A stretch of 64,000 bases of DNA. Source: a virus. Where the stretch lies: IMG/VR virus record IMGVR_UViG_3300046168_000082, positions 1 through 64,000 of that record. The stretch is one strand, 5' to 3'. Both the position numbers and the translations under genes were made by a program. The number at the start of each line of letters is the position of its first letter. Positions within the stretch are counted from its first letter, which is position 1. Of the stretch, positions 1 through 64,000 are shown piece by piece. Under the pieces are notes generated by a model. The model was not told where the DNA came from and made no database searches. It saw nothing but the letters and a program-made list of their open reading frames with translations.

Positions 1-290
1 TGAATAGCCTTGCCTCAGGTAAAGTTTGCGAAAATGACTTGCTAGATTGCGATTCAAATACTTTTATTAAACACATTGAATCTCAATTTACAGAAGAGAT
101 GAATTGGGATAACTATGCAGAAGAATGGGAGTACGACCACATTAAACCATTAGCAGCTTTTGATTTCTCTAATGAAGATGAAGTGAAAGAGGCTTTCAAC
201 TATAAAAATGTAAGACCTTTAAATAAAAAACAAAATCAATTAAAAGGTTCAACTTGGAATGGGAAAAAACAATATTACAATGAAAATTAG
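1..290 (+). CDS. HNH endonuclease, 5'-truncated by window edge
   Basis: The reading frame is open from the first bases of the window, so the gene starts upstream. The visible C-terminal part has the arrangement of phage HNH homing-type endonucleases: a FIKHIESQFTEEMNWDNY segment, then the metal-binding EYDHIKPLAAFDF (the D-H of the HNH motif), then NYKNVRPLNKKQNQLKG as the last helix with the conserved Asn. Such free-standing enzymes nick or cut phage DNA and promote their own spread. The protein ends just after the catalytic fold, as is usual in the family. Confidence 0.8.
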   Translation, partial: NSLASGKVCENDLLDCDSNTFIKHIESQFTEEMNWDNYAEEWEYDHIKPLAAFDFSNEDEVKEAFNYKNVRPLNKKQNQLKGSTWNGKKQYYNEN

Positions 291-444
291 AAAAAAACTA
301 AAAAACGCAGAGTTTGAATATGACGAAGAAACTAAAAAGTTTCTAATAATAGATGGTGAAGGCGACGCTGTTGTTGAATTAAATAAAGTTATGCTTTTGC
401 ATTTATGCGTTTTGTTGTACGCATGGCTCAAAGAAATTGGTTAA
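280..444 (+). CDS. small hypothetical protein (54 aa)
   Basis: ATG at 280 overlaps the end of the upstream HNH gene, a typical phage stop/start coupling; the in-frame upstream TTG at 259 is less likely. The N-terminal half is charged and the C-terminal half (LLHLCVLLYAWLKEIG) is hydrophobic, possibly a single membrane helix. No family recognised. Confidence 0.5.
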   Translation: MKIRKKLKNAEFEYDEETKKFLIIDGEGDAVVELNKVMLLHLCVLLYAWLKEIG

Positions 445-517
445 GAAATAAAAAATCTTCAGATAAAAATGAAGATTCTATATTTAAACCAAAAAATCAA
501 ATGGAAATATTTCAATA
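422..517 (+). CDS. micro-ORF (31 aa), basic/polar
   Basis: ATG at 422 lies inside the end of the previous gene and the frame runs to TAA at 515-517, filling the gap before the next gene. The product starts MAQRNWLRNKK and is polar. Supported only by position and tight packing. Confidence 0.3.
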
Positions 518-535
518 ATAAATTATCATAATAGC

Positions 536-883
536 ATGAATCAAGAAAAAAAAATACAGAACGTTGAAGAAATAACATCAGAATTACTTTCTTCTTCTGA
601 TGTCGTATACGCTTCAGAAGAACAAGAATTTTTTTATAAATCAACTGACGACCCAGTGCCTTATGGAGAACCAGTTGGTTTAGATGTACCTATTTATAAC
701 TTTAATTATTTAAAGCATGAAGTTGATGAACATGATAATAGTCGTGATGCAAGCAAATGGAGAAGTTACGCAAGTGAAGAATATGAAGCTCTTCTTAAAG
801 ATCAATTAAGCCCTAAAGAAATAAAACTTGTTTTATTTAAAGATATTTATTGGAAGCCAAGCTATGACTGTGAAAAAGAATGA
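536..883 (+). CDS. hypothetical acidic protein (115 aa)
   Basis: Not recognised. An acidic, soluble-looking protein without membrane segments or Cys clusters. It starts with ATG at 536 after a short AT-rich gap and its end overlaps the next gene by about 20 nt, so it belongs to the left early operon. Confidence 0.55.
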   Translation: MNQEKKIQNVEEITSELLSSSDVVYASEEQEFFYKSTDDPVPYGEPVGLDVPIYNFNYLKHEVDEHDNSRDASKWRSYASEEYEALLKDQLSPKEIKLVLFKDIYWKPSYDCEKE

Positions 884-1112
884 TTACCCTAAATTATATG
901 AGTATCGTATAAAATATAATGCTGGAGAAAACCACTCAGCTTTAGACAATTTTCATTACTACAATGCTGAAACAGCAGCTCAAGCCTTAGATTACCACAA
1001 GGCAATGATGCAAAAACATGGCTTTGAGAGTCAAACAATTTCTATTGAAAAAAAGAATCCTTATGCAAATCGATGGGAAGATCGAAGTGAAATTTTAAAA
1101 GAACAAATATAA
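864..1112 (+). CDS. hypothetical protein (82 aa)
   Basis: ATG at 864 overlaps the preceding stop; an in-frame upstream start at 828 would give a larger overlap and is less likely. It contains YRIKYNAGENHSALDNFHYY followed by an Ala-rich helix (AETAAQALDYHKAMM), a layout common in small phage proteins that pair a beta hairpin with a helix. Function unknown. Confidence 0.55.
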   Translation: MTVKKNDYPKLYEYRIKYNAGENHSALDNFHYYNAETAAQALDYHKAMMQKHGFESQTISIEKKNPYANRWEDRSEILKEQI

Positions 1113-1185
1113 TTGACATGAAAATACTGAGAGAACTTGTTGGATAATAGCTATAATTTTATAAGCTCTTTTTTGTGACCGAAAA

Positions 1186-1548
1186 ATGGCTAAAGTTGAA
1201 AATATGGAGTCTTTAATTACTTCCTACGATTTAAACAATCAGGTTAAATCCGATCAAATAATAGACTTGATGCATCAAATAAATAATGGCAGCCAAGATC
1301 AATACAGACAAGGCTTTGAAGAAGGTAAAGCTTACGCAATGATCGCCGCCATCAATAATGAAGATTTGCATAAATATGCTGATGGATATCACGCAGCAAT
1401 GTCCCAAATGGAATTCAGCCAAAAAGCTAGGGATTACAATAACTCAAATGAAATATACAGCTTGTTTCTTGAAGTTTTAAATATGCTTGATGAGTCAGAT
1501 CACGAATATCGAGAATTATTAAACTTTGTTGCTGAAGATGGAAATTAG
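1186..1548 (+). CDS. hypothetical helical protein (120 aa)
   Basis: Begins at ATG 1186 after a 70-nt gap. Mostly helical and acidic, with a GFEEGKAYAM segment resembling short phage EGxAYG-type helices. Its stop overlaps the start of the next gene (ATG 1538). Function unknown. Confidence 0.55.
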   Translation: MAKVENMESLITSYDLNNQVKSDQIIDLMHQINNGSQDQYRQGFEEGKAYAMIAAINNEDLHKYADGYHAAMSQMEFSQKARDYNNSNEIYSLFLEVLNMLDESDHEYRELLNFVAEDGN

Positions 1549-1771
1549 TTCCGAGCAAATTATTTATTCTGAACATGGTTACGATGAATGCTTTGAATAC
1601 ATTAATGGAGGTAGAGTTCCTGAAGGAATTGCTGTTGGATATGAAACTGAATCCACTACCCCTCATAGAGTTTTAATTTTGTTTAACGACATTAAATATA
1701 GCGCTTATGACCATGATTATTGGGATAATTTAGATTTGGAAAATGATGTAAACCGCGTAATTTTACCATGA
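1538..1771 (+). CDS. hypothetical protein (77 aa)
   Basis: ATG 1538 overlaps the previous stop; the upstream TTG at 1526 is also in frame but less likely. Acidic and beta-rich (HRVLILFNDIKYSAYDHDYW). Stop/start overlap (ATGA) with the next gene shows translational coupling. No family recognised. Confidence 0.55.
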   Translation: MEISSEQIIYSEHGYDECFEYINGGRVPEGIAVGYETESTTPHRVLILFNDIKYSAYDHDYWDNLDLENDVNRVILP

Positions 1772-2034
1772 TAGCTTTTAACAAATATTACTCAGAACAG
1801 CCTCAAGATCCTTTAAAAAAATTACAACAGCTTCTAAATAAAATTGATCTTTTTGAAGAAGATGATTTTTTAGAAGAAGCCTTCGACGAAAACACTTCAA
1901 ATAATTCAAATTTATCAGAGCTTTTAGAGATTGTATATTTTCATTTATTTACTGAAAATTATTCCAACATCGACCTTTCCATAACGAAAAACAAAAATAA
2001 TTCACTAGAAATAAAGATCAAAAAACTATCATGA
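1768..2034 (+). CDS. hypothetical protein (88 aa)
   Basis: Starts in an ATGA overlap with the previous gene and ends in an ATGA overlap with the sigma-like gene at 2031, so it is co-translated with it. Low-complexity acidic centre. It might be a partner or antagonist of the sigma factor because of the coupling, but nothing in the sequence proves this. Confidence 0.5.
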   Translation: MIAFNKYYSEQPQDPLKKLQQLLNKIDLFEEDDFLEEAFDENTSNNSNLSELLEIVYFHLFTENYSNIDLSITKNKNNSLEIKIKKLS

Positions 2035-2558
2035 AAAAGAGAGTAGATAACGAGAAAGATTATTCAAAAAAAATTGAGTTAATTAAGCCGCCTTTATTTA
2101 ATTTTATACGCTCAAAGATTTATAATCATAGTGATGCTGAAGACATCTTGCAAAACACTCTTCTAATTTTAGTTGAAAAGCAAAATTCTTATAATTCAAA
2201 TAAGAGTTTTTATAGCTGGGCTTTTACAATTTGCAAATTTCAAATTAAAAGATATTTAACAATATCTAAAAGAAATAGAGAGGATAATTGGGAATCTTTC
2301 GAATCTGTTCCTATTACTAATACGTCTAGTCCTTTTTGTGATTTAGCTCAAAAAGAATATATAAAACAAAAAGATTACGCTATATCACAAATTAAATCTA
2401 AGTTCTTGACGCCCAGAGAGTTAGAGTTCTTTTCTTTAATACAAAAAGGTAAAAATAGAGAAGAAATAATGAATTCAATGGGCATTAAAATAATTAATTA
2501 TTATCAATATCGCAATAGAGTTTCAAAAAGATTTGTAGAAAATTACGTAGAAGTTTAA
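2031..2558 (+). CDS. ECF-like sigma-70 family RNA polymerase sigma factor
   Basis: 175 aa. Residues about 20-80 match sigma-70 region 2: an acidic DAEDILQNTLLILVEK helix (the DAEDI-QxxF/L core-binding signature) followed by YSWAFTICKFQIKRYL, the -10-recognition helix. The C-terminal part (LTPRELEFFSLIQKGKNREE) resembles the region 4 helix-turn-helix. The length is that of ECF sigma factors. It would redirect host RNA polymerase to phage promoters. It starts by ATGA overlap with the preceding gene. A second sigma-like gene lies at 47887-48606, so early and late specificities may be divided between them (inference). Confidence 0.8.
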   Translation: MKKRVDNEKDYSKKIELIKPPLFNFIRSKIYNHSDAEDILQNTLLILVEKQNSYNSNKSFYSWAFTICKFQIKRYLTISKRNREDNWESFESVPITNTSSPFCDLAQKEYIKQKDYAISQIKSKFLTPRELEFFSLIQKGKNREEIMNSMGIKIINYYQYRNRVSKRFVENYVEV

Positions 2559-2972
2559 TTGAACACAGAATTACATATTTTTAAAAGTGCTGAGTCAATT
2601 TTTGATTTAAAATATAAAAGTTTTATCAACAATCATCTGGGAGAAGTTTTAATTGGAGGAAGAGGTCTTAAAAGAGACCCCATAACTTCTTTTAATTTAT
2701 ATTTTAAACCAAATTATGATGTCGAAAATTTAATTTCAATACTTATTGAAATGTTAAAACAAACCCCTTTAATAGAAATAAAGTCTTTCAATAAATATGA
2801 CGAACTAGAGTCTTCTTTTAAAATTTTTTATTTAAATTCAGATGAATCAATAGAAGATTTTTATTGCTTAGAAGATGCTTTTGATTTTGTTCAAGATGAT
2901 TATCGTGTAGTGCAAATTTGCGAAGTGAAGACTAAAAGTTTAACTTTGTTGAACCGTTTTTGGCTAAATTAA
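2559..2972 (+). CDS. hypothetical protein (137 aa), TTG start
   Basis: The frame begins with TTG immediately after the TAA of the sigma gene and has no ATG for about 70 codons, so TTG is the likely start. Mixed alpha/beta and acidic, no recognised motifs. The stop overlaps the ATG of the next gene (TAATGA). Confidence 0.5.
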   Translation: MNTELHIFKSAESIFDLKYKSFINNHLGEVLIGGRGLKRDPITSFNLYFKPNYDVENLISILIEMLKQTPLIEIKSFNKYDELESSFKIFYLNSDESIEDFYCLEDAFDFVQDDYRVVQICEVKTKSLTLLNRFWLN

Positions 2973-3547
2973 TGAGAAAAAAATTAAACAACAAGCGCAG
3001 GAAAGCTGACATTTTAAAATTGCGAGCAGAGGGGAAAAGCTTTCGTCAAATATCTAAAGAGTTAGGGTGTTCAAGAAGCTTAGTGTCTTACCATTGCGGA
3101 AATGGAAATGAAAACTTAAGATCAAGAACTCAACATAAAACAAGAAATCCTTTGTGCAAGAAAGTCTCAAATTTTAAATGTCGGTGTTCACGATCTAATT
3201 ATAAAGCAATTTCTAGTAAACTTAAAACTTTTAAAAGAAAACCTTCAGTTTCTTCAGGTAACCCTTCAGATACAGTTGTAAATAACATTTCTAAAAATTA
3301 CACTTGTAAAGATGTTATTGATAAATTAGGTGCAGAACCTGTTTGTTATTTGACTGGAGAAAAAATTGATTTAACAAAACCTGAAACTTATCACTTAGAT
3401 CACATTATTCCATCTTCCAAAGGAGGGACTAATGATTTAGATAACCTGCAAATATGTTTGAAAGAAGCTAATTTTGCAAAAGGAGAGCTATCATTGGATG
3501 AATTTTATAAACTTTGTGAAAAAGTTTTAAATTGGCGCAAAAAGTAG
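2972..3547 (+). CDS. HTH-containing HNH endonuclease
   Basis: 191 aa. The N-terminal 45 residues form a helix-turn-helix (LRAEGKSFRQISKELGCS, resolvase/Hin-like). The centre is basic, with a CKKVSNFKCRCS Cys cluster that may bind zinc. The C-terminal domain carries CYLTGEKIDL, then HLDHIIPSSKGGTNDLDN, the classical HNH signature (D-H, then N), and a final helix with Asn. This is the layout of homing-type endonucleases with a DNA-recognition HTH. The ATG at 2972 overlaps the preceding TAA; an upstream TTG at 2960 is in frame but less likely. Confidence 0.85.
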   Translation: MRKKLNNKRRKADILKLRAEGKSFRQISKELGCSRSLVSYHCGNGNENLRSRTQHKTRNPLCKKVSNFKCRCSRSNYKAISSKLKTFKRKPSVSSGNPSDTVVNNISKNYTCKDVIDKLGAEPVCYLTGEKIDLTKPETYHLDHIIPSSKGGTNDLDNLQICLKEANFAKGELSLDEFYKLCEKVLNWRKK

Positions 3548-3579
3548 ATTTTTCAATAAAAACCGTTAATATAAATAAT

Positions 3580-3942
3580 ATGCAACCATTACCACAATTA
3601 TCAGAAGATCAACAAAAAATTCTTCAAAATTTCGTAAAACTTGAAGAAGATTTAGTTGATTCAGAACATAAAAATGACTTCGAAATTCTAAGAGAAGCTT
3701 GGAATGTAGAAATACAAAAGCCAGGATGCACTCAATGCATTAAAAACTCTGCTCAAGCTAAATATGCAGGTTTAGCCACTTTGATTGTTGAGCATAAAGT
3801 TTCGATTGAGCAAGCTAAAGAGATTCAAGATTTAAGAGTTGAGTTAAGTAAAGAACATCAAATTATTCAACAAAAAATTAACGCCGAAATACAAACAAAA
3901 ATTTCTGATATTAAAAATCAAGGAGAAACCGCTAATGCGTAA
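3580..3942 (+). CDS. hypothetical coiled-coil protein with CxxC (120 aa)
   Basis: Start ATG 3580. An in-frame TTG at 3532 overlaps the HNH gene and is less likely. The central GCTQCIK gives one CxxC; the C-terminal 50 residues (SKEHQIIQQKINAEIQTK) are a predicted coiled coil. Ends inside the thioredoxin gene start. The CxxC next to a thioredoxin makes it a conceivable redox client, which is only inference. Confidence 0.55.
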   Translation: MQPLPQLSEDQQKILQNFVKLEEDLVDSEHKNDFEILREAWNVEIQKPGCTQCIKNSAQAKYAGLATLIVEHKVSIEQAKEIQDLRVELSKEHQIIQQKINAEIQTKISDIKNQGETANA

Positions 3943-4198
3943 AATGAATAATTTAAAATATTTTACAGCATCTTGGTGTGGACCTTGCAGATTTTTTAAA
4001 CCTACTATTGAAGAATTGATTGAAGAAGGAGAAAATATTGAAATCATTGATATTGACGAAAATCAGTCTTTATCTTCGGACTATCAAATTATGAGTGTAC
4101 CCACATTAGTTTTTGAGAATAATGGATCTACATATGCTCGTTCTAGTGGAGCCATGCCAAAAGAACAAGTTAAGCAGATTTTAGCTCATAGCTCATAA
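3935..4198 (+). CDS. thioredoxin-like protein
   Basis: 87 aa, slightly shorter than E. coli thioredoxin (about 108). FTASWCGPC at residues 9-17 is the canonical redox-active WCGPC site and MSVPT contains the cis-proline opposite it. A thiol-disulfide reductant, probably an electron donor for ribonucleotide reductase or other phage enzymes elsewhere in the genome. Start ATG 3935 has AAGGAG about 10 nt upstream. Confidence 0.92.
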   Translation: MRKMNNLKYFTASWCGPCRFFKPTIEELIEEGENIEIIDIDENQSLSSDYQIMSVPTLVFENNGSTYARSSGAMPKEQVKQILAHSS

Positions 4199-4206
4199 TC
4201 TCTTCT

Positions 4207-4282
<76 letters not shown>

Positions 4283-4337
4283 TACACTTCTCAGTAAAGT
4301 AAAATTGCAGGTTGTAGGTTACAAGGGGTTTTAATAA

Positions 4338-4880
4338 ATGAAAATTAAGGATTATATAGATTATATATCATTAAAAAGAAAAGAGCTTGGAGGTCACTCA
4401 ATTTGTCCCTTCGCTAAAACTTTTTTAGATAAAATAAAAATAATTGAGTCTACTAATTTTATGGCAGATGCATTTGATTGTATACAAAATAAAAATCATC
4501 CAATGCTGTATTTAATTTATGGTGACTCAAAACAATTTGATAAAAAATGGCTAGAAGAATTTTGCAATGATCACCAGCAGTTTGCAAAAATAAATGACCT
4601 GTGGTTAATATGGGATCATCCCGATCAAATAAATAAAATAAATGGCGTAGAGACAAATAATAAAGAATATGCTATATTGTTAATACAAGGGTTAAGCGAG
4701 TTAAATAAATACTCAAAAAGATTACATAAAACAAATTATTATGAATTTTGGGATAAAGATTATTATAATAAAATAGTTAAGAGTCGAGGTGAAATAGATG
4801 GTTTTGAAAAATATAAAAATTTATCTGATGATTGTTTTGAAGAAATGTTGATTCATAAATTATCTAAAAATAAAGATTAA
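4338..4880 (+). CDS. hypothetical protein with HSICPFAK motif (180 aa)
   Basis: Starts at ATG 4338 about 55 nt after the tRNA. Contains GGHSICPFAKTFLD near residue 20; a His and a Cys-Pro-Phe motif near the N-terminus recur in some aquatic phage proteins of unknown role. Mixed alpha/beta, Trp- and Tyr-rich, no membrane segment. Function not assignable. Confidence 0.55.
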   Translation: MKIKDYIDYISLKRKELGGHSICPFAKTFLDKIKIIESTNFMADAFDCIQNKNHPMLYLIYGDSKQFDKKWLEEFCNDHQQFAKINDLWLIWDHPDQINKINGVETNNKEYAILLIQGLSELNKYSKRLHKTNYYEFWDKDYYNKIVKSRGEIDGFEKYKNLSDDCFEEMLIHKLSKNKD

Positions 4881-4882
4881 AG

Positions 4883-4896
4883 TGTAATTAATTACA
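4883..4896. promoter_or_regulatory. 14-bp perfect palindrome before sulfotransferase
   Basis: TGTAATTAATTACA is self-complementary and sits 10 bp before the sulfotransferase start. Possible operator, but AT-rich palindromes arise by chance. Confidence 0.2.
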
Positions 4897-4905
4897 TTAA
4901 TAATC

Positions 4906-5571
4906 ATGATCCCTAGTCGAAAAACCCATTGTCAAAAAACCACTAAAACACCAGAAGAGACGGTGGATTTTTCTAGTCTTGAATCGTCAAGCTTAAAAGA
5001 AAACTCTGTTAAAAAAGATATTTGTTATATAAAATTAACTAAATGTGGGTCTACTTCAATCAATCGTTGGTTGCAAACAATAGGTAAAAGTTTTTATTTC
5101 ATTCGTCATAGACCAAGTAGACACTTATCAAATATAGAAGTTCTTGAAAAATCTGATTTCATCTTTTCTGTTGCTCGAAACCCTTATTCAAGAGCCGTAT
5201 CTTCATGGGCTTTCTTAGAGGGTGGAAGAAGAGGTAAAGAAGATAGACCTCGTTTATCGTTTAAAGAATTTATGGAAAATGATATATATATCACTCATTT
5301 TCGAAATGTTCATACCAAAAGTCAATATGAACTTCTAAAACCCTTTTTGCATTTTAATAATTTTCATTTAGGAAAATTAGAAGAAATTGACATTACTCTT
5401 TCTTTAATTTGCGAAAAATTTAACCTAAATAAAAGTGATTTTAGTTTTCCACAAATAAGATCAAGCAAGCATGATGATTATAAAAGTTATTATAATGATG
5501 AAATTCAAGAGTTAGTTTATAATAAATTTAAAAAAGATTTTCTTTTTTTTGGTTACTCTGAAAATCTTTAA
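4906..5571 (+). CDS. sulfotransferase family protein (PAPS-dependent, Sulfotransfer_2-like)
   Basis: 221 aa. ICYIKLTKCGSTSINRWL near residue 45 matches the 5'-phosphosulfate-binding loop (K-x-x-x-S/T-S), and FSVARNPYSRAVSSW near residue 90 matches the 3'-phosphate-binding strand/helix (R-x-P-x-x-R-x-x-S). Homologues transfer sulfate from PAPS to carbohydrates, usually in the Golgi or on bacterial surface glycans. In a phage it could modify host surface polysaccharide or a virion glycan. No signal peptide. Its 3' end overlaps the convergent DUF2452 gene by 44 nt. Confidence 0.8.
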   Translation: MIPSRKTHCQKTTKTPEETVDFSSLESSSLKENSVKKDICYIKLTKCGSTSINRWLQTIGKSFYFIRHRPSRHLSNIEVLEKSDFIFSVARNPYSRAVSSWAFLEGGRRGKEDRPRLSFKEFMENDIYITHFRNVHTKSQYELLKPFLHFNNFHLGKLEEIDITLSLICEKFNLNKSDFSFPQIRSSKHDDYKSYYNDEIQELVYNKFKKDFLFFGYSENL

Positions 5572-5953
5572 CTAGCTCCCAGCGATTATCGTAATTTAAT
5601 CGAAAAGAACCTTTGCACTTTTCTCCCCAAGAACACTCATTTGGAGCAAATAAACTCATAAAATATTTCCCATTATCTTTTTTATATAAATGATATATTT
5701 GCCCAATAACAGGTTTCATTCTCATTTCTGCATTAAATATTATTTCGTTCCATTTAACATCTTCAGCTAATTGCTCAAGTTCTTTTTTTAATTTATTAAA
5801 TCTTTCTTCGTAGTGTTTGTTTGCAGAATGTACCGCACCAACTTTCCATCCACCAAGACTATGATCGGGTTTAATTACGGGAGCAGATAAGTTGCTTCCA
5901 TAAGGTAAAGCATAAGCATTTGGCACATAACTATCGGGTAAATCTTTATCCAT
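5528..5953 (-). CDS. DUF2452 family protein
   Basis: 141 aa. NAYALPYGSNLSAPVIKPD at the N-terminus and IFNAEMRMKPVIGQIYHLY, then a FMSLFAPNECSW segment, match the DUF2452 family found in some phages, bacteria and eukaryotes; role unknown. Last gene of the minus-strand operon, starting within the end of the previous gene. It is convergent with and overlaps the sulfotransferase end. Confidence 0.75.
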   Translation of the reverse strand: MDKDLPDSYVPNAYALPYGSNLSAPVIKPDHSLGGWKVGAVHSANKHYEERFNKLKKELEQLAEDVKWNEIIFNAEMRMKPVIGQIYHLYKKDNGKYFMSLFAPNECSWGEKCKGSFRLNYDNRWELVKDFQSNQKKENLF

Positions 5954-6143
5954 TTTTTTCTAATTTAGTTAATATTTTTTTTAAAACATCAATTCTCGCC
6001 TCTTGTTCAGAAATTGCTCTACCCCACTTGCTTAAAGGTAACATCGGCATATATGATTCCTTGGAATTGTATTCGCAAATTTTTTCATTCTCTAAAAAAG
6101 AAATTTCTTCTTTTATTAAATTTATAAAATCTTTTTTGCTCAT
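5946..6143 (-). CDS. hypothetical helical protein (65 aa)
   Basis: The start ATG (6143) overlaps the TAA of the QueF-like gene (TAATG). Two helices separated by a Pro-rich linker (SYMPMLPLSKWG). It has no family match I recognise, but its place inside the tight operon supports expression. Confidence 0.5.
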   Translation of the reverse strand: MSKKDFINLIKEEISFLENEKICEYNSKESYMPMLPLSKWGRAISEQEARIDVLKKILTKLEKNG

Positions 6144-6568
6144 TACATAATAACATTCCACTCTTCTTCTTTGTCAACCCAATCTTTAAATTTTTCAAAT
6201 CCACCTCTTGCAGACCAATCTGAATCAATGGTTAATTTTGAAGATATTCCACCTCTTGGATTAAAAACCATAACCAATCTTAATCGTTCGGGTTCATAAA
6301 CTTCTATTAGATGTTCGTAAAATATATTAATTAATCTTTCGTAAGAAACAACTATATCTCTTAAATGAAAGACATATTGCTTGAGGCTTTTTAGCTCTAT
6401 AATTTTATCTTTTGGATAAAAACTGAGGTAAGCATTTGCAAAATCGGGTTGCTCTTTAACTCCAAGAAAAGTAAATTCGGGAACTTTTACTTTTATTTCG
6501 TATGCACCTTTGCTTGGATTAGGCAGAGATTTTAATATTTCTTTATTTATTTGATCGTATTTTTTCAT
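6143..6568 (-). CDS. queF: QueF-like T-fold protein lacking catalytic Cys
   Basis: 141 aa. Family-specific stretches are clear: PEFTFLGVKEQPDFANAYLS, IELKSLKQYVFHLRD and VMVFNPRGGIS match QueF (NADPH-dependent preQ0 nitrile reductase), which has PEFTSLCP-QPDF, ESKSLK and KFTPRGGIS. Here the thioimide-forming Cys of FTSLC is Gly, and the His of the conserved F-H-E is Tyr (SYER), while the general-acid Asp (QPDF) and the Glu remain. So nitrile reduction by the known mechanism is unlikely. It may bind a 7-deazaguanine or pterin-like ligand instead. Start ATG 6568 is preferred over an in-frame TTG at 6577. Confidence 0.82.
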   Translation of the reverse strand: MKKYDQINKEILKSLPNPSKGAYEIKVKVPEFTFLGVKEQPDFANAYLSFYPKDKIIELKSLKQYVFHLRDIVVSYERLINIFYEHLIEVYEPERLRLVMVFNPRGGISSKLTIDSDWSARGGFEKFKDWVDKEEEWNVIM

Positions 6569-6570
6569 AT

Positions 6571-6762
6571 TTACCAATTTTTAATAATATTTCCTATAAT
6601 AAATAAACAAGTCGTCATATTTAAAACGACTATAATTGTTCTTAGGATTAAACTAAATCTAGCTTCCTTCAATGAAAGAATAGGTATGTCGGGCTGATCT
6701 TCATCCGTTTTACCGACTCGATGATCTAATGTTCTAGCCCAAATTAACCAAAGTTTTTTCAT
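6571..6762 (-). CDS. small membrane protein (63 aa)
   Basis: Start ATG at 6762 overlaps the end of the GNAT-like gene. Basic, polar N-terminus (MKKLWLIWARTLDHRVGK) and one C-terminal hydrophobic helix (TIIVVLNMTTCLFIIGNII), so a single-pass membrane protein is likely. Function unknown; an operon member between the GNAT-like and QueF-like genes. Confidence 0.5.
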   Translation of the reverse strand: MKKLWLIWARTLDHRVGKTDEDQPDIPILSLKEARFSLILRTIIVVLNMTTCLFIIGNIIKNW

Positions 6763-7529
6763 TTAAAAAAAAGATTATCATCATGTTTTTTAATACTATC
6801 TAAATCGCTTACTTTTTCAACATTAGAATCTCGTTCGCATAAAAATTTATAACGCTCAATATCGTCTGACCACTCTTCTCCTGTCCAAAATTCAAACCCT
6901 GCGTAATCTGCTTTGTATATACATGATTTTTCGTAGCCAAAGCCGAGATACATATAATCTTTACCGCTTTCGATACAATAATCAATTTCTGCAAGATTAG
7001 CATATTTACCAAGGTATAGTTTTGGCTCTTCATAATCCCATGCGAATTGAGTTGAAAAAACGCTATTTGAACCAACATCCCGCATAAATGTAAATGCGAT
7101 TGGTTTTTCATTTAAATAATAAATTAAAAAATATTTACGATGGGATTCTGATAAAATTAAAGGAGCTAAATCCCATTTTTTAAACCCTCTATATTCAAAA
7201 TATTTATCAAAAATTTCGTTTAATATATTTATATTAATTTCTTTTGCATTTAAACACTTTGTGGTAATGTTTTTGCATTTCTTGCGAGCTTTTCTAGTGC
7301 TTCTAGTGTCGGAAAATTTTTTAAGATTAATTCTTGTTTGTCTCGCTTGATACCAATGTGATTTTAATATGTTTCCGAGAGAATCTTTTTTTATTAAATA
7401 ATCGTCGGGTAACCAACCCTCTTTTAAAGCAATATCTTCCTCAACCAAGGGAACTTCTGCCATACAATCAAAAAACATATAATCATACTCTGTAATTGCT
7501 CCCGAATAGTGTTTAAAATATATTCTCAT
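6759..7529 (-). CDS. GNAT-fold protein similar to leucyl/arginyl-tRNA-protein transferase
   Basis: 256 aa. The C-terminal half carries the ATE/Bpt signature order: a strand NEKPIAFTFMRD, then WDYEEPKLYLGKYANLAEID (family: D-P-x-x-x-x-SLG-x-x-x-L-x-x-I-x), then YMYLGFGYEKSCIYKADYAG (family: YLGYYI-x-x-C-x-K-M-x-YK). These enzymes move an amino acid from aminoacyl-tRNA to a protein N-terminus; the phage protein could act on another acceptor. The N-terminal Cys-rich part of bona fide ATE is not evident. It overlaps the SpeD-like gene (ATGA), so the two are co-translated. Confidence 0.72.
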   Translation of the reverse strand: MRIYFKHYSGAITEYDYMFFDCMAEVPLVEEDIALKEGWLPDDYLIKKDSLGNILKSHWYQARQTRINLKKFSDTRSTRKARKKCKNITTKCLNAKEININILNEIFDKYFEYRGFKKWDLAPLILSESHRKYFLIYYLNEKPIAFTFMRDVGSNSVFSTQFAWDYEEPKLYLGKYANLAEIDYCIESGKDYMYLGFGYEKSCIYKADYAGFEFWTGEEWSDDIERYKFLCERDSNVEKVSDLDSIKKHDDNLFFK

Positions 7530-7915
7530 GCCATACCTTCGTCAAACATTCTCCACCCTCTTGTGTTTTCAGTAGCTCGATCAAGAAATTTACAACCTAA
7601 AGATAAAGGATTGAACTTATTTAATTCTTTTGTTATAATTGTCTGATCAAAATCTTTACAACTATAAACATCTAATTGGATAAAATTTGGATTAGTTTTT
7701 TCCCAAGAATGTAAGGCTATGTGACTTGTAGTGATTAAACAAAATGCACTAATTCCTTCATTATATTTTTCGTCGCAACGAACTGCTTTTGCAGGAGACA
7801 GAAGCTCCATGTTTATTAAATCTACAATATTATGAATCCAATTTTCTGTGAATTTAATTTCCGTAAAAGGAGTTTTTTCAAAAGTTGCATTAACTAAAAG
7901 TTGTTTGTGTTCCAC
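7526..7915 (-). CDS. speD: S-adenosylmethionine decarboxylase (SpeD/AdoMetDC) homologue
   Basis: 129 aa, the size of class 1b bacterial AdoMetDC proenzymes (about 120-130). LITTSHIALHSW holds the Ser that becomes the pyruvoyl group after self-cleavage (family ESH-x-x-x-H-T/S-W) and the catalytic His. DVYSCKDF holds the catalytic Cys. The residue before the Ser is Thr instead of the usual Glu. SpeD relatives in phages include forms shown to have become ornithine or arginine decarboxylases, so the substrate is open. The frame starts with GTG at 7915. Confidence 0.85.
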   Translation of the reverse strand: MEHKQLLVNATFEKTPFTEIKFTENWIHNIVDLINMELLSPAKAVRCDEKYNEGISAFCLITTSHIALHSWEKTNPNFIQLDVYSCKDFDQTIITKELNKFNPLSLGCKFLDRATENTRGWRMFDEGMA

Positions 7916-7929
7916 ATAAATATGTTACA

Positions 7930-8382
7930 CTATTTCAGCTTCCAATGTTTAATATCTTTAACAAAATCTTTAATTTTTACCATTGAAATAATATCTTTTC
8001 TATGTTTTCTTTGGTAAAGTCTGTACAAAGCATCTTTAGAATTATGAACTAATTTTTTATTAGTTATTTTTTTTCTAAGCCAAGTTAACAAATCTTCTCT
8101 ACGAACAACAATATAACATTTTTTTTGTTCAAAAGCTATAAAATCAGCTTTCCCTTTCAACCATCCAATGTTTCCTCGTACATTTTGAATTTCAAGCCAA
8201 GCAATATCGTAATTATATTCTTGATCTGAGCGTGATATTTTTTTTGCTCCCTTAACATCAATTAAAGAATTATTGACTCGAAAATCCCAATGTTCGTAAA
8301 TGTCTTGATCCTTACTTGATTTAGTAATAGTAAAATTATTTTTAACGCAAAGTTTATGAAATCTTTCTTCACTTTGATTCAT
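7930..8382 (-). CDS. PD-(D/E)XK nuclease-like protein
   Basis: 150 aa. HWDFRVNNSLIDVKGAKK fits the core of PD-(D/E)XK nucleases (D, then D-x-K on adjacent strands), followed by WLEIQNVRGNIGWLKGKADF and a CYIVVRRED strand. The family includes restriction enzymes, phage resolvases and recombination exonucleases. It sits in the same operon as the RuvB-like ATPase, suggesting a joint role in branched-DNA processing (inference). The start overlaps the upstream lipoprotein gene. Confidence 0.65.
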   Translation of the reverse strand: MNQSEERFHKLCVKNNFTITKSSKDQDIYEHWDFRVNNSLIDVKGAKKISRSDQEYNYDIAWLEIQNVRGNIGWLKGKADFIAFEQKKCYIVVRREDLLTWLRKKITNKKLVHNSKDALYRLYQRKHRKDIISMVKIKDFVKDIKHWKLK

Positions 8383-8764
8383 TAATTGTAGCTAATTCTT
8401 TTTTTGAAAAAGGTCTAAGCCAACCTTGTCCACTATGGATTTCTGCTGTATCTTCGGGTTGTTTATATTCAATATTTAATGAATACGCTAAATCTCTAAT
8501 TTGCTTAGGTGTGAGTTTAAGTTTTTTTCCGTTCAGCCACACGGCATAAGGAATACTTCCGTTAATATTTAAAGGGTGAGGAATTGGATTAATTTGAATT
8601 TGAAAAACTTCTTCAATATTTGGGGTAAAATTTGGAGGAGTTGTAGGTATCAAAAAATGTTTCGGCAAACTTGGGGGTGGAGGAATAGGTAGATTTATTT
8701 CTTCTTTTAATTTAGAAGATTTGCATCCAATCACAAATAAAAGCAGTAACCAATTAAGTTTCAT
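8369..8764 (-). CDS. predicted lipoprotein, Pro-rich (131 aa)
   Basis: The N-terminus MKLNWLLLLFVIGCKSS is a lipoprotein signal with a lipobox (VIGC, cleavage before Cys16). It is followed by a Pro-rich linker (INLPIPPPPSLP) and a C-terminal domain with GKKLKLTPKQIRDLAYSL. It would be membrane-anchored in the periplasm or surface-facing. Candidate roles are superinfection exclusion or Rz1-like lysis, neither proven. It overlaps neighbours on both sides. Confidence 0.7.
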   Translation of the reverse strand: MKLNWLLLLFVIGCKSSKLKEEINLPIPPPPSLPKHFLIPTTPPNFTPNIEEVFQIQINPIPHPLNINGSIPYAVWLNGKKLKLTPKQIRDLAYSLNIEYKQPEDTAEIHSGQGWLRPFSKKELATINESK

Positions 8765-8936
8765 AAAATTGCATTAACATTTTAAGCTGATTTTGTACAT
8801 CTTTTATCTCTCTTTTTATGCTTTTTGTATAATCTTTTTTTTTGTTAACTTGTTGTAACAACCTCGTTGATAACTCATTTAACTCTTCAGCACATTTCAA
8901 GAGAACTTTATCATGTTCGCTTATAACGCTTTGCAT
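8754..8936 (-). CDS. small coiled-coil protein (60 aa)
   Basis: ATG 8936 lies inside the end of the RuvB-like gene and the stop overlaps the lipoprotein start. Entirely helical with heptad-like Leu spacing (LNELSTRLLQQVNKKKDY). Function unknown. Confidence 0.5.
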   Translation of the reverse strand: MQSVISEHDKVLLKCAEELNELSTRLLQQVNKKKDYTKSIKREIKDVQNQLKMLMQFYET

Positions 8937-9853
8937 AGCTCTAAACCTTTACCTGTGATTTTTCTTTTACCATCTATTTCAATGAGATTTTTATTCAACA
9001 AATATAATTCATGATCTCTTTGAAGAGCGGTTTTACTCATCCCAATTTTTGCCGCAAGCCCTGTGAGTGTAGCTGATCCACAATTGTTTAAAGCTTGTAG
9101 AATTTGTTTCTCTGTGTATGTGATACCATAAGGCAAGATACCTACTTGGTCACATAAATCAGCAAATTGTTGCAAACCAAAAATATAATTATCTTTTGAT
9201 CCACAATATAATTCTATTTCTTTGGCTCGTTTTACCGCACTACGAGCGTTTCCTCTAATTGTACTAGCAATTTCTTCTTCGACATTGTTTATAAATTTAA
9301 CTTCGGGAGCACATAATTTCAATATGTTTGATAAATCTTTTGTGCTATAAGGTTCAAAGTCAACTACTGTCAATCTATCCTTTAAGGGTGGAAAAATTTT
9401 ATCTGTCTCCGTAGTTGCAAACAAAAATGTTTGTTTTTTAAAATTGAACTCGAAAGTCATTTCGTTCCACTCAAAGGTTTTTCTAGTATTTGCTTCGGCA
9501 TTAAAAATTGTAAGAAATGCCATTGTTAAATCTTGGGGAAGGGCATGGCATTCGTCAAATAAGATAGTTATTTCATTATCTGCTATAAGGGGGAGAAATA
9601 TTTGTTCAAAAAATTGCTCATTATTTTTAATCGTAGAGCAGTTTAATTCAATAAATGATCTTCTATCTCCATCTCTGTTGGATAAATTTCTAGCAAATGC
9701 TTTAGCAAACTCAGTCTTACCCAAGCCTTTTGCTCCCGACATTAATAAAAATGGACATTGCGAAGTTTTGTCAAAAGCATCTAAATAAAAAGATAACTTT
9801 TTCTTTACAGCGTTTTGCCCAACTAATCCTTTAAAATAATTACTCATCATCAA
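8921..9853 (-). CDS. ruvB: RuvB-like AAA+ ATPase
   Basis: 310 aa. The Walker A motif is GAKGLGKTEFAKAF near residue 40, Walker B is ITILFDECHAL near residue 97, sensor 1 is FLFATTETD and GNARSAVKRAKEI is the sensor 2 arginine helix. The C-terminus (YTEKQILQALNNCGSATLTG onward) is a winged helix as in RuvB. RuvB is the hexameric motor that migrates Holliday junctions. The nearby PD-(D/E)XK protein could serve as the resolvase. The start could be any of three consecutive ATG codons at 9847-9853, which overlap the previous stop. Confidence 0.82.
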   Translation of the reverse strand: MMMSNYFKGLVGQNAVKKKLSFYLDAFDKTSQCPFLLMSGAKGLGKTEFAKAFARNLSNRDGDRRSFIELNCSTIKNNEQFFEQIFLPLIADNEITILFDECHALPQDLTMAFLTIFNAEANTRKTFEWNEMTFEFNFKKQTFLFATTETDKIFPPLKDRLTVVDFEPYSTKDLSNILKLCAPEVKFINNVEEEIASTIRGNARSAVKRAKEIELYCGSKDNYIFGLQQFADLCDQVGILPYGITYTEKQILQALNNCGSATLTGLAAKIGMSKTALQRDHELYLLNKNLIEIDGKRKITGKGLELCKAL

Positions 9854-10064
9854 ATTTGGTTAAGGTGTACTCTATTTTAGACTCAATATTATCATTCGTT
9901 TCTTCGGAAATGTCAAGGGATAAATCTTGCGATTCAGTTCCCATAAGCATCTCCAACCACTTTTTAGAAACAGGAACTTTGGTTTTTTTTCCAACCCAAT
10001 CTCCTAGTTCTTCGTAGCTTATTTCCGTATAAGGGCTATATCCTTTTGGTCTTCCTCTTTTCAT
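9840..10064 (-). CDS. small DNA-binding-like protein with GRPKG motif (74 aa)
   Basis: KRGRPKGYSPYTEISYEELG at the N-terminus combines an AT-hook-like GRP core with a short helical domain ending WLEMLMG, a combination seen in small proteins of other aquatic phages. Acidic C-terminus. Preceded by its own TTGACT-N17-TAAGAT promoter, whose predicted start falls next to the ATG. Confidence 0.55.
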   Translation of the reverse strand: MKRGRPKGYSPYTEISYEELGDWVGKKTKVPVSKKWLEMLMGTESQDLSLDISEETNDNIESKIEYTLTKFDDE

Positions 10065-10065
10065 A

Positions 10066-10106
10066 TCAATAATCTTATAAAAAATGTTTCATCGAGTCAA
10101 GATTTT
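10066..10106 (-). promoter_or_regulatory. sigma70-like promoter for the 9840-10064 gene
   Basis: Read on the minus strand: TTGACT, 17-nt spacer, TAAGAT, then 7 nt to ATG 10064, so the transcript would be essentially leaderless. Confidence 0.55.
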
Positions 10107-11003
10107 TCCTGAAAAAATTTGTCCATTATATTGAAAATCTCTCAACTTTAATACAGCAGAACGATTCAATCCTTCCTTTGACCAAATAACTTCGGCATTT
10201 ATTTGAGAGGCTAACTGATTCACTGCATCATCCAAGTACCTTTCTGTGATATAAACTTTTTTATTATTTAAATAATCACGAAGAGGTTTGGGGATATTGT
10301 TATTTTTTTTCGTCCAATCGCTCCAAGAAAAATGAGAAGCCATAGGTTCTAAATATAAATTTAAGTAGCGACCATTTGTCTTTTTCATGAACCAAAAAGT
10401 CTCTGCGATAGAATCGTGAATACAATTTCTCCAAACTTTTGGTCTATCGTTTTTTGGGCAAGTTAAATGAAGAAAATAATTTTTTATTTTAGCGTCATAG
10501 ACTACTGCTGAATCGAATTTGTATTCTCCATCAGCAGTTTTTGTTTTTCTCAAAGAGTAATCTAAAGAAAGAATTATTTGTGTATTAAATCTGAAACCAA
10601 AACGATTATAATCAAATTTATCTCTGATAAATTCTTGGTAACTCATCCAAAACCAAAGCCCATCTCCGATCAAATCTCTTCCACATAATTGTCCCACAAA
10701 AGTATATATTTTTCTTAAAGCAATAATTGCTAAATCCCCTCTTTTTCTTTCGCGGGGATTAAGACCTTTGTGTTGACCTTTGTATTTTGACGGAAACCAT
10801 GATTCACCGCCACTAACATTTAAATCTTTATCAGAGATATGTTTGTGTATGACGAGTTCCGAACCTTTGAATGAGTGATTGTTATAGACTCCTTCAACAT
10901 TTAGATAAAGACCATTAGGAGTTTGTTCGGTTTCAAACCTAAGATTTATCTTTGCGTAGATAAATAAAGGGCAAAGCAGTATTATATATAATATATGTTT
11001 CAC
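10089..11003 (-). CDS. exported hypothetical protein (304 aa)
   Basis: The GTG start at 11003 overlaps the TGA of the preceding small gene. The N-terminus (MKHILYIILLCPLFIYAKIN) is a signal peptide with a likely Ala cleavage site. The mature part is beta-rich with many aromatics and several Cys (QLCGRD, HLTCPKND, RNCIHDS), consistent with a periplasmic or secreted fold. No known family recognised. Export of an early-region phage product suggests action on the envelope. Confidence 0.65.
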   Translation of the reverse strand: MKHILYIILLCPLFIYAKINLRFETEQTPNGLYLNVEGVYNNHSFKGSELVIHKHISDKDLNVSGGESWFPSKYKGQHKGLNPRERKRGDLAIIALRKIYTFVGQLCGRDLIGDGLWFWMSYQEFIRDKFDYNRFGFRFNTQIILSLDYSLRKTKTADGEYKFDSAVVYDAKIKNYFLHLTCPKNDRPKVWRNCIHDSIAETFWFMKKTNGRYLNLYLEPMASHFSWSDWTKKNNNIPKPLRDYLNNKKVYITERYLDDAVNQLASQINAEVIWSKEGLNRSAVLKLRDFQYNGQIFSGKILTR

Positions 11004-11173
11004 AAGAATTTGTATAAGATATTCAATTGATTAACTCCGCAGTATTTAGCAAAATAAGCACAAAATTCCGCAACTTTTTGGGGTGACCATTGTTCTTTTT
11101 GCATAATATTTCCGAGTTCGGCATATTCGCCATCGTTCCATAAATCAGTTAATGTAATGTATTTTGTTTTCAT
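11000..11173 (-). CDS. small hypothetical protein (57 aa)
   Basis: ATG 11173 to TGA 11000-11002. The sequence KEQWSPQKVAEFCAYFAKYC is a compact helical domain, and the stop overlaps the GTG of the exported-protein gene. It is first in the minus operon. A TTGACA (plus 11229-11234, read on minus) lies upstream in the divergent promoter region. Confidence 0.55.
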   Translation of the reverse strand: MKTKYITLTDLWNDGEYAELGNIMQKEQWSPQKVAEFCAYFAKYCGVNQLNILYKFL

Positions 11174-11243
11174 AATGAGTTTTAATAATTAATAATATGT
11201 TGACCATCATGAATCAAAAAACATAATCTGTCAAGCTTTATTG

Positions 11244-11272
11244 TTGACAACCTAATTAAATTTATGTAGTGT
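11244..11272 (+). promoter_or_regulatory. leaderless-type promoter of uvsE
   Basis: TTGACA, 17 nt, TAGTGT; the -10 ends exactly 6 nt before ATG 11279, putting +1 on the A of the start codon. Shares the intergenic region with a divergent TTGACA. Confidence 0.8.
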
Positions 11273-11278
11273 AATGAT

Positions 11279-12274
11279 ATGACACAAATACTAGGTTTAA
11301 CTTGCATCAGTGAAGAGTTGAAGGATAGAGACAAGAAGAAATATTCTTTTCGTACAATGACTCGTAAAAGATTTAATGACTTGTGTAACCAAGAAAGTAG
11401 AGATGAAGCAGTCAATCAATTATCTGAAAGAGTTTTGCACAATGTTATTGTTACTCAATATATTGTCAATCATTGTCATTCCTCAAATATTAGGCATTAT
11501 CGTCTTAGTTCTGCTCTTTTTCCTCTCCTTACCGATAAAACTTTGGACATCTCTTTTGAAGATTTGCCTCACAAAGCTAGAATCGAAGGAGAATTAGAAC
11601 TTATTGGATTAATCGCTAAAAAGTTCGACATCTCAATAGGTTCGCATCCCGATCAATTCAATGTTCTTGCGTCTACTGACAGAGAAAAAGTTGATCGCAC
11701 AATAAATGAACTAAATTTTCAAGCTAGTGTTCTTGATATGATCGGGTTGCCTCAAGATCATACTACTCCAATGAATATTCACATAAACTATACTCCAAAA
11801 ACGGATGAAAGTTTAGAAATAGTTGCAACTAGATTTTTTCGCAATCTTTCTATGTGCGACAAGGGTGTTTACAAACGATTAACTATTGAGAATGAAGATA
11901 AAGGTTTTTTCAATGTAGATAATTGTATTGAATTTAGCAATTACTTGTTTGAAACATTCGGGGCAATGATCCCTGTTTGTTTTGATAATCTACATCATAT
12001 GTGTAATCCATCAGAAGAATCTTCCGTAGAATGGCAAGCCGAGCGTTGTGCTTACACATGGGTTAACAATGGAAAAGGTGATAACAATTTTATTTCCCCT
12101 GTGTTTCATTGGTCAGAAGGTACTCCCGAAAAACCTCGATCTCACGCAGATTATTTTGCTCTAGGTCGATTTCCACCAAATATTGCCATTGAACCCGATA
12201 AACCTGTTAAGTGGGAATGTGAAGTAAAACAAAAAGATAAAGCTATCAAATTACTTCAAGAGCAAATGTCATGA
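11279..12274 (+). CDS. uvsE: UV damage endonuclease UvsE/UVDE
   Basis: 331 aa, TIM-barrel metal-dependent nuclease that nicks 5' of UV photoproducts and starts alternative excision repair. Family motifs appear in order: YRLSSALFPL, SIGSHPDQFNVLAS (metal His), ENEDKGF (metal Glu), FDNLHHMCNP, FHWSEG, RSHADYF and a final ECEVKQKDKA. Length is typical (about 300-330). It begins at a leaderless promoter and ends in an ATGA overlap with the next gene. It probably protects phage or host DNA in sunlit water. Confidence 0.93.
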   Translation: MTQILGLTCISEELKDRDKKKYSFRTMTRKRFNDLCNQESRDEAVNQLSERVLHNVIVTQYIVNHCHSSNIRHYRLSSALFPLLTDKTLDISFEDLPHKARIEGELELIGLIAKKFDISIGSHPDQFNVLASTDREKVDRTINELNFQASVLDMIGLPQDHTTPMNIHINYTPKTDESLEIVATRFFRNLSMCDKGVYKRLTIENEDKGFFNVDNCIEFSNYLFETFGAMIPVCFDNLHHMCNPSEESSVEWQAERCAYTWVNNGKGDNNFISPVFHWSEGTPEKPRSHADYFALGRFPPNIAIEPDKPVKWECEVKQKDKAIKLLQEQMS

Positions 12275-12822
12275 AAAAAAATATTAAAAAATTATCCATT
12301 GGAGATTACATAAAAGAGAAATCTTTTAAATTTAAAAGGCGAGTTGGTTTAGTTACTACTATTCTTGATGATAATCAAGATAACCCAACAATAGAATGTA
12401 TTTTAGTTAATTCAAAAACATTATTGCCGATTGAAAATTTTCATGGAAAACATAAAATATTTAAAATAAAAAGAAATAACATCAAATATCATGTGCCTCG
12501 TCACGAATTATTTGAAAAAAAATCTTTTGAAATTGGGGGTTATATTTACTTTAAAGGGAAAACTCGTTTCAAATATGGCAGAATAATTTGCTATCTTAAT
12601 CAAGAAGAAGGTTTGTACCCAAAATCTTATGATCTCCACAAACATAATGGTAAAGATTTATTGGAGTGCGTTGAAATTAACCCAAATAATTTAAAAAGAA
12701 TATTAGACGAAGAAAATCATCCTCGTATTTTTATTGCCGATCCTTCTAAAGCTAAAATAGTCCTTCCTTTGGATAAAGATGAGCATGGCAATTCAATAAT
12801 ACCAAGAAAACTTGATATATGA
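12271..12822 (+). CDS. hypothetical basic protein (183 aa)
   Basis: Co-translated with uvsE (ATGA). Lys-rich and beta-rich, without Cys clusters or membrane segments (for example FKRRVGLVTTILDDNQDNP). No recognised family; the position suggests an accessory to DNA repair but nothing shows it. Confidence 0.5.
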   Translation: MKKNIKKLSIGDYIKEKSFKFKRRVGLVTTILDDNQDNPTIECILVNSKTLLPIENFHGKHKIFKIKRNNIKYHVPRHELFEKKSFEIGGYIYFKGKTRFKYGRIICYLNQEEGLYPKSYDLHKHNGKDLLECVEINPNNLKRILDEENHPRIFIADPSKAKIVLPLDKDEHGNSIIPRKLDI

Positions 12823-12896
12823 TTAATTATTTAATTAATATTCTATTAATTTTAGCAATCGTAGCATTTAGTTGTTTATTAATGCTTGACTCTTGA
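12819..12896 (+). CDS. membrane micropeptide (25 aa)
   Basis: The ATG overlaps the TGA of the preceding gene (ATATGA). The product is almost wholly hydrophobic (INILLILAIVAFSCLL), one membrane helix, with FSC resembling a lipobox. Its last codons overlap the -35 box of the helicase promoter. Confidence 0.4.
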   Translation: MINYLINILLILAIVAFSCLLMLDS

Positions 12897-12914
12897 TATT
12901 ATTTATGCAACATT
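12886..12914 (+). promoter_or_regulatory. leaderless-type promoter of helicase gene
   Basis: TTGACT, 17 nt, AACATT (weak -10); 6 nt separate the -10 from ATG 12921, matching the spacing of the stronger copies. Confidence 0.5.
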
Positions 12915-12920
12915 ATTGGC

Positions 12921-15215
12921 ATGGCAAAAAAACAAAAGGTCAGAAAAGCTCCCAAATACCGCTTGCGTAAACTTAGCTTTGGGGAAGATAAAAAAAAGTA
13001 TTTTCCACGACCATACCAACGAAAATCATTGGATGAAATCATGCATGGATTCATGGTTAATAAAGTTGATCGAGGTCAAGCGATTTTACCTTGTGGTGCA
13101 GGAAAAACAGCTATAGCTCTTTGGGCAATCGAAGCTCTTCAATCAAAGTCTACATTAATGCTTTGCCCTAGTTTGTTTTTGGTTAATCAAATTTATAAAT
13201 TCTTTGCTAAAAATTTGCCTAAAAACATTCAAGTTTTATGTGTTTGTTCCTCAAAGGATGATTTAGGCAATGGTACTGACCAATGGAATCCTAAAGAATT
13301 TATTGATGATTTAAATCCTACAACAGACCCAAAAGAAATAGCTGATTTCATAAAGTCTCCAAAGCAAGGTATGGAAAAAAGAAGAGGTAAATCGGGCTAT
13401 ATGTCTCGTCATCAAAAATTTATTATTATTTCCACTTACCAAAGTTCGCCTCGTATAACAGAATCGTTTAGTTATTTAGGTAAAAACTTTCAATTTAATT
13501 TAGCTATTTGCGATGAAGCACATAGAACAGCGGGAAAAATAGATAAGCAAGCGACTGATATCCACTTTGACGCTAAAATTAGATGTCAACGCAGATTATA
13601 CATGACTGCCACTCCTAAAGTTAGTCGATCCTCTGATCAAGATTGTGCTTCTATGAGTGATGCCTCTGTTTATGGGAAAGAATTAACCTATATGTCATTC
13701 AATGATGGCATCGAGAGTGGGTTTCTCTCCGATTTTCAAGTGCAAATTTGCGGTCATGAGCAAGCTGATATTTTATTAGATCAGCAAGATGAGCAAAGTG
13801 CAAAAATTAAAATAGCTGAACAATTTCTTGGTCGCAACAATTGCTCCCATGTTGTAGTTTTTTGCCAAAATATTGAGAGAGCTAAATTTTTTGCAGATAA
13901 TATTAAGCTAGAAGGTTTTGAAATTTTTCACATCAATGGGGATATGCCAAATAAAACCGAAATCCTACAACGATTTAGTGCTTCACCAAAAGCTCTCATT
14001 ACTAATGCTAGATGCTTAACTGAAGGAGTTGATATTCCGAACATTGATTGCGTTATATTTAATGACCCAAAACAATCAGTTGTTGACATAGTTCAAGGTA
14101 TTGGTAGAGCTTTGAGGGGTGGAGATAAGGTCAGTCAAGTTATGATTCCTCTTTTGCAATCTGATAATGAATTGATAGATGATCTAGTTGTTGCAAAACA
14201 TTATAAATCAATTTTAAATGTTGTTCGTGCAATCATGAGTCATGATCAACGAATTGCAGAAAATATCAATGCTTATGTTCATGCTAATGACGCAGAAGCT
14301 TTAGACAGGCTTCGTGCAACCATTGTTTTTCAAAACTTACCACAACTTTTGGAAGATGGTTTAATTGCCCATACTCTCAAAAGATCAAGTCCTTTTTTGC
14401 CATTAGGTCAAGCATTAAATTTTACACATAGCTTGGGTTTTTTATCAAGCGAAACATGGGAAGACTATGCTTATTCTCGCAAGCCTTTCCCCAATTTACC
14501 CGAAAAACCTAGCAATATTCCTGCTAGTCCTGATGCTTATTATAAAAGAACAGGCGAATGGATATCTTGGGGGCATTTTTTAGGCTATCGAAATAAATAC
14601 CAAAAGTGGATGTCTTATGATGAGGCGAAAAAGTTCGTGCATTCTTTAAAACTTAAAAGCCAACAAGAATGGAGAAATTATATTAAAGGGCAAATTTTAA
14701 ATCTTCCTGCTAAACCCGAAGACATTCCTAATGCACCCGAACAAACTTACGGAAAAAAAGGTGATTGGGTTAATTGGGGTGACTTTTTAGGGTATAAAAA
14801 CCTTCACCAAAATTGGTTATCGTATGAAGATGCAAAGAAATTCCTACGCCCTTTAGGTTTAAACTCTAGCGATTACAAAAAATGGGCGAAAGGCGAAATG
14901 CCACACTTACCTGCGAAACCAGACGATATTCCGTACGATCCAACCAATGTTTACAAAAGAACAGGTGATTGGATTGATTTTGGTGACTTTTTAGGATATG
15001 ATCTATGCCGTCAAGATTGGTTGGAATTACATGAATGTCCTGTATTTGTACATCCTTTAGGCTTAAAAAGCTATAAGGAATGGAAAGATTATTGTAATGG
15101 ACTCATGCCTCATCTACCAAAGAAGCATAAGCGTATAGGAAAAGCTCCTCATTTAATTTATAAAAATGATTGGAAAGAGTTTGGGGGATGGAAAGCTTTT
15201 TTAGGATATAAATAG
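12921..15215 (+). CDS. SF2 DEAD/DEAH helicase with C-terminal W-x-x-W/F-G-x-FLGY repeats
   Basis: 764 aa. Helicase motifs in order: Q-like RPYQRKSLDEI, Walker A LPCGAGKT (about 56-63), motif II ICDEAHRTAG, motif III YMTATPK, motif IV VVVFCQN, motif V EGVDIPNID and motif VI QGIGRALRG. This fits the SF2 branch of UvsW and restriction-type helicases. From about residue 510 four repeats of roughly 60 aa follow, each with an LP-x-KP-x-x-IP segment and ending in W-x-x-W/F-G-x-FLGY. Such units were named phage-integrase repeats in other proteins and may bind DNA. It may unwind stalled forks or recombination intermediates. Confidence 0.85.
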   Translation: MAKKQKVRKAPKYRLRKLSFGEDKKKYFPRPYQRKSLDEIMHGFMVNKVDRGQAILPCGAGKTAIALWAIEALQSKSTLMLCPSLFLVNQIYKFFAKNLPKNIQVLCVCSSKDDLGNGTDQWNPKEFIDDLNPTTDPKEIADFIKSPKQGMEKRRGKSGYMSRHQKFIIISTYQSSPRITESFSYLGKNFQFNLAICDEAHRTAGKIDKQATDIHFDAKIRCQRRLYMTATPKVSRSSDQDCASMSDASVYGKELTYMSFNDGIESGFLSDFQVQICGHEQADILLDQQDEQSAKIKIAEQFLGRNNCSHVVVFCQNIERAKFFADNIKLEGFEIFHINGDMPNKTEILQRFSASPKALITNARCLTEGVDIPNIDCVIFNDPKQSVVDIVQGIGRALRGGDKVSQVMIPLLQSDNELIDDLVVAKHYKSILNVVRAIMSHDQRIAENINAYVHANDAEALDRLRATIVFQNLPQLLEDGLIAHTLKRSSPFLPLGQALNFTHSLGFLSSETWEDYAYSRKPFPNLPEKPSNIPASPDAYYKRTGEWISWGHFLGYRNKYQKWMSYDEAKKFVHSLKLKSQQEWRNYIKGQILNLPAKPEDIPNAPEQTYGKKGDWVNWGDFLGYKNLHQNWLSYEDAKKFLRPLGLNSSDYKKWAKGEMPHLPAKPDDIPYDPTNVYKRTGDWIDFGDFLGYDLCRQDWLELHECPVFVHPLGLKSYKEWKDYCNGLMPHLPKKHKRIGKAPHLIYKNDWKEFGGWKAFLGYK

Positions 15216-15218
15216 AGC

Positions 15219-15247
15219 TTGACTCTTAATTAATAATTTATTAAGGT
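15219..15247 (+). promoter_or_regulatory. leaderless-type promoter of macro-domain gene
   Basis: TTGACT, 17 nt, TAAGGT, then 6 nt to ATG 15254. Confidence 0.75.
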
Positions 15248-15253
15248 GTTGGT

Positions 15254-15733
15254 ATGGTACAAATAATAGATGGTAATCTTCTTGATTTCCCTAATGAAAT
15301 AGATTTTATCGCTCACTCTTGCAATACTCATAATGTTATGGGTGCAGGAGTTGCTCGACAAATAAAAGATCGCTACCCTAAAGCTTATGAAGCTGATTGT
15401 TATGCAATGTACGAAGGGGCTAATATTTTAGGGGATTATAGTTTTTCAGTAACAGATGCTACTCAAAATAAAGGTATTTATAATATGTATACCCAATCTA
15501 AAATTGGAGACAAAAGATCAGTTAATTACGAAGCATTTTATGTAGCATTAAATAAAGTGGCGGGTCATATTGAATGGCAATCCAAGCATGAAGGGGTAGA
15601 AAAGATTTTGGGCTTGCCTTGGATGATTTCTTGTGGACTTGCAGGGGGGAGTTGGAATGTAATTTTTTCAATGATAAATGATATTTTGATTGACAGAAAG
15701 TTTAAAACCTATATTGTTAAATACGATGAATAA
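15254..15733 (+). CDS. macro domain protein (ADP-ribose/Appr-1''-p binding)
   Basis: 159 aa, a single macro domain. IIDGNLLDFPNEIDFIAHSC is the first strand with the Asp loop; NTHNVMGAGVARQIKDRYP contains the N-x-x-x-x-MGAGVA loop that binds the distal ribose; ILGLPWMISCGLAGGSW is the diphosphate-binding G-loop region. It resembles ADP-ribose-1''-phosphate phosphatases (Poa1-like). A possible role is removing ADP-ribose marks or processing NAD-derived nucleotides during infection. Confidence 0.88.
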   Translation: MVQIIDGNLLDFPNEIDFIAHSCNTHNVMGAGVARQIKDRYPKAYEADCYAMYEGANILGDYSFSVTDATQNKGIYNMYTQSKIGDKRSVNYEAFYVALNKVAGHIEWQSKHEGVEKILGLPWMISCGLAGGSWNVIFSMINDILIDRKFKTYIVKYDE

Positions 15734-16016
15734 ATTAGAAGAAGCAATGGGCAGAATGAATCATATCGAGCAAGATATAGAAGCAATGATATATGCAATC
15801 GGAGATTCTGCTCGCAAATATACAGAAGATGAATTATTAAATATGTTAATTGGAATGAATCAGTTACATAAAACTCGTTATCAAATGATGTGGCAAGAGT
15901 ACGAAAATTTTACTAAAAAAAGTGTTGCCAATTTTGATTTCCACAATTATGATGGCAAAACAAAAACAACAAATCCTCTTGATGAATACATCATAGATGG
16001 AGACGATGGAGAATAG
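15726..16016 (+). CDS. hypothetical helical protein (96 aa)
   Basis: ATG 15726 overlaps the stop of the macro gene. Two long helices with Met-rich segments (RMNHIEQDIEAMIYAIGDS) and an acidic tail. Function unknown. Confidence 0.55.
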   Translation: MNKLEEAMGRMNHIEQDIEAMIYAIGDSARKYTEDELLNMLIGMNQLHKTRYQMMWQEYENFTKKSVANFDFHNYDGKTKTTNPLDEYIIDGDDGE

Positions 16017-16020
16017 AACA

Positions 16021-16404
16021 ATGATTGAATTAGAAAAACCTTGGCAAGCACCTAAAGAAGTTGCGTTAGCAATAACTGATTTAGCGTTAACTCATATCAA
16101 AAAAGTTGAAGCTAATCCCGAAGTAGAAACTGAAGGAGATAATTTTGATTATTGGAATAGCTATGAGCTAGAAGATGGTACTTATATAGATTACAATATC
16201 TATTGTGGTGATGATATTGGAGAATTTACTGATGGTGGTAATTTTATATATTATGATCCTAGCGAATGGACTTGGGATGTTGCTTGCTATGCAGTTGATC
16301 CACCAAATGAAGATAATCCTTATCATCAAATAGATACAGATAGAACACAATATTTATTTAGTTACAACAAAAAAGGAAATAGAGAGGTAGAATTTGAATC
16401 ATGA
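16021..16404 (+). CDS. hypothetical acidic protein (127 aa)
   Basis: ATG 16021 is preceded by GGAG; ATGs at 15997 and 16006 are in frame and also possible. Very acidic and aromatic (YWNSYELEDGTYIDYNIYCG). The stop overlaps the next start (ATGA). Not recognised. Confidence 0.5.
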   Translation: MIELEKPWQAPKEVALAITDLALTHIKKVEANPEVETEGDNFDYWNSYELEDGTYIDYNIYCGDDIGEFTDGGNFIYYDPSEWTWDVACYAVDPPNEDNPYHQIDTDRTQYLFSYNKKGNREVEFES

Positions 16405-16733
16405 AACATATCCACTTATACATATTATTCCCCATTTTCTTGTCAAGCGTCCAAGGAGAAAAAGGTTCAATTTGGGATTTCTCTAAATTTAACAATAGTG
16501 TTAGAGTTATTGATGTAAATAAAACTTCAAATAAACAACAAAGTTTTACAGAAACTAGGCAATGGGTTATTCATCTTGAGAAAAAAAAAGAGCAAGAATT
16601 TTCAAAATATAAAGAAGTGTTTCAGAAAAACAAAAAACAATGCAAGTGCAGAGAATGTTTTGAAAAAGCAAAAGCTAAAGACTCAAAGCTTAGATATGTT
16701 GACTATCTTCATCAACTTCATAAAAACAAATAA
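16401..16733 (+). CDS. exported hypothetical protein with CKCREC motif (110 aa)
   Basis: A signal peptide (MKHIHLYILFPIFLSSVQG) is followed by a charged helical region, CKCRECFEKAKAKD, and a C-terminal LRYVDYLHQLHKNK. The same RYVDYLH tail ends the neighbouring lipoprotein (16771-17004), so the two look like paralogues or share a docking motif. ATGA overlap with the previous gene. Confidence 0.6.
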   Translation: MKHIHLYILFPIFLSSVQGEKGSIWDFSKFNNSVRVIDVNKTSNKQQSFTETRQWVIHLEKKKEQEFSKYKEVFQKNKKQCKCRECFEKAKAKDSKLRYVDYLHQLHKNK

Positions 16734-16770
16734 AATAGAAAAAACCATTCTAAATATTATTATATAAATA

Positions 16771-17004
16771 ATGAAATATTTATTTTTGTTATGTTTGTTT
16801 ATAGCGGGGTGCGGTCAAAAAAAACCTATGCCAACATTGCATAATTACCCAATGCTTGACCCACATAACTGCCCTTTACCAACAGATGATTATGACAATC
16901 CTATTTTAAAAGCACAAGCTAAAACATTAAATATGCGTTATGTGGATTACCTTCATTTCGTGAATAACAAAAAAAATGAAGAAGTATTGGTCTTGGGCGA
17001 GTGA
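16771..17004 (+). CDS. predicted lipoprotein with RYVDYLH tail (77 aa)
   Basis: MKYLFLLCLFIAGCGQKK is a lipoprotein signal with lipobox IAGC (Cys14). The mature part is short, Pro-rich, and ends NMRYVDYLHFVNNKK, repeating the RYVDYLH segment of the upstream exported protein. Possible superinfection-exclusion lipoprotein; unproven. Confidence 0.65.
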   Translation: MKYLFLLCLFIAGCGQKKPMPTLHNYPMLDPHNCPLPTDDYDNPILKAQAKTLNMRYVDYLHFVNNKKNEEVLVLGE

Positions 17005-17101
17005 ACGATTGGTTGGCTTTTTTACTTATAATGATTATCTTGTCATTGAGCTTTTGGTTATTTTTTTCTTGACGGCTGTTATATTATTTGCTAATGTTTG
17101 A
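16976..17101 (+). CDS. single-pass membrane protein (41 aa)
   Basis: ATG 16976 overlaps the lipoprotein end. The C-terminal half LVIELLVIFFLTAVILFANV is one membrane helix. The reading frame runs through the promoter of the next gene. Confidence 0.45.
   Translation: MKKYWSWASERLVGFFTYNDYLVIELLVIFFLTAVILFANV
17069..17097 (+). promoter_or_regulatory. leaderless-type promoter
   Basis: TTGACG, 17 nt, TAATGT, then 7 nt to ATG 17105; supports that start over the in-frame ATG at 17147. Confidence 0.65.
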
Positions 17102-17104
17102 GTT

Positions 17105-17698
17105 ATGAGCGGAGAAGGATTATCAGTAAGTTTTAGAAGAACGCAAATGACTACAAAGTCTAATCAAGAACTCCTTGCGGAATTTCAAAAGATTATCTAT
17201 GCGAGTCCTGTCACTAGACACATGAAATGGTATGGCAAAGATCATAGCGTTGACATACTAGAGCATGGTGACGATAATCGCCAAAAATGGGAGCAAGAAT
17301 ATGTTGCAATCAAAGATACTTTTCAATTTGAGATTAGTGTTTGCGAGTCTTGGTATAAAGATGCCGATTTATATGAGTCACATGAAAGAGAAGATAGTTT
17401 TGTTTCTCTTGCTAGAAGGTTTGCAAACGACAATGCTCTTATGTATTTTCCAAATGGTTTCCCTGCTGAATGGATAGAGACAGAAACTGCTGATGGAGAA
17501 AGGTGTTGGAATCATTATAAAGTAAAACCCAATGATAAAAACATTGACAAGATATGCGATCTATGGTATCGTTATGGAATAATGAACTTACAAGCATTTG
17601 ATAAAGAAGTCGAATCTCAACTTTGGGTTGAAGCTAGAGATAACATAAAAGAATTAATGGAGTTAAATTATGAAAATACAAAGTTGGCTAACAATTAG
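17105..17698 (+). CDS. hypothetical protein (197 aa)
   Basis: Start fixed by the upstream promoter. Mixed alpha/beta, Trp-rich (RHMKWYGKDHS, WIETETADGERCWNHYKV). No motif recognised. It overlaps the following gene by 29 nt. Confidence 0.55.
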   Translation: MSGEGLSVSFRRTQMTTKSNQELLAEFQKIIYASPVTRHMKWYGKDHSVDILEHGDDNRQKWEQEYVAIKDTFQFEISVCESWYKDADLYESHEREDSFVSLARRFANDNALMYFPNGFPAEWIETETADGERCWNHYKVKPNDKNIDKICDLWYRYGIMNLQAFDKEVESQLWVEARDNIKELMELNYENTKLANN

Positions 17699-17942
17699 AC
17701 AAGAAGACGATACAGATGATTGGTCTGCACCCATTATGTGGTTAGACGATATGTCCGAAGATGACCTTTTTCCATCTGATGATTTAAATATTGATTGGGT
17801 AGAAGAAATGGACAAAGAAGGAGCACCAATTTTGGAAGATGACCATCTTGGCAGAGATATTTGCATTGAAGTCACTTGCCCATCGAAAAAACTTGACAAG
17901 CGTAGGGCGGTAGGTTACAATATAGACTTTGATTGGAACTAA
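17670..17942 (+). CDS. hypothetical acidic protein (90 aa)
   Basis: Overlaps the previous gene. Strongly acidic (RQEDDTDDW, DDMSEDDLFPSDD), which could mimic DNA charge or bind a basic partner; no family recognised. Confidence 0.5.
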   Translation: MKIQSWLTIRQEDDTDDWSAPIMWLDDMSEDDLFPSDDLNIDWVEEMDKEGAPILEDDHLGRDICIEVTCPSKKLDKRRAVGYNIDFDWN

Positions 17943-17944
17943 TT

Positions 17945-18226
17945 ATGAAAATATCAATTACAACAGATAAAAAAGTATTTAGTGTTGAAGATGAATATGG
18001 ATTTGATTGCTCAACTATTCAGGATGCAGTGGAAATGTTCAAAGGCTTACTTGTATGTGCAGGATTTCATCCTAGTAATGTAGATGATGCTTTTAATACC
18101 GAGTACACATGGTTTACAGAAGAAGAGAGAAACGAAAATATGCAAGGACATACAAAAGAAGAAGTCCAAAATTGGCAAAACAATTTGTTTAAACAAGACG
18201 ATAAAGACAATGATTATGTTTTTTAA
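17945..18226 (+). CDS. hypothetical protein (93 aa)
   Basis: ATG 17945 two bases after the previous stop. Beta start (MKISITTDKKVFSVED) then a helix with Phe/Leu (AVEMFKGLLVCAGFHP) and an acidic tail. Typical small early phage protein of unknown role. Confidence 0.55.
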   Translation: MKISITTDKKVFSVEDEYGFDCSTIQDAVEMFKGLLVCAGFHPSNVDDAFNTEYTWFTEEERNENMQGHTKEEVQNWQNNLFKQDDKDNDYVF

Positions 18227-18228
18227 TT

Positions 18229-18498
18229 ATGAATCCGTTTGATGAATTTAGAAGTTTAATAAATAAAATATTTATTTTAATTATATTGATTACGATATTT
18301 TTATTTCTATTTTCTTGCAAAACTAATGCGTCAATGTACAATATTTATTTAGAGCATCAACCAAATGAACCACTTTATAGCACATCATCTCTTGAAGATG
18401 CTAAAGACTATTATAGGTATTTTAAACCATTTCATTCTGATATGTATATCACAACAATTGAAGAAAATAATAATTTAGTAATTTTAAAATATGACTGA
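18229..18498 (+). CDS. membrane-anchored or lipoprotein-like protein (89 aa)
   Basis: An N-terminal 10-residue polar segment, then a long hydrophobic helix IFILIILITIFLFLFSCKT whose FSC resembles a lipobox, then a soluble domain. The signal is longer than typical lipoprotein signals, so a plain membrane anchor is an alternative. Confidence 0.55.
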   Translation: MNPFDEFRSLINKIFILIILITIFLFLFSCKTNASMYNIYLEHQPNEPLYSTSSLEDAKDYYRYFKPFHSDMYITTIEENNNLVILKYD

Positions 18499-18724
18499 AA
18501 AACAAGAAGAGCAAATGCTAGAACTTTCTGCTGAATTATGTGATTTACTAAAAAACAATTTAACAATAGCAACAATAGAGCAAAAACATAAATTTGAAGA
18601 AATGCTAGATTCAGCCTCTTTCTTTTTTGACAATTCATCTTACGATAGGTCAATTGATGAGATGAAATCTTTAATTAAACAATTAAAAACACATAAAAAT
18701 GATACAGATAGAGGATGCAAATAA
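18491..18724 (+). CDS. small helical protein (77 aa)
   Basis: Overlaps the previous gene by 8 nt. All-helical (EEQMLELSAELCDLLKNNL). The 3' end overlaps the next gene. Function unknown. Confidence 0.5.
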   Translation: MTEKQEEQMLELSAELCDLLKNNLTIATIEQKHKFEEMLDSASFFFDNSSYDRSIDEMKSLIKQLKTHKNDTDRGCK

Positions 18725-18899
18725 CGAAAGTTACCACATTAACCCACAAAATGTTGTCTATGTAAAAGCTAGAATTGACCCTATGAAAAGAGAAAAGTGG
18801 TGGAAAATTACTTTTGTTAATGGAGAGCAATTGCACACTAAAAATGAAGAAGGTGTTCGGTCTATTATAAACGCAATAAAAGTAAAATTTAGAGCGTAA
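18699..18899 (+). CDS. small hypothetical protein (66 aa)
   Basis: ATG 18699 within the previous gene. The order of strands (YHINPQNVVYVKARI, KWWKITFVNGEQLH) and a last helix suggest a small beta domain. Not recognised. Confidence 0.5.
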   Translation: MIQIEDANNESYHINPQNVVYVKARIDPMKREKWWKITFVNGEQLHTKNEEGVRSIINAIKVKFRA

Positions 18900-18971
18900 T
18901 GGATTTTTTGCTTGCTATGGTAGTGGGTGTTGTGCTATTATATATATCAATTAATAATTTATGGAATCACA

Positions 18972-19262
18972 ATGATTGAAAAAGAAATAATTTTAAAAGA
19001 AACTGCCGATGGCGATTTATTTTTTACTATACCCGATGATGTTCTTGAAAGATTAGGGTGGAAAGAAGGAGACGATCTAAAGTTTGAAGAAAGAAATGCT
19101 TCGGTTTTAATTCGTAAAGTAAAATATGAAAGTGTTGAGTTGGAATTTGATGACGAAGAATTACTCAAATACATGAAGTTTGCACATGAAAAAGGGATCA
19201 CATTTAACGAACTTTGTGAAGAAGCAGTTAAAGTTAAATTAAATGAGGTTGATTCTAAGTAA
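18972..19262 (+). CDS. AbrB/SpoVT-like swapped-hairpin DNA-binding protein
   Basis: 96 aa. GDLFFTIPDDVLERLGWKEG then DDLKFEERNASVLIRKV matches the AbrB/MazE-type hairpin domain (x-I-P-x-x-x-x-x-x-L-G-W-x-x-G-D). The C-terminal KYMKFAHEKGITFNELCEEA is a helix pair. Related proteins are antitoxins or small transcription regulators. No toxin gene is adjacent, so a regulatory role is more likely. A -10-like TATTAT lies about 30 nt upstream. Confidence 0.75.
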   Translation: MIEKEIILKETADGDLFFTIPDDVLERLGWKEGDDLKFEERNASVLIRKVKYESVELEFDDEELLKYMKFAHEKGITFNELCEEAVKVKLNEVDSK

Positions 19263-19434
19263 AATATTATATTATGTCGGAGATTTAATTAGTAAATTGT
19301 TTTATTATAATTTTTTTTGCAGAAGAGCGAGAGTTTTATACCCAATTTATAGTAAAATAATGATTTTAAGTTCTGATCTCGACAAAGATGGAAGAACATG
19401 GAAAAGAATTAAGAAAAGAAAATTAAATGAATAA
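19243..19434 (+). CDS. small conserved phage protein, YPIYSKIMILSSDLD type (63 aa)
   Basis: The pattern YYVGDLISKL then RVLYPIYSKIMILSSDLDKD is shared by many small proteins of large phages (Y-P-x-Y-x-x-L-M-x-x-S-x-DLD). Role unknown. Overlaps both neighbours. Confidence 0.6.
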   Translation: MRLILSKILYYVGDLISKLFYYNFFCRRARVLYPIYSKIMILSSDLDKDGRTWKRIKKRKLNE

Positions 19435-19666
19435 TCTTTTTCCAAATAATAAAGAACCCGAAATACCGCCCGACACTTGTCCGTATATAAATTTTATTCA
19501 AGAAGTTTTAGATCAAATTAAAGATAAAAATAAATCTCAAACATTAAATTCTCAAATACAATTGATAAATGATACTCTTGAATATGTTAGAGACGCTAAT
19601 TCTGCTTTAAGAGATTGTGGAAAATATTGGAAAAGAAAATATGATAGCAAAGGAAAAAGAAAATGA
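19427..19666 (+). CDS. hypothetical protein (79 aa)
   Basis: Overlaps the previous and next genes by a few bases. Pro-rich N-terminus (KEPEIPPDTCPYINF) followed by a helical domain. Not recognised. Confidence 0.5.
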   Translation: MNNLFPNNKEPEIPPDTCPYINFIQEVLDQIKDKNKSQTLNSQIQLINDTLEYVRDANSALRDCGKYWKRKYDSKGKRK

Positions 19667-19866
19667 ACGAACAAATGATAGAAGAAATTAATTATCGTAA
19701 AGGTTATGATAAAGGATGGGCAGATGCACAAGAATATCTTGTTAAAAAATTTGAAAAAATATTATCAAAAAATTCGCATCAATCTTACGACAAGGGTTAT
19801 CAAGATGGAGCAAATCAAAAAGATAATAAACCTTGCGTGTGTGGATTTTGGGGGGATAAAAAATGA
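19663..19866 (+). CDS. hypothetical protein (67 aa)
   Basis: ATGA overlap with the previous gene. Two copies of a GYDKG/GYQDG segment (YRKGYDKGWADAQEY and SYDKGYQDGANQK), a repeat common in small phage proteins, and a C-terminal CVCGFWG. Confidence 0.5.
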   Translation: MNEQMIEEINYRKGYDKGWADAQEYLVKKFEKILSKNSHQSYDKGYQDGANQKDNKPCVCGFWGDKK

Positions 19867-20027
19867 CAGAAGAAAAACAAGAATATATTATAATTGATTG
19901 GAATCGCCCACATGGTCACGAAAGAGTACCAACAAATAAAAAAATTCTCTTGACAAAAGATGAGGCTTATGATTTAAATAAGTTACTTACATTAAATGGA
20001 GAAAATAAAAGATATATAAAATTGTGA
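19863..20027 (+). CDS. small hypothetical protein (54 aa)
   Basis: ATG 19863 overlaps the previous stop; TGA 20025-20027 overlaps the GTG of the next gene. The product begins MTEEKQEYIIIDWNRPHGH. Complete stop/start chaining supports it. Confidence 0.5.
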   Translation: MTEEKQEYIIIDWNRPHGHERVPTNKKILLTKDEAYDLNKLLTLNGENKRYIKL

Positions 20028-20305
20028 AACCAATACACAACACTAGAAACTGCAATTACAGAAGGTTCTTGTACAAAAAATTAAAACACGGCAAAATAAG
20101 TGGCAAGTTTTATAAGTTTCTTTATAGAAACTTTCCCTATCGAGTTACCGCAAGAGAAGTGCAAGTTTGTGTTCAAAAAGTTCTTTACGCTGACATGAAC
20201 GAAGACAAAGCTATCGCTATTTTACAAAAACAAAGCAATGAACTCAGAAGACAAAGAGAAATGGCAAAATCAAATTGGGAGTGCAGAAAAAAAATTGAAA
20301 AATAA
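20024..20305 (+). CDS. hypothetical basic protein (93 aa), GTG start
   Basis: The GTG at 20024 overlaps the preceding TGA. Rich in Arg/Lys (RNCNYRRFLYKKLKHGK, FLYRNFPYRVTAREV), suggesting nucleic-acid binding; no family recognised. Confidence 0.5.
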   Translation: MKPIHNTRNCNYRRFLYKKLKHGKISGKFYKFLYRNFPYRVTAREVQVCVQKVLYADMNEDKAIAILQKQSNELRRQREMAKSNWECRKKIEK

Positions 20306-20306
20306 C

Positions 20307-20516
20307 ATGAAACAAATTATACTTGAAACTTTAAAAGAAATTGCTTGTAGCAATACAGGTACTTGCCAAATAAACTTACAATCAGAATCTGCACAAGAAA
20401 TGATTGCGAATAAATTGCTTGACAAGTTAGAGCCTTTTGTGCAAAATCAGACTATGCAAATAGTAGAAGATATTGTTTTATCAAATGGCGATTATGTAGG
20501 AGAAGCCCATGAATAA
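20307..20516 (+). CDS. hypothetical protein (69 aa)
   Basis: ATG 20307 one base after the previous stop; an upstream in-frame ATG at 20238 would overlap heavily. Helical with TCQINLQSESAQEMIANKLL. Unknown role. Confidence 0.45.
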   Translation: MKQIILETLKEIACSNTGTCQINLQSESAQEMIANKLLDKLEPFVQNQTMQIVEDIVLSNGDYVGEAHE

Positions 20517-20730
20517 CGAACAAATACAAAGTGTTGTTGAAGCAAATAAATTAATTCTTGAAGATATTCTTTCTAATGATAGTTTTCAAGTTGAAGATTT
20601 ACTTAGAATATCAAAAAATATGGAAGATTTAATTGAAAATCTCCACTTTTGGCTTGAGCAAGATAATTCTGAAAGATTTTTTTACGAACTAAAAAATTAT
20701 ATGAATTGGTTGTTAGATAACTTTTCCTAA
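20509..20730 (+). CDS. small acidic helical protein (73 aa)
   Basis: Overlaps the previous end. All-helical and acidic (ANKLILEDILSNDSFQVED), ending WLLDNFS. Unknown. Confidence 0.45.
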   Translation: MNNEQIQSVVEANKLILEDILSNDSFQVEDLLRISKNMEDLIENLHFWLEQDNSERFFYELKNYMNWLLDNFS

Positions 20731-20731
20731 C

Positions 20732-21064
20732 ATGGCTTGCAAAGATAAAAATTGCGTCTGCAACGACAACAAAAAGAAAAACATGGATACTTTAGATAAA
20801 ATTAGAAAAATTCGATCTGAACGAGTCGAACAATTAAAGGAAACGATTGCCGAATACAATCCCGAAGCATTATTCGCTGATGGTCACGATCATGCTATCA
20901 TGGGCTATTCTAGTGACGGCAGGGTTGTTTACTCTGCCGACCAAATAATTGGTGGACTAATGAACGAAGGCATGACAAATGAAGAGGCAATAGAGTATTT
21001 TCATTTTAATATTGAGGGTGCTTATGTCGGTGAATTTACTCCAATTTATATGTACGAGGAATAA
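20732..21064 (+). CDS. conserved phage protein with YNPEALFADGHDHAIMG (110 aa)
   Basis: YNPEALFADGHDHAIMGYSS, then GMTNEEAIEYFHFNIEGAYV and TPIY, is the pattern of a small protein family widespread in tailed phages. The N-terminus has CKDKNCVC. Function unknown. Starts immediately after the previous stop. Confidence 0.7.
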   Translation: MACKDKNCVCNDNKKKNMDTLDKIRKIRSERVEQLKETIAEYNPEALFADGHDHAIMGYSSDGRVVYSADQIIGGLMNEGMTNEEAIEYFHFNIEGAYVGEFTPIYMYEE

Positions 21065-21067
21065 TCA

Positions 21068-21364
21068 ATGTGGAATTATAGAATAATTAAAGACGAAAAT
21101 AATTATGGTCTTTACGAAGTTATGTATAATGACGATGGAGAAATATTCGCTCATAGCGAAAAACCCGAAATTGTTGGCGAAAACCCAAAAGATTTACTTG
21201 ATACTTTAGAATTAATGATTCACGATGTAAATAAACACATTATTGATGGTAAAGAAATATTAGAAATAGATAAAATAAAATTCGCAAAACCATGCGAAGA
21301 TTATGATAAAAGTGAAGCTATAACTTATGAAGAGTTAAAAAAAATGCTTGACAAGTTAGAATAG
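21068..21364 (+). CDS. conserved small phage protein, MWNYRII type (98 aa)
   Basis: MWNYRIIKDENNYGLYEVMY is a recurrent start in small phage proteins (a WNYR-x-x, YGLYEV beta hairpin), followed by a helix LLDTLELMIHDV and an acidic tail. Function unknown. Its last codons contain the -35 box of the next promoter. Confidence 0.65.
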   Translation: MWNYRIIKDENNYGLYEVMYNDDGEIFAHSEKPEIVGENPKDLLDTLELMIHDVNKHIIDGKEILEIDKIKFAKPCEDYDKSEAITYEELKKMLDKLE

Positions 21365-21376
21365 CTATAATAGTAT
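21348..21376 (+). promoter_or_regulatory. leaderless-type promoter
   Basis: TTGACA, 17 nt, TAGTAT; 7 nt to ATG 21384. The -35 lies inside the preceding coding sequence. Confidence 0.75.
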
Positions 21377-21383
21377 TTTAGTT

Positions 21384-21608
21384 ATGACAAAAAAAACATA
21401 CGAAGTAGAAATTGCGAGTACAACATATCGTACTTTTCAAGTAGAAGCAGATTCACCCGAAAAGGCTCAAGACATTGCATTTGATGAAATGTATGAAGAT
21501 TATGAGATAAGTAAGACATGGAAGCAAAATGCTGAAGTTAGTTTTATAGAAGAGCAAGAAAAACCTAAAGATGATTCGGAGCTTGACAAACTAAACCAAG
21601 ACTTATAA
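21384..21608 (+). CDS. small DpnD/PcfM-like beta protein (74 aa)
   Basis: KTYEVEIASTTYRTFQVEAD followed by a SPEKAQDIAFDEM helix is the strand-strand-helix pattern of small phage proteins related to DpnD/PcfM. Role unknown. Confidence 0.55.
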   Translation: MTKKTYEVEIASTTYRTFQVEADSPEKAQDIAFDEMYEDYEISKTWKQNAEVSFIEEQEKPKDDSELDKLNQDL

Positions 21609-21611
21609 GGT
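21583..21611 (+). promoter_or_regulatory. leaderless-type promoter
   Basis: TTGACA, 17 nt, TAAGGT, 6 nt to ATG 21618; the -35 is inside the preceding gene. Confidence 0.8.
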
Positions 21612-21617
21612 AAAGAC

Positions 21618-21908
21618 ATGAATAAACACGAAGAAGCACAAAAAATAGATAGTTTGTTTGAAGTTGAAAGTGGATTAGACACTCGCCTTTTTGAGTTGGC
21701 GGGTTATCCTCTCATTGAAGACCTTGTAGAAAAAATGTTTCAATTAAAAGAAGAGATGAACAAGAGACTTAATGACAGAGCAAAACTTTTAGGTATAGGT
21801 GGAGAGTTTGGTGTTGTTCCACCCGATACATCTCATTTAAATAATGATGATTTTGGTGCATTTATTAGAGGTGAAATAACGCAAGAGCAAGTGGAAGCAA
21901 AAAGATGA
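21618..21908 (+). CDS. hypothetical protein (96 aa)
   Basis: Helical N-terminal half (ARLFELAGYPLIEDL-like region) and a C-terminal GVVPPDTSHLNNDDFGAF segment. The stop overlaps the next ATG. Not recognised. Confidence 0.5.
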   Translation: MNKHEEAQKIDSLFEVESGLDTRLFELAGYPLIEDLVEKMFQLKEEMNKRLNDRAKLLGIGGEFGVVPPDTSHLNNDDFGAFIRGEITQEQVEAKR

Positions 21909-22060
21909 AAATAATTCGCACAATAATTAATTGGTTTCACCGCAAACGAAATATGCGTTCATCTAAAAAACAAATGGATAAAATAATGAGTGAAGTTAAT
22001 GCTGACTTTATGGATTATGATGGCATGGGGAACTATGGAAGATTTCCTCCCGAAAAATAA
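21905..22060 (+). CDS. small basic protein (51 aa)
   Basis: ATGA overlap with the previous gene. N-terminus amphipathic and basic (MKIIRTIINWFHRKRNMRSS), possibly membrane-peripheral. Unknown role. Confidence 0.45.
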   Translation: MKIIRTIINWFHRKRNMRSSKKQMDKIMSEVNADFMDYDGMGNYGRFPPEK

Positions 22061-22064
22061 ACGC

Positions 22065-22093
22065 TTGACAATAATAAATAAAAGATATAAGGT
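22065..22093 (+). promoter_or_regulatory. leaderless-type promoter
   Basis: TTGACA, 17 nt, TAAGGT, 6 nt to ATG 22100. Confidence 0.8.
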
Positions 22094-22099
22094 ATAGAC

Positions 22100-22516
22100 A
22101 TGAAAGAAATTATAGGAGACGATCACCCAACTTACGAAGAATCCGTCAATATGACTCTTGCAGAAAAACAAAAGGCTGAGGCTTTGACTTATCTCACAGA
22201 AGTAGAGAGCGAAATCAATAAGCAAAACATTGAAAGATTAATGAAAGAAAATCTTGAGCTTAGACATCGCTTGTCATGTATTGCTGATGATATTGAAATT
22301 ATTGATAGGCACATTAAAAATAATTGCAATAAAAGATTTAAAAGACCAAGCTTGAATAAAGATGGTAGCACCTATGCAGATGAAGCATGGCACAATGTTA
22401 CAAATATAGAAATTGCTTGTGATTTAAATGATGACGAGCCATTATATTGGGGAAGTAAAATCAAAGGAGAACTCACTCAAGACCAAATCATGGAAATGGA
22501 ACAACAAATACGATGA
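22100..22516 (+). CDS. hypothetical coiled-coil protein (138 aa)
   Basis: An N-terminal helical stretch with heptads (EINKQNIERLMKENLELRHR), then an acidic C-terminal domain. ATGA overlap with the next gene. Unknown. Confidence 0.5.
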   Translation: MKEIIGDDHPTYEESVNMTLAEKQKAEALTYLTEVESEINKQNIERLMKENLELRHRLSCIADDIEIIDRHIKNNCNKRFKRPSLNKDGSTYADEAWHNVTNIEIACDLNDDEPLYWGSKIKGELTQDQIMEMEQQIR

Positions 22517-22701
22517 ATATCGACTATACATTATTAGAAAAACAAAGAGATCACTTATTATCTATTTTATGGCATGACTTTAAACCCGCTGAAGAAAAAG
22601 AAGGTCAACCTGTTCCATTAGACAGAGAGTTAGGTTGGGGAATTGTACATTTACTAGATGATTTATTAGATCAAAATTATTACAAAGAAAAAAATGGATA
22701 A
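22513..22701 (+). CDS. small hypothetical protein (62 aa)
   Basis: ATGA overlap at its start and 8-nt overlap at its end. Helical; ends LLDDLLDQNYYKEKNG. Unknown. Confidence 0.45.
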   Translation: MNIDYTLLEKQRDHLLSILWHDFKPAEEKEGQPVPLDRELGWGIVHLLDDLLDQNYYKEKNG

Positions 22702-22984
22702 TAAAAAAAGAGAATATTGCGTTGGAATTAAAATAATCAACGCTTTTTATGTTGAAGCAGAAAGTCGAGATGAAGCAGAGCAAATAGTCAGAGAGTATGA
22801 TCCATACAAAACTCTTGACGATTGTGATTTTAGTATTGAATATGCTGATCCTACAAATGGAGAAATCGCATGGAAAATAAAAGCGGATGAAGTGGATTGG
22901 AAAAAACTTCGCGATGAAGATGATAATTGGCTTGACAAACGCATTGACGATCTCTATGGTGATGATCCTACTTATAACACATAA
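22694..22984 (+). CDS. hypothetical protein with beta-hairpin/helix start (96 aa)
   Basis: YCVGIKIINAFYVEAESRDE then AEQIVREYDP follows the same strand-strand-helix plan as the 21384 gene product, so the two are likely related. Acidic C-terminus. Unknown role. Confidence 0.5.
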   Translation: MDNKKREYCVGIKIINAFYVEAESRDEAEQIVREYDPYKTLDDCDFSIEYADPTNGEIAWKIKADEVDWKKLRDEDDNWLDKRIDDLYGDDPTYNT

Positions 22985-23145
22985 TGAATAATAAAGAATT
23001 AAAAACAGAAATTCGTAAATTAGAAATTGAATTAGATTATATTGAAGCTAAAGAACCTCATAATATAAAATATATAATGGAATTAGAAAGAAATATAGAT
23101 AATTTATATAAACAATTAGAGGAATCAGAAAATGAAACTAACTAA
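22984..23145 (+). CDS. coiled-coil microprotein (53 aa)
   Basis: The ATG abuts the preceding stop and the end overlaps the next start. Highly charged helices (KTEIRKLEIELDYIEA). A weak TTGACA/TATGGT pair lies at 22932-22960. Confidence 0.45.
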   Translation: MNNKELKTEIRKLEIELDYIEAKEPHNIKYIMELERNIDNLYKQLEESENETN

Positions 23146-23332
23146 ATATCAGAAAGCTAGATTATTAGAGCATGAGTGGGATGTTATCTCCAATGATCAA
23201 GGAAATTGTGCTTGGGTAAGTATTGCTCCCGAAGATGGATCAATCTTTGGTGAGATTGTAGAAACTTTAGGTTTGACAGGGGAAGGTAAAGATGTTAAGT
23301 TATTGGTCGTAGCAACTAATGAAGGAGATTAA
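23132..23332 (+). CDS. small hypothetical protein (66 aa)
   Basis: The ATG overlaps the preceding gene. KYQKARLLEHEWDVISNDQG then GSIFGEIVETLGLTG. Compact fold, unknown role. Confidence 0.5.
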   Translation: MKLTKYQKARLLEHEWDVISNDQGNCAWVSIAPEDGSIFGEIVETLGLTGEGKDVKLLVVATNEGD

Positions 23333-23335
23333 AAT

Positions 23336-23536
23336 ATGAGAACAACAAAACAAAAATTAAGAAAAGATGATGAAGAACCATCAATTGATGATATGCGTGA
23401 AGACATTGCAGAAAGAGAAGCAATGAATATGAGTGTGTCTGACATAATGGATTTATTACTTGATGGTTGCGTTGGCTTAAATGAAATGCCAAGCATTGAA
23501 ATAAAAGATGAATGGAATCAAATTTTTAACAAATAA
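23336..23536 (+). CDS. conserved small phage protein (66 aa)
   Basis: SIDDMREDIAEREAMNMSVS followed by DIMDLLLDGCVGLNEMP and a terminal D-E-W helix resembles a small protein family common in large phages (EDI-x-x-R-E-x-x-x-M-S-x-x-x-x-x-x-L-L-x-G). Function unknown. Confidence 0.55.
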   Translation: MRTTKQKLRKDDEEPSIDDMREDIAEREAMNMSVSDIMDLLLDGCVGLNEMPSIEIKDEWNQIFNK

Positions 23537-23539
23537 ATT

Positions 23540-23716
23540 ATGAAATTAGAAAAAGCAATGCAATTAGTTTTAAACGAAGCAGAAACTTCTGCTCTTGGAG
23601 AATCCTCTTCAGCGGGAGAGAAGGTGCTAGAAGCAGTTGAACTTCTTCAAGCCTTTTACGATGAGCATGGTCATCACTTTGCAAATTTTTCTGTTGACAT
23701 GGCAGAAGAAGTTTAG
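23540..23716 (+). CDS. small helical protein (58 aa)
   Basis: ATG 23540 to TAG 23716. KLEKAMQLVLNEAETSALGE and EAVELLQAFYDEHG are two helices. It ends inside the promoter of the next gene. Confidence 0.5.
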   Translation: MKLEKAMQLVLNEAETSALGESSSAGEKVLEAVELLQAFYDEHGHHFANFSVDMAEEV

Positions 23717-23722
23717 TAAAGT
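23694..23722 (+). promoter_or_regulatory. promoter with short SD leader
   Basis: TTGACA, 17 nt, TAAAGT, about 26 nt leader containing AAGGA before ATG 23755; not leaderless. Confidence 0.7.
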
Positions 23723-23754
23723 ACAATCATTAATCATAAACACAAGGAATAAAA

Positions 23755-24372
23755 ATGAATCATTTCGCAAATACAAATGTCCGTTGGAAAACATGGTCGC
23801 CCGAAAATGTTATCTTCAAAAGCAATCAATTAGTAAAGAAGGTTTTGCCCTCTGAACATATTTTATCATGGAAGAGCAAAAGTGATCGTGATCAAAAAAT
23901 GTGCGAGAAAACAGGTTGCAAAGCAACTCAAACAAATCAATTTGGTGGGCAACCATATACATATTATACCAAAGAAAACTACAAAGGAATTATGGTTCAA
24001 TTAACCGATGTTAAATCAGATTTTCCATCTGCTAATATTGACTTTATTGATTGGACAGAAAAAAAAGATAGTGTTGGCAACCCAAAGGGTGCTTTAGATA
24101 TTTTGGTTTACCTTAACTCTTTTCATCAGCCTTGGCAATATGTTAAATGCCCTCAAACAGGAAATTGGGTTAGAAAAAGCACAGGTAAAACTGCACCATT
24201 ACGAGAAGGTTATCGTATGTCTTATGGTGGACAAGGTGATGCTCACGCTTTAGACTTTGACGAATTTCACGAATTGGTTCAAATAACAGAAATGATCAGA
24301 GATTTTCTTGTTGATGTTGTTATCCCCACAAAGAATGGTGAATTAGTTGAAGAAGATTTGTTAGTAGCATAA
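23755..24372 (+). CDS. hypothetical protein (205 aa)
   Basis: Not recognised. Trp- and Gly-rich, with two Cys near residue 50 (MCEKTGCKATQ) and CPQTGNWV later, so metal binding is possible. Has its own promoter and SD, implying strong expression. The next gene overlaps its stop by one base. Confidence 0.55.
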   Translation: MNHFANTNVRWKTWSPENVIFKSNQLVKKVLPSEHILSWKSKSDRDQKMCEKTGCKATQTNQFGGQPYTYYTKENYKGIMVQLTDVKSDFPSANIDFIDWTEKKDSVGNPKGALDILVYLNSFHQPWQYVKCPQTGNWVRKSTGKTAPLREGYRMSYGGQGDAHALDFDEFHELVQITEMIRDFLVDVVIPTKNGELVEEDLLVA

Positions 24373-24587
24373 TGAAAGAAGAAGCAAATAGAGAAGATAT
24401 AAGTAAAGAAGAATATCATTTATATGATATTATTAGTGCTTGTGAGAATATACTTGACGATCTTGAGAATGGGGCAAAAATTGAACAATCAGATTTTAAT
24501 AATCTTGGATATGTAGATGGCATTATGCTTCGTATGCAACATAATGTAAATAGACAATTAAATCCAACAAATATAAAAGATGATTAA
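24372..24587 (+). CDS. small acidic helical protein (71 aa)
   Basis: Overlaps the preceding TAA (TAATG). Helical and acidic (YDIISACENILDDLENG). Unknown. Confidence 0.45.
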   Translation: MKEEANREDISKEEYHLYDIISACENILDDLENGAKIEQSDFNNLGYVDGIMLRMQHNVNRQLNPTNIKDD

Positions 24588-24597
24588 TAGGATAATA

Positions 24598-24759
24598 ATG
24601 GATGATTATGATGCAGGGTTTATGGATGCAGTAAAATTATTAGAGAAAAAATTAGATACCCTTATTGAGGATCAAGCTATTGCTTGTCAAGAAGATAAAA
24701 CCCAACAAAAAAATTTATTCTTTTTAGAGTTCATCAAGCAAAAACTTTTTCAAGAATAG
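24598..24759 (+). CDS. microprotein (53 aa)
   Basis: ATG 24598 preceded by TAGGAT; helical and acidic (DYDAGFMDAVKLLEKKLDTL). Ends just before the next promoter. Confidence 0.45.
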   Translation: MDDYDAGFMDAVKLLEKKLDTLIEDQAIACQEDKTQQKNLFFLEFIKQKLFQE

Positions 24760-24762
24760 TGT

Positions 24763-24790
24763 TGACATGATTTGATTTTTAGTTTAGTGT
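24763..24790 (+). promoter_or_regulatory. leaderless-type promoter
   Basis: TTGACA, 16 nt, TAGTGT, 6 nt to ATG 24797. Confidence 0.8.
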
Positions 24791-24796
24791 TTTATT

Positions 24797-24973
24797 ATGA
24801 ACAAAGAAATCGTAGTCAAAGAAAAAAAAGCAAAAGGTGTAATGGGTACTCTATGGGTAGTTATATCAGATCATGCTGAAAACATTAATTTACTAACCCG
24901 CAGAAAAAGTCTTGACAGGGTTGATCTTTTATGCTTAACTGATCTTGGTTTTAAAATTAAATACGAAAAATAA
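24797..24973 (+). CDS. small hypothetical protein (58 aa)
   Basis: Start set by the promoter position. Basic N-terminus then GVMGTLWVVISDHAENIN. The next gene starts one base after the stop. Unknown. Confidence 0.55.
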   Translation: MNKEIVVKEKKAKGVMGTLWVVISDHAENINLLTRRKSLDRVDLLCLTDLGFKIKYEK

Positions 24974-24974
24974 T

Positions 24975-25181
24975 ATGACTTATATATGGAATAGAGCAGA
25001 TCGAGTAGACCCAAAACTCATGCCAAAAGTTATTGAGGATGCTTTTAATAAATGGACTAAAGAACAATACAAAAATTTTAAAGAATTAACTGAAGAGCAA
25101 AAAAATAAAGTTAATTACAAAGTAGTAGTTCAAATGGGTAAAATGAATTACAATTTAAAACAACTAGGTTATATAAAATAA
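24975..25181 (+). CDS. small hypothetical protein (68 aa)
   Basis: ATG 24975 directly follows the preceding TAA. Lys-rich and helical (FNKWTKEQYKNFKELTEEQ). Unknown. Confidence 0.5.
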   Translation: MTYIWNRADRVDPKLMPKVIEDAFNKWTKEQYKNFKELTEEQKNKVNYKVVVQMGKMNYNLKQLGYIK

Positions 25182-25193
25182 GGAGAAAATATT

Positions 25194-25622
25194 ATGGGAT
25201 TAGATATGTATGCTTACGCTCGTCCACCTCGCAAGAGGAATGGTGACAATGATGTTTCAATCTGCGATTGGAGAAAACATAATCGCTTACAAGGTTGGAT
25301 GGAAGACTTATGGGAAGCTAAGGGCAGACCAAATTGGAAACCATCTGAAGAAGAGAATGGCTTTGGCGGTGATTTCAATTCTGTTGAATTGCAATTAACT
25401 AGAGCAGACCTTTATAATCTTCAAGATGATATTGTAAATCTTAATTTACCCGAAGCAAATGGATTCTTTTGGGGTAGTGATTCTTATTTTTGGCATAATG
25501 AAGATGATAAACCATATCCCGATAACGAATATTATTACAAAGAACAAGATTTAAATTTTGTGGCAGAAGCACATAAAATGCTTGACAAGGGTTATAGGGT
25601 ATTTTATAGTTGTTGGTACTGA
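25194..25622 (+). CDS. conserved phage protein of the MGLDMY family (142 aa)
   Basis: MGLDMYAYARPPRKR, then WRKHNRLQGWMEDLW, NSVELQLTRADLYNL, GFFWGSDSYFW and VFYSCWY are the shared blocks of a protein family widespread in phages and some bacteria, with no established activity. Length matches the family. Strong AAGGAG 8 nt before ATG 25194. Its last codons overlap the promoter of the lipoprotein gene. Confidence 0.8.
   Translation: MGLDMYAYARPPRKRNGDNDVSICDWRKHNRLQGWMEDLWEAKGRPNWKPSEEENGFGGDFNSVELQLTRADLYNLQDDIVNLNLPEANGFFWGSDSYFWHNEDDKPYPDNEYYYKEQDLNFVAEAHKMLDKGYRVFYSCWY
25582..25610 (+). promoter_or_regulatory. promoter of lipoprotein gene
   Basis: TTGACA, 17 nt, TATAGT, inside the end of the preceding gene; +1 would be about 5 nt before ATG 25622. 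Confidence 0.65.
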
Positions 25623-25936
25623 TGAAATATTTAACCTTAACAATTTTATTTTTTGCGGGATGCAATCATTCTTCTAACCTTCAACCCGAAGATACTAAAG
25701 TTTCTCGTTCAGCAGATATGCAAGAAGAAATAGATTATATATTATCTTTAGATGAAGCATATAAAGCGGAAGAAAAAATGTATTTAGAAGAAATAAGAAA
25801 AGCTCAACTAAATGATGATGAAATCGCATTTCAATTTTTCATTAGAGAATACGCTAAAGTAAAAAGACTAGATTTGCCCGAATGGATAAAGAAAGAACCA
25901 AATTATGTCAAAGGGGGAGTCAACATCAAATATTAA
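25622..25936 (+). CDS. predicted lipoprotein (104 aa)
   Basis: MKYLTLTILFFAGCNHSS is a lipoprotein signal with lipobox FAGC (Cys14). The mature part is acidic and helical (DYILSLDEAYKAEEKMYLEE). Its N-terminus resembles the 16771 lipoprotein (MKYLFLLCLFIAGC), so they may share origin or envelope role. ATG 25622 preferred over an upstream in-frame ATG or TTG. Confidence 0.7.
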   Translation: MKYLTLTILFFAGCNHSSNLQPEDTKVSRSADMQEEIDYILSLDEAYKAEEKMYLEEIRKAQLNDDEIAFQFFIREYAKVKRLDLPEWIKKEPNYVKGGVNIKY

Positions 25937-25953
25937 TACAAAACAATTTAATT

Positions 25954-26028
25954 CGCATGGTAGCCAAGTGGTAAGGCAGGAGTCTGCAAAACTCCCATTC
26001 GTCAGTTCGATTCTGATCCATGCGTCCA
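25954..26028 (+). tRNA. tRNA-Cys (anticodon GCA), CCA encoded
   Basis: Acceptor CGCATGG/CCATGCG pairs fully; D-arm GCC/GGC; anticodon stem GGAGT/ACTCC with loop CTGCAAA (GCA); T-stem GTCAG/CTGAT with TTCGATT loop; T73 then CCA. Confidence 0.95.
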
Positions 26029-26153
26029 CTTTATGTAGATGGGTTCACCTCTTTCCCCTGCTTGATCAACAAAAAAAGACTAGCAAGTAACTCGATTACT
26101 GCTATATCGGAGTTAGTCATGGATACTCTCCATGCAAATATTTAAAATAACTT
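26029..26153 (+). other. non-coding spacer with hairpins downstream of tRNA-Cys
   Basis: No plausible gene. Two stem-loops are visible: TAACTCGA pairing with TCGGAGTTA (one bulge) near 26090-26117, and CATGGA-TACTC-TCCATG near 26119-26136, followed by an AT stretch. Could be a processing or termination signal for the tRNA transcript. Confidence 0.35.
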
Positions 26154-26420
26154 ATGAAAATAAAATTAGGAATACGAGGAAGCACAGATGCAATCAATCA
26201 TATTATCATTAAATTAGATGATCTTATGCTTGTAACTGCTGATAATTTATTCCTCGCAGGAGATGAAAGCAGAGGTAAAACAGGAAAAAATTTAGTTGAG
26301 TTATTAAATACTTTATCTAAAGATCACGAAATATCTGTTGGTGAAGGTATAGCTAAAGAAATTGAAAGAGAATTAAATTTAGAAAATCAAGAGTTGCAAA
26401 AATTTGTTGTTGACAAATAA
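26154..26420 (+). CDS. hypothetical protein (88 aa)
   Basis: ATG 26154. Begins MKIKLGIRGSTDAINHIIIK with an Asp/Leu-rich middle and a helical end. The gene end overlaps the next promoter. Unknown. Confidence 0.5.
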   Translation: MKIKLGIRGSTDAINHIIIKLDDLMLVTADNLFLAGDESRGKTGKNLVELLNTLSKDHEISVGEGIAKEIERELNLENQELQKFVVDK

Positions 26421-26438
26421 ATTAAACTGCTTTAGTGT
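26410..26438 (+). promoter_or_regulatory. leaderless-type promoter
   Basis: TTGACA, 17 nt, TAGTGT, 6 nt to ATG 26445; the -35 overlaps the preceding gene end. Confidence 0.8.
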
Positions 26439-26444
26439 TTGGGC

Positions 26445-26678
26445 ATGAACACATCAGAAGCATTCTTAGATAGCATCAACCAATCAATCGCTAACGCTGA
26501 AAAGATAGCAAACTCGATCCCCAAGAAGGGTCTTAATGTTTATCTCGACAAATCAACTATGGTCATGCAAACATTCAATGATCCTAATGCATTTGCTCAT
26601 GCCAAGAAAGTTACTTCAAGAGCAGGTCAATCAAGTTGTCTTCGTAATGTATTGGATGCAGGGGGCAGATTGCAATAA
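26445..26678 (+). CDS. hypothetical protein (77 aa)
   Basis: Start ATG 26445 is set by the promoter (an in-frame TTG sits 6 nt upstream). Contains SEAFLDSINQSIANAEKIAN and a C-terminal RAGQSSCLRNVLDAGG. Unknown. Confidence 0.5.
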   Translation: MNTSEAFLDSINQSIANAEKIANSIPKKGLNVYLDKSTMVMQTFNDPNAFAHAKKVTSRAGQSSCLRNVLDAGGRLQ

Positions 26679-26752
26679 TGCATGATGAAAGATGCAGAAT
26701 AATAGTTTTCGCACTTAAATACAAACTTTTTATTAAAGAATTATAATTATGC

Positions 26753-26781
26753 TTGACATATCATGCAAAATCAACTTGAAT
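26753..26781 (+). promoter_or_regulatory. leaderless-type promoter (weak -10)
   Basis: TTGACA, 17 nt, TTGAAT, 6 nt to ATG 26788. The spacing rule favours ATG 26788 over the in-frame ATG at 26749, which would start upstream of the promoter. Confidence 0.5.
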
Positions 26782-26787
26782 AACGAC

Positions 26788-26994
26788 ATGGAAAAATTAC
26801 CAACATACGAAGAGTGGACAAAAGACATGGACTTAGAATCTCAAATAAAATTCTATTATGATGTTGACATTGATAATTATTTGGGTGATCCTTGGCAAAT
26901 AGTAGCAGAGATTGCAGAGGAATGTCCTAATTGGTTAGTAGAGTTTAAAGCTAATTTTAAAGAATATTTACAAGAGAGAGAATACATACAATGA
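26788..26994 (+). CDS. small acidic protein (68 aa)
   Basis: MEKLPTYEEWTKDMDLESQI then WQIVAEIAEECPNWLVEFK. The stop overlaps the next ATG. Unknown role. An ATG at 26749 is in frame but incompatible with the promoter. Confidence 0.5.
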   Translation: MEKLPTYEEWTKDMDLESQIKFYYDVDIDNYLGDPWQIVAEIAEECPNWLVEFKANFKEYLQEREYIQ

Positions 26995-27251
26995 AAGAAA
27001 CAAGAGATCATTTTACAGAAAAAAATCTTCATGTTCAAATGAAGTGGAATGTTGAGCCACAAAAAATGCTAGATTATATTATTGAAGCAGATAAATCAAA
27101 TGGAAGAGATTCAGACGAATATTCTCCTTCGTTTTATGTAGGTAAATCTCTCAAATATATTCGTGAAGTCTATGAAGACTATAATGGTCTTGAATCTTTA
27201 ACTGATACTGAATTAATCGAGAATGGTTATTATAGATTGGAGATCGCATGA
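26991..27251 (+). CDS. hypothetical protein (86 aa)
   Basis: ATGA overlaps at both ends show a coupled operon. Mixed alpha/beta, charged (KNLHVQMKWNVEPQKMLDYI). Unknown. Confidence 0.5.
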   Translation: MKETRDHFTEKNLHVQMKWNVEPQKMLDYIIEADKSNGRDSDEYSPSFYVGKSLKYIREVYEDYNGLESLTDTELIENGYYRLEIA

Positions 27252-27478
27252 AAGAATTAAAAGAAAAATTAAATAAAGTTATTTCTAAACAAGTTGAGAT
27301 GGTAAATAAGTATGGGTCAAATACTCTCTCTACTTGTGATCATTATAATTGGGATAAAGATATTTGGAATTATAGACATTCTATTGTTGACAAGCTAATT
27401 GATCTAGGTTTTAATGTCGATACTCAAATGAATTGGGGGGTATTAGATATAACAATCACAAAGGAATTAGAATTATGA
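27248..27478 (+). CDS. hypothetical protein (76 aa)
   Basis: ATGA-coupled to both neighbours. Helical start (KELKEKLNKVISKQVEMV) and beta end (NWGVLDITITKELEL). Unknown. Confidence 0.5.
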   Translation: MKELKEKLNKVISKQVEMVNKYGSNTLSTCDHYNWDKDIWNYRHSIVDKLIDLGFNVDTQMNWGVLDITITKELEL

Positions 27479-27675
27479 AAGTAACAAGTGTTAGATATTT
27501 TGAAACAAATAAAGGGGTTGGTTATCAATGCAAAACTAATATCAAAGATATTCAAATATGCAATGATGGCACAGGGGGAGCAACTTATGTAGATGGAGAT
27601 TTAAAAAAATTAATTAAAGAATATACAGAATGGGATTTAGAAGATTTAATTGATCAATACGAAAATAATTCTTGA
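27475..27675 (+). CDS. hypothetical beta-rich protein (66 aa)
   Basis: ATG 27475 overlaps the preceding TGA; upstream in-frame starts are unlikely. KVTSVRYFETNKGVGYQCKT then an acidic helix. Unknown. Confidence 0.5.
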   Translation: MKVTSVRYFETNKGVGYQCKTNIKDIQICNDGTGGATYVDGDLKKLIKEYTEWDLEDLIDQYENNS

Positions 27676-27700
27676 CATACAAAACACAATAATATAAGGT
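27672..27700 (+). promoter_or_regulatory. leaderless-type promoter
   Basis: TTGACA, 17 nt, TAAGGT, 6 nt to ATG 27707. Confidence 0.8.
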
Positions 27701-27706
27701 ACAAAT

Positions 27707-27880
27707 ATGAATGATTACATAGACGATTATATAGAAGAAAACTTAAACAAGTTGGAATACGATTCTTTCTCAGGTACTTATTGGTTGCAAGATGAAGAGT
27801 GGGAAGAACCAAGAGAGTTTACTGCTGACGAATTAATTAATGAAGGAATTTATTTAAATGAATACTGCGAAAGAGTATAA
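27707..27880 (+). CDS. small acidic protein (57 aa)
   Basis: ATG 27707 to TAA 27880. Acidic (MNDYIDDYIEENLNKLEY) and Tyr/Trp-rich. The downstream gene starts inside it. Unknown. Confidence 0.5.
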   Translation: MNDYIDDYIEENLNKLEYDSFSGTYWLQDEEWEEPREFTADELINEGIYLNEYCERV

Positions 27881-28076
27881 TGTAGAAATAGGCTTGACTC
27901 CAAGCGATATTAAAGCTATTCTCGATGGAGAAATGTCAACTCTTCACTTTTTACCAACTGATGATACTGATTATGAAGATAAGATTAGTGTTCACCTCAA
28001 ACCAATTAGTGAAGATGCAACTTTATCAGAACAAATGAATTTAGTTGTTGACACATGGAGCAGAAAAGAGTTATAG
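27858..28076 (+). CDS. hypothetical protein (72 aa)
   Basis: Overlaps the previous gene by 23 nt. EIGLTPSDIKAILDGEMSTL, acidic. Its end carries the -35 of the next promoter. Unknown. Confidence 0.5.
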   Translation: MNTAKEYNVEIGLTPSDIKAILDGEMSTLHFLPTDDTDYEDKISVHLKPISEDATLSEQMNLVVDTWSRKEL

Positions 28077-28077
28077 T
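28048..28077 (+). promoter_or_regulatory. promoter with SD leader
   Basis: TTGACA, 18 nt, TATAGT; leader of about 40 nt with AAAGGAG before ATG 28125. Confidence 0.6.
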
Positions 28078-28124
28078 ATCGACATATTAATAACTATATG
28101 TTTACAAAAGGAGAAAACATCGAC

Positions 28125-28355
28125 ATGAATTACATCACAGAGAAAGTTTCTTTTAGAGTTCCGCAAAATGGTGGAGATCAATATCGCTTATATGAGTGTG
28201 TTGATCAAGTGGCAGATTTAATTGATATGTATTTCGGTACTGCAATAGAAGATACAACTAATATACATAATTTAATTGAACAAGAAATTAAAACAAGTAA
28301 ACTTAGAGAAGTGGAACATAATAGATTAGAAAATATAAATGGGGGAAGTAAATAA
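28125..28355 (+). CDS. hypothetical protein (76 aa)
   Basis: ATG 28125 chosen because AAAGGAG lies about 11 nt upstream; an in-frame ATG at 28098 would overlap that site. TEKVSFRVPQNGGDQYRLYE then helical. Unknown. Confidence 0.5.
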   Translation: MNYITEKVSFRVPQNGGDQYRLYECVDQVADLIDMYFGTAIEDTTNIHNLIEQEIKTSKLREVEHNRLENINGGSK

Positions 28356-28452
28356 AAATATTTAGAAGATTAAATTAATTCTTTATTAAAATAAATTTTA
28401 ATATTCAAATTAATTTATTTAATAAATTGTTAAAATAAAAATTATAAGAAAA

Positions 28453-28599
28453 ATGCAAGAAGTAATACAATTAATTGAAGAAAAAATTCAAAACATTAAA
28501 AATTACCCAATCACAACACAAGAAGAAGAACAACTTCATATTCTTGAGGTTGGTTGTTTAAATCAGTTACTTAGAGTAGCAAAGGAACTTTCTGAATAA
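28453..28599 (+). CDS. small helical protein (48 aa)
   Basis: ATG 28453 to TAA 28599 in the spacer before rIIA. Helical (EVIQLIEEKIQNIKNYPIT, QLHILEVGCLNQLLRVAKEL), with typical coding composition. Unknown. Confidence 0.45.
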   Translation: MQEVIQLIEEKIQNIKNYPITTQEEEQLHILEVGCLNQLLRVAKELSE

Positions 28600-28615
28600 A
28601 AAAAGAAAAAAAGTA

Positions 28616-28644
28616 TTGACACACACTCATGTGTAATTTAGTAT
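28616..28644 (+). promoter_or_regulatory. promoter of rIIA-like gene
   Basis: TTGACA, 17 nt, TAGTAT; a 40-nt leader ends with CAAGGA before ATG 28690. Confidence 0.8.
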
Positions 28645-28689
28645 AGCATCATAACTTAAATTTTCACACACACAACAAGGAAAACAAAA

Positions 28690-30996
28690 ATGATAATCAC
28701 ACAAAACAAATCAAAAGAGGTAATCAGTTCTCACGACTTTGAACAAGTCAATTGCACGATTGATGCTGAAGATATGCGTTATGTCGCATCCCTTCTTCGC
28801 AACAATTATTCAAACACAAGACTTGCAGTAGTACGCGAAATTAGTGCAAATGCACTAGATGCAAATGCTGAAGCAGGTGTTAATCGTCCTATTGAAATTA
28901 AGTTGCCAACTTCAATGAATCCAACATTTGCAGTTCGTGATTTCGGGGGTGGACTTAGCCAAGAAGATGTTTTCGGTCTTTACTCTAAGTATGGTAAATC
29001 AACCAAGCGTACATCCAACAATTATATTGGTGCTTTCGGTATCGGTAAATTTGCTCCACTTTCTTATGGTGACAACTTCACTTGTGTTTCTTTTCACAAT
29101 GGGCTAAAAACTTCTTACAATGTATTTGTCGATGAGAATGACGATACCAAAATCACAAAGTTGTTTGAAGAACCAAGTAATGAACCAACAGGGTTATCTA
29201 TTGAAGTTGCAGTTTCGGAAGATGATCGTAACGAATTTAGAGAAGTTGTACAAAAATTCTTTCGTTTCTTTTCTGATTCTGATATGCCAAAATTTCTTGG
29301 AGTCGAAGAAGGTTTTATACAAACTCCTAAAAAAGTTTTATCAAGTAAAACTGATGAATGGTTCTTTGCGGAAGACGAGAGTCGTGGATATGGTTATAAT
29401 TATTACTCTCATGTTCTTATGGGTAGAGTTGCTTACCCTATTGATCCAAATGCAATAAATGTAGAAAATTTTGTATCCAATGAAAGTTCTCGCAGAATAG
29501 TTCAACAACTTTTACAACAAAGTAATTTCTACTTTCGTGTTCCTCTTGGTTCAGTAAGATTGCATCATAGTCGTGAGTCGCTAGAATACAACAAAGCAAC
29601 TCAAAAAGAAATTTGTGCGATTCTTTACAAAGTTAGTCAAGATATTCAAACTATTGCAAAAGAAAAACTTGCCGATAGTGAAGATTTGTGGGATGCAAAG
29701 AGAAATTACGCTCAAGTTATTAATGCTTTACCTTATCAAGTAAGAGGAGTATTTGAGAATAGTTTTGAGTGGAATAGTATCAAAATTACAGATTCTACAT
29801 TTCAAAGAGATTATCAATTACAAGACGATCTAATTATTACTGATTACGAAAAAATTGAAGATAAAGATTCTCGCAATGGTTTCAAGGTAAAAGCCACTAA
29901 AACAAATCGCATTTATTGTCAAGACAATTATCTTGTGATGATTCAAGATATTGATTCTTCTCATGGCAACAATCTAAGAGTTCGCACATTGATGAATGAT
30001 TTACCCGACCTCAAAGGTGTTTATGTTGTTCATGCAACATCCGAATGTGGTAAATCAGAAGTTTATGATAATTGGCAATTTGATCTTGTTGACGCAAAAC
30101 ATAAGAGATATTCTTCACAAGTAGATAAAGAAAAAATTGTTCGCAATAAAGTTTCGGGTACAAGTCGTGCTTCTATTCCATTGTTCAAAATGAGAATGGA
30201 TAAATCTTCTTATGCTTATCGTAATGCAGATTATTGGCAAAATGTCAACGAACCAATCAATTCACTTGAGCTAGATGAAGTCGAAGGTTCTGTCAATAAT
30301 AAAATCATTTATGTTCCAATCAAAAACTATAAGGTTGATAGTGAATCTTATGATCTTGACAGAGTTTACAAAATATGCAGAGGTATCCGCAAAAGTGCTG
30401 AAGATAATTCAGAAGAAAAAAATCTTCAATTATTCGGTGTTCGTGCAGGTGATGTTAAAAAGTTAGATAAAAGCACATGGGTATCATTCTTTGACTTTTA
30501 TCTTGACTATTGCAAAAACATCATTCGTGACAATAAGAAAGAATGTCAATCAGCATACAAAACAATTCAATTCAAAAAATCTGTTAATAATGAATTCGCA
30601 GAATATCGTTGGAATTATGGTCAATTATTCACTAATAATACGCTTGACATTTCTAGTCTCGGTGATGATCACTTGTTAGTTCGTTGTGCAGAGAATTGGA
30701 ATCTTCTCATGCAAGAAAGTACAGATGATCGTAGATTTAGTGTGGCAATCAATGTAGTTTCATTAGGAGATCAAAAATGGTTAGATGATGTATTAGATAC
30801 AAAAGTAAATGCCGAATCTATCATGCAAGAATTTAAATCATTGAAAGAAAAATATCCTTTACTTAAAATAATCTCGCATAGTGTTAATCAATGGATCAAC
30901 TTAAAACACAATAAAGATTATGACAATCGTAATACCAATGAAGATATTACCGAATATATTTCCTTGTGTGATCAAAAAGAGAGGGGGGAGAAGTGA
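28690..30996 (+). CDS. rIIA: rIIA-like GHKL-ATPase-domain protein
   Basis: 768 aa (T4 rIIA is 725). The N-terminal 200 residues form a GHKL (Bergerat) ATP-binding domain: AVVREISANALDANAE is the N-box (E-I-x-x-N-x-x-D), VRDFGGGLS the G1 box (D-x-G-x-G) and GAFGIGKFAPLSYGD the G2 box. In T4, rIIA with rIIB guards against host or prophage abortive systems such as lambda Rex, and mutants show rapid lysis. The partner rIIB-like gene follows directly. Own promoter and SD leader. The stop codon lies in the loop of the downstream terminator hairpin. Confidence 0.85.
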   Translation: MIITQNKSKEVISSHDFEQVNCTIDAEDMRYVASLLRNNYSNTRLAVVREISANALDANAEAGVNRPIEIKLPTSMNPTFAVRDFGGGLSQEDVFGLYSKYGKSTKRTSNNYIGAFGIGKFAPLSYGDNFTCVSFHNGLKTSYNVFVDENDDTKITKLFEEPSNEPTGLSIEVAVSEDDRNEFREVVQKFFRFFSDSDMPKFLGVEEGFIQTPKKVLSSKTDEWFFAEDESRGYGYNYYSHVLMGRVAYPIDPNAINVENFVSNESSRRIVQQLLQQSNFYFRVPLGSVRLHHSRESLEYNKATQKEICAILYKVSQDIQTIAKEKLADSEDLWDAKRNYAQVINALPYQVRGVFENSFEWNSIKITDSTFQRDYQLQDDLIITDYEKIEDKDSRNGFKVKATKTNRIYCQDNYLVMIQDIDSSHGNNLRVRTLMNDLPDLKGVYVVHATSECGKSEVYDNWQFDLVDAKHKRYSSQVDKEKIVRNKVSGTSRASIPLFKMRMDKSSYAYRNADYWQNVNEPINSLELDEVEGSVNNKIIYVPIKNYKVDSESYDLDRVYKICRGIRKSAEDNSEEKNLQLFGVRAGDVKKLDKSTWVSFFDFYLDYCKNIIRDNKKECQSAYKTIQFKKSVNNEFAEYRWNYGQLFTNNTLDISSLGDDHLLVRCAENWNLLMQESTDDRRFSVAINVVSLGDQKWLDDVLDTKVNAESIMQEFKSLKEKYPLLKIISHSVNQWINLKHNKDYDNRNTNEDITEYISLCDQKERGEK

Positions 30997-31021
30997 AAAC
31001 TCCTCTCTCTCTCAATTTTTT
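30979..31021 (+). terminator. Rho-independent terminator after rIIA
   Basis: GAGAGGGGGGAG pairs with CTCCTCTCTCTC (two G-U pairs), 9-nt loop containing the rIIA stop codon, followed by AATTTTTT. Confidence 0.75.
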
Positions 31022-31031
31022 AAAATAATTC

Positions 31032-31060
31032 TTGACAATAATAGCAAAACAAATTAAGAT
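31032..31060 (+). promoter_or_regulatory. promoter of rIIB-like gene
   Basis: TTGACA, 17 nt, TAAGAT; leader with AGGAG before ATG 31095. Confidence 0.75.
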
Positions 31061-31094
31061 ATAGATATATTAAACAAAATAGGAGAATAAAATT

Positions 31095-32255
31095 ATGAAT
31101 CAAGTACCATATCAACTCACAGAAAATTCACTCACAATCTTTTGGGATGGCAAGCCTTATACATTGCGTAAGGATCATGCCAACTTTCAACTTGCTAAGA
31201 AAGCTATTCTTGATGCTAGGTATGATGATCTCGGTGATCTTATTGACATTTCCAAGGCGGTAGAAAACTTTGTCGAAGGTGATATTGAAGTAAAAGATGA
31301 AGTTGTTTATTACAAAGGTCATCGTTTGCATGGTGTTGTTGTGGATAAATTGCTTGAAATGCTTCGTGCAGGAATGAAAGATTCTGCTCCACTCACTAAC
31401 TTTATTTCTCGCTTGCAAGCTAATCCAAGTGCAAATTCAGTAAATGAACTTTATTCTTTTATGAGTTATAAGTCTCTTGCGAATACTTCCGAAGGTAAGG
31501 TTTTAGGTTACAAAGGTGTACAATCCGATTATTGGAGTACAACAGGTAATGCTGATACAATTGTATTACAAGGCGAAACTAATGATCGTCACCAAATTCT
31601 CAATGAGGTTGGTGCAACAATTGAAGTCGCTCGCAGATGCGTAGATGACAATAAGGATAATCATTGCTCTTTCGGTCTTCATGTTGGTTCATTTGATTAT
31701 GCCGATAGTTGGGCAGGAGAAGGTGGAAGATTACTTCTAGTCGAATTTGATCCTGCTGATGCAGTATCTGTACCAACTGATTGCGATTTTCAAAAACTTA
31801 GGGTTTCTAAGTACAAGGTGATCTCTGATATTAGTGATACAAGAAAAGAGCTTAATAAACCTGTCTACGAGGCTAATAAGCCTATTTATGGATCAGATGA
31901 TGATGAGGATTTCGGGGGTCACAATGAAGATGATTCAGATTATGTAGATATGGAATCTAATATTGATGATGGTTCGGGCATTGAATATGATGATGATAAT
32001 TGGGAACAATTGGGCGAAGAAGTATTAGAAGAAGATATGGATCAAACAGAAAAAGATATAAGTGAATATATAGAAACTTATATAAATAATAAACACGATA
32101 ATTCTGTCAATCCAACTCTTAAAAACATTGCTGATCTTAGAGCTTGTAAGAATGAGAGATTAACTTGTAAAGAAATTTATAAAATTGTTGATGATCTTAA
32201 TTTCGTTGTTGAAGAAGATGATAACAAACCTTTAAATCAATTACGAGTACTTTAA
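31095..32255 (+). CDS. rIIB: rIIB-like protein
   Basis: 386 aa. Blocks characteristic of T4 rIIB relatives: NFISRLQANPSANSVNELYS, GKVLGYKGVQSDYWS, CSFGLHVGSFDYADSW and LLLVEFDPADAVSVPTDCDF then LRVSKYKVI. The C-terminal 120 residues are strongly acidic (DDDEDFGGHNEDDSDYVD), longer than in T4 rIIB (312 aa). Placed straight after the rIIA-like gene, but with its own promoter and terminator separation. The pair is expected to act together at the membrane against host defence. Confidence 0.82.
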   Translation: MNQVPYQLTENSLTIFWDGKPYTLRKDHANFQLAKKAILDARYDDLGDLIDISKAVENFVEGDIEVKDEVVYYKGHRLHGVVVDKLLEMLRAGMKDSAPLTNFISRLQANPSANSVNELYSFMSYKSLANTSEGKVLGYKGVQSDYWSTTGNADTIVLQGETNDRHQILNEVGATIEVARRCVDDNKDNHCSFGLHVGSFDYADSWAGEGGRLLLVEFDPADAVSVPTDCDFQKLRVSKYKVISDISDTRKELNKPVYEANKPIYGSDDDEDFGGHNEDDSDYVDMESNIDDGSGIEYDDDNWEQLGEEVLEEDMDQTEKDISEYIETYINNKHDNSVNPTLKNIADLRACKNERLTCKEIYKIVDDLNFVVEEDDNKPLNQLRVL

Positions 32256-32257
32256 TT

Positions 32258-32404
32258 ATGGTAAAAACCATTAAAAATAAAAAACTAAATAATAATACAA
32301 AAAATCATTATAAACAAATTTTTGCTAACCCGATGAAAACATATACAAAGAAAGAAGAAGAGGTTATCGCAAAACATTTAAATAAACTAAAAAGAGATAA
32401 GTAA
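32258..32404 (+). CDS. basic microprotein (48 aa)
   Basis: ATG 32258 two bases after the rIIB stop, frame to TAA 32404. Lys/Asn-rich (KTIKNKKLNNNTKNHYKQ). Supported by position only. Confidence 0.4.
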   Translation: MVKTIKNKKLNNNTKNHYKQIFANPMKTYTKKEEEVIAKHLNKLKRDK

Positions 32405-32746
32405 ATCTATCTCCTATGGGTATTGTGGCGAGGTTTTCTCTTTGTCCTTGGTCAAAATTCATCACCCGATTCGTAACCACATAAAAGCGAATCAATTTTA
32501 TAATTTCAAATAATCCTTAAAATTATTAATTCACACATAAAAACAATAATTTCAAATAGTTTTTACTTCGTGCTTGCTTCTTATATCAATATCCCTTACA
32601 ATATATAACATAATACAATATACTAATAAGGAATATATATAGGCAAAATATAAACAATCACACATAAATAACAAAAATATATTGAAATTTAATAAATAAT
32701 AAATATAATGATAAGGGAGTACGCAAATTAATTATATAAAAATAAG
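32405..32746 (+). other. 342-bp non-coding AT-rich spacer
   Basis: No gene seen. Begins with a less AT-rich 100 nt holding GATTCG...CGAATC (about 32470-32495) followed by AATTTTAT, possibly the terminator of rIIB; the rest is extremely AT-rich with A/T runs. Confidence 0.45.
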
Positions 32747-32890
32747 ATGAAAATAAAAGTATTGGCAATTATAAAAAATTTTATTTCAAATAAAAAAAAG
32801 AAACTAAAGCAAAACAATTCAAAACAAAATAATTTACAATATGAACGAAATAAATATGGTTTTTTTTCAGTTAAAAATAAAGAAAATTAA
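32747..32890 (+). CDS. basic microprotein (47 aa), doubtful
   Basis: ATG 32747 to TAA 32890 in very AT-rich DNA. MKIKVLAIIKNFISNKKKKL is amphipathic and basic. Composition makes chance ORFs common here, so confidence is low. Confidence 0.25.
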   Translation: MKIKVLAIIKNFISNKKKKLKQNNSKQNNLQYERNKYGFFSVKNKEN

Positions 32891-33001
32891 ATAATAATAA
32901 ATAAAAACAAATTAAATTAGACTTAAATAATAAATAATAATAAATAATAAAATTTTTCAAAGTTGAAATAATAAAAAACCAAATAATATAAACCAAAATA
33001 A
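32891..33001 (+). repeat. low-complexity AATAATAAATAAT tract
   Basis: Tandem-like AATAATAAATAAT units in an almost GC-free stretch; a similar tract is present at about 35382-35510. Confidence 0.5.
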
Positions 33002-33229
33002 TTGCAAATAAAAGTGGATGTTGGCGAACAGAGCGTAATATTTGTCGAAAAACAAATGGAAACGAATTTCAGTCAAATAATGTCGCAAAACATAATAAAA
33101 GAAATGTATTGGATTGATGTTTCGGATGGAGCAAGGGCGGTAGCAATAATGGGCGAAATAACTGATGAAAAAAAAATAGAAAGTAATTTAATATGCCTCT
33201 TTCCAATATTTAAACCAAAAGAGGATTAA
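33002..33229 (+). CDS. small hypothetical protein (75 aa), TTG start
   Basis: The frame opens with TTG at 33002; ATG 33056 is an alternative. VDVGEQSVIFVEKQMETNFS then WIDVSDGARAVAIMGEITDE looks like folded protein, beta-rich. Unknown. Confidence 0.45.
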   Translation: MQIKVDVGEQSVIFVEKQMETNFSQIMSQNIIKEMYWIDVSDGARAVAIMGEITDEKKIESNLICLFPIFKPKED

Positions 33230-33238
33230 CGCAAATAA

Positions 33239-33322
33239 TTACTTACTAGGATAAAAAATAATAATAATTAAAACAAATATTATTGTTAATAAAAAAGCAT
33301 CCCAAATTTCATTGAATGTCAT
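33239..33322 (-). CDS. membrane micropeptide (27 aa)
   Basis: ATG 33322 follows the stop of the upstream minus gene by one base. FLLTIIFVLIIIIFYPSK is one membrane helix with a basic end. The tight coupling supports it. Confidence 0.4.
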   Translation of the reverse strand: MTFNEIWDAFLLTIIFVLIIIIFYPSK

Positions 33323-33323
33323 A

Positions 33324-33524
33324 TTAATTTTTTTTATTTTTTCGTTTATTAATTTCTACTCGTTGTAGCAATATTTCAAACTCTTCTGTTCCCATATTAT
33401 TATATAAATACCAAGCATATTCTTGTATTCTCAATAATCTCTTTTCGGGAGTACCATTGACATGGTAAAAAGCGTTTGAGCTTAATAATTTGTTGACCAA
33501 ATAATTATAAACATCAATATTCAT
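33324..33524 (-). CDS. small hypothetical protein (66 aa)
   Basis: ATG 33524 (MNIDVYNYLVNKLLSS); upstream in-frame start at 33578 is less likely. GTPEKRLLRIQEYAWYLYNN then EEFEILLQRVEINKRK, helical. Opposite in direction to its neighbours. Unknown. Confidence 0.5.
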   Translation of the reverse strand: MNIDVYNYLVNKLLSSNAFYHVNGTPEKRLLRIQEYAWYLYNNMGTEEFEILLQRVEINKRKNKKN

Positions 33525-33590
33525 GCCAAGAATTACACCCAAATAATTATACAAAAAATTTAATATAATAAAACACACATAAAATAATTC

Positions 33591-33619
33591 TTGACAATGT
33601 GTGAAAAATATTTTAATGT
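33591..33619 (+). promoter_or_regulatory. promoter with SD leader
   Basis: TTGACA, 17 nt, TAATGT; 45-nt leader ending with AAAGGA before ATG 33671. Confidence 0.75.
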
Positions 33620-33670
33620 ATTCTCATCAATCACAAATAATGTGTTAAAAGCGTTAAACAAAGGAAAACA

Positions 33671-34009
33671 ATGAGTCTAGCAAAAGAAATCAACGAAAAA
33701 TTAGATGCAATACTTTTCATGCGTAGTGAAATGCAACGCATGGATCACGACTTGGATGACGACCAAGTTCTAAATAATATAACAACAGGTGAGAAGACAA
33801 ATAAAGAACAAGCGTTTGAAATAGTTGAAGGTATGATAAATGATATTAAAAGAGAATTGAATCAAATAACAAATAACGGATTAAATATAAAAAATATTTT
33901 TACAAATAAATATTATATAAATGATTTTATGCAAGATAAAGTATGTTCTGATATAGAATTGAATAATACTCTTAATGCTCAACAACCAAATGATATAGAA
34001 TCTAATTAA
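33671..34009 (+). CDS. hypothetical helical protein (112 aa)
   Basis: AAAGGA-type SD upstream. Helical with SLAKEINEKLDAILFMRSEM and an Asn-rich tail. No family recognised. Confidence 0.55.
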   Translation: MSLAKEINEKLDAILFMRSEMQRMDHDLDDDQVLNNITTGEKTNKEQAFEIVEGMINDIKRELNQITNNGLNIKNIFTNKYYINDFMQDKVCSDIELNNTLNAQQPNDIESN

Positions 34010-34022
34010 TTAAAATATTTGT

Positions 34023-34051
34023 TTGACAGGTTTTATATTTGATGCTAGTAT
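34023..34051 (+). promoter_or_regulatory. promoter with SD leader
   Basis: TTGACA, 17 nt, TAGTAT; leader with AAAGGAG before ATG 34086. Confidence 0.75.
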
Positions 34052-34085
34052 ATTCTTATAACATTCAAAAAAGGAGATAATAATT

Positions 34086-34277
34086 ATGGCTAATATAGCA
34101 AAATGTGCAAGAGCGACAGCAGTAATGAACAAAGTAAGAGGCAGAGACCCTTTCGCTTTTACTCGCAGGTTCATGGGTTACAACGAGGCAACCGAAGGTA
34201 TTCTCGCCCAACAAAGGGAAGCGGATCGTAGGTTAAGACAAATACAAGCTAAAAAACTAGCAAAAGGGGTAGCGTAA
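34086..34277 (+). CDS. small basic protein (63 aa)
   Basis: Strong AAAGGAG upstream. Ala/Arg-rich (KCARATAVMNKVRGRDPFAF, AQQREADRRLRQIQAKKL), compatible with nucleic-acid binding. The next gene overlaps its stop by one base. Unknown. Confidence 0.55.
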   Translation: MANIAKCARATAVMNKVRGRDPFAFTRRFMGYNEATEGILAQQREADRRLRQIQAKKLAKGVA

Positions 34278-34537
34278 TGGATGCGACAATTAAACCTCTT
34301 AGTGATAAAGTTAGTATGTTTGCATCTAACGATGAATTATACGAACAATTAACCAACAAAGAATTAATGTTAATTAAAATGGTTAAGGCGGAAGAATTCG
34401 TTGATGATTTATATAGAGCACACGATTCTGAAGCAAATAAAAAACTATTTCCCCCCGAAAAAAGTTGGTTTAAAATAAAAGAATTATTGAGAGAATTACG
34501 CGAATTAAATAAAAAACAAATAACCCCTAAAATATAA
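34277..34537 (+). CDS. hypothetical helical protein (86 aa)
   Basis: TAATG overlap with the preceding gene. Helical and charged (LYEQLTNKELMLIKMVKAEE). Ends just before the ncRNA promoter. Unknown. Confidence 0.5.
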   Translation: MDATIKPLSDKVSMFASNDELYEQLTNKELMLIKMVKAEEFVDDLYRAHDSEANKKLFPPEKSWFKIKELLRELRELNKKQITPKI

Positions 34538-34546
34538 AAATAATAG

Positions 34547-34575
34547 TTGACAAATAACAAATAATATAGTAATAT
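34547..34575 (+). promoter_or_regulatory. promoter of structured ncRNA
   Basis: TTGACA, 17 nt, TAATAT. No gene follows for over 400 nt, only the structured region, so it should drive the RNA. Confidence 0.65.
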
Positions 34576-34581
34576 ATAATA

Positions 34582-34993
34582 TATAAAATTGAGAAGGATA
34601 AACTCAAATAAATAAAATAATCCAAAATTTTTGTTCTTTTACATTTTAAATTTTGAGCATAGATCTCGCAAGCATTAAGTTGCTAAAAGCCAATTCTTGT
34701 AAGTCTCAATTCACTTTGGAAGGGCTTATAATCCTTCCTGTGGGTGACCGAATAAGCCTGTCGTGAGCGGGCTAAGGTATGCAGATCCCTGTGGTAGGGT
34801 TGGTAGAGTCCAATCGAATGAGCCAAATGACAACACCAAGTCTAGTCTGTAGTTGGAAGTAGGTACACCATGAACTGATGTTCACGCCGAAAACTTGAGG
34901 GTATACAGTAGCCCCTCCCCACACAATTTTCTCTGATATCCTCGACCCTCCTTGGTTCTCTCTTGCCCGCCACCTGAACCAAGGAGGGTTTTT
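34582..34993 (+). ncRNA. orphan structured non-coding RNA (about 400 nt)
   Basis: Between a promoter and a strong terminator there is no convincing gene, but the segment is clearly richer in G+C than its surroundings and full of stem-loops: GGAAGG/CCTTCC near 34719-34736, AGCCTG/CGGGCT near 34756-34774, CCCT/AGGG near 34787-34799, CCAA/TTGG near 34837-34856, TGAAC-tgat-GTTCA near 34870-34884, GAGGG/CCCTC near 34898-34918, and the terminator. It does not match tmRNA, RNase P, 6S or group I/II intron cores that I can recognise. Boundaries are inferred from the promoter and the U-tract. Confidence 0.65.
34945..34993 (+). terminator. terminator of the structured RNA
   Basis: ACCCTCCTTGGTTC pairs perfectly with GAACCAAGGAGGGT around a 17-nt loop, followed by TTTTT. 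Confidence 0.9.
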
Positions 34994-34995
34994 GT

Positions 34996-35024
34996 TTGAC
35001 AGCTGCTTTTTTATTTATTATAGT
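34996..35024 (+). promoter_or_regulatory. leaderless-type promoter
   Basis: TTGACA, 17 nt, TATAGT, 6 nt to ATG 35031, immediately after the terminator. Confidence 0.8.
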
Positions 35025-35030
35025 ATACTC

Positions 35031-35285
35031 ATGAAAACATTAAAAGATATCTTATCAAACTACGGGTACATGAACAGCAATCAGCTTAAAGAAATAGCTG
35101 AGCACTTCCCTGCATTCAGGGTTGTCATTAAATGGGGCGGACTTCCCCGCGAGCGTCTTCCAGCCTGGGAGGCAATATCCAGGATTAAATCAGTGGAGAC
35201 CCAAAACATCGATTACTGTAGAGAGGTGTTTATCTCAGGTACTGAATACAACGCACTCAAACAAGCTTTCAACATCGCCGACTAA
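35031..35285 (+). CDS. hypothetical protein (84 aa), less AT-rich than neighbours
   Basis: Start set by the promoter. KTLKDILSNYGYMNSNQLKE then FRVVIKWGGLPRERLPAWEA. Codon choice (CGC, GAG, CCC) is GC-richer than nearby genes, suggesting recent acquisition. Unknown role. Confidence 0.55.
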   Translation: MKTLKDILSNYGYMNSNQLKEIAEHFPAFRVVIKWGGLPRERLPAWEAISRIKSVETQNIDYCREVFISGTEYNALKQAFNIAD

Positions 35286-35309
35286 CAAACATTATTAACC
35301 AAAAAACAT

Positions 35310-35381
35310 ATGGAACCATTGCTAATATTAACATTGGCGATTACACTAGGAATAAAATTATTAGTAGAGGAAGTAATATAA
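35310..35381 (+). CDS. membrane micropeptide (23 aa)
   Basis: ATG 35310, product MEPLLILTLAITLGIKLLVE plus three residues, a single hydrophobic helix. Supported by pattern only. Confidence 0.3.
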   Translation: MEPLLILTLAITLGIKLLVEEVI

Positions 35382-35519
35382 TAATATACAGTATAATATA
35401 TAACAAATAATAAAAATAAAAATTTAATCAAAATGGACTAGTATAAATAATAAATAATCAAAATAAATAATAAAAAAATTTTAAATAAATAAATAATTTG
35501 ATTATGATTACCTCCTTGG

Positions 35520-35547
35520 CCCCCACCGTAATTGGTGGGGGTTTTTT
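35520..35547 (+). terminator. Rho-independent terminator
   Basis: CCCCCACC-gtaatt-GGTGGGGG followed by TTTTTT. Confidence 0.9.
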
Positions 35548-35568
35548 ATTGGTCAACTTTACGCTTTT

Positions 35569-35641
35569 GTAAGTCTTTGTTTATCAAGCACTTCTGAGAT
35601 CGGCTGCCGCGCTAGCTAAGTCTTTGATATTCAATGAATTA
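35569..35641 (+). repeat. 73-bp palindromic repeat, copy 1
   Basis: Left arm GTAAGTCTTTGTTTATCAAG, core GGCTGCCGCG, right arm TAAGTCTTTGATATTCAAT. Followed by TTAATTCACTTTTTTCTTGTGT and a promoter, as in copies 4-6. Confidence 0.85.
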
Positions 35642-35667
35642 AAAAACTCAAATTAATTCACTTTTTT

Positions 35668-35696
35668 CTTGTGTTAAATTGTTTTTTATGCGATAC
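35668..35696 (+). promoter_or_regulatory. leaderless-type promoter after repeat copy 1
   Basis: TTGTGT, 17 nt, GATACT (or TACTAT), about 6 nt to ATG 35703; preceded by a T-rich stretch shared with other repeat-linked promoters. Confidence 0.55.
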
Positions 35697-35702
35697 TATG
35701 TA

Positions 35703-35819
35703 TATGAAAGCGAGAGACATAAAGATCAGAAAACCAATTGTCTTCACTAAGTCAAGACCTCACAAGGTCAAGATTAAAACAATCCACAGAAAACTAAAAC
35801 ACAAGGAATTATTAGCATG
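35703..35819 (+). CDS. very basic microprotein (38 aa)
   Basis: ATG 35703 to TGA 35819, overlapping the next ATG. MKARDIKIRKPIVFTKSRPH has many Lys/Arg, likely nucleic-acid binding. Position at the promoter supports it. Confidence 0.5.
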
Positions 35820-36044
35820 AATATTAACGAAGATTATTTAAGTTCAGATTGCCCAAACGCAGATGAAGTAATGACTCAAGGCATGGGTTGGATTTGGAAA
35901 CATTTCATTGAACCTAACGCAGATCAAATTACAGAAGAACAAGCAGAAATGCTTACAATGATTGGGATCAGTTTTAAAATGGTCGCAGAACAAGCAGATG
36001 CTTACGATCAAACTTTTGAAGAAAGCCCATATTTAAACAATTAA
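35817..36044 (+). CDS. small acidic protein (75 aa)
   Basis: ATGA overlap with the basic microprotein. Acidic helices (DQITEEQAEMLTMIGISFKM). Pairing of a basic and an acidic product suggests they could interact (inference). Confidence 0.5.
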   Translation: MNINEDYLSSDCPNADEVMTQGMGWIWKHFIEPNADQITEEQAEMLTMIGISFKMVAEQADAYDQTFEESPYLNN

Positions 36045-36047
36045 CTC

Positions 36048-36076
36048 TTGACAAAAAACATTATAACTATTATATT
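36048..36076 (+). promoter_or_regulatory. leaderless-type promoter of DUF932-like gene
   Basis: TTGACA, 17 nt, TATATT, 6 nt to ATG 36083. Fixes the start although the frame is broken downstream. Confidence 0.85.
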
Positions 36077-36082
36077 ACTATC

Positions 36083-36956
36083 ATGAATACAGAAGAAAAC
36101 ACCAATATCGCTCCTCGCAAATCCGTTAACTTGCACATTTGCGGAGGTAATCGTACAATCGTAGACTTTGACGAAGTTCAAGCTGTACCAACTCCAATGC
36201 CTACAATGCGCTACAAAACCAAACAAAAGAACAGGGGAATTTGCCGTTTCTCATCAGCCCATTGCTCATGACGAGCTTGTTGTTCGTACTAAAGATTCTC
36301 TTGTCAAGAGAGGGTTTACTATTCAAGACGAATTACATTCTCTCGCTAGAGATAACCAACATTACTTTGGTCTATTCTCTGTTGATCATCCTGATCGTGA
36401 CGAATCAGATCGTGGTTGTGTCGTAGGAGTTCGCAATTCTCATGACAAAACTTTTCCTGCAGGACTTTGCGCAGGTGATGCTCCATTTGTTTGCGATAAT
36501 TTAATTTTCACAAACACTATTAAACTTGCTCGTAGACATACTCGCAACATACTTAACGATCTTGATTTTATGATCAATCGTGCTTTGGGTAAATTGTTTG
36601 GCTTTTGGCATGGACAAGATGAAAGAATCAATGCTTATAAAAATCATTCTATCGGGAATGTTCTTGCTCATGATTTAATCATCAAAGCAGTTCGTGCAGG
36701 GGCTTTACCTAAGTCAAAAATTCTTGATGTGGCAGATCAATGGGAATCAAGTGATCATGTTGAATTTAAGGATCGCAATGTCAATTCTCTCTACAACGCT
36801 TTTACCGAAATCTACAAAGGTAACTTAGTTGCCTTGCCAAATCGTTCGGATGCACTTCATGCCGTTCTCGATAGCTATGTTGATTTTGACATCAATAGTC
36901 ATGTCGAGAATACGCTTGATATGGAAGTCGTCGAAGGCGAATTGGTGGAAGTTTAA
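36083..36956 (+). CDS. DUF932-like phage protein, apparent frameshift
   Basis: The promoter points to ATG 36083, whose frame (HICGGNRTIVDFDEVQAVPT) stops at 36271. The conserved body continues in the +1 frame (open 36168-36956): SHQPIAHDELVVRTKDSLV, NQHYFGLFSVDHPDRDESD, VGVRNSHDKTFPAGLCAGD and FVCDNLIFTNTIKLARRHT, as in DUF932 (phage/plasmid-related TIGR03299) proteins. Dropping one G from the GGGG at 36234-36237 joins the two into one protein (KNREFAVSHQP). Either a consensus error or a real mutation. Role of the family unknown. Confidence 0.8.
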
Positions 36957-36977
36957 ATATTGCTTGCGTTATTGTTG

Positions 36978-37006
36978 AAGCCCCCTGAAAGGGGGGCTTT
37001 TTTTTT
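36978..37006 (+). terminator. Rho-independent terminator after DUF932-like gene
   Basis: AAGCCCCCT-gaa-AGGGGGGCTT followed by a run of T. Confidence 0.9.
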
Positions 37007-37024
37007 GCGTTTGTTTATTGTTTC

Positions 37025-37099
37025 GTAAGTGCTTGTTCTTCAAGCACTTAGCGAGCGGGGCAGCCGAGCCACCGAAGTGGCTGGCTACCAATGACTTAC
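37025..37099 (+). repeat. 73-bp palindromic repeat, copy 2
   Basis: Left arm GTAAGTGCTTGTTCTTCAAG, core GGGGCAGCCG, right arm ends CCAATGACTTAC. Lies between convergent genes. Confidence 0.8.
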
Positions 37100-37107
37100 A
37101 AAGCTAC

Positions 37108-37548
37108 TTAGTTGACGCCAAAGTAGTGCTTGGCTTGTCTCCTGGGGATCCTTTTGTTGCATTTCCTCTCTAATGAATCAAGAGTGTACACAACATTTAG
37201 AAGTTTTCGCTCGATGTAGTCCTTTATGACTTTTCCCTCAACTCCCTTCTTTTTCAATTCAGAAAGAGAGATCATATCCTCTTCCTTGATTACCAAGCCA
37301 GGATTAAAGATCAACTCTCTGTGAGTAGTTTCAACATGAAACATATGCTCAAGCCCCATAACTTTGATCAGATTCTCAATTTTGTCTTTCTGATCTATAG
37401 GAGCCCACCATTTTTGAGCTTTGCCATGCCAACTCATGCCATTTGCCTTCCAGGCTGCCTTGTAGCCATATGTTTGACTAGAGCTTCCGTAGCAAGATAC
37501 TACGATGGCGTTATGGTTGTTTATGTCGATTTGGGCTGATTTATCCAT
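37108..37548 (-). CDS. hypothetical protein (146 aa)
   Basis: ATG 37548 with AAAGGAAAT upstream. WHGKAQKWWAPIDQKDKIEN and FNPGLVIKEEDMISLSELKK; mixed fold, basic C-terminus (NKRIPRRQAKHYFG). Convergent with the DUF932-like gene, with repeat copy 2 between their ends. Unknown. Confidence 0.6.
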   Translation of the reverse strand: MDKSAQIDINNHNAIVVSCYGSSSQTYGYKAAWKANGMSWHGKAQKWWAPIDQKDKIENLIKVMGLEHMFHVETTHRELIFNPGLVIKEEDMISLSELKKKGVEGKVIKDYIERKLLNVVYTLDSLERKCNKRIPRRQAKHYFGVN

Positions 37549-37802
37549 GATATTTCCTTTCGGTTTATGGTTATTACTAAAACAATTTATTCTTTCTACC
37601 TTCTATAGTGACAACATTTCTAAGAAAGAAAAGAAAAAAATGCTGATTTTTGAAATTTTTTTCCATGTGTCTATATATAACTATGTGGAATTAGAACGCA
37701 TCTGTGACAGAAAACCTGGTTTTCGCTTGATTTTGTATAAAATTTAAACACATGCTAGATATTGCCTAACCTAAAGAAAAAGAAAAAAAATATTTTTTTT
37801 TC

Positions 37803-37831
37803 TTGCAGTAATTTTGAAATTGGCTTAGTAT
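37803..37831 (+). promoter_or_regulatory. leaderless-type promoter
   Basis: TTGCAG, 17 nt, TAGTAT, 6 nt to ATG 37838. Confidence 0.75.
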
Positions 37832-37837
37832 GTTTAC

Positions 37838-38251
37838 ATGATACTAAGAAACCAACAAGACCCACGATACACAATCAAAAAGAATCGACCTGTGTATGTC
37901 TACAAGAATCTCCACAAAGATTGCTGGAGCATCAAGCAACATGGATTAGTTAAAGCTCACATTCCAAAGGATCATGCTGTTGGATTATGGGATTGCTATT
38001 TTCATGTCGATGTTAAGGGCAGAGAAAAAGTTCTTCGTGAGAAGCGTAAGAATGTTCATGCTTTTGTTAAGGGTTACCTTCAAGACGCTGAGAATGTATC
38101 TCGCAATTCTCAAGTTATCACCAGGGAAGTCGAGGTGACATACAATCCTTACAAGTATGAGACTTTTGTAGAGAAAGATACCGAAAAGTTTGCATACTAT
38201 GCAGACGAAGTATTATTAACACACAACAAAGTAACCGCTTATATGTCATGA
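37838..38251 (+). CDS. hypothetical protein (137 aa)
   Basis: YTIKKNRPVYVYKNLHKDCW and HGLVKAHIPKDHAVGLWDCY then a basic helix (KVLREKRKNVHAFVKGYL), a pattern that I have a faint sense of in phage proteins but cannot name. ATGA overlap with the next gene. Confidence 0.6.
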   Translation: MILRNQQDPRYTIKKNRPVYVYKNLHKDCWSIKQHGLVKAHIPKDHAVGLWDCYFHVDVKGREKVLREKRKNVHAFVKGYLQDAENVSRNSQVITREVEVTYNPYKYETFVEKDTEKFAYYADEVLLTHNKVTAYMS

Positions 38252-38451
38252 AAGAAGAATTAAAAGGAATTAAACACGCCATTGACGGACTCAGCGACGA
38301 GATGCTAGAGCATAGACGCTATGCAAACATGGACGACCTTGTCAAGGTAATGAAGAACATTAACGATAATCTTGTTGCAATTAGTTTTGACTTAAAAGAT
38401 TTAGTTGAAGCAAAAAAATTCGAAAATGAGTTGACAACTGCACTCAGATAG
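38248..38451 (+). CDS. small helical protein (67 aa)
   Basis: ATGA-coupled to the previous gene. Helical and charged (KEELKGIKHAIDGLSDEM). The stop falls just before repeat copy 3. Unknown. Confidence 0.5.
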   Translation: MKEELKGIKHAIDGLSDEMLEHRRYANMDDLVKVMKNINDNLVAISFDLKDLVEAKKFENELTTALR

Positions 38452-38452
38452 A

Positions 38453-38525
38453 TAAGCCCTTTACAGTCAACCACTTAGGTGGCTGGCTGCCGCGTCAGCT
38501 AAGTGCTTAACATCCAACGACTTAC
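38453..38525 (+). repeat. 73-bp palindromic repeat, copy 3
   Basis: Left arm TAAGCCCTTTACAGTCAACC, core GGCTGCCGCG, right arm TAAGTGCTTAACATCCAACG then ACTTAC. Followed by AAAAGCATTTTTATTTAC and a promoter. Confidence 0.85.
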
Positions 38526-38550
38526 AAAAGCATTTTTATTTACTTTTTAT

Positions 38551-38580
38551 TTGACAGAAGCTAAAAATTGACTTTAGTTT
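38551..38580 (+). promoter_or_regulatory. leaderless-type promoter after repeat copy 3
   Basis: TTGACA, 18 nt, TAGTTT, 6 nt to ATG 38587. Confidence 0.7.
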
Positions 38581-38586
38581 TATATT

Positions 38587-38763
38587 ATGCAAGAGACAAT
38601 AGATGTAACACCAAAATGGTCAGCAATCATCCTTCCAATGATCGAGGTGCTGAAGAACCCAAAAGCAGAACCACAAGCTAAAAAGTTTGTTCAAGCTGAA
38701 ATCCTTCGCTTGGCAAAGATTGCAGATGCAGCAAAAGAAAGGGTAAAAAATGACACAAAGTGA
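38587..38763 (+). CDS. small helical protein (58 aa)
   Basis: ATG 38587 at the promoter start point, TGA 38763. TPKWSAIILPMIEVLKNPKA then an Ala/Lys-rich helix. The next gene starts inside it. Unknown. Confidence 0.55.
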   Translation: MQETIDVTPKWSAIILPMIEVLKNPKAEPQAKKFVQAEILRLAKIADAAKERVKNDTK

Positions 38764-38974
38764 AATTAGAATAATGATATTAAACATCGTTAACGGAAAC
38801 ATTCGCTATGCGAATCCCGCAGATCCAATGAATGTCAAGAAAGCTGAAGACTTGGGTATTGATTACTTCACTACTCAATCAGCGGAAGAAGTCTTAGATG
38901 ATATCATTACAGACTTGACAAGCTTGCAAGATGAGCTTAGGATAGAATCATCTTTTCAATCAGCACAACTATAA
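38750..38974 (+). CDS. small hypothetical protein (74 aa)
   Basis: Overlaps the preceding gene by 14 nt. Helical and acidic with AEDLGIDYFTTQSAEEVLDD. Unknown. Confidence 0.5.
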   Translation: MTQSEIRIMILNIVNGNIRYANPADPMNVKKAEDLGIDYFTTQSAEEVLDDIITDLTSLQDELRIESSFQSAQL

Positions 38975-38996
38975 CACACAGGACACAAGGAGAAAA

Positions 38997-39990
38997 ATGA
39001 CAACTATAGCACAATTACAAACCAAAAAAAGAAAAAGCAAGAAAACTACTTCTTTGCAAGTTAACCAAAGCAAAGTTACCGCAGAAAAACAATTCAACAA
39101 AATTTTTAAACAAAAAGAGTTTAAGCATTTTATCTACGATTTTGGTGTCAAAGATTTACCTTTGCTCGATCATATGCTATCCGATCAAGTAAACAATCCC
39201 TCAAGAAATCGTGGCAAAGCAGATGACAACATCAAGAGATTATTTCGTTGTCTTCAAGCGGGTCAATGGTTTTTCGAGTCAATCGACATTCTCATCAATG
39301 AAAGAGGCGAGCTTCTTAATGGTCAACATACATTGGAGGCTATTAACCAACACCTTCTTGACGCAAAAAACACCAAGAGATGCTGTAGTGAAAGTTGGCT
39401 TCAAGTTAGGAGTTGATTCAAGAGCAATGCCTTATCTCGACACTCAAAAGAAAAGAAGTCCACATCAAAATCTTAGAATTAAACAAGGTGGTGTGGATAT
39501 TAAACTTAATCGAGCACAAGAGTATATTGTATTAACTGAAGGTAAAAATTTAGTACATGGTTCTCCTTTCGCTAAAGGTAAGATCGTAAACTTTTTTGAA
39601 TACGATAGCGTTATTAAAAAGCATTCTAGTATGTTAAACAGAGTGTTTGGTAATCGAGTATTCTGCTCAGACTTTCCTCATATTGGCATCAGTTACCCTT
39701 TGTTCTGTGTTGCCAAAGAAGATGAAGAGCTTGCAAACACTATTCTTGATGAGATTTGCGACATTCATAACGAAAGCAATCGAGGAGTCTCAAAATGGTA
39801 TCCTTATGAGAAACAAATTCCTGTAGAGCACGAATTGATAGAAAAGTTTAGACAAGAAAAACATCTCAAAATGTCAGGAATGACAAGCAAGACGGGCAGA
39901 GATTGTTATCGTGCCGAAGAGTTTTATCCATTAGCAGTTAATTGGTTAGTTGAGAAGTGCGATCTTGATCGCAACATTTTTCCAAAATGA
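38997..39990 (+). CDS. ParB-like/nucleoid-fold phage protein, apparent frameshift
   Basis: AAGGAG lies 9 nt before ATG 38997. The first frame (to 39416) encodes NPSRNRGKADDNIKRLFRCL and ERGELLNGQHTLEAI, the G-x-x-x-x-x-G-Q-H-T/R-L core of a ParB-nuclease-like phage family. The second frame (open to 39990) continues with VVKVGFKLGVDSRAMPYLDT and KKRSPHQNLRI, the expected next blocks. Removing one A from AAAAAA at 39365-39370 restores a single frame. Function of the family uncertain; it may bind DNA or nucleotides. Confidence 0.72.
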
Positions 39991-40315
39991 ATTATTACAT
40001 AAAACAAGCAAACTCACTCGAAATGGCTTTTTACATTGGTAAAACCAGGAAAAACCCCTTCACCCAAAGGGGTAATCCTACCAACAAGACAATCTGTCAA
40101 TGGATCAAAGATTATGGTGAAATTGCATGGACACACTTATGGTTATACCCGAATACGCATTGCACAATGAATACGGAGAAACTTATCTCATAAATTGTTT
40201 CAAAGAAAAATTTAGCAATTTAAAATTATTGAATGTAGCCACGCCACATTCGGGAGCAATTAATTACGATAAAAAATCTGAGTTAATTATTGACAAACTC
40301 AAGAAAATGCTTTAG
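39987..40315 (+). CDS. GIY-YIG-like small protein, apparent frameshift
   Basis: First frame 39987-40193: MNYYIKQANSLEMAFYIGKT then NPTNKTICQWIKDYGEIAW, resembling the GIY-YIG start (YYI..., AFYIGK). Conserved continuation in another frame (to 40315): IPEYALHNEYGETYLINCF with the typical E, then SNLKLLNVATPHSG. One base missing near TTATACC (about 40145) would join them. GIY-YIG nucleases are common phage mobile enzymes; here catalysis is uncertain. Confidence 0.55.
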
Positions 40316-40318
40316 TGT
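40290..40318 (+). promoter_or_regulatory. promoter with SD leader
   Basis: TTGACA, 17 nt, TAGTGT; leader of about 23 nt with GAAAGGA before ATG 40347. Confidence 0.75.
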
Positions 40319-40346
40319 TTAACTAAATCACAACGAAAGGAAAATC

Positions 40347-40775
40347 ATGACAGCAGTATTAGACACACCCGAACAAATCGAAATGTTTCGCTACAAAACT
40401 CTTCTCAGAGGTTTAAGGCTTGAGACTTTAGGTATGCAAATGAGTCGAGGCAGATCTTGCTATTCTATCATCAAACAAGAGTTTGGTCTCAAAGGTAGCA
40501 AGCAAAAAGTTTTTGATCAATTTAAACTTATGTTAGAACAAGTAGAACGAAAGGGCAGTATAATGACAGCATCACAAGTAGAAGCGAGAGTAGAGAGTTG
40601 GAATTGGAACATGAATATCTTTGAGATTTATGATGAACTTAGAGATGGGCATACGAGAAAACAACAAGAGGATTTACTTTCTTTTGCCTATCGTTACTTT
40701 AACAAAGATAAAATGATTTTAGAGCTTGCGTCTCACTTCGGAGTCTATAACATAGAGGATAATGAAAATGAATAA
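40347..40775 (+). CDS. conserved phage protein, MSRGRSCYSIIK type (142 aa)
   Basis: LRLETLGMQMSRGRSCYSII followed by EFGLKGSKQKVFDQFKLML is a block seen in small proteins of many large phages (G-M-x-x-S-R-G-R-S-x-Y). Here it is extended by a C-terminal helical domain. Function unknown. Confidence 0.65.
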   Translation: MTAVLDTPEQIEMFRYKTLLRGLRLETLGMQMSRGRSCYSIIKQEFGLKGSKQKVFDQFKLMLEQVERKGSIMTASQVEARVESWNWNMNIFEIYDELRDGHTRKQQEDLLSFAYRYFNKDKMILELASHFGVYNIEDNENE

Positions 40776-41002
40776 TTACATAGAAGCAACCTGCATCGGC
40801 AGTCCGCTAGATTTACCTGAATACAACGAAGATACTGAGCAATACGAAGTTTTCTTCGAAGAAAATTACGACGAGTTTAAACCCGTACTTTGAGAGAGAT
40901 ATTATTTCTTATAGTTGCGAAGACGCTGAGGAAGCGACTGAGATCTACAACTATTACAACCAAAATCCCGTACAAGAAGAACATGAAGAAATTGTTTCTT
41001 AA
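40768..41002 (+). CDS. acidic hypothetical protein, apparent frameshift
   Basis: ATG 40768 overlaps the previous stop. The frame stops at 40893 after EENYDEFKPVL, but with one C removed from CCC at 40882-40884 it continues YFERDIISYSCEDAEEATEI to TAA at 41002, the same acidic style. A consensus error or recent mutation. Confidence 0.5.
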
Positions 41003-41216
41003 AATACTCCGTTGGTTTACTCCGATATATCAAATAGTATATCACACCAAAGACGGCAGAACAGAAATGTACACAATCACCCCGCCAAAACATGAAAATG
41101 AATTTGGCAACAAGCAAGAAGGCAAGTCAGTCGTTGGCTTCAGGTCCTTCTGCCTAAATCGTGGTGGTATTCGTTCATTTCGCTACAATCAAATAATCTC
41201 ATTAAACAAAATTTAA
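40983..41216 (+). CDS. conserved phage protein with VVGFRSFCLNRGGIRSFRY (77 aa)
   Basis: ATG 40983. TKDGRTEMYTITPPKHENEF then VVGFRSFCLNRGGIRSFRYN matches a small phage family with a WYL-like beta pattern (V-G-F-R-A/S-Y/F-C-x-N-R-x-x-R-S-F-R-Y). May sense a ligand or nucleic acid; role unknown. Confidence 0.6.
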   Translation: MKKLFLKILRWFTPIYQIVYHTKDGRTEMYTITPPKHENEFGNKQEGKSVVGFRSFCLNRGGIRSFRYNQIISLNKI

Positions 41217-41218
41217 TC

Positions 41219-41381
41219 ATGAAGAAAAAAGTTAAAAATAAAGATTCACTACAAGATAGCTTAAGAAGATTCGGGCACATGCTCGCAATTAGAGAGAGAA
41301 GGGGCGACGGCATCAGAAGAGTACAAAGCAAAAGCAAGCTCTCACGAATCGATGTTAAGAAAGCTCTATAATCGAGCGTAA
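41219..41381 (+). CDS. small basic protein, apparent frameshift
   Basis: ATG 41219; the direct frame ends at 41371. Removing one G from GGGG at 41301-41304 gives a smoother product ending ASEEYKAKASSHESMLRKLY-NRA with TAA at 41379-41381, whose stop is part of repeat copy 4. Unknown function. Confidence 0.45.
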
Positions 41382-41451
41382 GTCCTTAACATCAGTCCAC
41401 TTAGGTGGCTGGGCTGCCGCGCAGCATAAGTGCTTGATATTCAATGAGTTA
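41378..41451 (+). repeat. 73-bp palindromic repeat, copy 4
   Basis: Left arm GTAAGTCCTTAACATCAGTC, core GGCTGCCGCG, right arm ATAAGTGCTTGATATTCAAT then GAGTTA. Followed by TTAATTCACTTTTTTCTTGC and a promoter. Confidence 0.85.
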
Positions 41452-41478
41452 AAAATGTCATTTTAATTCACTTTTTTC

Positions 41479-41508
41479 TTGCGTCTGGTAGTCTTTTCTG
41501 CGATAGTG
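41479..41508 (+). promoter_or_regulatory. leaderless-type promoter after repeat copy 4
   Basis: TTGCGT, 18 nt, GATAGT (TAGTGT overlaps), about 5 nt to ATG 41514. Confidence 0.6.
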
Positions 41509-41513
41509 TAAGC

Positions 41514-41720
41514 ATGAAACGAATAGTAAAAATCCTAATGGAGCGTGACGGACTTTCCCTCGAAGACGCTACTCACCAAACCGCAACTTTTTTTAGAGAA
41601 ATGTCTGAAGACATCGCAATGGGTGGTGACCCTTTCGAGTGGGAGCATTCGTTCACTAGTGAGTTTTCTCTAGAGCCAGATTTTTTTGAAGATCTTATTT
41701 TTTCGCTTGCAATTGCATAA
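41514..41720 (+). CDS. conserved small phage protein (68 aa)
   Basis: ILMERDGLSLEDATHQTATF then EMSEDIAMGGDPFEWEHSFT is the pattern of a small helical family frequent in phages (D-G-L-S-x-E-E-A). Function unknown. Confidence 0.6.
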   Translation: MKRIVKILMERDGLSLEDATHQTATFFREMSEDIAMGGDPFEWEHSFTSEFSLEPDFFEDLIFSLAIA

Positions 41721-41735
41721 AAATTTGTTTAGTTT
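41707..41735 (+). promoter_or_regulatory. leaderless-type promoter of GP88-like gene
   Basis: TTGCAA, 17 nt, TAGTTT, 6 nt to ATG 41742; the -35 is inside the preceding gene. Confidence 0.7.
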
Positions 41736-41741
41736 TATATC

Positions 41742-42479
41742 ATGAATCTATTATCAAACCCATCTAAAATGCCTTGTTTAGGCTTTAACATTCCCGCTTT
41801 CAAGTATTGCCCAGCAGCTCAACTTATGGCAAAAGTCAAAGACAAAGCAAAAAAGTTTATTTGTGATGCTTGTTATGCTTGCAAAGGTTTTTATATGTTT
41901 GCCAATGTCAAACAAAGCTTGCAAGACAAAGCAAATTTTGTCACCAAGTCTTTACATCGAGACAATGGGCAAACTTTTGTAAATGAGATATCCAAGCAAA
42001 TTACTAAAAAGTATTTTGACAAGCAAGGCAACAAAAAAGTTTTAAAGAATGTCAACACAGATCTTTTTCGCGTTCATGATTCAGGAGATCTTTTTTCCCC
42101 AAAGTATATTGAGGCGTGGATTAAGATTTGCGAAAACTTTCCTTCAATTCGCTTTTGGTTTCCAACTCGTGAGTGGGCAAGGGATAGTCAATTGCCTTCA
42201 CTTCGCAAGCTTGCAAGTTTAAAGAATGTTTGCTTAAAACCAAGTGCTTTATATGTTGATGAACCCGCTCCACAAATCGATGGTCTAGATGCGGGAACTT
42301 CCGTCTATAGCTCAAAAGAGAAAGCCGAGCAAGATGGTCATTTTGTTTGCCCCGCAACTTATGTTAAGGGCGAAGACGGCAAGATTTTAGCAACTTGTAA
42401 AGCTCATAATTGCAACTTATGCTTTATCAAAGGGATGCAAAAAAGGTATTGCATATTTAGCTCATTAATCTATAATTAA
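41742..42479 (+). CDS. GP88-like Cys-rich phage protein, C-terminal frameshift
   Basis: Shares blocks with the mycobacteriophage gene product 88 family: LLSNPSKMPCLGFNIPAFKY, CDACYACKGFYMF, TDLFRVHDSGDLFSPKYIEA, IRFWFPTREWARD and CKAHNCNLCF. The Cys clusters suggest a metal or Fe-S site. The visible end (RYCIFSSLIYN) is unlike the family; removing one A from the AAAAAA at 42439-42444 gives KGIAYLAH and a stop at 42468, closer to the usual Tyr-x-x-His ending. Activity unknown. Confidence 0.72.
   Translation: MNLLSNPSKMPCLGFNIPAFKYCPAAQLMAKVKDKAKKFICDACYACKGFYMFANVKQSLQDKANFVTKSLHRDNGQTFVNEISKQITKKYFDKQGNKKVLKNVNTDLFRVHDSGDLFSPKYIEAWIKICENFPSIRFWFPTREWARDSQLPSLRKLASLKNVCLKPSALYVDEPAPQIDGLDAGTSVYSSKEKAEQDGHFVCPATYVKGEDGKILATCKAHNCNLCFIKGMQKRYCIFSSLIYN
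42449..42476 (+). promoter_or_regulatory. leaderless-type promoter
   Basis: TTGCAT, 16 nt, TATAAT, 7 nt to ATG 42484. Confidence 0.65.
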
Positions 42480-42483
42480 AGCC

Positions 42484-42665
42484 ATGAATGAAGAAACTTA
42501 TTTTGACTCAGCCCAAGGAATTGACATTTCACAAGATCGTGCCTTAGCAAGAATTAGCAAGGCACGGACATTACTTCAAGTGAAGAAATTATTGAATTCT
42601 TTGAAGACATGGGTGACAAGGAAGGTTACTCAGCCCAAAAAGTTCTTGAGTGGTTAGGCTACTAA
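42484..42665 (+). CDS. small conserved phage protein, apparent frameshift
   Basis: The promoter fixes ATG 42484: NEETYFDSAQGIDISQDRAL. The direct frame degenerates after RISKAR and ends at 42657. Inserting one G at the GG of 42561-42562 continues as TDITSSEEIIEFFEDMGDKE then YSAQKVLEWLGY, the usual end of this small phage family (x-V-L-x-WLGY). So the gene is interrupted by one missing base. Confidence 0.6.
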
Positions 42666-42735
42666 AGCCTTGACCATCAAGCACTTAGGGGCGCGGCAGC
42701 CGCCCAAGCTAACTGCCTGTTAGTCAACGACTTGC
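42663..42735 (+). repeat. 73-bp palindromic repeat, copy 5
   Basis: Left arm TAAAGCCTTGACCATCAAGC, core GCGGCAGCCG, right arm TAACTGCCTGTTAGTCAACG then ACTTGC. Its first TAA is the stop of the preceding gene. Followed by GCAAGCATTTTTATTTAAC and a promoter. Confidence 0.8.
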
Positions 42736-42761
42736 GCAAGCATTTTTATTTAACTTTTTTC

Positions 42762-42790
42762 TTGCGTTAATTGTAAAAAGAGTTTAATGT
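42762..42790 (+). promoter_or_regulatory. leaderless-type promoter after repeat copy 5
   Basis: TTGCGT, 17 nt, TAATGT, 6 nt to ATG 42797. Confidence 0.75.
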
Positions 42791-42796
42791 GTTTAT

Positions 42797-43192
42797 ATGA
42801 TTAACTACGACATACCAGACTCAATCTCACAATTCAACCCACAACCTTCTATGCTAGATTTTGACGATTTAGATTTTCAACCACATCGTGGTGCTGATGA
42901 TGCAGTCCAAGCAAGACTTGACTTTGGCAACGGGCTAGAAATTTCTGTTGTTGCAGGTAATGACGATAGAAGAGGATTATATGGTAGTGTGAAAGAAGAT
43001 TTATACGAAGTTGCAATCTTTGATAAAAACGGCATGATTCCACTTTCTCCTTCTGACGATGTTGTCGGATGGCAATCTCCCGCCCAAGTATCTATCTTAA
43101 TGGCAAAAGCTCAAGTCGAAGGAAGTGTTTGGGTTGACGAGCTAATCGAAGACAAAGCAGAATTTAGAAGAGATTTAGGACTTGACGACTAA
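42797..43192 (+). CDS. hypothetical protein (131 aa)
   Basis: Start at the predicted +1. DDAVQARLDFGNGLEISVVA then LYEVAIFDKNGMIPLSPSDD, WVDELIEDKAEF: a beta sandwich-like pattern common in small early phage proteins. Its end carries the next -35. Function unknown. Confidence 0.6.
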   Translation: MINYDIPDSISQFNPQPSMLDFDDLDFQPHRGADDAVQARLDFGNGLEISVVAGNDDRRGLYGSVKEDLYEVAIFDKNGMIPLSPSDDVVGWQSPAQVSILMAKAQVEGSVWVDELIEDKAEFRRDLGLDD

Positions 43193-43210
43193 ACCAAATT
43201 AAACTATATT
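43182..43210 (+). promoter_or_regulatory. leaderless-type promoter
   Basis: TTGACG, 17 nt, TATATT, 6 nt to ATG 43217. Confidence 0.8.
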
Positions 43211-43216
43211 ATTACT

Positions 43217-43480
43217 ATGACAGAAGAACAAAGAATATCAATTATCCGACACGCTCACCAAAATTCTCAAAAGATTTGTCCTCCAAAATCTATTCAAGAG
43301 TTTATTGGTGATATTTTAGTCGAACAATTAGTAACCGAGCATGGTTTGCTTGATACTCAAAAAGAAGATCTAGCAGACGAGTCTCAATTTCTCTTCACTG
43401 ATTCAGCAGAAAACATTGATGAGGAAGACGAACAATTCGGAATATCCGATGAAATGAAAGGAATATATCATGATAGTTGA
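43217..43480 (+). CDS. hypothetical acidic protein (87 aa)
   Basis: ISIIRHAHQNSQKICPPKSI then FIGDILVEQLVTEHGLLD and an acidic tail (ENIDEEDEQFG). Unknown. The tail overlaps a membrane micropeptide ORF. Confidence 0.55.
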   Translation: MTEEQRISIIRHAHQNSQKICPPKSIQEFIGDILVEQLVTEHGLLDTQKEDLADESQFLFTDSAENIDEEDEQFGISDEMKGIYHDS

Positions 43481-43547
43481 ATTATTATTTTTCACTCCTT
43501 GGCTTTTTGTTTTCTACTTAATGTGGCAAGATTTAAAAGAGGAATGA
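43470..43547 (+). CDS. membrane micropeptide (25 aa)
   Basis: ATG 43470 overlaps the preceding gene; MIVELLFFTPWLFVFYLMWQ is one membrane helix, then DLKEE. Coupled with the next micropeptide (ATGATG at its stop). Confidence 0.4.
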   Translation: MIVELLFFTPWLFVFYLMWQDLKEE

Positions 43548-43600
43548 TGCCATTAATAATAATTATGGCAATTTTATTATTTTTTTATATATCAGATTAA
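43544..43600 (+). CDS. membrane micropeptide (18 aa)
   Basis: Starts inside the previous stop (GGAATGATG). PLIIIMAILLFFYISD is wholly hydrophobic. Very short, so uncertain. Confidence 0.3.
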   Translation: MMPLIIIMAILLFFYISD

Positions 43601-43661
43601 ATAGGGCAAATATCAAATAAACTTTTAGTAGTAGTTAGGTTGTCTGGATTAGTCCCCCGCT

Positions 43662-43735
43662 CTAAGTTGCTGATTATCAAGCACTTAGGGTGGGCGGCTG
43701 CCGCGATCATAAGTGCTTAACATTCAACGACTTAC
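43662..43735 (+). repeat. 73-bp palindromic repeat, copy 6
   Basis: Left arm CTAAGTTGCTGATTATCAAG, core GGCGGCTGCCGCG, right arm ATAAGTGCTTAACATTCAAC then GACTTAC. Followed by GAAAGCATTTTTATTC and a promoter. Confidence 0.85.
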
Positions 43736-43760
43736 GAAAGCATTTTTATTCATTTTTTTC

Positions 43761-43789
43761 TTGTGTATTTTTATTTTTTCGCTTAGTCT
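43761..43789 (+). promoter_or_regulatory. leaderless-type promoter after repeat copy 6
   Basis: TTGTGT, 17 nt, TAGTCT, 6 nt to ATG 43796. Confidence 0.7.
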
Positions 43790-43795
43790 GTATGT

Positions 43796-44002
43796 ATGAA
43801 ACATTCAGAGAGCGGAACCAAAAAGATATTAAAGCAGTTACGGAAATGTCCCGATATTAAAGACATCCGTGCCACGGCAAAAGGTCACATGATCCTTGCT
43901 CAAAATGGGGAGCAATTACTTGTGCATTTTAGTGCCAAAGCTTTTCATCCATTGCGTAGGTGGTTAAAAAGAAACACTTCGCTAAAAGCGTTAAAATTTT
44001 AG
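43796..44002 (+). CDS. HicA-like small basic protein (68 aa)
   Basis: GTKKILKQLRKCPDIKDIRA then TAKGHMILAQNGEQLLVHFS and a basic C-terminal helix follow the order of HicA-type double-stranded RNA-binding folds (K-x-L-x-x-x, G-x-G-H-x, then strand and helix). No HicB-like gene is adjacent, so it need not be a toxin. Confidence 0.5.
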   Translation: MKHSESGTKKILKQLRKCPDIKDIRATAKGHMILAQNGEQLLVHFSAKAFHPLRRWLKRNTSLKALKF

Positions 44003-44009
44003 TTTTAGC

Positions 44010-44038
44010 TTGCAATTATTTTAAATTTAGTTTACTTT
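44010..44038 (+). promoter_or_regulatory. leaderless-type promoter
   Basis: TTGCAA, 17 nt, TACTTT, 6 nt to ATG 44045. Confidence 0.65.
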
Positions 44039-44044
44039 ACTATT

Positions 44045-44230
44045 ATGGAAACATTAAAAGACTTACTTAACAGAATTAACGAACTTCAGGAAATCATCGA
44101 CAGGGAGACCCCTGACGCAGACGCAGGATGCGATTGGTCAAAGTCTCTCGTTATTAACGCTGAGGTAGAAAAGGATCAAGTCCAAGACATGATCGACAAA
44201 TTAGCTATTAACTCTCAACTTGTTTATTAA
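44045..44230 (+). CDS. small helical protein (61 aa)
   Basis: LKDLLNRINELQEIIDRETP then an acidic linker and a second helix (AEVEKDQVQDMIDKLAINS): a helical hairpin. Slightly GC-richer codons than neighbours. Unknown. Confidence 0.5.
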   Translation: METLKDLLNRINELQEIIDRETPDADAGCDWSKSLVINAEVEKDQVQDMIDKLAINSQLVY

Positions 44231-44232
44231 TT

Positions 44233-44454
44233 ATGGATACTTACAACGGCTGGAAAAACTGGGCGACCTGGAATGTTGCTCTTTGGTTAGGGAATGACGA
44301 ATATCTTTACAAACTTTCTCGTAGATTTGTTCATTACAAAGATCTTGCAAATACGCTAATAGAAATGGGTAGCCCTTGTACGCCTGACGGGGCAAGGTAT
44401 GCAGACGAAGACTTAGATACCTACGCCCTCGATGAATGGTTGCAAGAAGAGTAA
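44233..44454 (+). CDS. conserved phage protein, NGWKNWATWNVALW type (73 aa)
   Basis: YNGWKNWATWNVALWLGNDE at the start, then TPDGARYADEDLDTYALDEW, is the signature of a small phage family (tentatively DUF7249). Function unknown. Its TAA is the first TAA of repeat copy 7. Confidence 0.7.
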   Translation: MDTYNGWKNWATWNVALWLGNDEYLYKLSRRFVHYKDLANTLIEMGSPCTPDGARYADEDLDTYALDEWLQEE

Positions 44455-44523
44455 GTCGTTGATTACCAAGCACTTAGGTGCTTGGCAGCCGCGCTCGTAA
44501 GAGCTTGGCTATCAGTGATTTAT
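44451..44523 (+). repeat. 73-bp palindromic repeat, copy 7
   Basis: Left arm GTAAGTCGTTGATTACCAAG, core TTGGCAGCCGCG, right arm GTAAGAGCTTGGCTATCAGT then GATTTA. Lies between convergent genes and begins in the stop codon of the left one. Confidence 0.8.
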
Positions 44524-44531
44524 GAATCGTT

Positions 44532-44778
44532 TTATTCGGTTAGCATTTCTACTTTTACTGCATTGTTTGCAATGTTGTTAATTTCGGTCATCCATTTATC
44601 AACATTTTCATTGAACACTTTTCCATCGCCTGAAATGTTTTCTGCAACTGTGTTTTTAATGGCTCTTGCTTGAGCCGCAATGTCCAAGAGTGCTCTTGAC
44701 AAGTTGTAAGCTTGATGATTTTTGTATGAATCGTTTTCTATTAAGTCAACGATTGAGATGGTGTCTTTATTAGCTCAT
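44532..44778 (-). CDS. helical hypothetical protein, apparent frameshift at codon 2-3
   Basis: The minus-strand promoter places the start at ATG 44778, where the frame reads ATG AGC TAA. Skipping one base in that AGCTAAT opens a long frame, NKDTISIVDLIENDSYKNHQ through AYNLSRALLDIAAQARAIKN, ending TAA at 44532. Helical. One extra base here would explain it. Confidence 0.5.
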
Positions 44779-44784
44779 AAACAC

Positions 44785-44813
44785 AATGTAAACTAGCGGT
44801 GCGTGTTTTGCAA
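44785..44813 (-). promoter_or_regulatory. leaderless-type promoter (minus strand)
   Basis: On minus: TTGCAA, 17 nt, TACATT, 6 nt to ATG 44778. Points to a start codon whose frame is immediately closed, indicating a frameshift. Confidence 0.65.
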
Positions 44814-44943
44814 GCAAATACGGATTTATTTTCACTTTTTTTTCGTTTTTTTATTTAGTTGCAAATAGCCTAATAGTGCAACTTTATAGGAGTAGCAGGA
44901 TTGTACAACTTTATAGTTGGCACACTTCCTGAACACCCGTTCT

Positions 44944-45016
44944 GTAAGTCGTTGTTTAGCAAGCTGTTACGAGAGCGGCAGCCGCCGCCCTAAGTGCTTG
45001 GTTATCAGTCACTTAG
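44944..45016 (+). repeat. 73-bp palindromic repeat, copy 8
   Basis: Left arm GTAAGTCGTTGTTTAGCAAG, core GCGGCAGCCGCC, right arm TAAGTGCTTGGTTATCAGTC then ACTTAG. Nearly identical to copy 9. Confidence 0.85.
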
Positions 45017-45026
45017 GAGGCTAAGT

Positions 45027-45200
45027 TTAGCGATGTGCTAAACCTTCCAATTGTGCTATTTGTTTGTCCAATTCTATTTGAATGGCTTCTATATCCGAAG
45101 CTTTCTTTTTATTGTTCAATTTCATAGCTTTTACCCTTTCGTTATTTAAAGCCATGATTTGTATTTTAAGTTTATTTATTGTATTTTTTATGTATTCCAT
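45027..45200 (-). CDS. coiled-coil microprotein (57 aa)
   Basis: ATG 45200 overlaps the TAA of the preceding minus gene (TAATG). Helical, heptad-like (MEYIKNTINKLKIQIMALNN, IEAIQIELDKQIAQLEGL). Ends just before repeat copy 8. Confidence 0.5.
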   Translation of the reverse strand: MEYIKNTINKLKIQIMALNNERVKAMKLNNKKKASDIEAIQIELDKQIAQLEGLAHR

Positions 45201-45514
45201 TATACTAGCTCCTCCTCTGCTAAAACTTTGATTCTATCCTCGAAGCATTCGTCAATTTCAGAATCGCTTTCAATGAAGTCTTCTATTTCTTTATTTGTGA
45301 AGGTTAAACTTGTTGGCTTGTCATTATCATCTAATTGCTCAACTTTAAGAACTCTTGCGTTTGTGAAGATGTCCCACTCGTCAAAGTCATGTTCTATTTT
45401 AGCTTGAACTAAGAGTGTTCCAAAGTCTCCGAAGAGAACGATGTCGAATGTTCCACCATGTATGCCGTTCGAGTCTACGCTCTCGGCACTTTCGAATTGT
45501 AATGTCTTTGTCAT
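45200..45514 (-). CDS. hypothetical acidic protein (104 aa)
   Basis: Start ATG 45514 (MTKTLQFESAESVDSNG) chosen because the promoter ends just upstream; an ATG at 45574 would lie upstream of it. GGTFDIVLFGDFGTLLVQAK is beta-rich, the end strongly acidic. Unknown. Confidence 0.55.
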   Translation of the reverse strand: MTKTLQFESAESVDSNGIHGGTFDIVLFGDFGTLLVQAKIEHDFDEWDIFTNARVLKVEQLDDNDKPTSLTFTNKEIEDFIESDSEIDECFEDRIKVLAEEELV

Positions 45515-45522
45515 ATAACTAC

Positions 45523-45551
45523 ATAGTAAACCACAAAACAAAAGAACGCAA
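45523..45551 (-). promoter_or_regulatory. near-leaderless promoter (minus strand)
   Basis: On minus: TTGCGT, 17 nt, TACTAT, 8 nt to ATG 45514; preceded on the minus strand by repeat copy 9 and a T-rich spacer, the mirror of copies 3-6. Confidence 0.6.
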
Positions 45552-45587
45552 GAAAAAAGCGATTTATTTTGCATTTATTTTACTTTC

Positions 45588-45660
45588 GTAAGTCGTTGTT
45601 TAGCAAGCTGTTACGAGAGCGGCAGCCGCCTCCCTAAGTGCTTGGTGGTCAGTCACTTAG
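45588..45660 (-). repeat. 73-bp palindromic repeat, copy 9
   Basis: Plus-strand reading: GTAAGTCGTTGTTTAGCAAG, core GCGGCAGCCGCC, TAAGTGCTTGGTGGTCAGTC then ACTTAG. On minus it is followed by the promoter at 45523-45551. Confidence 0.85.
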
Positions 45661-45670
45661 GAGGCTAGTA

Positions 45671-45721
45671 TTAAAGGCTATGTAAGAAGAGGGCTAGAGA
45701 TAGACAAGCGATCAAGATCAT
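45671..45721 (-). CDS. membrane micropeptide (16 aa) with strong SD
   Basis: AAGGAGG 4-5 nt before ATG 45721, product MILIACLSLALFLHSL, a single short hydrophobic helix. It follows the 45738 gene within the same minus transcript. The SD is the best evidence. Confidence 0.35.
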   Translation of the reverse strand: MILIACLSLALFLHSL

Positions 45722-45737
45722 ATAGCCTCCTTGTACT

Positions 45738-45908
45738 TTACGCATTTGTTTCTCCCTCTGTTACGATTTGAAAATGTGGATTGTTTCGTTTTATTTGTTT
45801 TGCAATTTGCAAGGCTTTTGCTTGTGATTTTGCGTTGTCTATTAGTTCCCCAAAAAGGCGAATGTCAAACCAATTTGAAAAGTTAGGGTTTCGTAGTATT
45901 TTAATCAT
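45738..45908 (-). CDS. small basic protein (56 aa)
   Basis: ATG 45908 has AAGGAAAGG upstream. IKILRNPNFSNWFDIRLFGE then a helical AQALQIAKQIKRNNP-like region. Unknown. Confidence 0.5.
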   Translation of the reverse strand: MIKILRNPNFSNWFDIRLFGELIDNAKSQAKALQIAKQIKRNNPHFQIVTEGETNA

Positions 45909-45944
45909 TTCTTTTTTACCTTTCCTTGTGTGTTGTGTCAAGAC

Positions 45945-46157
45945 TTACCTTTTAAAGTAAGCCTTGACTTGATCGGCAGTTGCCTTGATTAGGTCAGAGA
46001 TAAAAACCTCTGACTCGAAAAGATGATTTTGCGCATGATGCTTGATCGTTGCGATCCGTTGAGATCCGACTCTGTCGATAGACACGAGACGAACAACTTT
46101 ATTATTAACCTTTGAGTGGTAAAGGCTTCCGACTTTTAATCCTTTAGTAATGTTCAT
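45945..46157 (-). CDS. small SH3-like basic protein (70 aa)
   Basis: GLKVGSLYHSKVNNKVVRLV and RVGSQRIATIKHHAQNHLFE read as a small beta barrel, then a helix ADQVKAYFKR. First gene of the minus unit with a leaderless promoter. Unknown role. Confidence 0.55.
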   Translation of the reverse strand: MNITKGLKVGSLYHSKVNNKVVRLVSIDRVGSQRIATIKHHAQNHLFESEVFISDLIKATADQVKAYFKR

Positions 46158-46163
46158 ATATAC

Positions 46164-46192
46164 AAACTAAACAAAAAAGAGCTTCACGTCAA
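46164..46192 (-). promoter_or_regulatory. leaderless-type promoter (minus strand)
   Basis: On minus: TTGACG, 17 nt, TAGTTT, 6 nt to ATG 46157. Confidence 0.75.
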
Positions 46193-46366
46193 ACTAATTC
46201 AAAAAAAAAACTATTATTTTTATTTTTAAAAATTTAAGGATGTCCCCCGTTTTTTGAATTTTTTACAGATTAAGCTTGACAGATTTGGCGGGGGGGTGGT
46301 TTTTCTCAAAAAATCAAAGCTTCGATCTTTTGTGAATAACATTTTTCAAAAAAAAATCGGCGACAC

Positions 46367-46395
46367 TTGAATTTTAATTGTGTATCATATAGTAT
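46367..46395 (+). promoter_or_regulatory. promoter of phoH-like gene
   Basis: TTGAAT, 17 nt, TAGTAT, 13 nt before ATG 46409; a GTGTA motif (46380-46384) lies in the spacer as in other late-module units. Confidence 0.5.
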
Positions 46396-46408
46396 ATCTT
46401 TGATAGAC

Positions 46409-47134
46409 ATGCCAAGACGCAAAAAATCTGAAATAGAAGACGATCAAGAAATAGAAAAAATCATGAGCTCCATGTCTAAGACAAAAGTGAAGCTCAAAAA
46501 AATAGATTTTTCTGATAAACAACAAGAGTTGTTGAAGTTAATATTTGACAGAGATACTAAGATAATTTTTATAAACGGTCCTGCTGGAACAAGTAAAACG
46601 TTTATGGCTATTTACGGTGCTCTTCAATTATTTAATATGAATAATAACTATAGTATTAGTTATGTGCGAACAATCATTGAAAGTGCTGACAGGGGCATGG
46701 GCGCATTACCAGGAAATGTTGATGAGAAATTTTGCCCATTTATGATGCCGCTTAATGATAAACTATACGAATTGATACCAATATCGACAGCAAAAAATTT
46801 GGTTGACAAAGGCGTGATAACAGCTATGCCTATTAATTATTTACGCGGAGCGAGTTTAAACGATCAAATTGTAATAGCTGATGAAGCTCAAAACTTTAGC
46901 TTAAAAGAGCTAGTAACCCTAATCACAAGAATAGGAGAGAACACGAAAATGTTTATTTGTGGAGATATTATGCAGAGCGATATAAACGGAAAAAGCGGAT
47001 TATGTCCAATTAAAGAACTTTTTGACGAAGAAAATTCTAAAAGGCAAGGGATACACACTTTTGACTTTGATCATAAAGATATAAAGAGAAGCGAAATATT
47101 AAAATATATAGTTAAAAAATTAGAAGAATTATAA
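46409..47134 (+). CDS. phoH: PhoH-like ATPase
   Basis: 241 aa. Walker A IIFINGPAGTSKTFMAIYGA near residue 55 (usual GPAGTGKT), Walker B IVIADEAQNFSLKEL, then ITRIGENTKMFICGDIMQSD, all characteristic of PhoH, an ATP-binding protein frequent in marine phages. The N-terminal 45 residues are charged. Exact role in phage infection is unsettled (RNA or phosphate metabolism proposed). Opens the late module. ATG 46409 preferred over an upstream TTG at 46367. Confidence 0.88.
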   Translation: MPRRKKSEIEDDQEIEKIMSSMSKTKVKLKKIDFSDKQQELLKLIFDRDTKIIFINGPAGTSKTFMAIYGALQLFNMNNNYSISYVRTIIESADRGMGALPGNVDEKFCPFMMPLNDKLYELIPISTAKNLVDKGVITAMPINYLRGASLNDQIVIADEAQNFSLKELVTLITRIGENTKMFICGDIMQSDINGKSGLCPIKELFDEENSKRQGIHTFDFDHKDIKRSEILKYIVKKLEEL

Positions 47135-47149
47135 AGTGTATATAAATAC

Positions 47150-47344
47150 ATGCAAGAAGGAGATTATATATACTTTAATCACAATAATACAAAAAAATCA
47201 GGGAAAATAGCTAAAATTTTTACTCAAATTGGTTTTGAGGATCATGGCGAAAAAATGGTGGTAATTTTAGTTGATAATTCGAATGGCTTATTTAACGAAG
47301 AGTCTAGTTTAATTTTAAAACTTAAAGACCTGCAAGTTATGTGA
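47150..47344 (+). CDS. small hypothetical protein (64 aa)
   Basis: ATG 47150, preceded by GTGTATATAAATAC. MQEGDYIYFNHNNTKKSGKI then VVILVDNSNGLFNEESSLIL, an SH3-like beta pattern. Unknown. Confidence 0.5.
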   Translation: MQEGDYIYFNHNNTKKSGKIAKIFTQIGFEDHGEKMVVILVDNSNGLFNEESSLILKLKDLQVM

Positions 47345-47389
47345 GCATTTAAATTGAAAAAATCCTGTGTATTATTAGTATAAATACAT

Positions 47390-47614
47390 ATGGAGTTGAT
47401 CATATCTGCATTTATAGGAGCGTTGTCTGCAATTATTGTCGCGATTTTAAATAAAAAAAAGAGCGATAGTAATAAAGATAAAATCGTGCAACAAATAATT
47501 GAACAATTAAACATTAACCACAACAATGTTTATGTTGTCGATTCTACAAAAAAACAAGAAATTAAATATAAATCAGAAGGCTCGCAAAATAAATCTTTAA
47601 TTATACTAAAATAA
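47390..47614 (+). CDS. small membrane-anchored protein (74 aa)
   Basis: N-terminal membrane helix (MELIISAFIGALSAIIVAIL) followed by a Lys/Asn-rich cytoplasmic-type tail. Preceded by GTGTA and TAGTATAAATA. A holin-like or anchor role is possible; one helix only. Confidence 0.5.
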   Translation: MELIISAFIGALSAIIVAILNKKKSDSNKDKIVQQIIEQLNINHNNVYVVDSTKKQEIKYKSEGSQNKSLIILK

Positions 47615-47615
47615 A

Positions 47616-47906
47616 ATGGCACATAAATACTGTAAATCATGTGGAAGCAAAAATGAATATCTTGGCGTAGAGCCAAAATTTTGCAGTCATTGTGGAGCCC
47701 CGTTGGGTGCTTCATCAATAAAGAGAGTTGTTAAAAACTCAGAGGCTCAAGCTGGAAACTTTGAAAGCTTAGCTGAAGATGAAACTGATGTTAATTTTGT
47801 CCCCAATATATCAAAATTACAGTATGAAGTATCGCCATTCGAAAAAAGAACTTTCAAGGTGGAAGAACTATTTAATCTTGAAAGCGATGGCAAAAAAGAG
47901 GGGTAG
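47616..47906 (+). CDS. zinc-ribbon protein (96 aa)
   Basis: MAHKYCKSCGSKNEYLGVEP then KFCSHCGAPLG gives two CxxC knuckles, a zinc ribbon of the type in RNA polymerase or transcription-linked proteins. Acidic middle. It overlaps the start of the sigma-like gene, so it may assist late transcription (inference). Confidence 0.65.
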   Translation: MAHKYCKSCGSKNEYLGVEPKFCSHCGAPLGASSIKRVVKNSEAQAGNFESLAEDETDVNFVPNISKLQYEVSPFEKRTFKVEELFNLESDGKKEG

Positions 47907-48606
47907 GCCAAGAAAAATAAGATTCGAAGATAAGTACGAAACAATTCTAGAGCAAATAGCTAAAAGAAGAGGGCAGTGGTACTTAAAGGCAATAAATTGG
48001 ATTTCTTGGGACGATGTGGTGCAAATTATATTATCACACATCCATCAGAAATGGCACCTATGGGATCAGAAAAGATCTATTGAGCCATGGCTTAATAGAA
48101 TTATATCAAATCAAATCAAAAACTTATTAAGAAACCATTACAGTAACTTTATTAGACCTTGCACTTCTTGCCCTTTTAATTCTTCAGGAGCAATAGATAA
48201 TAACAATGAATCCGCAAATACTTGTTCTTGGACAAAAACAGGAAAGCAAGATGGCAGCTGTCCTTTATTTAAAAAATGGGAGCGCACAAAAAAATCTTCT
48301 TTTCACATTAACACAGCTTCTTGCATAGATAACTCAGAAGCGCTACATAAAAAGCATAAAGATTTTGATATTGATAATGCGACAAAAAAACTTAATGAGC
48401 ATATGAAAAATAATTTATCAGAAAAACATTATAAAATATATGAAATGATACATATTTATAATTTAGATATTCATAAAGCTGCTGAGAAACTTGGATATAA
48501 AAGCAATGAAAAAGGAAGAAATGCGGGATACAAACAAATAAAAAATTTTGAAAAAATGTTTAAAGCATTAGCTAAAAAAATAATTAATGAAAACGACATA
48601 ATATGA
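47887..48606 (+). CDS. sigma-70-like factor (region 2 + Cys-rich insert)
   Basis: 239 aa. Starts with an AT-hook-like KKRGRPRKIRFED. Residues about 30-85, ISWDDVVQIILSHIHQKWHL then IEPWLNRIISNQIKNLLRNH, resemble sigma region 2. A Cys-rich insert (CTSCPF, then CSWTK and CPLFKKW) could bind zinc. The end (YNLDIHKAAEKLGYKSNEKG) looks like a helix-turn-helix region 4. A probable phage late sigma, placed at the head of the structural module. ATG 47887 overlaps the zinc-ribbon gene. Confidence 0.62.
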   Translation: MAKKRGRPRKIRFEDKYETILEQIAKRRGQWYLKAINWISWDDVVQIILSHIHQKWHLWDQKRSIEPWLNRIISNQIKNLLRNHYSNFIRPCTSCPFNSSGAIDNNNESANTCSWTKTGKQDGSCPLFKKWERTKKSSFHINTASCIDNSEALHKKHKDFDIDNATKKLNEHMKNNLSEKHYKIYEMIHIYNLDIHKAAEKLGYKSNEKGRNAGYKQIKNFEKMFKALAKKIINENDII

Positions 48607-49652
48607 AACTAACAGAAGAACAACAAAACTTTATAAGAGAAAATTATATGTTAATATCTGATTTGATTGAATTAACGAGACAAGTATTTAATGACAATAC
48701 TCTTGACGGTAGAACAAAAGAAGGTCGAGCTGTAAGGAAATATCTTGTAGATAATAATCTAGAATATAAAACGACAGAAAAACAAAAAAAAGAAGATATA
48801 ACATTTTCTCAAGAACAAAAAGAATTTATTGTTCAATATGCGAAAGAAGGTATGAGTGCATATGAAATATCAAAAATTATATTCCCAGATATAAATATAA
48901 CAAATTTAACAAAAGAAGTAACAGAAGTAGCTAAATTTATAGAAGATATTGATCAGAAGCTTTTGCATCCTGACGAATCTGCAATAAACTCTCAGTATTT
49001 TGCGCCAAAATCTGTTTCGAGAGTAATTAAAAAAATTAATGATTATTGTCAAGAAGAACTTGACGAAAAGCAATTAAATCGTCAAGATTTAGACAACATA
49101 GAAAGCACAACGAAATTTTTGTCTGCACCTAGATTTATTCAAGTGATTAATACATATAGCGCCATGGATGATAGAAATTTATTTGAAGCTGAGTATATAA
49201 GATCTGTATGGGATAAACCAGACTTAACAAGTGATGAATTAAATTTGTACATTAATGTTTGTATGGATTATATTCATTTAAAAAATATTAGTAAAGCAAT
49301 AGATAAATTAAATCGTATGTTTGAAGAATGTGAAGATCAGAGAGACATGACTGTACGATTAGCTGAATTATTAAAAACAAAAAGCGAAGAATACAATCAA
49401 TGTGAAAAACGTCAAGAAACATTAATCGCGCGGTTAAATGGTGATAGAAAAGAGCGTATCAAGAATAGACATAAAGATAATGCATCTATACTATCACTTG
49501 TTAGAGTATTTCAAAATGAAACAGATAGAAAGCGTATGGTAGAAATGGCAGAAAAACAAAAATTACTTATTAATCAAGAAGCTGACGAATTAGAGAGAAT
49601 GGATGTTTGGAAAGCTCGAGTTTTAGGAATATCAAAAGATGAAGCTATCTAA
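48603..49652 (+). CDS. hypothetical DNA-binding-like protein upstream of terminase (349 aa)
   Basis: ATGA overlap with the sigma-like gene. Two N-terminal helix-turn-helix-like repeats (TEEQQNFIRENYMLISDLIE and SQEQKEFIVQYAKEGMSAYE), then long helices and a coiled-coil end. The position before the large terminase suggests a small-terminase or packaging role, but it is longer than typical small subunits. Confidence 0.5.
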   Translation: MKLTEEQQNFIRENYMLISDLIELTRQVFNDNTLDGRTKEGRAVRKYLVDNNLEYKTTEKQKKEDITFSQEQKEFIVQYAKEGMSAYEISKIIFPDINITNLTKEVTEVAKFIEDIDQKLLHPDESAINSQYFAPKSVSRVIKKINDYCQEELDEKQLNRQDLDNIESTTKFLSAPRFIQVINTYSAMDDRNLFEAEYIRSVWDKPDLTSDELNLYINVCMDYIHLKNISKAIDKLNRMFEECEDQRDMTVRLAELLKTKSEEYNQCEKRQETLIARLNGDRKERIKNRHKDNASILSLVRVFQNETDRKRMVEMAEKQKLLINQEADELERMDVWKARVLGISKDEAI

Positions 49653-50310
49653 ATTAGAAAAAATATCAAATGCTATAGGTGAGCGTTACTATACCATTCA
49701 GCTGATGTTAAATCTCTTCGAAGGTTTTGGCGGCAGTAATATTATTCAAGTTGGATGTCAAAAGCGGGACTTTGAATCTTTTCATTACGACTTATTCAAT
49801 ATACTTGCTGATTATGTTGATGACAAAAAACTACAATATGTCAATTATTCACTATACCATGATCATGATGATAATGCTAAGGCTATACAATCATTAATAT
49901 ATAAACAATATAATACAAAACAAATAAATATAAAAGATATATCAGAATATAAAGAATATAAACAAAATGATATAGATTTATTGATACTACATGATATAAA
50001 CTATCCAATGCAAAAATTAATACAGCAAGTAGATAGTAAATTAAATTATTTAGAAGCTAGAAATATATTAAACGGAATAGAAGAAAAAGAATTTGAGCAC
50101 CTATTTGGAGATGCAGTACATCCATGCAGGAAAACAATGCTTAATCAGCTAAAAACCTTTTCTAGCCGTCTTGCTCGCCGTGCAATCGTGGTTCTAGAAG
50201 GAAATGATTATCCTGGCGGCTCCCAAACTCTTCTTGCCAAGCGGCAATTGGAGAGGGAGGGATTTATTTGTTTATTAGATTTAAAACAGTCAGTGTGGAT
50301 TAAGCGTTGA
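49639..50310 (+). CDS. hypothetical protein, possible Rossmann/methyltransferase-like fold (223 aa)
   Basis: Overlaps the previous gene. LFEGFGGSNIIQVGCQKRDF could be a class I methyltransferase motif I (V-G-C), LILHDINYP a later strand and IVVLEGNDYPGGSQTLLAKR the end. The match is weak, so treat as unknown. Stop overlaps the TTG of the next gene. Confidence 0.4.
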   Translation: MKLSKLEKISNAIGERYYTIQLMLNLFEGFGGSNIIQVGCQKRDFESFHYDLFNILADYVDDKKLQYVNYSLYHDHDDNAKAIQSLIYKQYNTKQINIKDISEYKEYKQNDIDLLILHDINYPMQKLIQQVDSKLNYLEARNILNGIEEKEFEHLFGDAVHPCRKTMLNQLKTFSSRLARRAIVVLEGNDYPGGSQTLLAKRQLEREGFICLLDLKQSVWIKR

Positions 50311-51236
50311 GTATAACATGTAAAATATGCGGTTCAAAATTTAGAAGTGAGCGTTCTCTCCACACTCACATAAAAGCGCATGGAATTTTGCTAGCTGAAT
50401 ATTATACAACATATTATCCTAGATATAATTTATATACAGGTGAATTAATTCCTTTTAAAAATAAAGATCAATATTTTTCTACTTATTTTTCCAATAATGT
50501 TGAATTAGAAAAGTGGGCGGCTACAGCCGAGCGCGAACATGTTCAGCAAATATTACTAGATATGTTGAGCAAAAGAATAATTAGCAAAGATTTGCAATAC
50601 GCGCCTAATCATTTAGAATTAAAATTACTTGATTTACCAGAAATAGAAATATATAAAGTATTTTTTGGTTCATATAATGAAGCCTGTCGCAGGCTTCAGG
50701 TTGAACCTTTATTAAACAAAAGTGTAAAAAGTAAATTTTTAAAAGAAAATAAAAATTTAAATGACATTGAAATCTTGATTGATACTAGAGAGCAAAACCC
50801 ATTAAAGTTTCCAAATAGCAAATCTCACAAATTAGATTTTGGAGACTATACAGCAACAGGAGAATATTATAACAAGACCTACATTGACCGAAAAAGTGAA
50901 ACCGATTTTAAATCAACAATGACAGTAGGTTTTGATAGGTTCAAAAAAGAACTGCAGAGAACTGTAGATTTTGATTCTTTTTTATATATAGTTGTTGAGA
51001 GTTCAACAGAAAAAGTTATAAGAAACAATAGCTTTGGTCCTCACAAATCTAATTTAACTTTTGTATGGCATCAAATGAGAGTGTTATCTCATGAGTTTGC
51101 AAGAAGGTGTCAATTTGTTTTTTCTGGAGGAAGAAAAAGATCTGAGAATTTAATACCAATACTTTTAGATGCTGGTCCAGAGATGTGGCATTCAGACATA
51201 CAATATTACATTGATAAAAGAATTTTAAAAATATGA
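50307..51236 (+). CDS. C2H2 zinc-finger + ERCC4-type nuclease
   Basis: 309 aa, TTG start overlapping the previous TGA. Residues 5-25 form a C2H2 finger (CKICGSKFRSERSLHTHIKAH). From about residue 155 an ERCC4/XPF-type nuclease: IEILIDTREQNPLKF, LDFGDYTATG and TYIDRKSETDF match D-x-R-E-x-x-x-L, G-D-Y and the V/I-E/D-R-K-x-x-x-D active site. Such nucleases cut branched DNA. The location next to terminase suggests clearing branches before packaging, similar in role to T4 endonuclease VII (inference). Confidence 0.8.
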   Translation: MSITCKICGSKFRSERSLHTHIKAHGILLAEYYTTYYPRYNLYTGELIPFKNKDQYFSTYFSNNVELEKWAATAEREHVQQILLDMLSKRIISKDLQYAPNHLELKLLDLPEIEIYKVFFGSYNEACRRLQVEPLLNKSVKSKFLKENKNLNDIEILIDTREQNPLKFPNSKSHKLDFGDYTATGEYYNKTYIDRKSETDFKSTMTVGFDRFKKELQRTVDFDSFLYIVVESSTEKVIRNNSFGPHKSNLTFVWHQMRVLSHEFARRCQFVFSGGRKRSENLIPILLDAGPEMWHSDIQYYIDKRILKI

Positions 51237-53098
51237 CTTGGGAAAAAGGAAAACAAAAAAGACGAAGTACTAGTAAAGATATAAACGAAAGAATATCTAA
51301 GTTAGAAGGCTTCTTAGAAGAAAGAGAATCGAAAATTTTATTATATGAATTTTTACGAGAGAATGTTACTTTTAGTACAAACTTAATTGCTGGGGTAGAT
51401 TTATTCCCTTTTCAACATATGGCTATTAAATCGATGTTTGAAAGCGATTATTTTTTGGGAATATGGTCTCGTGGTATGTCAAAATCTTGGACCACAGGAA
51501 TCTTTGCATTTATGGACGCCATCATGAACCAAGGTGTGGAAATAGGTATTCTATCAAAATCTTTTCGACAAGCTAAAATGATTTTCAAAAAAATTGAAGA
51601 TATAGCAGCTAAACCAGAAGCGAAATACTTATCTCAATGCATTACAAGGGTATCTAAGCAAAATGACGAATGGGTCATGGAAATTGGAAGTAGCTCAATT
51701 AGGGCACTGCCTTTAGGCGACGGTTCAAAACTTCGGGGTTTTAGGTTTCATAGAATTATTATTGACGAGATGCTACTTATGCCAGAAAGGATTTATAATG
51801 AGGTTATTGTTCCCTTTCTATCTGTAGTGCAAAACCCAAAAGAAAGGGAAGATTTACATAATCTTGAAACCCAGTTAATTAAACAGGGCAAAATGAAAGA
51901 AGAAGACCGTTACGTTTGGCCAAACAATAAATTAATAATGTTGTCCTCTGCAAGTTACAAATTTGAATACTTGTATAAACTTTACGAAAACTTCGAAACC
52001 CTTATTAATAACGAAGGGAAGTCAAACACAAATGCATCTAGAGCTATAATGCATTTCTCATACGATTGCGCTCCAAAGCAATTGTATGACCAAAACCTTG
52101 TAGAACAGGCAAAGTCAACCATGAGTCAAAGCCAGTACGATAGAGAGTTTGGTGCAATATTTACAGATGACAGTTCTGGTTACTTTAAGATTTCAAAAAT
52201 GCAAGAATGTACCGTCGAAGAAGGTGTGAGCCCTTGCGTTGAAGTGAAAGGAGAAGTGGGAGCTGAGTACATGCTTTCGTTTGACCCAAGTTGGGCTGAA
52301 AGTGAAAGTTCTGATGATTTTGCTATGCAAATATTTAAATTAAATAAAGAGACTAAGCAAAGTACGCTTGTTCACGTATATGCAATGGCAGGTCAAAACC
52401 TTAAAAATCATATTAATTATTTTCATTATTTATTAACTAATTTTAATATTGTATCAATGGTAGGAGATTATAATGGAGGAGTACAATTTATAAATGCTGT
52501 TAAAGAAAGTTCATTATTTAAAGTTGCTAAAATACAAATTAATGTACTCGAAACTGAATTTGATGATTTAGAGAATTATCATAAATCTTTAAGATCAGCA
52601 AAAAGAGAGATGAACGCTGAAGGTATTCCTTGTGTGCTTAGAAAACCAACTTCAGACTGGATCAGAAGAGCTAATGAATTGTTGCAAGCTAACTTTGATC
52701 ATAAAAGAATATGGTTTGCCTCAAGAGCTATAGACGAATCATTTCAAAGCCAAAGAAAAAAGAAAATACCTATTCAAAAATTAAATTTTTTAAATTTTGC
52801 TGATGATGAAGAAAAACAAAGTGACGGTGCGAAAATGATAGACTTTGTGGAGCATCAACATGATATGATGGAATATACAAAAGGTCAATGCGCATTAATT
52901 GAAGTTAAATCTTCACCTCAAGGAACACAAACTTTTGACTTGCCTTTAAATTTAAAAAAGACGACTGGGCCCAGTAAAGCCAGAAAAGACTGCTATTCAG
53001 CACTAGTGCTTGGAAGCTGGATGATGAAAATTCATAACGACATTTACAACTTTAAGGATGAAACTGTTAATTCTTTTGTGCCAATGTTTATAAAGTAA
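51233..53098 (+). CDS. terL: terminase large subunit
   Basis: 621 aa. N-terminal ATPase: Q-motif-like FPFQHMAIK, Walker A variant GIWSRGMSKSWTTGIF near residue 80, Walker B RIIIDEMLLMPE. The C-terminal RNase-H-like nuclease has YMLSFDPSWAESESSDDFA (first metal Asp), then VSMVGDYNGG and a C-terminal acidic residue. The packaging motor that pumps DNA into the prohead through the portal encoded next. ATGA overlap with the ERCC4 gene. Confidence 0.92.
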   Translation: MTWEKGKQKRRSTSKDINERISKLEGFLEERESKILLYEFLRENVTFSTNLIAGVDLFPFQHMAIKSMFESDYFLGIWSRGMSKSWTTGIFAFMDAIMNQGVEIGILSKSFRQAKMIFKKIEDIAAKPEAKYLSQCITRVSKQNDEWVMEIGSSSIRALPLGDGSKLRGFRFHRIIIDEMLLMPERIYNEVIVPFLSVVQNPKEREDLHNLETQLIKQGKMKEEDRYVWPNNKLIMLSSASYKFEYLYKLYENFETLINNEGKSNTNASRAIMHFSYDCAPKQLYDQNLVEQAKSTMSQSQYDREFGAIFTDDSSGYFKISKMQECTVEEGVSPCVEVKGEVGAEYMLSFDPSWAESESSDDFAMQIFKLNKETKQSTLVHVYAMAGQNLKNHINYFHYLLTNFNIVSMVGDYNGGVQFINAVKESSLFKVAKIQINVLETEFDDLENYHKSLRSAKREMNAEGIPCVLRKPTSDWIRRANELLQANFDHKRIWFASRAIDESFQSQRKKKIPIQKLNFLNFADDEEKQSDGAKMIDFVEHQHDMMEYTKGQCALIEVKSSPQGTQTFDLPLNLKKTTGPSKARKDCYSALVLGSWMMKIHNDIYNFKDETVNSFVPMFIK

Positions 53099-53141
53099 CT
53101 TTAAAAGTGACTTTTTGACTTTTCGGTGTACTATATATGTA

Positions 53142-55202
53142 ATGAGCGAGCAGAAAAGAAAATATGTTAAAAAATCCTCTTACTGGAATAAATTTGAAAA
53201 AAAAGATAAAGCTTTAGACGAGAGTGGCTTTGAACCTATGCTTTGTGGCGACAATTACTACAGTGAAGCTTCTGAAAAAAGACCTCCAGTAATTACCACA
53301 AAAGCCTCTTGCTCGGTAAGAGACGCTTTGAAAAATGCAGACAGTGCAACTGCAGGCAGAGGAAGAATGGGCTCTGGAGTTAAAAGCGATAAGTATAAAA
53401 ATATCGCTCAAGGGATGTTACCTTATACAGTAGGAGCTAATGGAATAGATATTAGAGAAACAATAGAACTGTGCCAAAAAGCATACGCTAATATTCCTAT
53501 ATTCAGAAACGCTGTGGATGTTATGTCTGAATTTTCTAATTCTGATATCTACCTTGAAGGAGGTAGTGAGAATGCGAGAAACTTTATATACAAATGGTTT
53601 GAAAAAATTAATTTATGGAAAGTAAAAGACCAATATTTTAGAGAATACTACAGAAGTGGAAATATATTTTTGTATAGAATAGATGGAAAATTTAATAAAG
53701 AAGATATTTTAAAATTAAATACTATTTATGGTAACGATTCTAAATATTTAAATCCAGGTAAAATACCAGTAAGATATATATTACTAAATCCATACGATAT
53801 TATATCCACAAGAAGCAGTTCTTTTAATAATGGAGTGTATAAAAAAATTCTTTCTGAATATGAACTCGAAAGATTACGAAATCCAAAAACAGAAGAAGAT
53901 AAACATATCTTAGATTCTCTTGACTCTGACTCAAGAAAAAAAATAAAAGAAGGTAGTTATCACTTGGGCGGAATGACAGTTAATCTCGATCCTAATAGAT
54001 TAATTTATTCTTTTTATAAAAAACAAGATTACGAACCATTTGCAATTCCTTTTGGGTTTCCTGTTCTTGATGATTTAAATTGGAAAATAGAACTTAAAAA
54101 AATTGACCAAGCAATTAGCCGAACAATTGAAAATGTTGTTTTGTTAATAACAATGGGGGCAGAGCCTGATAAAGGAGGAATAAACCCTCATAGTCTTGGA
54201 GCTATGCAATCATTGTTTCAAAGTGAAAGCGTGGGGCGCGTACTTGTAAGTGATTATACTACAAAAGCTGAATTTATTATTCCTGAAGTAAATAAAATAT
54301 TAGGGCCTCAAAAGTATGAGATTGTAAACCAAGATATTAGGGAAGGATTGCAAAACATTATCGTAGGAAAAGAAAACTATTCAAGCACTCAGATCAAAGC
54401 TCAAATATTTCTTGAAAGATTAAAAGAGGCGAGAAATGCTTTTATTAATGATTTTATTATGCCTCAAGTAAAAACTGTATGTAGAGCAATGGGATTTAGA
54501 AAATATCCTACAGTTAGATTTGAAGAGGTGGACATCAAAGATGAAGTTCAGTTCCAAAGGGTGATTACTAGACTACTTGAAATCGGAGTGATAACTCCTG
54601 AGCAGGGTATAGAATCTATAAGAACTGGATTGTTTCCAAATCCAGACACTCTATCTAATGCGCAAGAAAAATATATTGAACAGAGAGGCGAAGGGTTGTA
54701 TAATCCACTCATTGGAGGTGTGCCTCCTGTTGAAGCTGCTGGATCTGAAGAAGACAGAGATTTAAGAGAAAAACAAATTGATGAGCAGGTGAAGCAACAG
54801 AATCAAAACAAGCCAAACCAGCAACCAGTAAAAAATACTCCTAATCAACCTGGCAGACCTACAGGAGCAAAAGCTAATCAGTTGTATTCTAGGCAATCAA
54901 TCCAAGGAACTATATACGAAATAGAAAAGTTAAGAAGTTTAGCTTCTAAAGAAATTAAAAATAAATTTAACGTTAAAAGATTAAATTCTAATCAATCAAA
55001 AATTTTAGATAATCTTATCGAAGCTGTTGTCACATCAACTCCAAAAAAAGAATGGACCAAAGAAATAAAATCGTGCATTAAAAATGAAGATAAGATTGAA
55101 AAATTGACTTGTTTAGAAAGTGTTTTAGATATTTCTTCTCAACACCAACTTCCTGATTATCCAGCCTCAATATTATTTCACAGTCAAAATAAAGAAAGTT
55201 GA
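53142..55202 (+). CDS. portal protein
   Basis: 686 aa, directly after terminase. YREYYRSGNIFLYRIDGKF-type segment (residues about 170-185), PVRYILLNPYDIISTRSSSF and WKIELKKIDQAISRTIENVV fit large phage portals (wing/clip and the long stem helix). The end is Gln/Pro-rich linker plus a short helical domain. ATG 53142 follows GTGTACTATATATG; an upstream in-frame start (53115) is less likely. Dodecameric DNA conduit at the capsid vertex. Confidence 0.85.
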   Translation: MSEQKRKYVKKSSYWNKFEKKDKALDESGFEPMLCGDNYYSEASEKRPPVITTKASCSVRDALKNADSATAGRGRMGSGVKSDKYKNIAQGMLPYTVGANGIDIRETIELCQKAYANIPIFRNAVDVMSEFSNSDIYLEGGSENARNFIYKWFEKINLWKVKDQYFREYYRSGNIFLYRIDGKFNKEDILKLNTIYGNDSKYLNPGKIPVRYILLNPYDIISTRSSSFNNGVYKKILSEYELERLRNPKTEEDKHILDSLDSDSRKKIKEGSYHLGGMTVNLDPNRLIYSFYKKQDYEPFAIPFGFPVLDDLNWKIELKKIDQAISRTIENVVLLITMGAEPDKGGINPHSLGAMQSLFQSESVGRVLVSDYTTKAEFIIPEVNKILGPQKYEIVNQDIREGLQNIIVGKENYSSTQIKAQIFLERLKEARNAFINDFIMPQVKTVCRAMGFRKYPTVRFEEVDIKDEVQFQRVITRLLEIGVITPEQGIESIRTGLFPNPDTLSNAQEKYIEQRGEGLYNPLIGGVPPVEAAGSEEDRDLREKQIDEQVKQQNQNKPNQQPVKNTPNQPGRPTGAKANQLYSRQSIQGTIYEIEKLRSLASKEIKNKFNVKRLNSNQSKILDNLIEAVVTSTPKKEWTKEIKSCIKNEDKIEKLTCLESVLDISSQHQLPDYPASILFHSQNKES

Positions 55203-55232
55203 GATAAACACTGGGTTACTAGTGTACATATC

Positions 55233-56303
55233 ATGTATATGAAACATACAATCAATGGAACAGTAAATAGTAAAAAAATTATTGTAACTGGAGTCACTGG
55301 GCAAGATGGCAGCCATATGGTAGATTATCTTTTAAAAAATGTTGACTGTAAAATTTTTGGATCATTGAGAAGGATAAGTGTGCCTAATTATAAGCACATT
55401 AAACATTTAAAAAATGAATCAAGATTTGAATCTATAAAATTAGATTTAACTGATTCGTACAGTATTCAAAATGCAATCACCAACATTCAACCAGATTATT
55501 TTATAAATTTTGGAGCACAGTCATTTGTGCAATCAAGCTGGGATTTTCCAGAGCAAACTTTTCAAACAGATGCTACTGCTATGATACATATATTAGAAGC
55601 AATTAGAAAGTTCGCTCCGAAGTGTCATTTTTATAACGCAGGGTCTTCTGAAGAATTTGGTGATGTAGTTTATTCTCCACAAGACGAAAAGCATCCTTTA
55701 AGACCTCAGTCTCCGTATGGAGCAGCTAAAGCCGCAGCTAGACACCTCGTGAGAGTATATAAAGAATCTTATGACTTGTACGCTATTCAAGGTTGGTTGT
55801 TTAATCACGAAGGAACTAGAAGAGGGTATGAATTTGTTACCAGAAAAATCAGTAATAGCATTGCAAAAATCAAAAAATGCATAGAAAAAAATGAAGATTT
55901 TAAACCTTTAAAATTAGGTAATCTTGACGCTAAAAGAGATTGGACAGATGCTGAAGATTTCATGGATGGCGTGTGGAAAATGTTAAACCAAGAAACACTA
56001 GATCCTAAAAATTATGTTCTAGCGAGTGGAGAAATGTATACGATTAGAGAATTCCTACAAGAAACTTTAAAACATGCAGGAATAAAATTTGTGGTATCTG
56101 GAGAAAAAGAAGATGAAAAATATCTAACTGAAGATGGAAAAACCTTAGTGATTATAGATCCGTCTCACTACAGACATGCAGAGGTTAAGGAATTGCTTGG
56201 AGATTGCTCAAGAGCTAAAAAAGAATTGGGCTGGAAACCTAAAAACAGTTTTATTCAATTAGTGCATAAAATGTACGATAATGATTACGCAGAAAGTTCT
56301 TAA
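55233..56303 (+). CDS. gmd: GDP-mannose 4,6-dehydratase
   Basis: 356 aa. An SDR Rossmann fold: KIIVTGVTGQDGSHMVDYLL is the NADP site (TGxxGQDGS), INFGAQSFVQSSWDFPEQTF, then AGSSEEFG and YGAAKAAARHLV supply the S/E and Y-x-x-x-K active site. FNHEGTRRGYEFVTRKI and LGNLDAKRDWTDAEDFM match GMD (GMD has FNHES-x-R-R). It makes GDP-4-keto-6-deoxymannose, precursor of GDP-fucose and related sugars. Unusually, it sits between portal and protease genes, with its own GTGTA motif upstream. Confidence 0.92.
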   Translation: MYMKHTINGTVNSKKIIVTGVTGQDGSHMVDYLLKNVDCKIFGSLRRISVPNYKHIKHLKNESRFESIKLDLTDSYSIQNAITNIQPDYFINFGAQSFVQSSWDFPEQTFQTDATAMIHILEAIRKFAPKCHFYNAGSSEEFGDVVYSPQDEKHPLRPQSPYGAAKAAARHLVRVYKESYDLYAIQGWLFNHEGTRRGYEFVTRKISNSIAKIKKCIEKNEDFKPLKLGNLDAKRDWTDAEDFMDGVWKMLNQETLDPKNYVLASGEMYTIREFLQETLKHAGIKFVVSGEKEDEKYLTEDGKTLVIIDPSHYRHAEVKELLGDCSRAKKELGWKPKNSFIQLVHKMYDNDYAESS

Positions 56304-56323
56304 TTTTTTGTGTATTAAAAAGC

Positions 56324-57034
56324 ATGAAAAAAATAATTTTAGATTTCTCTGAACAAATCCGCTCTAGTTCGTTATTTTGCGACTGTACTGAAGGGGATGA
56401 AGAATACATAACTATGGAAACATGGGCTGAAGAAAAAGGAAAAGGCAAGAAGTTAAATAAGCCTTTTAGAACCCCAGGGGGTCCAAAGAAATTTTCTGTT
56501 TACGTTAAAAACGAAAAAGGTAATGTAGTAAAAGTAAATTTTGGAGATCCAAATATGTCAATAAAGCGGGATAACCCAGAGCGTAGAAAAAGTTTTAGAG
56601 CTAGACACAACTGTGCTAATCCTGGACCAAAAACTAAAGCTAGATATTGGTCATGCCGTCAATGGAGAGCTGGATCAAAAGTTCAAGGATCAGAATTCGA
56701 TCTAAGTGATGAAGAAGTTGATGCTGTTATTCTTGATGAGCTTGATGAATCAGAAGCTAAAAAGGGCAAACCAGGACTTTGGGAAAACATTAGAAGAAAA
56801 AAAGCTCGGATGGGGAAAAATTATAAACCAGCAAAACCAGGAGACAAGGACTACCCTGACGAAAAATCTTTGAAAAAAGCTCAAAAATCTTCGAAAGAAA
56901 AAAAAGAATCCAAGGGAGAACTAACAAAAGAACAAAAAAGCTTACCCCCTGCATTGCAGAAAAAAATATTAGAAAAAAAGGGTAAATCTCCAAAAGATAA
57001 AGAAGATAAAAACAAAGATAAAAAAGATAAATAA
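56324..57034 (+). CDS. conserved head-region protein with PFRTPGGPKKFSVYVKN domain
   Basis: 236 aa. LNKPFRTPGGPKKFSVYVKN, FGDPNMSIKRDNPERRKSF and RARHNCANPGPKTKARYWSC are a domain frequently found near phage head genes; its role is uncertain. The C-terminal 80 residues are Lys-rich and low complexity. Lies between gmd and the protease-scaffold, each with its own GTGTA motif. Confidence 0.75.
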   Translation: MKKIILDFSEQIRSSSLFCDCTEGDEEYITMETWAEEKGKGKKLNKPFRTPGGPKKFSVYVKNEKGNVVKVNFGDPNMSIKRDNPERRKSFRARHNCANPGPKTKARYWSCRQWRAGSKVQGSEFDLSDEEVDAVILDELDESEAKKGKPGLWENIRRKKARMGKNYKPAKPGDKDYPDEKSLKKAQKSSKEKKESKGELTKEQKSLPPALQKKILEKKGKSPKDKEDKNKDKKDK

Positions 57035-57057
57035 ATTTTTAGTGTATTAAACAACAC

Positions 57058-58647
57058 ATGAATTTTAAATACAAAACAGCTTTTTCTCATGAGATCAAAG
57101 CTTCTGATAAAGATGTTAAGAATAATAAATTCACATCAGAAGCTTCTTTAGAACAATTAAAGAGTTTAGTTCCTGAAGATATTGATTTCAAAAGAAATAT
57201 CGATCTTATAGGTTTAGCTTTTAATGCAGCAGTTATTAATCAATTTAATAAAAATGATGATGGAATTGATACAGCTACAGCAATGGCTATAAAAGATTAT
57301 TTTGTTCATAAACCTACTAATATAGAACATAATAAAAAGAAAATTGTCGGACATATTGTTTCTTCAGCTTTTTCAAGATCTTATAACGATGAAATTTTTG
57401 AAATTAACAATCAAGATTCTAAAGAGCCTTTTAATTTAGCTCTGGGTGCAGTGATATATTCTAATGCTAATCAAGAGTTTGCAGATCTTGCTCTACGCTC
57501 TGTTAATCCGAATGATGAATTATATCAGTCAGTATCTGCAAGCTGGGAACTCGGATTTAATGATTATGTTATTGCTGCTGGTAGTCGAAAACTAAGTGAA
57601 GCTGAAATTATTACAAATGTAAAACATATAAGTGAATTGTCAGAATATTTAAAAGCTTTTGACGGTGAAGGGGAAATGAAAGATGGTACTCCTATTTACA
57701 GATTAGTTGTTGGAGAAGTTTATCCGCTAGGAATTGGATTCACAGCAAATCCTGCAGCTGAAGTTCAAGGTATTTATATACATAAGGATAAAAAAAAAGA
57801 GATTGAACTAGACGACCAAGAAGCTCAAGAAATTGAGCGCATAGAAGTACACAATAAAAACTTTTTTGAAAAAAGTGAAAAAAATATTTCACAAAATGAA
57901 AATTTACATGTAATAGAATCTATAAACAAAATTTCTACTATGGAAAAAAAAGAATTACTAGAAGACTTTAAAGCCATTCTCGAAGAAAAAATGCCTGGTC
58001 ATGATTTCTCTCAGGAAACTGTGGCTAATGTTGGCCGCGTAATTGGAGATGCTATCAAATCCAAAAGCGAACAATATGAAAAGGAACTTCGTGCTCTTGA
58101 AGAGCATAAGTTAGAATTTGAAAAGTCTGAACAAGCATTGAAAGAAGATATTGAAGATCTTCGTTCAAAACTCGGTTCAGCTGAAGAACAAGTTTCTAAA
58201 CTTAACGAAGAAATCGAAGCTCGTAAAAGCGAAGAAGCTTTTAACGCAAGAATGGACGAAATTGATGCGACCTATGAATTGAGCGATGAAGATCGCAAGG
58301 TTCTTGTTGCTGAAATTCAATCTGTTGGATTAGAAGATTCTGATTTTGAAGAATACAAATCCAAGCTTGCTGTAATGTGGGCTCATAAAAACAAAGAACA
58401 TATCGCAGAGCAAGAAAAGCTTTTCAACGAAAAACTTGAAGCTGAAATTCAAAAACGTTTGAATTCAGAAAAAGTTGAAGTTGTCGAAGCTAAAGAAGAA
58501 GATTCTGTCGAAGAAGTTCTTGAGAATGCAGTTGCTGAAGAAGAAATTGTTGCTAATAACAATGTCGATACAGCCACTGAAGAAAAATCTTTAAAGGAAA
58601 AGTTTCAACAAGCTTTTGCTAGAGAGAATATATCAATCAAAATTTAA
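57058..58647 (+). CDS. prohead protease fused to coiled-coil scaffold
   Basis: 529 aa. The N-terminal 250 residues look like a prohead protease: HKPTNIEHNKKKIVGHIVSS (His) and LYQSVSASWELGF (Ser), then a YPLGIGFTANPAAEVQ end. From about residue 297 (a Met, ATG 57949) a long coiled coil rich in Glu/Lys (KLEFEKSEQALKEDIEDLRS) forms a scaffold. Codon choice becomes GC-richer from there, so the scaffold may also be made alone from an internal start. The upstream gene is the 56324 protein. Confidence 0.7.
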   Translation: MNFKYKTAFSHEIKASDKDVKNNKFTSEASLEQLKSLVPEDIDFKRNIDLIGLAFNAAVINQFNKNDDGIDTATAMAIKDYFVHKPTNIEHNKKKIVGHIVSSAFSRSYNDEIFEINNQDSKEPFNLALGAVIYSNANQEFADLALRSVNPNDELYQSVSASWELGFNDYVIAAGSRKLSEAEIITNVKHISELSEYLKAFDGEGEMKDGTPIYRLVVGEVYPLGIGFTANPAAEVQGIYIHKDKKKEIELDDQEAQEIERIEVHNKNFFEKSEKNISQNENLHVIESINKISTMEKKELLEDFKAILEEKMPGHDFSQETVANVGRVIGDAIKSKSEQYEKELRALEEHKLEFEKSEQALKEDIEDLRSKLGSAEEQVSKLNEEIEARKSEEAFNARMDEIDATYELSDEDRKVLVAEIQSVGLEDSDFEEYKSKLAVMWAHKNKEHIAEQEKLFNEKLEAEIQKRLNSEKVEVVEAKEEDSVEEVLENAVAEEEIVANNNVDTATEEKSLKEKFQQAFARENISIKI

Positions 58648-58659
58648 CAAATATTAAAA

Positions 58660-59328
58660 ATGCAAAAATTATTACCATTTAGACAATATGACGAACAAGA
58701 CGTACTTGGAATCTTTTCTTTAGATGTATCATCTGAAAAAGTTACTAAGTATGTAGATTTAGCACCCGACAATGTAAATTTTGACGGTGGAGCTAATTGG
58801 AGTGGAACCCTTGTAAAAGCTACAGCTGGAAACGAGTTGGGTAAAGACGAACCTTTAAGAACAAACGATGCTTATCTTGGAGCAATTGGAAGCGGAGATC
58901 AAGGGTTTGCTATGCAACAAGGAAGTTTTTATCCTCAAGCCCCTTTGAAAGTAGAGGCTGTTGCAAGTGATCAAGATGAAAACGCTTTAGGTTTAACTCT
59001 TCGCCCAACAATGGCATGGGACGAAAATATGGAAAAGCTTCTTTACTATCCTGTAAAGAAAGATGAGTTTCAAGCTGTTCTTCCTGGGGAAACTGTTCCT
59101 GTTGTTACTCGCGGATTTTTTACAGTAAAATACGGCGGCACAACTACAGGAGTAACTATAGCAGGAACACCTGCAGTTGGCAATGTATTGAAAGCAACAG
59201 CTGTTGCTGGAGAATTGGGAGTAGCAACAAGTGCTCAGAAGGGCATCGCAAGAGTCCTTGCTATAGGAAAAAATGGAGGAGACAATGTAGCACTAATTCA
59301 ATTTGGAATTTCTGCTGTCGCTTCCTAA
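58660..59328 (+). CDS. head decoration-like protein
   Basis: 222 aa. Gly/Ala/Val-rich beta protein (YLGAIGSGDQGFAMQQGSFY, TTTGVTIAGTPAVGNVLKAT) between scaffold and capsid genes, the place of lambda gpD-type decoration or cement proteins. No sequence-level family match recognised. Confidence 0.6.
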   Translation: MQKLLPFRQYDEQDVLGIFSLDVSSEKVTKYVDLAPDNVNFDGGANWSGTLVKATAGNELGKDEPLRTNDAYLGAIGSGDQGFAMQQGSFYPQAPLKVEAVASDQDENALGLTLRPTMAWDENMEKLLYYPVKKDEFQAVLPGETVPVVTRGFFTVKYGGTTTGVTIAGTPAVGNVLKATAVAGELGVATSAQKGIARVLAIGKNGGDNVALIQFGISAVAS

Positions 59329-59346
59329 AAGAAAGGAAAATTTAAT

Positions 59347-60528
59347 ATGAATATTACTTTAAAACGTACACAAGAACAAGTCGAGCTTATTAAAGCTATG
59401 GCTTCTAAGAATCGAAACGTTGCATATGAAGCTCAAGCTGCAGCTGCTGAATTTATTGGCCCTGTTTTGGCAGAAGTCATTAATAACGCTCCTGCTTTGA
59501 GCAATATGTTTAACACCTTTTCTTTTAATGATGATGACAATCCCTCTATTCCATTGGATCTGTATCATGATATTACAGATACTGATTATGTAGAGATTTA
59601 CACTCAAAATGTTCCTGGTGGACTTCCATCCAACCATGTAGCACCTAAGCACAGCGAGCTTAAATTCCAAACTTACCGTCTTGAAACAGCAGTTGACTTT
59701 GATCGTCGATATGCTTCTCGTTCAAGGCTTGATGTTGTAAGTAAAACATTTACTCGTATCGCTCAAGAATTGCTTCAAAAACAAGAAGTTACTTCTGGTA
59801 ACTTGGTAATGTCTGTTTTGGCAAAAGCTTTGACAAACGGCAAAAAACATGTTATTAAATCTCATACAGAGAATCAATTCTTACTTGCTGATGTTAATAA
59901 ACTTATCACTCACGCTAAAAGAATTAATACAGCATGGAATCAAGGAACACCAATCAATGCAACTCGCGGAGTTACTGATTTGATTGTTTCTCCTGAAATT
60001 ATGGGTGAAATTCGCGCTATGGCTTACAACCCCATCAATACTCGTACACACGGTTCTTCTTCTGTAACTGGTTCAGTTGGAGGTAGCGGATCTTCTGCTG
60101 GCGATGCTGTTACTGGTACAGTAGATAATCCTGGTGGAGTTATTGCAGCTACTGATAGCATGCGTGAAGCATTGTACAACAACGCTGGAACTTCTGAGCT
60201 TTATGGTATCTCCATCACTGAACTCAACGAGTTTGGTATTAGCCAAAGATTTAACACAATCTTTGATACTGCTGATGGTGATGCTGGTAGTTTTGGACAA
60301 GCTGGCACTCATTTTAATACTGCCGATGATGAAATTATCCTTGGCTTGGATCGCACTCGTGAATCCATGATGAGAGCTATTGCTGTTGATTCTGAAACTG
60401 GAGCAGAGTTGAGACTTGCTGCTGATGATCAGTATACTGTTCGTCAACAAAAGATCGGATACTATGGTTCAATTGAAGAAGGTCGTATGATCCTCGACAG
60501 TCGTGCCCTCACAGGTATTGTTGTGTAA
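59347..60528 (+). CDS. major capsid protein
   Basis: 393 aa. AGGAAAATTTA precedes ATG 59347. The fold looks HK97-like: an N-terminal helical part (AAAEFIGPVLAEVINNAPAL), then AVDFDRRYASRSRLDVVSKT and a Gly/Ser-rich loop (SSVTGSVGGSGSSAGDAVTG), ending in MILDSRALTGIVV. It has the most biased codons of the window and is followed by a strong terminator, as expected for the most abundant virion protein. Confidence 0.82.
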   Translation: MNITLKRTQEQVELIKAMASKNRNVAYEAQAAAAEFIGPVLAEVINNAPALSNMFNTFSFNDDDNPSIPLDLYHDITDTDYVEIYTQNVPGGLPSNHVAPKHSELKFQTYRLETAVDFDRRYASRSRLDVVSKTFTRIAQELLQKQEVTSGNLVMSVLAKALTNGKKHVIKSHTENQFLLADVNKLITHAKRINTAWNQGTPINATRGVTDLIVSPEIMGEIRAMAYNPINTRTHGSSSVTGSVGGSGSSAGDAVTGTVDNPGGVIAATDSMREALYNNAGTSELYGISITELNEFGISQRFNTIFDTADGDAGSFGQAGTHFNTADDEIILGLDRTRESMMRAIAVDSETGAELRLAADDQYTVRQQKIGYYGSIEEGRMILDSRALTGIVV

Positions 60529-60558
60529 GACACTTCTTAACACATATTAAGAGTTTAA

Positions 60559-60586
60559 AAAAATCCACCTACGGGTGGATTTTTTT
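60559..60586 (+). terminator. Rho-independent terminator after major capsid gene
   Basis: AAATCCACC-tacg-GGTGGATTT followed by TTTT. Confidence 0.95.
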
Positions 60587-60627
60587 ATTCCCAGATTTAA
60601 CATAAAAGTGTAACCTAAAATAATATT

Positions 60628-61041
60628 ATGGCACAAAGCAAAGCAAAAAAAACGAAGAAAAAAGCTCAAGAAAGCGTTTCAAGGACGAATAAAGAGATGA
60701 TGTATACAGATGGTAAAGCTACAATAGCAAGCGAAGAAAAAAAACTAACTGATTTAGAGTCAATATTGAACCCTGGGATTTTAACAAATCATTTTCAAGC
60801 GAAAACAGGAGAAGAATTTGATAGTAAAATGGCTGATATGTCCATGCCTGAGCTGCAATCCTTGGCTGTAAAAGTCGGAGTATTTCCTTCTGGAAATAGA
60901 ACAACTTTAAAAAATAAATTAAAGAAAGAATTCAATAATGTTGTGTTTACAGGAAAAGGAAAAGTCATGCAATCAGAAAGACCAATGTTTGATTTTGACT
61001 CTTTAACTGCAGAGCAAAAAAAATTATTTAAAGAAATTTAA
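60628..61041 (+). CDS. SAP-like domain head protein (137 aa)
   Basis: ATG 60628. A Lys-rich N-terminus and a central SMPELQSLAVKVGVFPSGNR then TTLKNKLKKEF, the helix-extended-helix of SAP-like DNA-binding motifs. May bind DNA at the head, or be a minor capsid/neck protein. Confidence 0.6.
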   Translation: MAQSKAKKTKKKAQESVSRTNKEMMYTDGKATIASEEKKLTDLESILNPGILTNHFQAKTGEEFDSKMADMSMPELQSLAVKVGVFPSGNRTTLKNKLKKEFNNVVFTGKGKVMQSERPMFDFDSLTAEQKKLFKEI

Positions 61042-61042
61042 C

Positions 61043-61582
61043 ATGGGGCAACTGGATGATATTGCTGGAGATATATATGATACTGAATTTTTTGATGAAG
61101 TAGCGACTCCAGGAGAAATAGCTGCAGCAAAAGCTAGGATAGCTGCTTGGCTAGAAACCAATATTGGACAGTTAAATGTATTAATAAATTCTTCTTATAG
61201 AGTAGATGCAAGCAATGATACTTGCCCTGTTTTGCAGGATGAAGAAATTGCTATATTTATACAGTTATACCTTAAGTATTACTACAAAAGACAAAGTCAA
61301 TCTATTCTTAAGAATTTAACATCAACCACAGTAATTTCTGGAACTCCAATTTATACAATGTCAGATTGGACAGAGTTGCGAGAAGGAGATTCTCAAATTA
61401 AAAGAGTCTCGCAAAACGCTTCTCCGCAACAAAAAGTTCAAATAGCTCAAGCTTATAAAGGATTCTCTTCTGAGGCTGATGTAAAATTAAGTGAATTAAT
61501 TCATGCCTATAATATGTATAAATCTGTGCCAAGGCAAGTTGTATCAGATGGTATAATAAATACTCCTCCAACACCTACTTAA
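61043..61582 (+). CDS. head-tail connector protein (179 aa)
   Basis: Position right after capsid and SAP protein matches neck adaptor genes. Helical, with DEEIAIFIQLYLKYYYKRQS and a C-terminal helix; LREGDSQIKRVSQNASPQQK in between. Probable head completion adaptor by synteny; no motif proves it. Confidence 0.55.
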   Translation: MGQLDDIAGDIYDTEFFDEVATPGEIAAAKARIAAWLETNIGQLNVLINSSYRVDASNDTCPVLQDEEIAIFIQLYLKYYYKRQSQSILKNLTSTTVISGTPIYTMSDWTELREGDSQIKRVSQNASPQQKVQIAQAYKGFSSEADVKLSELIHAYNMYKSVPRQVVSDGIINTPPTPT

Positions 61583-61583
61583 A

Positions 61584-62030
61584 ATGGCAGATTTAATTCC
61601 AGGGTCTGACAAAATAGCTTTTGATGCTATTTTTGACGATATTCACGATACTTTTGCGAGAGAAATTACAATTTTTAAAAAAGAGAAAAAAGTATTTGTA
61701 GCTACGAATCCCACTTATAACGCACTGTACTCTAGACTTAAAAACGCAAAAGGTTCAGAAAAAACAGTTGAAGCTATAACAGTGAAAGCACGAGTTGCAT
61801 ACGCTGGGAATTTTGAATTCTTGAGAGCCAATTCAGAAAACGAAATTATGGGAATAGATATCCCAGCAGATCATGTAAGAATTAAAATTGATGCAGCTGG
61901 ATACAATTTAATCAAGCAAGCTACTGATATAGAAATTGACGGAGAATTATTTAACATCACATCTGACGCTGCAAAATCTGGATTGTTTAAAGTTAATTAC
62001 TACAATTTATTGCTAAAAAGAAGGAGTTAA
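61584..62030 (+). CDS. head-tail stopper-like protein (148 aa)
   Basis: Follows the adaptor by one base. IFDDIHDTFAREITIFKKEK then a beta barrel-like segment (ITVKARVAYAGNFEFLRANS) fits stopper/closure proteins. Assigned mainly by gene order. Confidence 0.55.
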   Translation: MADLIPGSDKIAFDAIFDDIHDTFAREITIFKKEKKVFVATNPTYNALYSRLKNAKGSEKTVEAITVKARVAYAGNFEFLRANSENEIMGIDIPADHVRIKIDAAGYNLIKQATDIEIDGELFNITSDAAKSGLFKVNYYNLLLKRRS

Positions 62031-62031
62031 T

Positions 62032-62637
62032 ATGCCTGTAAGAATAAACATGAGAGCTTTAAAAGCGATAGAAAACTCTCAAGTTGCTCCAATTGTAAAT
62101 AAGCAAGTTGAAATGAGTATAATAAAATCGGCAAAATTAGCTCATCAAAAAATGTTAAAAGCATTTGATAATCACCCAGTAACAAAAGAAATTATGTCAG
62201 GGCCTGAAGGGTATAATCAAAGCGGTACATTAGGAGGATATGGTAATTTATTTTCTTTTATTGGTTTCGAAGAAGGTATGGATCCTATAGCTCCAATTAG
62301 ATATATACTACAAAAAAGTTTAAATGTTAAAGCTACACCTTCAAACCATAAATCAATGATCATGAATTTTTTAGTAGAGCTACCCTCTAAAGAAAGTTTG
62401 TTTGAAGCCTCTCCAATGCCGTGGGCTAGTGGTAGAAGTTGGTTGGAGGGAATCGAGCGGGGAATATCTGGACTTGGAAATTATCTTAACACAATGTCTT
62501 TTTCAAGTAGGTCTGGAGAAGGTGTGCAAACAAAAAATAAAATTCGAAGCGGTGGATTCAGGAATACTCAGTATTTGAGTAGTTTATTAAACAATCTAGC
62601 AATAGATGTTAGAAAAGGAGTGTCGTTTAAAAAATGA
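62032..62637 (+). CDS. neck/tail-completion protein (201 aa)
   Basis: ATG 62032 preceded by AAGGAG. Helical N-terminus (KAIENSQVAPIVNKQVEMSI) and a structural C-terminal part with SPMPWASGRSWLEGIERGIS. HK97 gp10-like tail-completion by synteny. ATGA overlap with the next gene. Confidence 0.5.
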   Translation: MPVRINMRALKAIENSQVAPIVNKQVEMSIIKSAKLAHQKMLKAFDNHPVTKEIMSGPEGYNQSGTLGGYGNLFSFIGFEEGMDPIAPIRYILQKSLNVKATPSNHKSMIMNFLVELPSKESLFEASPMPWASGRSWLEGIERGISGLGNYLNTMSFSSRSGEGVQTKNKIRSGGFRNTQYLSSLLNNLAIDVRKGVSFKK

Positions 62638-63509
62638 ATGTTGGGTTTGATCATGAGTTACTGTCTAGTTTTTATTTATGGTGTGATGATAGGTTAACTT
62701 ATTTTGCTGAAGCTTATCAGCCAATAGAAACTCATACTTTTGAATTTGTTGATTCAATTGATGTTCCAACAAATTACCACGCGTATTACAGCCCATACAG
62801 ACAATTCGTATGGTCATCTGATAAATTTTTAGTTGACGATCATGTTGAAATTGGAGGATCTCAAGTTGTTGATAAAAATGGGATATATATAGATTATAAC
62901 AATGGCAGAGTATTGGTTGATACAGCTACACATGGATCAAGTAAAACTTTAAATATTCAGGGGAACTTTGCATATAAAACAGTAAATTTATACATCACCG
63001 ATGAGACTGAAGAAAATGTTATTTTAAATAGTGATTTTATTATTAGCCCTTTAAATCAAACTTATATGCAAACAGCAGGAGGATTCAGTGATCAGATGTA
63101 TACTGTTCCTGCTATATTTTTAACATTATCAAGTTCAACAAATGAGCCGTTTGCTTTCGGCGGAATGGATTGCACAAAAGTAAATGTAAGATCTGTTGTG
63201 GTAGCTGATTCAAATTACACATTGGATGGTGTACTTTCTATTTTTAGAGACTCTGCACGAACAAGTTTTAAATTAATATCTTTTGAGGATTTTCCGTTTG
63301 GAGAATTTCATCATATTAAGTCCCATCCATATAAATATAACTCATTATCTAACTCTTCTTCAGCTCATTGTTTTGTTGATGAAGTGAGGGTTTCAAAGCT
63401 TACGGATCGTTCAAGAGAAAGAATTACAGGGTCAAAAGATTATAAGATTGGTTTTATTGATTTCCAAATATCAAAACCAAGAACTCCAAGAGAAATTTTT
63501 TCTAGATAA
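62634..63509 (+). CDS. virion structural protein, tail terminator/neck region (291 aa)
   Basis: Beta-rich (THTFEFVDSIDVPTNYHAYY, VEIGGSQVVDKNGIYIDYNN). GRVLVDTATHGSSKTLNIQG and a C-terminal RERITGSKDYKIGFIDFQIS. Position before the tube gene suggests the tail terminator or a neck whisker-like protein. No sequence family recognised. Confidence 0.5.
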   Translation: MNVGFDHELLSSFYLWCDDRLTYFAEAYQPIETHTFEFVDSIDVPTNYHAYYSPYRQFVWSSDKFLVDDHVEIGGSQVVDKNGIYIDYNNGRVLVDTATHGSSKTLNIQGNFAYKTVNLYITDETEENVILNSDFIISPLNQTYMQTAGGFSDQMYTVPAIFLTLSSSTNEPFAFGGMDCTKVNVRSVVVADSNYTLDGVLSIFRDSARTSFKLISFEDFPFGEFHHIKSHPYKYNSLSNSSSAHCFVDEVRVSKLTDRSRERITGSKDYKIGFIDFQISKPRTPREIFSR

Positions 63510-63572
63510 AATTTCACATTTATCCTTTTTTTCTGTAATACTAGATACTAACAATTTTACACAAAAAATATT

Positions 63573-64000
63573 ATGGCAACAGATAGAATTATTTACCAAA
63601 GTGAATCTTTGTTTGTCAGCGACATTAAAAAAAGTGGTGGAAACATTACTGACGCTGATATTTCAGAGGTTAATCGTGTTCAGGATATGAGTTATAACCT
63701 TGAGGTTTCTCGTACTGACATTAATGAGTTTGGTCAACTTGCAGCTCTTTCGAGAGAGGTAACTGAACCCCCCACAGTGTCTTTAGATTTTTCTTACTTA
63801 CTTACGGATGGCACTCAGGAAGAAAAATTGGGCTTTACTTTAAACAGTGCTGATTCATTACCTAAGAGTAGTGCAGACTCAATGACAAAAACTATCCTCG
63901 GAGGATCGACTGAAGAAAAAAATTATTACATATTAACCGTACCCGAAGGAGAAGATGTTCATGGCAATACTCCACTCAACGCCGCTGATCATGGAGTGAT
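63573..64000 (+). CDS. tail tube-like structural protein, 3'-truncated by window edge
   Basis: ATG 63573, open to the window end (at least 142 aa). VQDMSYNLEVSRTDINEFGQ followed by LSREVTEPPTVSLDFSYLLT and LGFTLNSADS is the pattern of a tail tube-like family (S-Y/F-x-L/V-x-x-R-x-D-V/I-N-x-x-G, E-P-P-x-V). It would form the tube lumen or sheath interior. Confidence 0.65.
   Translation, partial: MATDRIIYQSESLFVSDIKKSGGNITDADISEVNRVQDMSYNLEVSRTDINEFGQLAALSREVTEPPTVSLDFSYLLTDGTQEEKLGFTLNSADSLPKSSADSMTKTILGGSTEEKNYYILTVPEGEDVHGNTPLNAADHGV

What the first reader, a model, noticed from the sequence alone, without database searches (positions are those of the whole stretch)
5946..7915. SpeD, aminoacyl-transferase-like and QueF-like genes in one operon
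SpeD homologue (7526-7915), ATE/Bpt-like GNAT (6759-7529), membrane peptide and Cys-less QueF (6143-6568) are overlapping and co-translated. A decarboxylase that could yield an amine, a transferase that normally moves an amino acid from tRNA, and a deazaguanine-binding fold together suggest a pathway that decorates a base or a small molecule with an amino acid or polyamine. This combination is not one I know.
Basis: inference. Interest (0 to 1): 0.8.

Follow-up and report, generated by a model that had tools for sequence, protein, structure and literature searches.

The report
Phage aminoacyl-tRNA transferase module with decarboxylase
An uncultured, probably marine, phage carries a small operon that pairs an amino-acid decarboxylase with an enzyme of the kind that takes amino acids from tRNA; in many uncultured aquatic phages that enzyme travels with one other unexplained protein (DUF1415-like), which points to an undescribed phage modification pathway, while the deazaguanine gene is only a passenger.

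Summary
The genes are real: SpeD (7526-7915), ATE-like (6759-7529), a membrane peptide and a QueF without its catalytic Cys are packed and overlapping on the minus strand. But the unit differs from the one proposed. In 16 of 16 close relatives SpeD and ATE stay adjacent, mostly overlapping, and the ATE gene is followed by a DUF1415-like gene (window 4338-4880, moved in this genome). ATE and the DUF1415-like gene form a near-obligate pair: 20/20 loci of this type, and 76/76 loci with a short ATE. QueF is in only 4 of 14 other ATE records; its usual partner is DUF2452. SpeD is not a standard AdoMet decarboxylase: it groups with a validated pelagiphage arginine decarboxylase. ATE models onto human ATE1. 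The DUF1415-like protein belongs with DUF1415/DUF6875 and weakly resembles the YqcI/YcgG thiolate-haem guanidine hydroxylases, which in argolaphos biosynthesis work beside GNAT aa-tRNA ligases. Best guess: SpeD makes an amine, ATE puts an amino acid (perhaps Arg) on an amine acceptor, and the DUF1415-like protein oxidises the product. The module is solid; the chemistry is inferred. No record in the phage collection held has the ATE.

The parts
7526..7915 (-). SpeD1: pyruvoyl-dependent decarboxylase of the SpeDA/SpeDC side of the SpeD family (motif TTSH..HSW..YSC)
   Evidence: PF02675 E=2e-10; below TIGR03330 cut-off; on the side of pelagiphage HTVC201P arginine decarboxylase, apart from AdoMetDC; adjacent to ATE in 16/16 relatives
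6759..7529 (-). ATE-like GNAT-fold aminoacyl-tRNA transferase, full length
   Evidence: PF04377 E=1.5e-9; AlphaFold pLDDT 87; best fold match human ATE1 8tzv E=9e-10, TMq 0.62, then aminoacyl-PG synthase, FemX, L/F transferase
4338..4880 (+). DUF1415-like protein, the ATE's conserved partner (relocated in this genome); invariant CP.A and DH motifs
   Evidence: phrog_10325 E=1e-20; near ATE in 20/20 loci and in 76/76 short-ATE loci; HMM-HMM with DUF1415 and DUF6875 95%
6571..6762 (-). 63-aa membrane peptide, frequent neighbour (10/20 ATE loci)
   Evidence: phrog_1679 E=2e-7; neighbourhood counts
6143..6577 (-). QueF-like protein without catalytic Cys/His; passenger in the operon (ATG start 6568)
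   Evidence: TIGR03139 over cut-off; Cys to Gly in all close relatives; 4/14 ATE records
5946..6161 (-). small ORF, no family match
5528..5953 (-). DUF2452 protein, the usual partner of the Cys-less QueF (9/18 loci)
   Evidence: PF10504 E=5e-14; neighbourhood counts
4207..4282 (+). tRNA-Thr (TGT), just upstream of the DUF1415-like gene; tRNA-Thr also lies near the module in L009, L013, L017

Best explanation
SpeD1, the ATE-like protein and the DUF1415-like protein form one pathway. (1) SpeD1, using a self-made pyruvoyl group, decarboxylates a basic amino acid (arginine or ornithine, or a close analogue) to an amine. (2) The ATE-like enzyme takes an amino acid, most likely Arg by family resemblance, from charged tRNA and joins it by an amide bond to an amine acceptor: the SpeD1 product or, in phages without SpeD1, another small amine or a protein. 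(3) The DUF1415-like protein binds haem through its invariant N-terminal Cys and oxidises the conjugate, as YqcI/YcgG enzymes oxidise amide-linked arginine. The pair (2)+(3) is the core and SpeD1 is a clade-specific supplier of substrate. Shown: gene linkage, family membership of SpeD1 and ATE, predicted fold of ATE, invariance of the Cys. Inferred: every reaction, the haem, the order of steps and the identity of amino acid and acceptor. QueF is not part of it.
For: Linkage: ATE and DUF1415-like together in 20/20 loci (14 distinct at 90% identity) and 76/76 short-ATE loci (47 distinct at 90%, 29 at 70%), in several gene orders including opposite strands. SpeD1 next to ATE 16/16. SpeD1 lies on the side of a validated ADC; five relatives also carry a second, AdoMetDC-like SpeD2, so SpeD1 is not needed for dcAdoMet. 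ATE model matches human ATE1. DUF1415-like: DUF6875 at its cut-off and DUF1415 1e-4; HMM-HMM to YqcI/YcgG score 33.0 against best unrelated decoy 19.9 of 88, with the conserved Cys in register; predicted four-stranded sheet with flanking helices, as described for AglA (PMC12866846). Precedent: the argolaphos cluster has a YqcI/YcgG enzyme with two GNAT aa-tRNA ligases (PMC8976061), and AglA acts on amide-linked Arg, not free Arg (PMC12866846). Many short-ATE/DUF1415-like loci carry an arginine amidinotransferase homologue (36/79), again arginine chemistry.
Against: The YqcI/YcgG link is remote (probability 36%); bacterial DUF1415 and DUF6875 alignments themselves do not match it (1-2%), and Foldseek found no solved match. 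Cyanophages carry DUF1415-like without a detectable ATE, and a large ATE group (L077-L139) has another partner and no DUF1415-like, so the pair is not universal. SpeD1 has Thr, not the Glu of the pelagiphage ADC, two residues before the catalytic Ser, so its substrate is open. No acceptor, exporter or resistance gene is identified.
Confidence: 0.36

Rival explanations
1. Protein modification: the ATE-like enzyme adds an amino acid to the N-terminus of host or virion proteins (an N-degron-like mark or a capping step), and the DUF1415-like protein selects or further modifies the target. SpeD1 is a separate polyamine gene that happens to share the operon in one clade.
For: Known ATE, Bpt and L/F transferases modify protein N-termini (established knowledge). 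Several short-ATE pairs lie beside baseplate-like genes, and the L077-L139 ATE group lies among portal, terminase and small structural genes. The pair exists without SpeD1 in most phages.
Against: SpeD1-ATE adjacency is 16/16, mostly overlapping, more than chance sharing. The short ATE keeps only the GNAT half. No ClpS-like or target gene identified.
Confidence: 0.3
2. Independent auxiliary genes: SpeD1 boosts polyamines, while ATE and DUF1415-like do something unrelated; they sit together only as a mobile accessory cassette.
For: SpeD genes are common single auxiliary genes in marine phages (PMC9992855). The region is modular: TM63, DUF2452 and QueF come and go, and a truncated DUF1415-like start remains in L012.
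Against: Conservation of SpeD1 beside ATE in 16/16 loci while other neighbours reach at most 12/20; some of these phages keep a second SpeD elsewhere for ordinary polyamine use.
Confidence: 0.22
3. One reading: a deazaguanine-based DNA or nucleoside modification bearing an amino acid or polyamine, using QueF as base-binding fold.
For: QueF is in the same overlapping run here and in L012; it keeps the Asp, Glu and NADPH-site-like residues. The L027 and L028 phages carry a long QueF as well.
Against: QueF in 4/14 other ATE records only; no QueC/QueD/QueE/FolE/DpdA homologue in the 83.5-kb record by tblastn with Dp-1 and HVTV-1 proteins; QueC in 1/27 records; the catalytic Cys and His are lost. 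DpdA absence is not firmly shown: the TGT model also missed the annotated one in Dp-1, and a host could supply base and enzyme.
Confidence: 0.05

Closest known systems
Argolaphos biosynthesis (YqcI/YcgG haem hydroxylase AlpD/AglA with GNAT aa-tRNA ligases AlpF/AlpO)
   Same: A GNAT-fold aa-tRNA ligase gene and a conserved-Cys protein with a four-stranded sheet, in one cluster; arginine chemistry suspected
   Different: Bacterial natural-product cluster with phosphonate genes; AlpF scores as PF13480 rather than ATE-like; the DUF1415-like protein is only remotely similar to AglA; no SpeD-type decarboxylase known in it
Valanimycin pathway (decarboxylase, amine N-hydroxylase VlmH, seryl-tRNA transferase VlmA)
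   Same: Logic of decarboxylase, N-oxygenase and GNAT aa-tRNA transferase (PMC7347517, PMC12945691; decarboxylase step from my own knowledge)
   Different: Different enzyme families throughout (flavin-dependent hydroxylase, Fem-like transferase)
ATE1 / Bpt / L/F aminoacyl-tRNA-protein transferases
   Same: Fold and conserved C-terminal GNAT region, full-length model match to ATE1
   Different: Far below the arginyltransferase equivalog cut-offs, no conserved N-terminal Cys cluster, constant viral partner gene
Pelagiphage pyruvoyl-dependent arginine decarboxylase (SpeDA, HTVC201P)
   Same: About 36% identity, same self-processing Ser, catalytic His and Cys, no AdoMetDC proline
   Different: Thr instead of Glu at position -2; always beside ATE; the pelagiphage gene sits beside exonuclease and ribonucleotide reductase
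Phage 7-deazaguanine DNA modification (Dp-1, HVTV-1)
   Same: A QueF-family gene
   Different: No preQ0 synthesis genes found; QueF has lost the catalytic Cys

Membership tests
ATE/Bpt aminoacyl-tRNA-protein transferase | C-terminal GNAT domain (PF04377) | tested here: met
   38.9 bits, cut-off 25; fold match to ATE1 E=9e-10
ATE/Bpt aminoacyl-tRNA-protein transferase | Arginyltransferase equivalog score | tested here: not met
   45 bits against a cut-off of 170
ATE/Bpt aminoacyl-tRNA-protein transferase | Conserved N-terminal Cys cluster | tested here: not met
   no conserved CxxC/CC in the 22-sequence alignment
ATE/Bpt aminoacyl-tRNA-protein transferase | Transfer of an amino acid from tRNA to a protein N-terminus | not testable with these tools
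   needs an assay
AdoMet decarboxylase (SpeD class 1b) | Self-processing Ser, catalytic His and Cys | tested here: met
   TTSH, H..W and YSC aligned with T. maritima AdoMetDC S63, H68, C83 region
AdoMet decarboxylase (SpeD class 1b) | TIGR03330 score and the Pro conserved in true AdoMetDC | tested here: not met
   33.5 bits against 75.65; HSWEK instead of HTWPE; criterion from PMC10407285, residue identity of that Pro is my reading
SpeDA arginine decarboxylase (pelagiphage type) | Clade with HTVC201P enzyme, apart from AdoMetDC | tested here: met
   split from AdoMetDC group 97/92; own SpeD1 clade 99/100; join with the pelagiphage rows only 83/77
SpeDA arginine decarboxylase (pelagiphage type) | Glu at -2 of the catalytic Ser, as in pelagiphage and marine bacterial homologues | tested here: not met
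   Thr in all SpeD1
QueF nitrile reductase | Catalytic Cys (C55) and adjacent loop | tested here: not met
   Gly and a one-residue deletion in window and all close relatives
QueF nitrile reductase | Family score, Asp62, Glu97, NADPH-site motif | tested here: met
   TIGR03139 88.9 against 86.9; QPDFA, Y-E, ELKSLK
DUF1415/DUF6875 superfamily | Profile similarity with the CP.A Cys in register | tested here: met
   DUF6875 24.6 against cut-off 24.5 for L280; HMM-HMM 95%, P=3e-8, with both
YqcI/YcgG haem hydroxylase | Profile similarity with the haem-ligand Cys in register | tested here: inconclusive
   probability 36%, P=4e-4, far above 88 unrelated profiles; 0.046 by HMMER
YqcI/YcgG haem hydroxylase | Haem binding and guanidine N-hydroxylation | not testable with these tools
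   needs purified protein
Phage 7-deazaguanine DNA modification | preQ0 synthesis genes and DpdA | tested here: inconclusive
   none found in the record by tblastn or PF01702/PF06508, but the TGT model missed the annotated transferase in Dp-1

The most novel reading that the evidence does not exclude
Uncultured aquatic phages encode a dedicated, undescribed tRNA-dependent biosynthetic or modification system: an ATE-like aminoacyl transferase near-obligately paired with a haem-thiolate oxygenase of the DUF1415/DUF6875 type, fed by lineage-specific arginine enzymes (SpeD1 decarboxylase, amidinotransferase), making an oxidised aminoacyl-amine or aminoacyl-protein during infection.
Probability: 0.3. 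Interest if true: 0.9.

Novelty: new variant of a known kind. Interest (0 to 1): 0.7.

Why it matters
An arginyltransferase-like enzyme is abundant in uncultured marine and freshwater phages (hundreds of contigs), yet no hit was found in any of the 50,697 phage records held and no PHROG model matched. Its near-obligate pairing with a DUF1415-like protein gives that uncharacterised bacterial family a functional partner and a testable chemistry. If the haem and tRNA predictions hold, phages run a tRNA-dependent biosynthetic pathway during infection, which I could not find described.

Tried and rejected
QueF as part of the pathway: rejected by co-occurrence and by the L012 remnant. TGT search as a test for DpdA: not informative, the control phage Dp-1 was missed. 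SpeD query alone in viral contigs and ATE alignment in bacterial genomes: no relatives. DUF1415-like model against solved structures: no match; against viral models only its own family. Reading the upstream partner in the L077-L139 group from its PHROG name 'ferredoxin': not supported by Pfam. A shared basic peptide ending YRGQGK, beside DUF1415-like genes in cyanophages and beside some ATE genes, was considered as a substrate, but it is absent from the loci of the window's type. tRNA-Thr near the module as the donor: only the window and three relatives. Counting SpeD as 18/20 in the neighbourhood table was corrected to SpeD1 in 16/20, because L049/L050 carry another SpeD.

Full report
What is in the sequence. 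The window lies in a virus record of 83,536 bases. On the minus strand, from 7915 down to 5528, run SpeD, an ATE-like gene, a 63-aa membrane peptide, QueF, a small ORF and a DUF2452 gene, with overlaps or gaps of a few nucleotides. Family scores are clear for SpeD, ATE, QueF and DUF2452.

SpeD is not an ordinary AdoMet decarboxylase. It keeps the self-processing Ser and the catalytic His and Cys, but scores far below the AdoMetDC model (33.5 against 75.65) and lacks the Pro that separates true AdoMetDC from arginine decarboxylases (PMC10407285). Its closest phage relatives are pelagiphage SpeDs at 32-41% identity. One of them, HTVC201P, has been assayed: it decarboxylates L-arginine and does not restore spermidine to a speD mutant (PMC9992855). 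In a tree, SpeD1 and the pelagiphage enzymes separate from S-PM2 and phiYS40 AdoMetDC with 97/92 support; the join of SpeD1 to the pelagiphage rows is weaker (83/77). SpeD1 has Thr two residues before the Ser where pelagiphage and most marine bacterial homologues have Glu, so its substrate may differ. Five relatives encode a second SpeD that scores as AdoMetDC-like, so SpeD1 has another job.

ATE. The protein is a full-length homologue of arginyl/leucyl transferases without the N-terminal Cys cluster. An AlphaFold model from 22 viral sequences (pLDDT 87) matches human ATE1 best (E=9e-10), followed by aminoacyl-phosphatidylglycerol synthase, FemX and leucyl/phenylalanyl transferase: all enzymes that use charged tRNA. 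No record in the phage collection holds a relative by tblastn, no PHROG matched, and no bacterial relative was found with the alignment. IMG/VR holds hundreds: 345 confirmed with the full-length alignment and 170 with the short form (the sets may overlap).

The conserved unit. In 16 loci with ATE at 63-84% identity, SpeD1 lies directly upstream, in most overlapping by a few nucleotides. In all 20 loci examined the ATE gene has a DUF1415-like gene within 1.7 kb, directly abutting or overlapping in 17. In this window that gene sits at 4338-4880 on the plus strand, 1.9 kb away. In L012 the ATE stop codon still overlaps a 16-residue remnant, MIEDYINYVSIKKSRQ, which looks like the start of the DUF1415-like protein (MIEDYIEYVSLKRKELGG in L014); the intact gene lies after a membrane peptide, QueF and DUF2452. 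A second group of phages has a short ATE (about 145 aa, the GNAT half only). There the DUF1415-like gene is present in 76 of the 76 loci with flanking sequence, 61 times immediately upstream, otherwise downstream or on the opposite strand. These 76 fall into 47 groups at 90% identity and 29 at 70%. Different gene orders with constant association argue for a shared function. The pair is not universal: 63 loci of a third ATE group have another upstream partner in 59 cases and no DUF1415-like gene, and cyanophages carry DUF1415-like alone.

The DUF1415-like protein. The CP.A Cys and an Asp-His pair are invariant in 81 sequences. One member passes the DUF6875 cut-off and hits DUF1415 at 1e-4 and YqcI/YcgG at 0.046. 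Profile comparison gives 95% probability with bacterial DUF1415 and DUF6875, and 36% (P=4e-4) with YqcI/YcgG, with the Cys aligned; against 88 unrelated profiles of my own the best decoy scored 19.9 versus 33.0. Bacterial DUF1415 and DUF6875 alignments did not match YqcI/YcgG by themselves, so this link is suggestive only. The model (pLDDT 84) has four strands and three main helices; AglA, the YqcI/YcgG prototype, has a four-stranded sheet flanked by helices with haem bound by a conserved Cys (PMC12866846). Foldseek gave no solved match.

Mechanism. The closest working parallel is argolaphos biosynthesis, where a YqcI/YcgG enzyme lies with two GNAT aa-tRNA ligases (PMC8976061) and the hydroxylase acts on arginine once it is amide-linked (PMC12866846). 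Valanimycin biosynthesis uses the same overall logic with other families: an amine is N-hydroxylated and then aminoacylated from seryl-tRNA by a GNAT-fold enzyme (PMC7347517, PMC12945691). In the short-ATE phages an arginine amidinotransferase homologue (AGAT, SxtG and HsvA by sequence) lies nearby in 36 of 79 loci and a DUF6614 gene in 53. SpeD1, ATE, the YqcI/YcgG resemblance and the amidinotransferase all point to arginine or guanidino chemistry. I therefore propose decarboxylation, tRNA-dependent aminoacylation and haem-dependent oxidation, at 0.36 confidence; protein N-terminal modification is the main rival.

QueF. It is present in 4 of 14 other ATE records, often with DUF2452, and in other phages without ATE nearby. 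It has lost the catalytic Cys and His. No preQ0 or DpdA homologue is in the whole record. A negative TGT search over 27 records carries little weight because the same model missed the annotated transferase of phage Dp-1. The base-decoration model is unlikely but not excluded, since hosts can supply such enzymes (PMC6884629).

Limits. All relatives are metagenomic contigs of unknown host; the marine or freshwater origin is inferred from pelagiphage and cyanophage affinities. Linkage counts include related contigs, so distinct-cluster counts are given. No step of the chemistry was tested.

Noticed in passing
L077-L139 (e.g. L082:5366-6765): A large ATE group (63 loci, 33-38% identity) with a different upstream overlapping partner (phrog_3704, named 'ferredoxin') in 59/63, near terminase and portal genes, without DUF1415-like or SpeD.
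   Followed up: partly
L243-L321 (e.g. L257:436-1839, L177:7771-8103): Short-ATE/DUF1415-like pairs also sit with a DUF6614 gene (53/79) and an arginine amidinotransferase homologue (36/79); some loci also have radical SAM genes.
   Followed up: partly
L004:9458-9862, L007:4236-4640: Second SpeD paralogue, AdoMetDC-like (117 bits), in phages that also carry SpeD1.
   Followed up: yes
L054:3820-4002, L159:794-964, L106:6749-6889: Small basic peptide ending YRGQGK lies directly before the DUF1415-like gene in cyanophages and directly after ATE in some phages of the third ATE group.
   Followed up: partly
L027:4422-5895: A long QueF with its Cys lies next to a Cys-less QueF followed by DUF2452; L028's record also has QueC.
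   Followed up: no
L033-L038: Phages with a 63-65% QueF relative carry the Cys-less QueF before a gene that reads like SAM synthetase (metK), with no ATE in the locus.
   Followed up: no
L199-L242: SpeD homologues with an ETSH motif are common in SAR11, Thioglobus, HIMB59 and PS1-clade marine bacteria; two lineages (L212, L227) share the phage TTSH motif.
   Followed up: partly
L011:5631-6027: ARAGORN reports a tmRNA gene (tag AKQKRIAC) in this phage contig, about 1.6 kb before the SpeD1-ATE genes.
   Followed up: no
L013:7365-7609: tRNA-Thr, tRNA-Arg(TCT) and tRNA-Leu lie directly before SpeD1-ATE; tRNA-Thr is also near the module in the window, L009 and L017.
   Followed up: partly
window 11279-12274 and 4906-5571: UvdE-type UV endonuclease and a sulfotransferase-like gene (PF03567) near the module; UvdE recurs in most relatives.
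   Followed up: no
L378:3094-13425 (G000 67094-77425): A single ORF of 3443 aa in the part of the record beyond the window.
   Followed up: no
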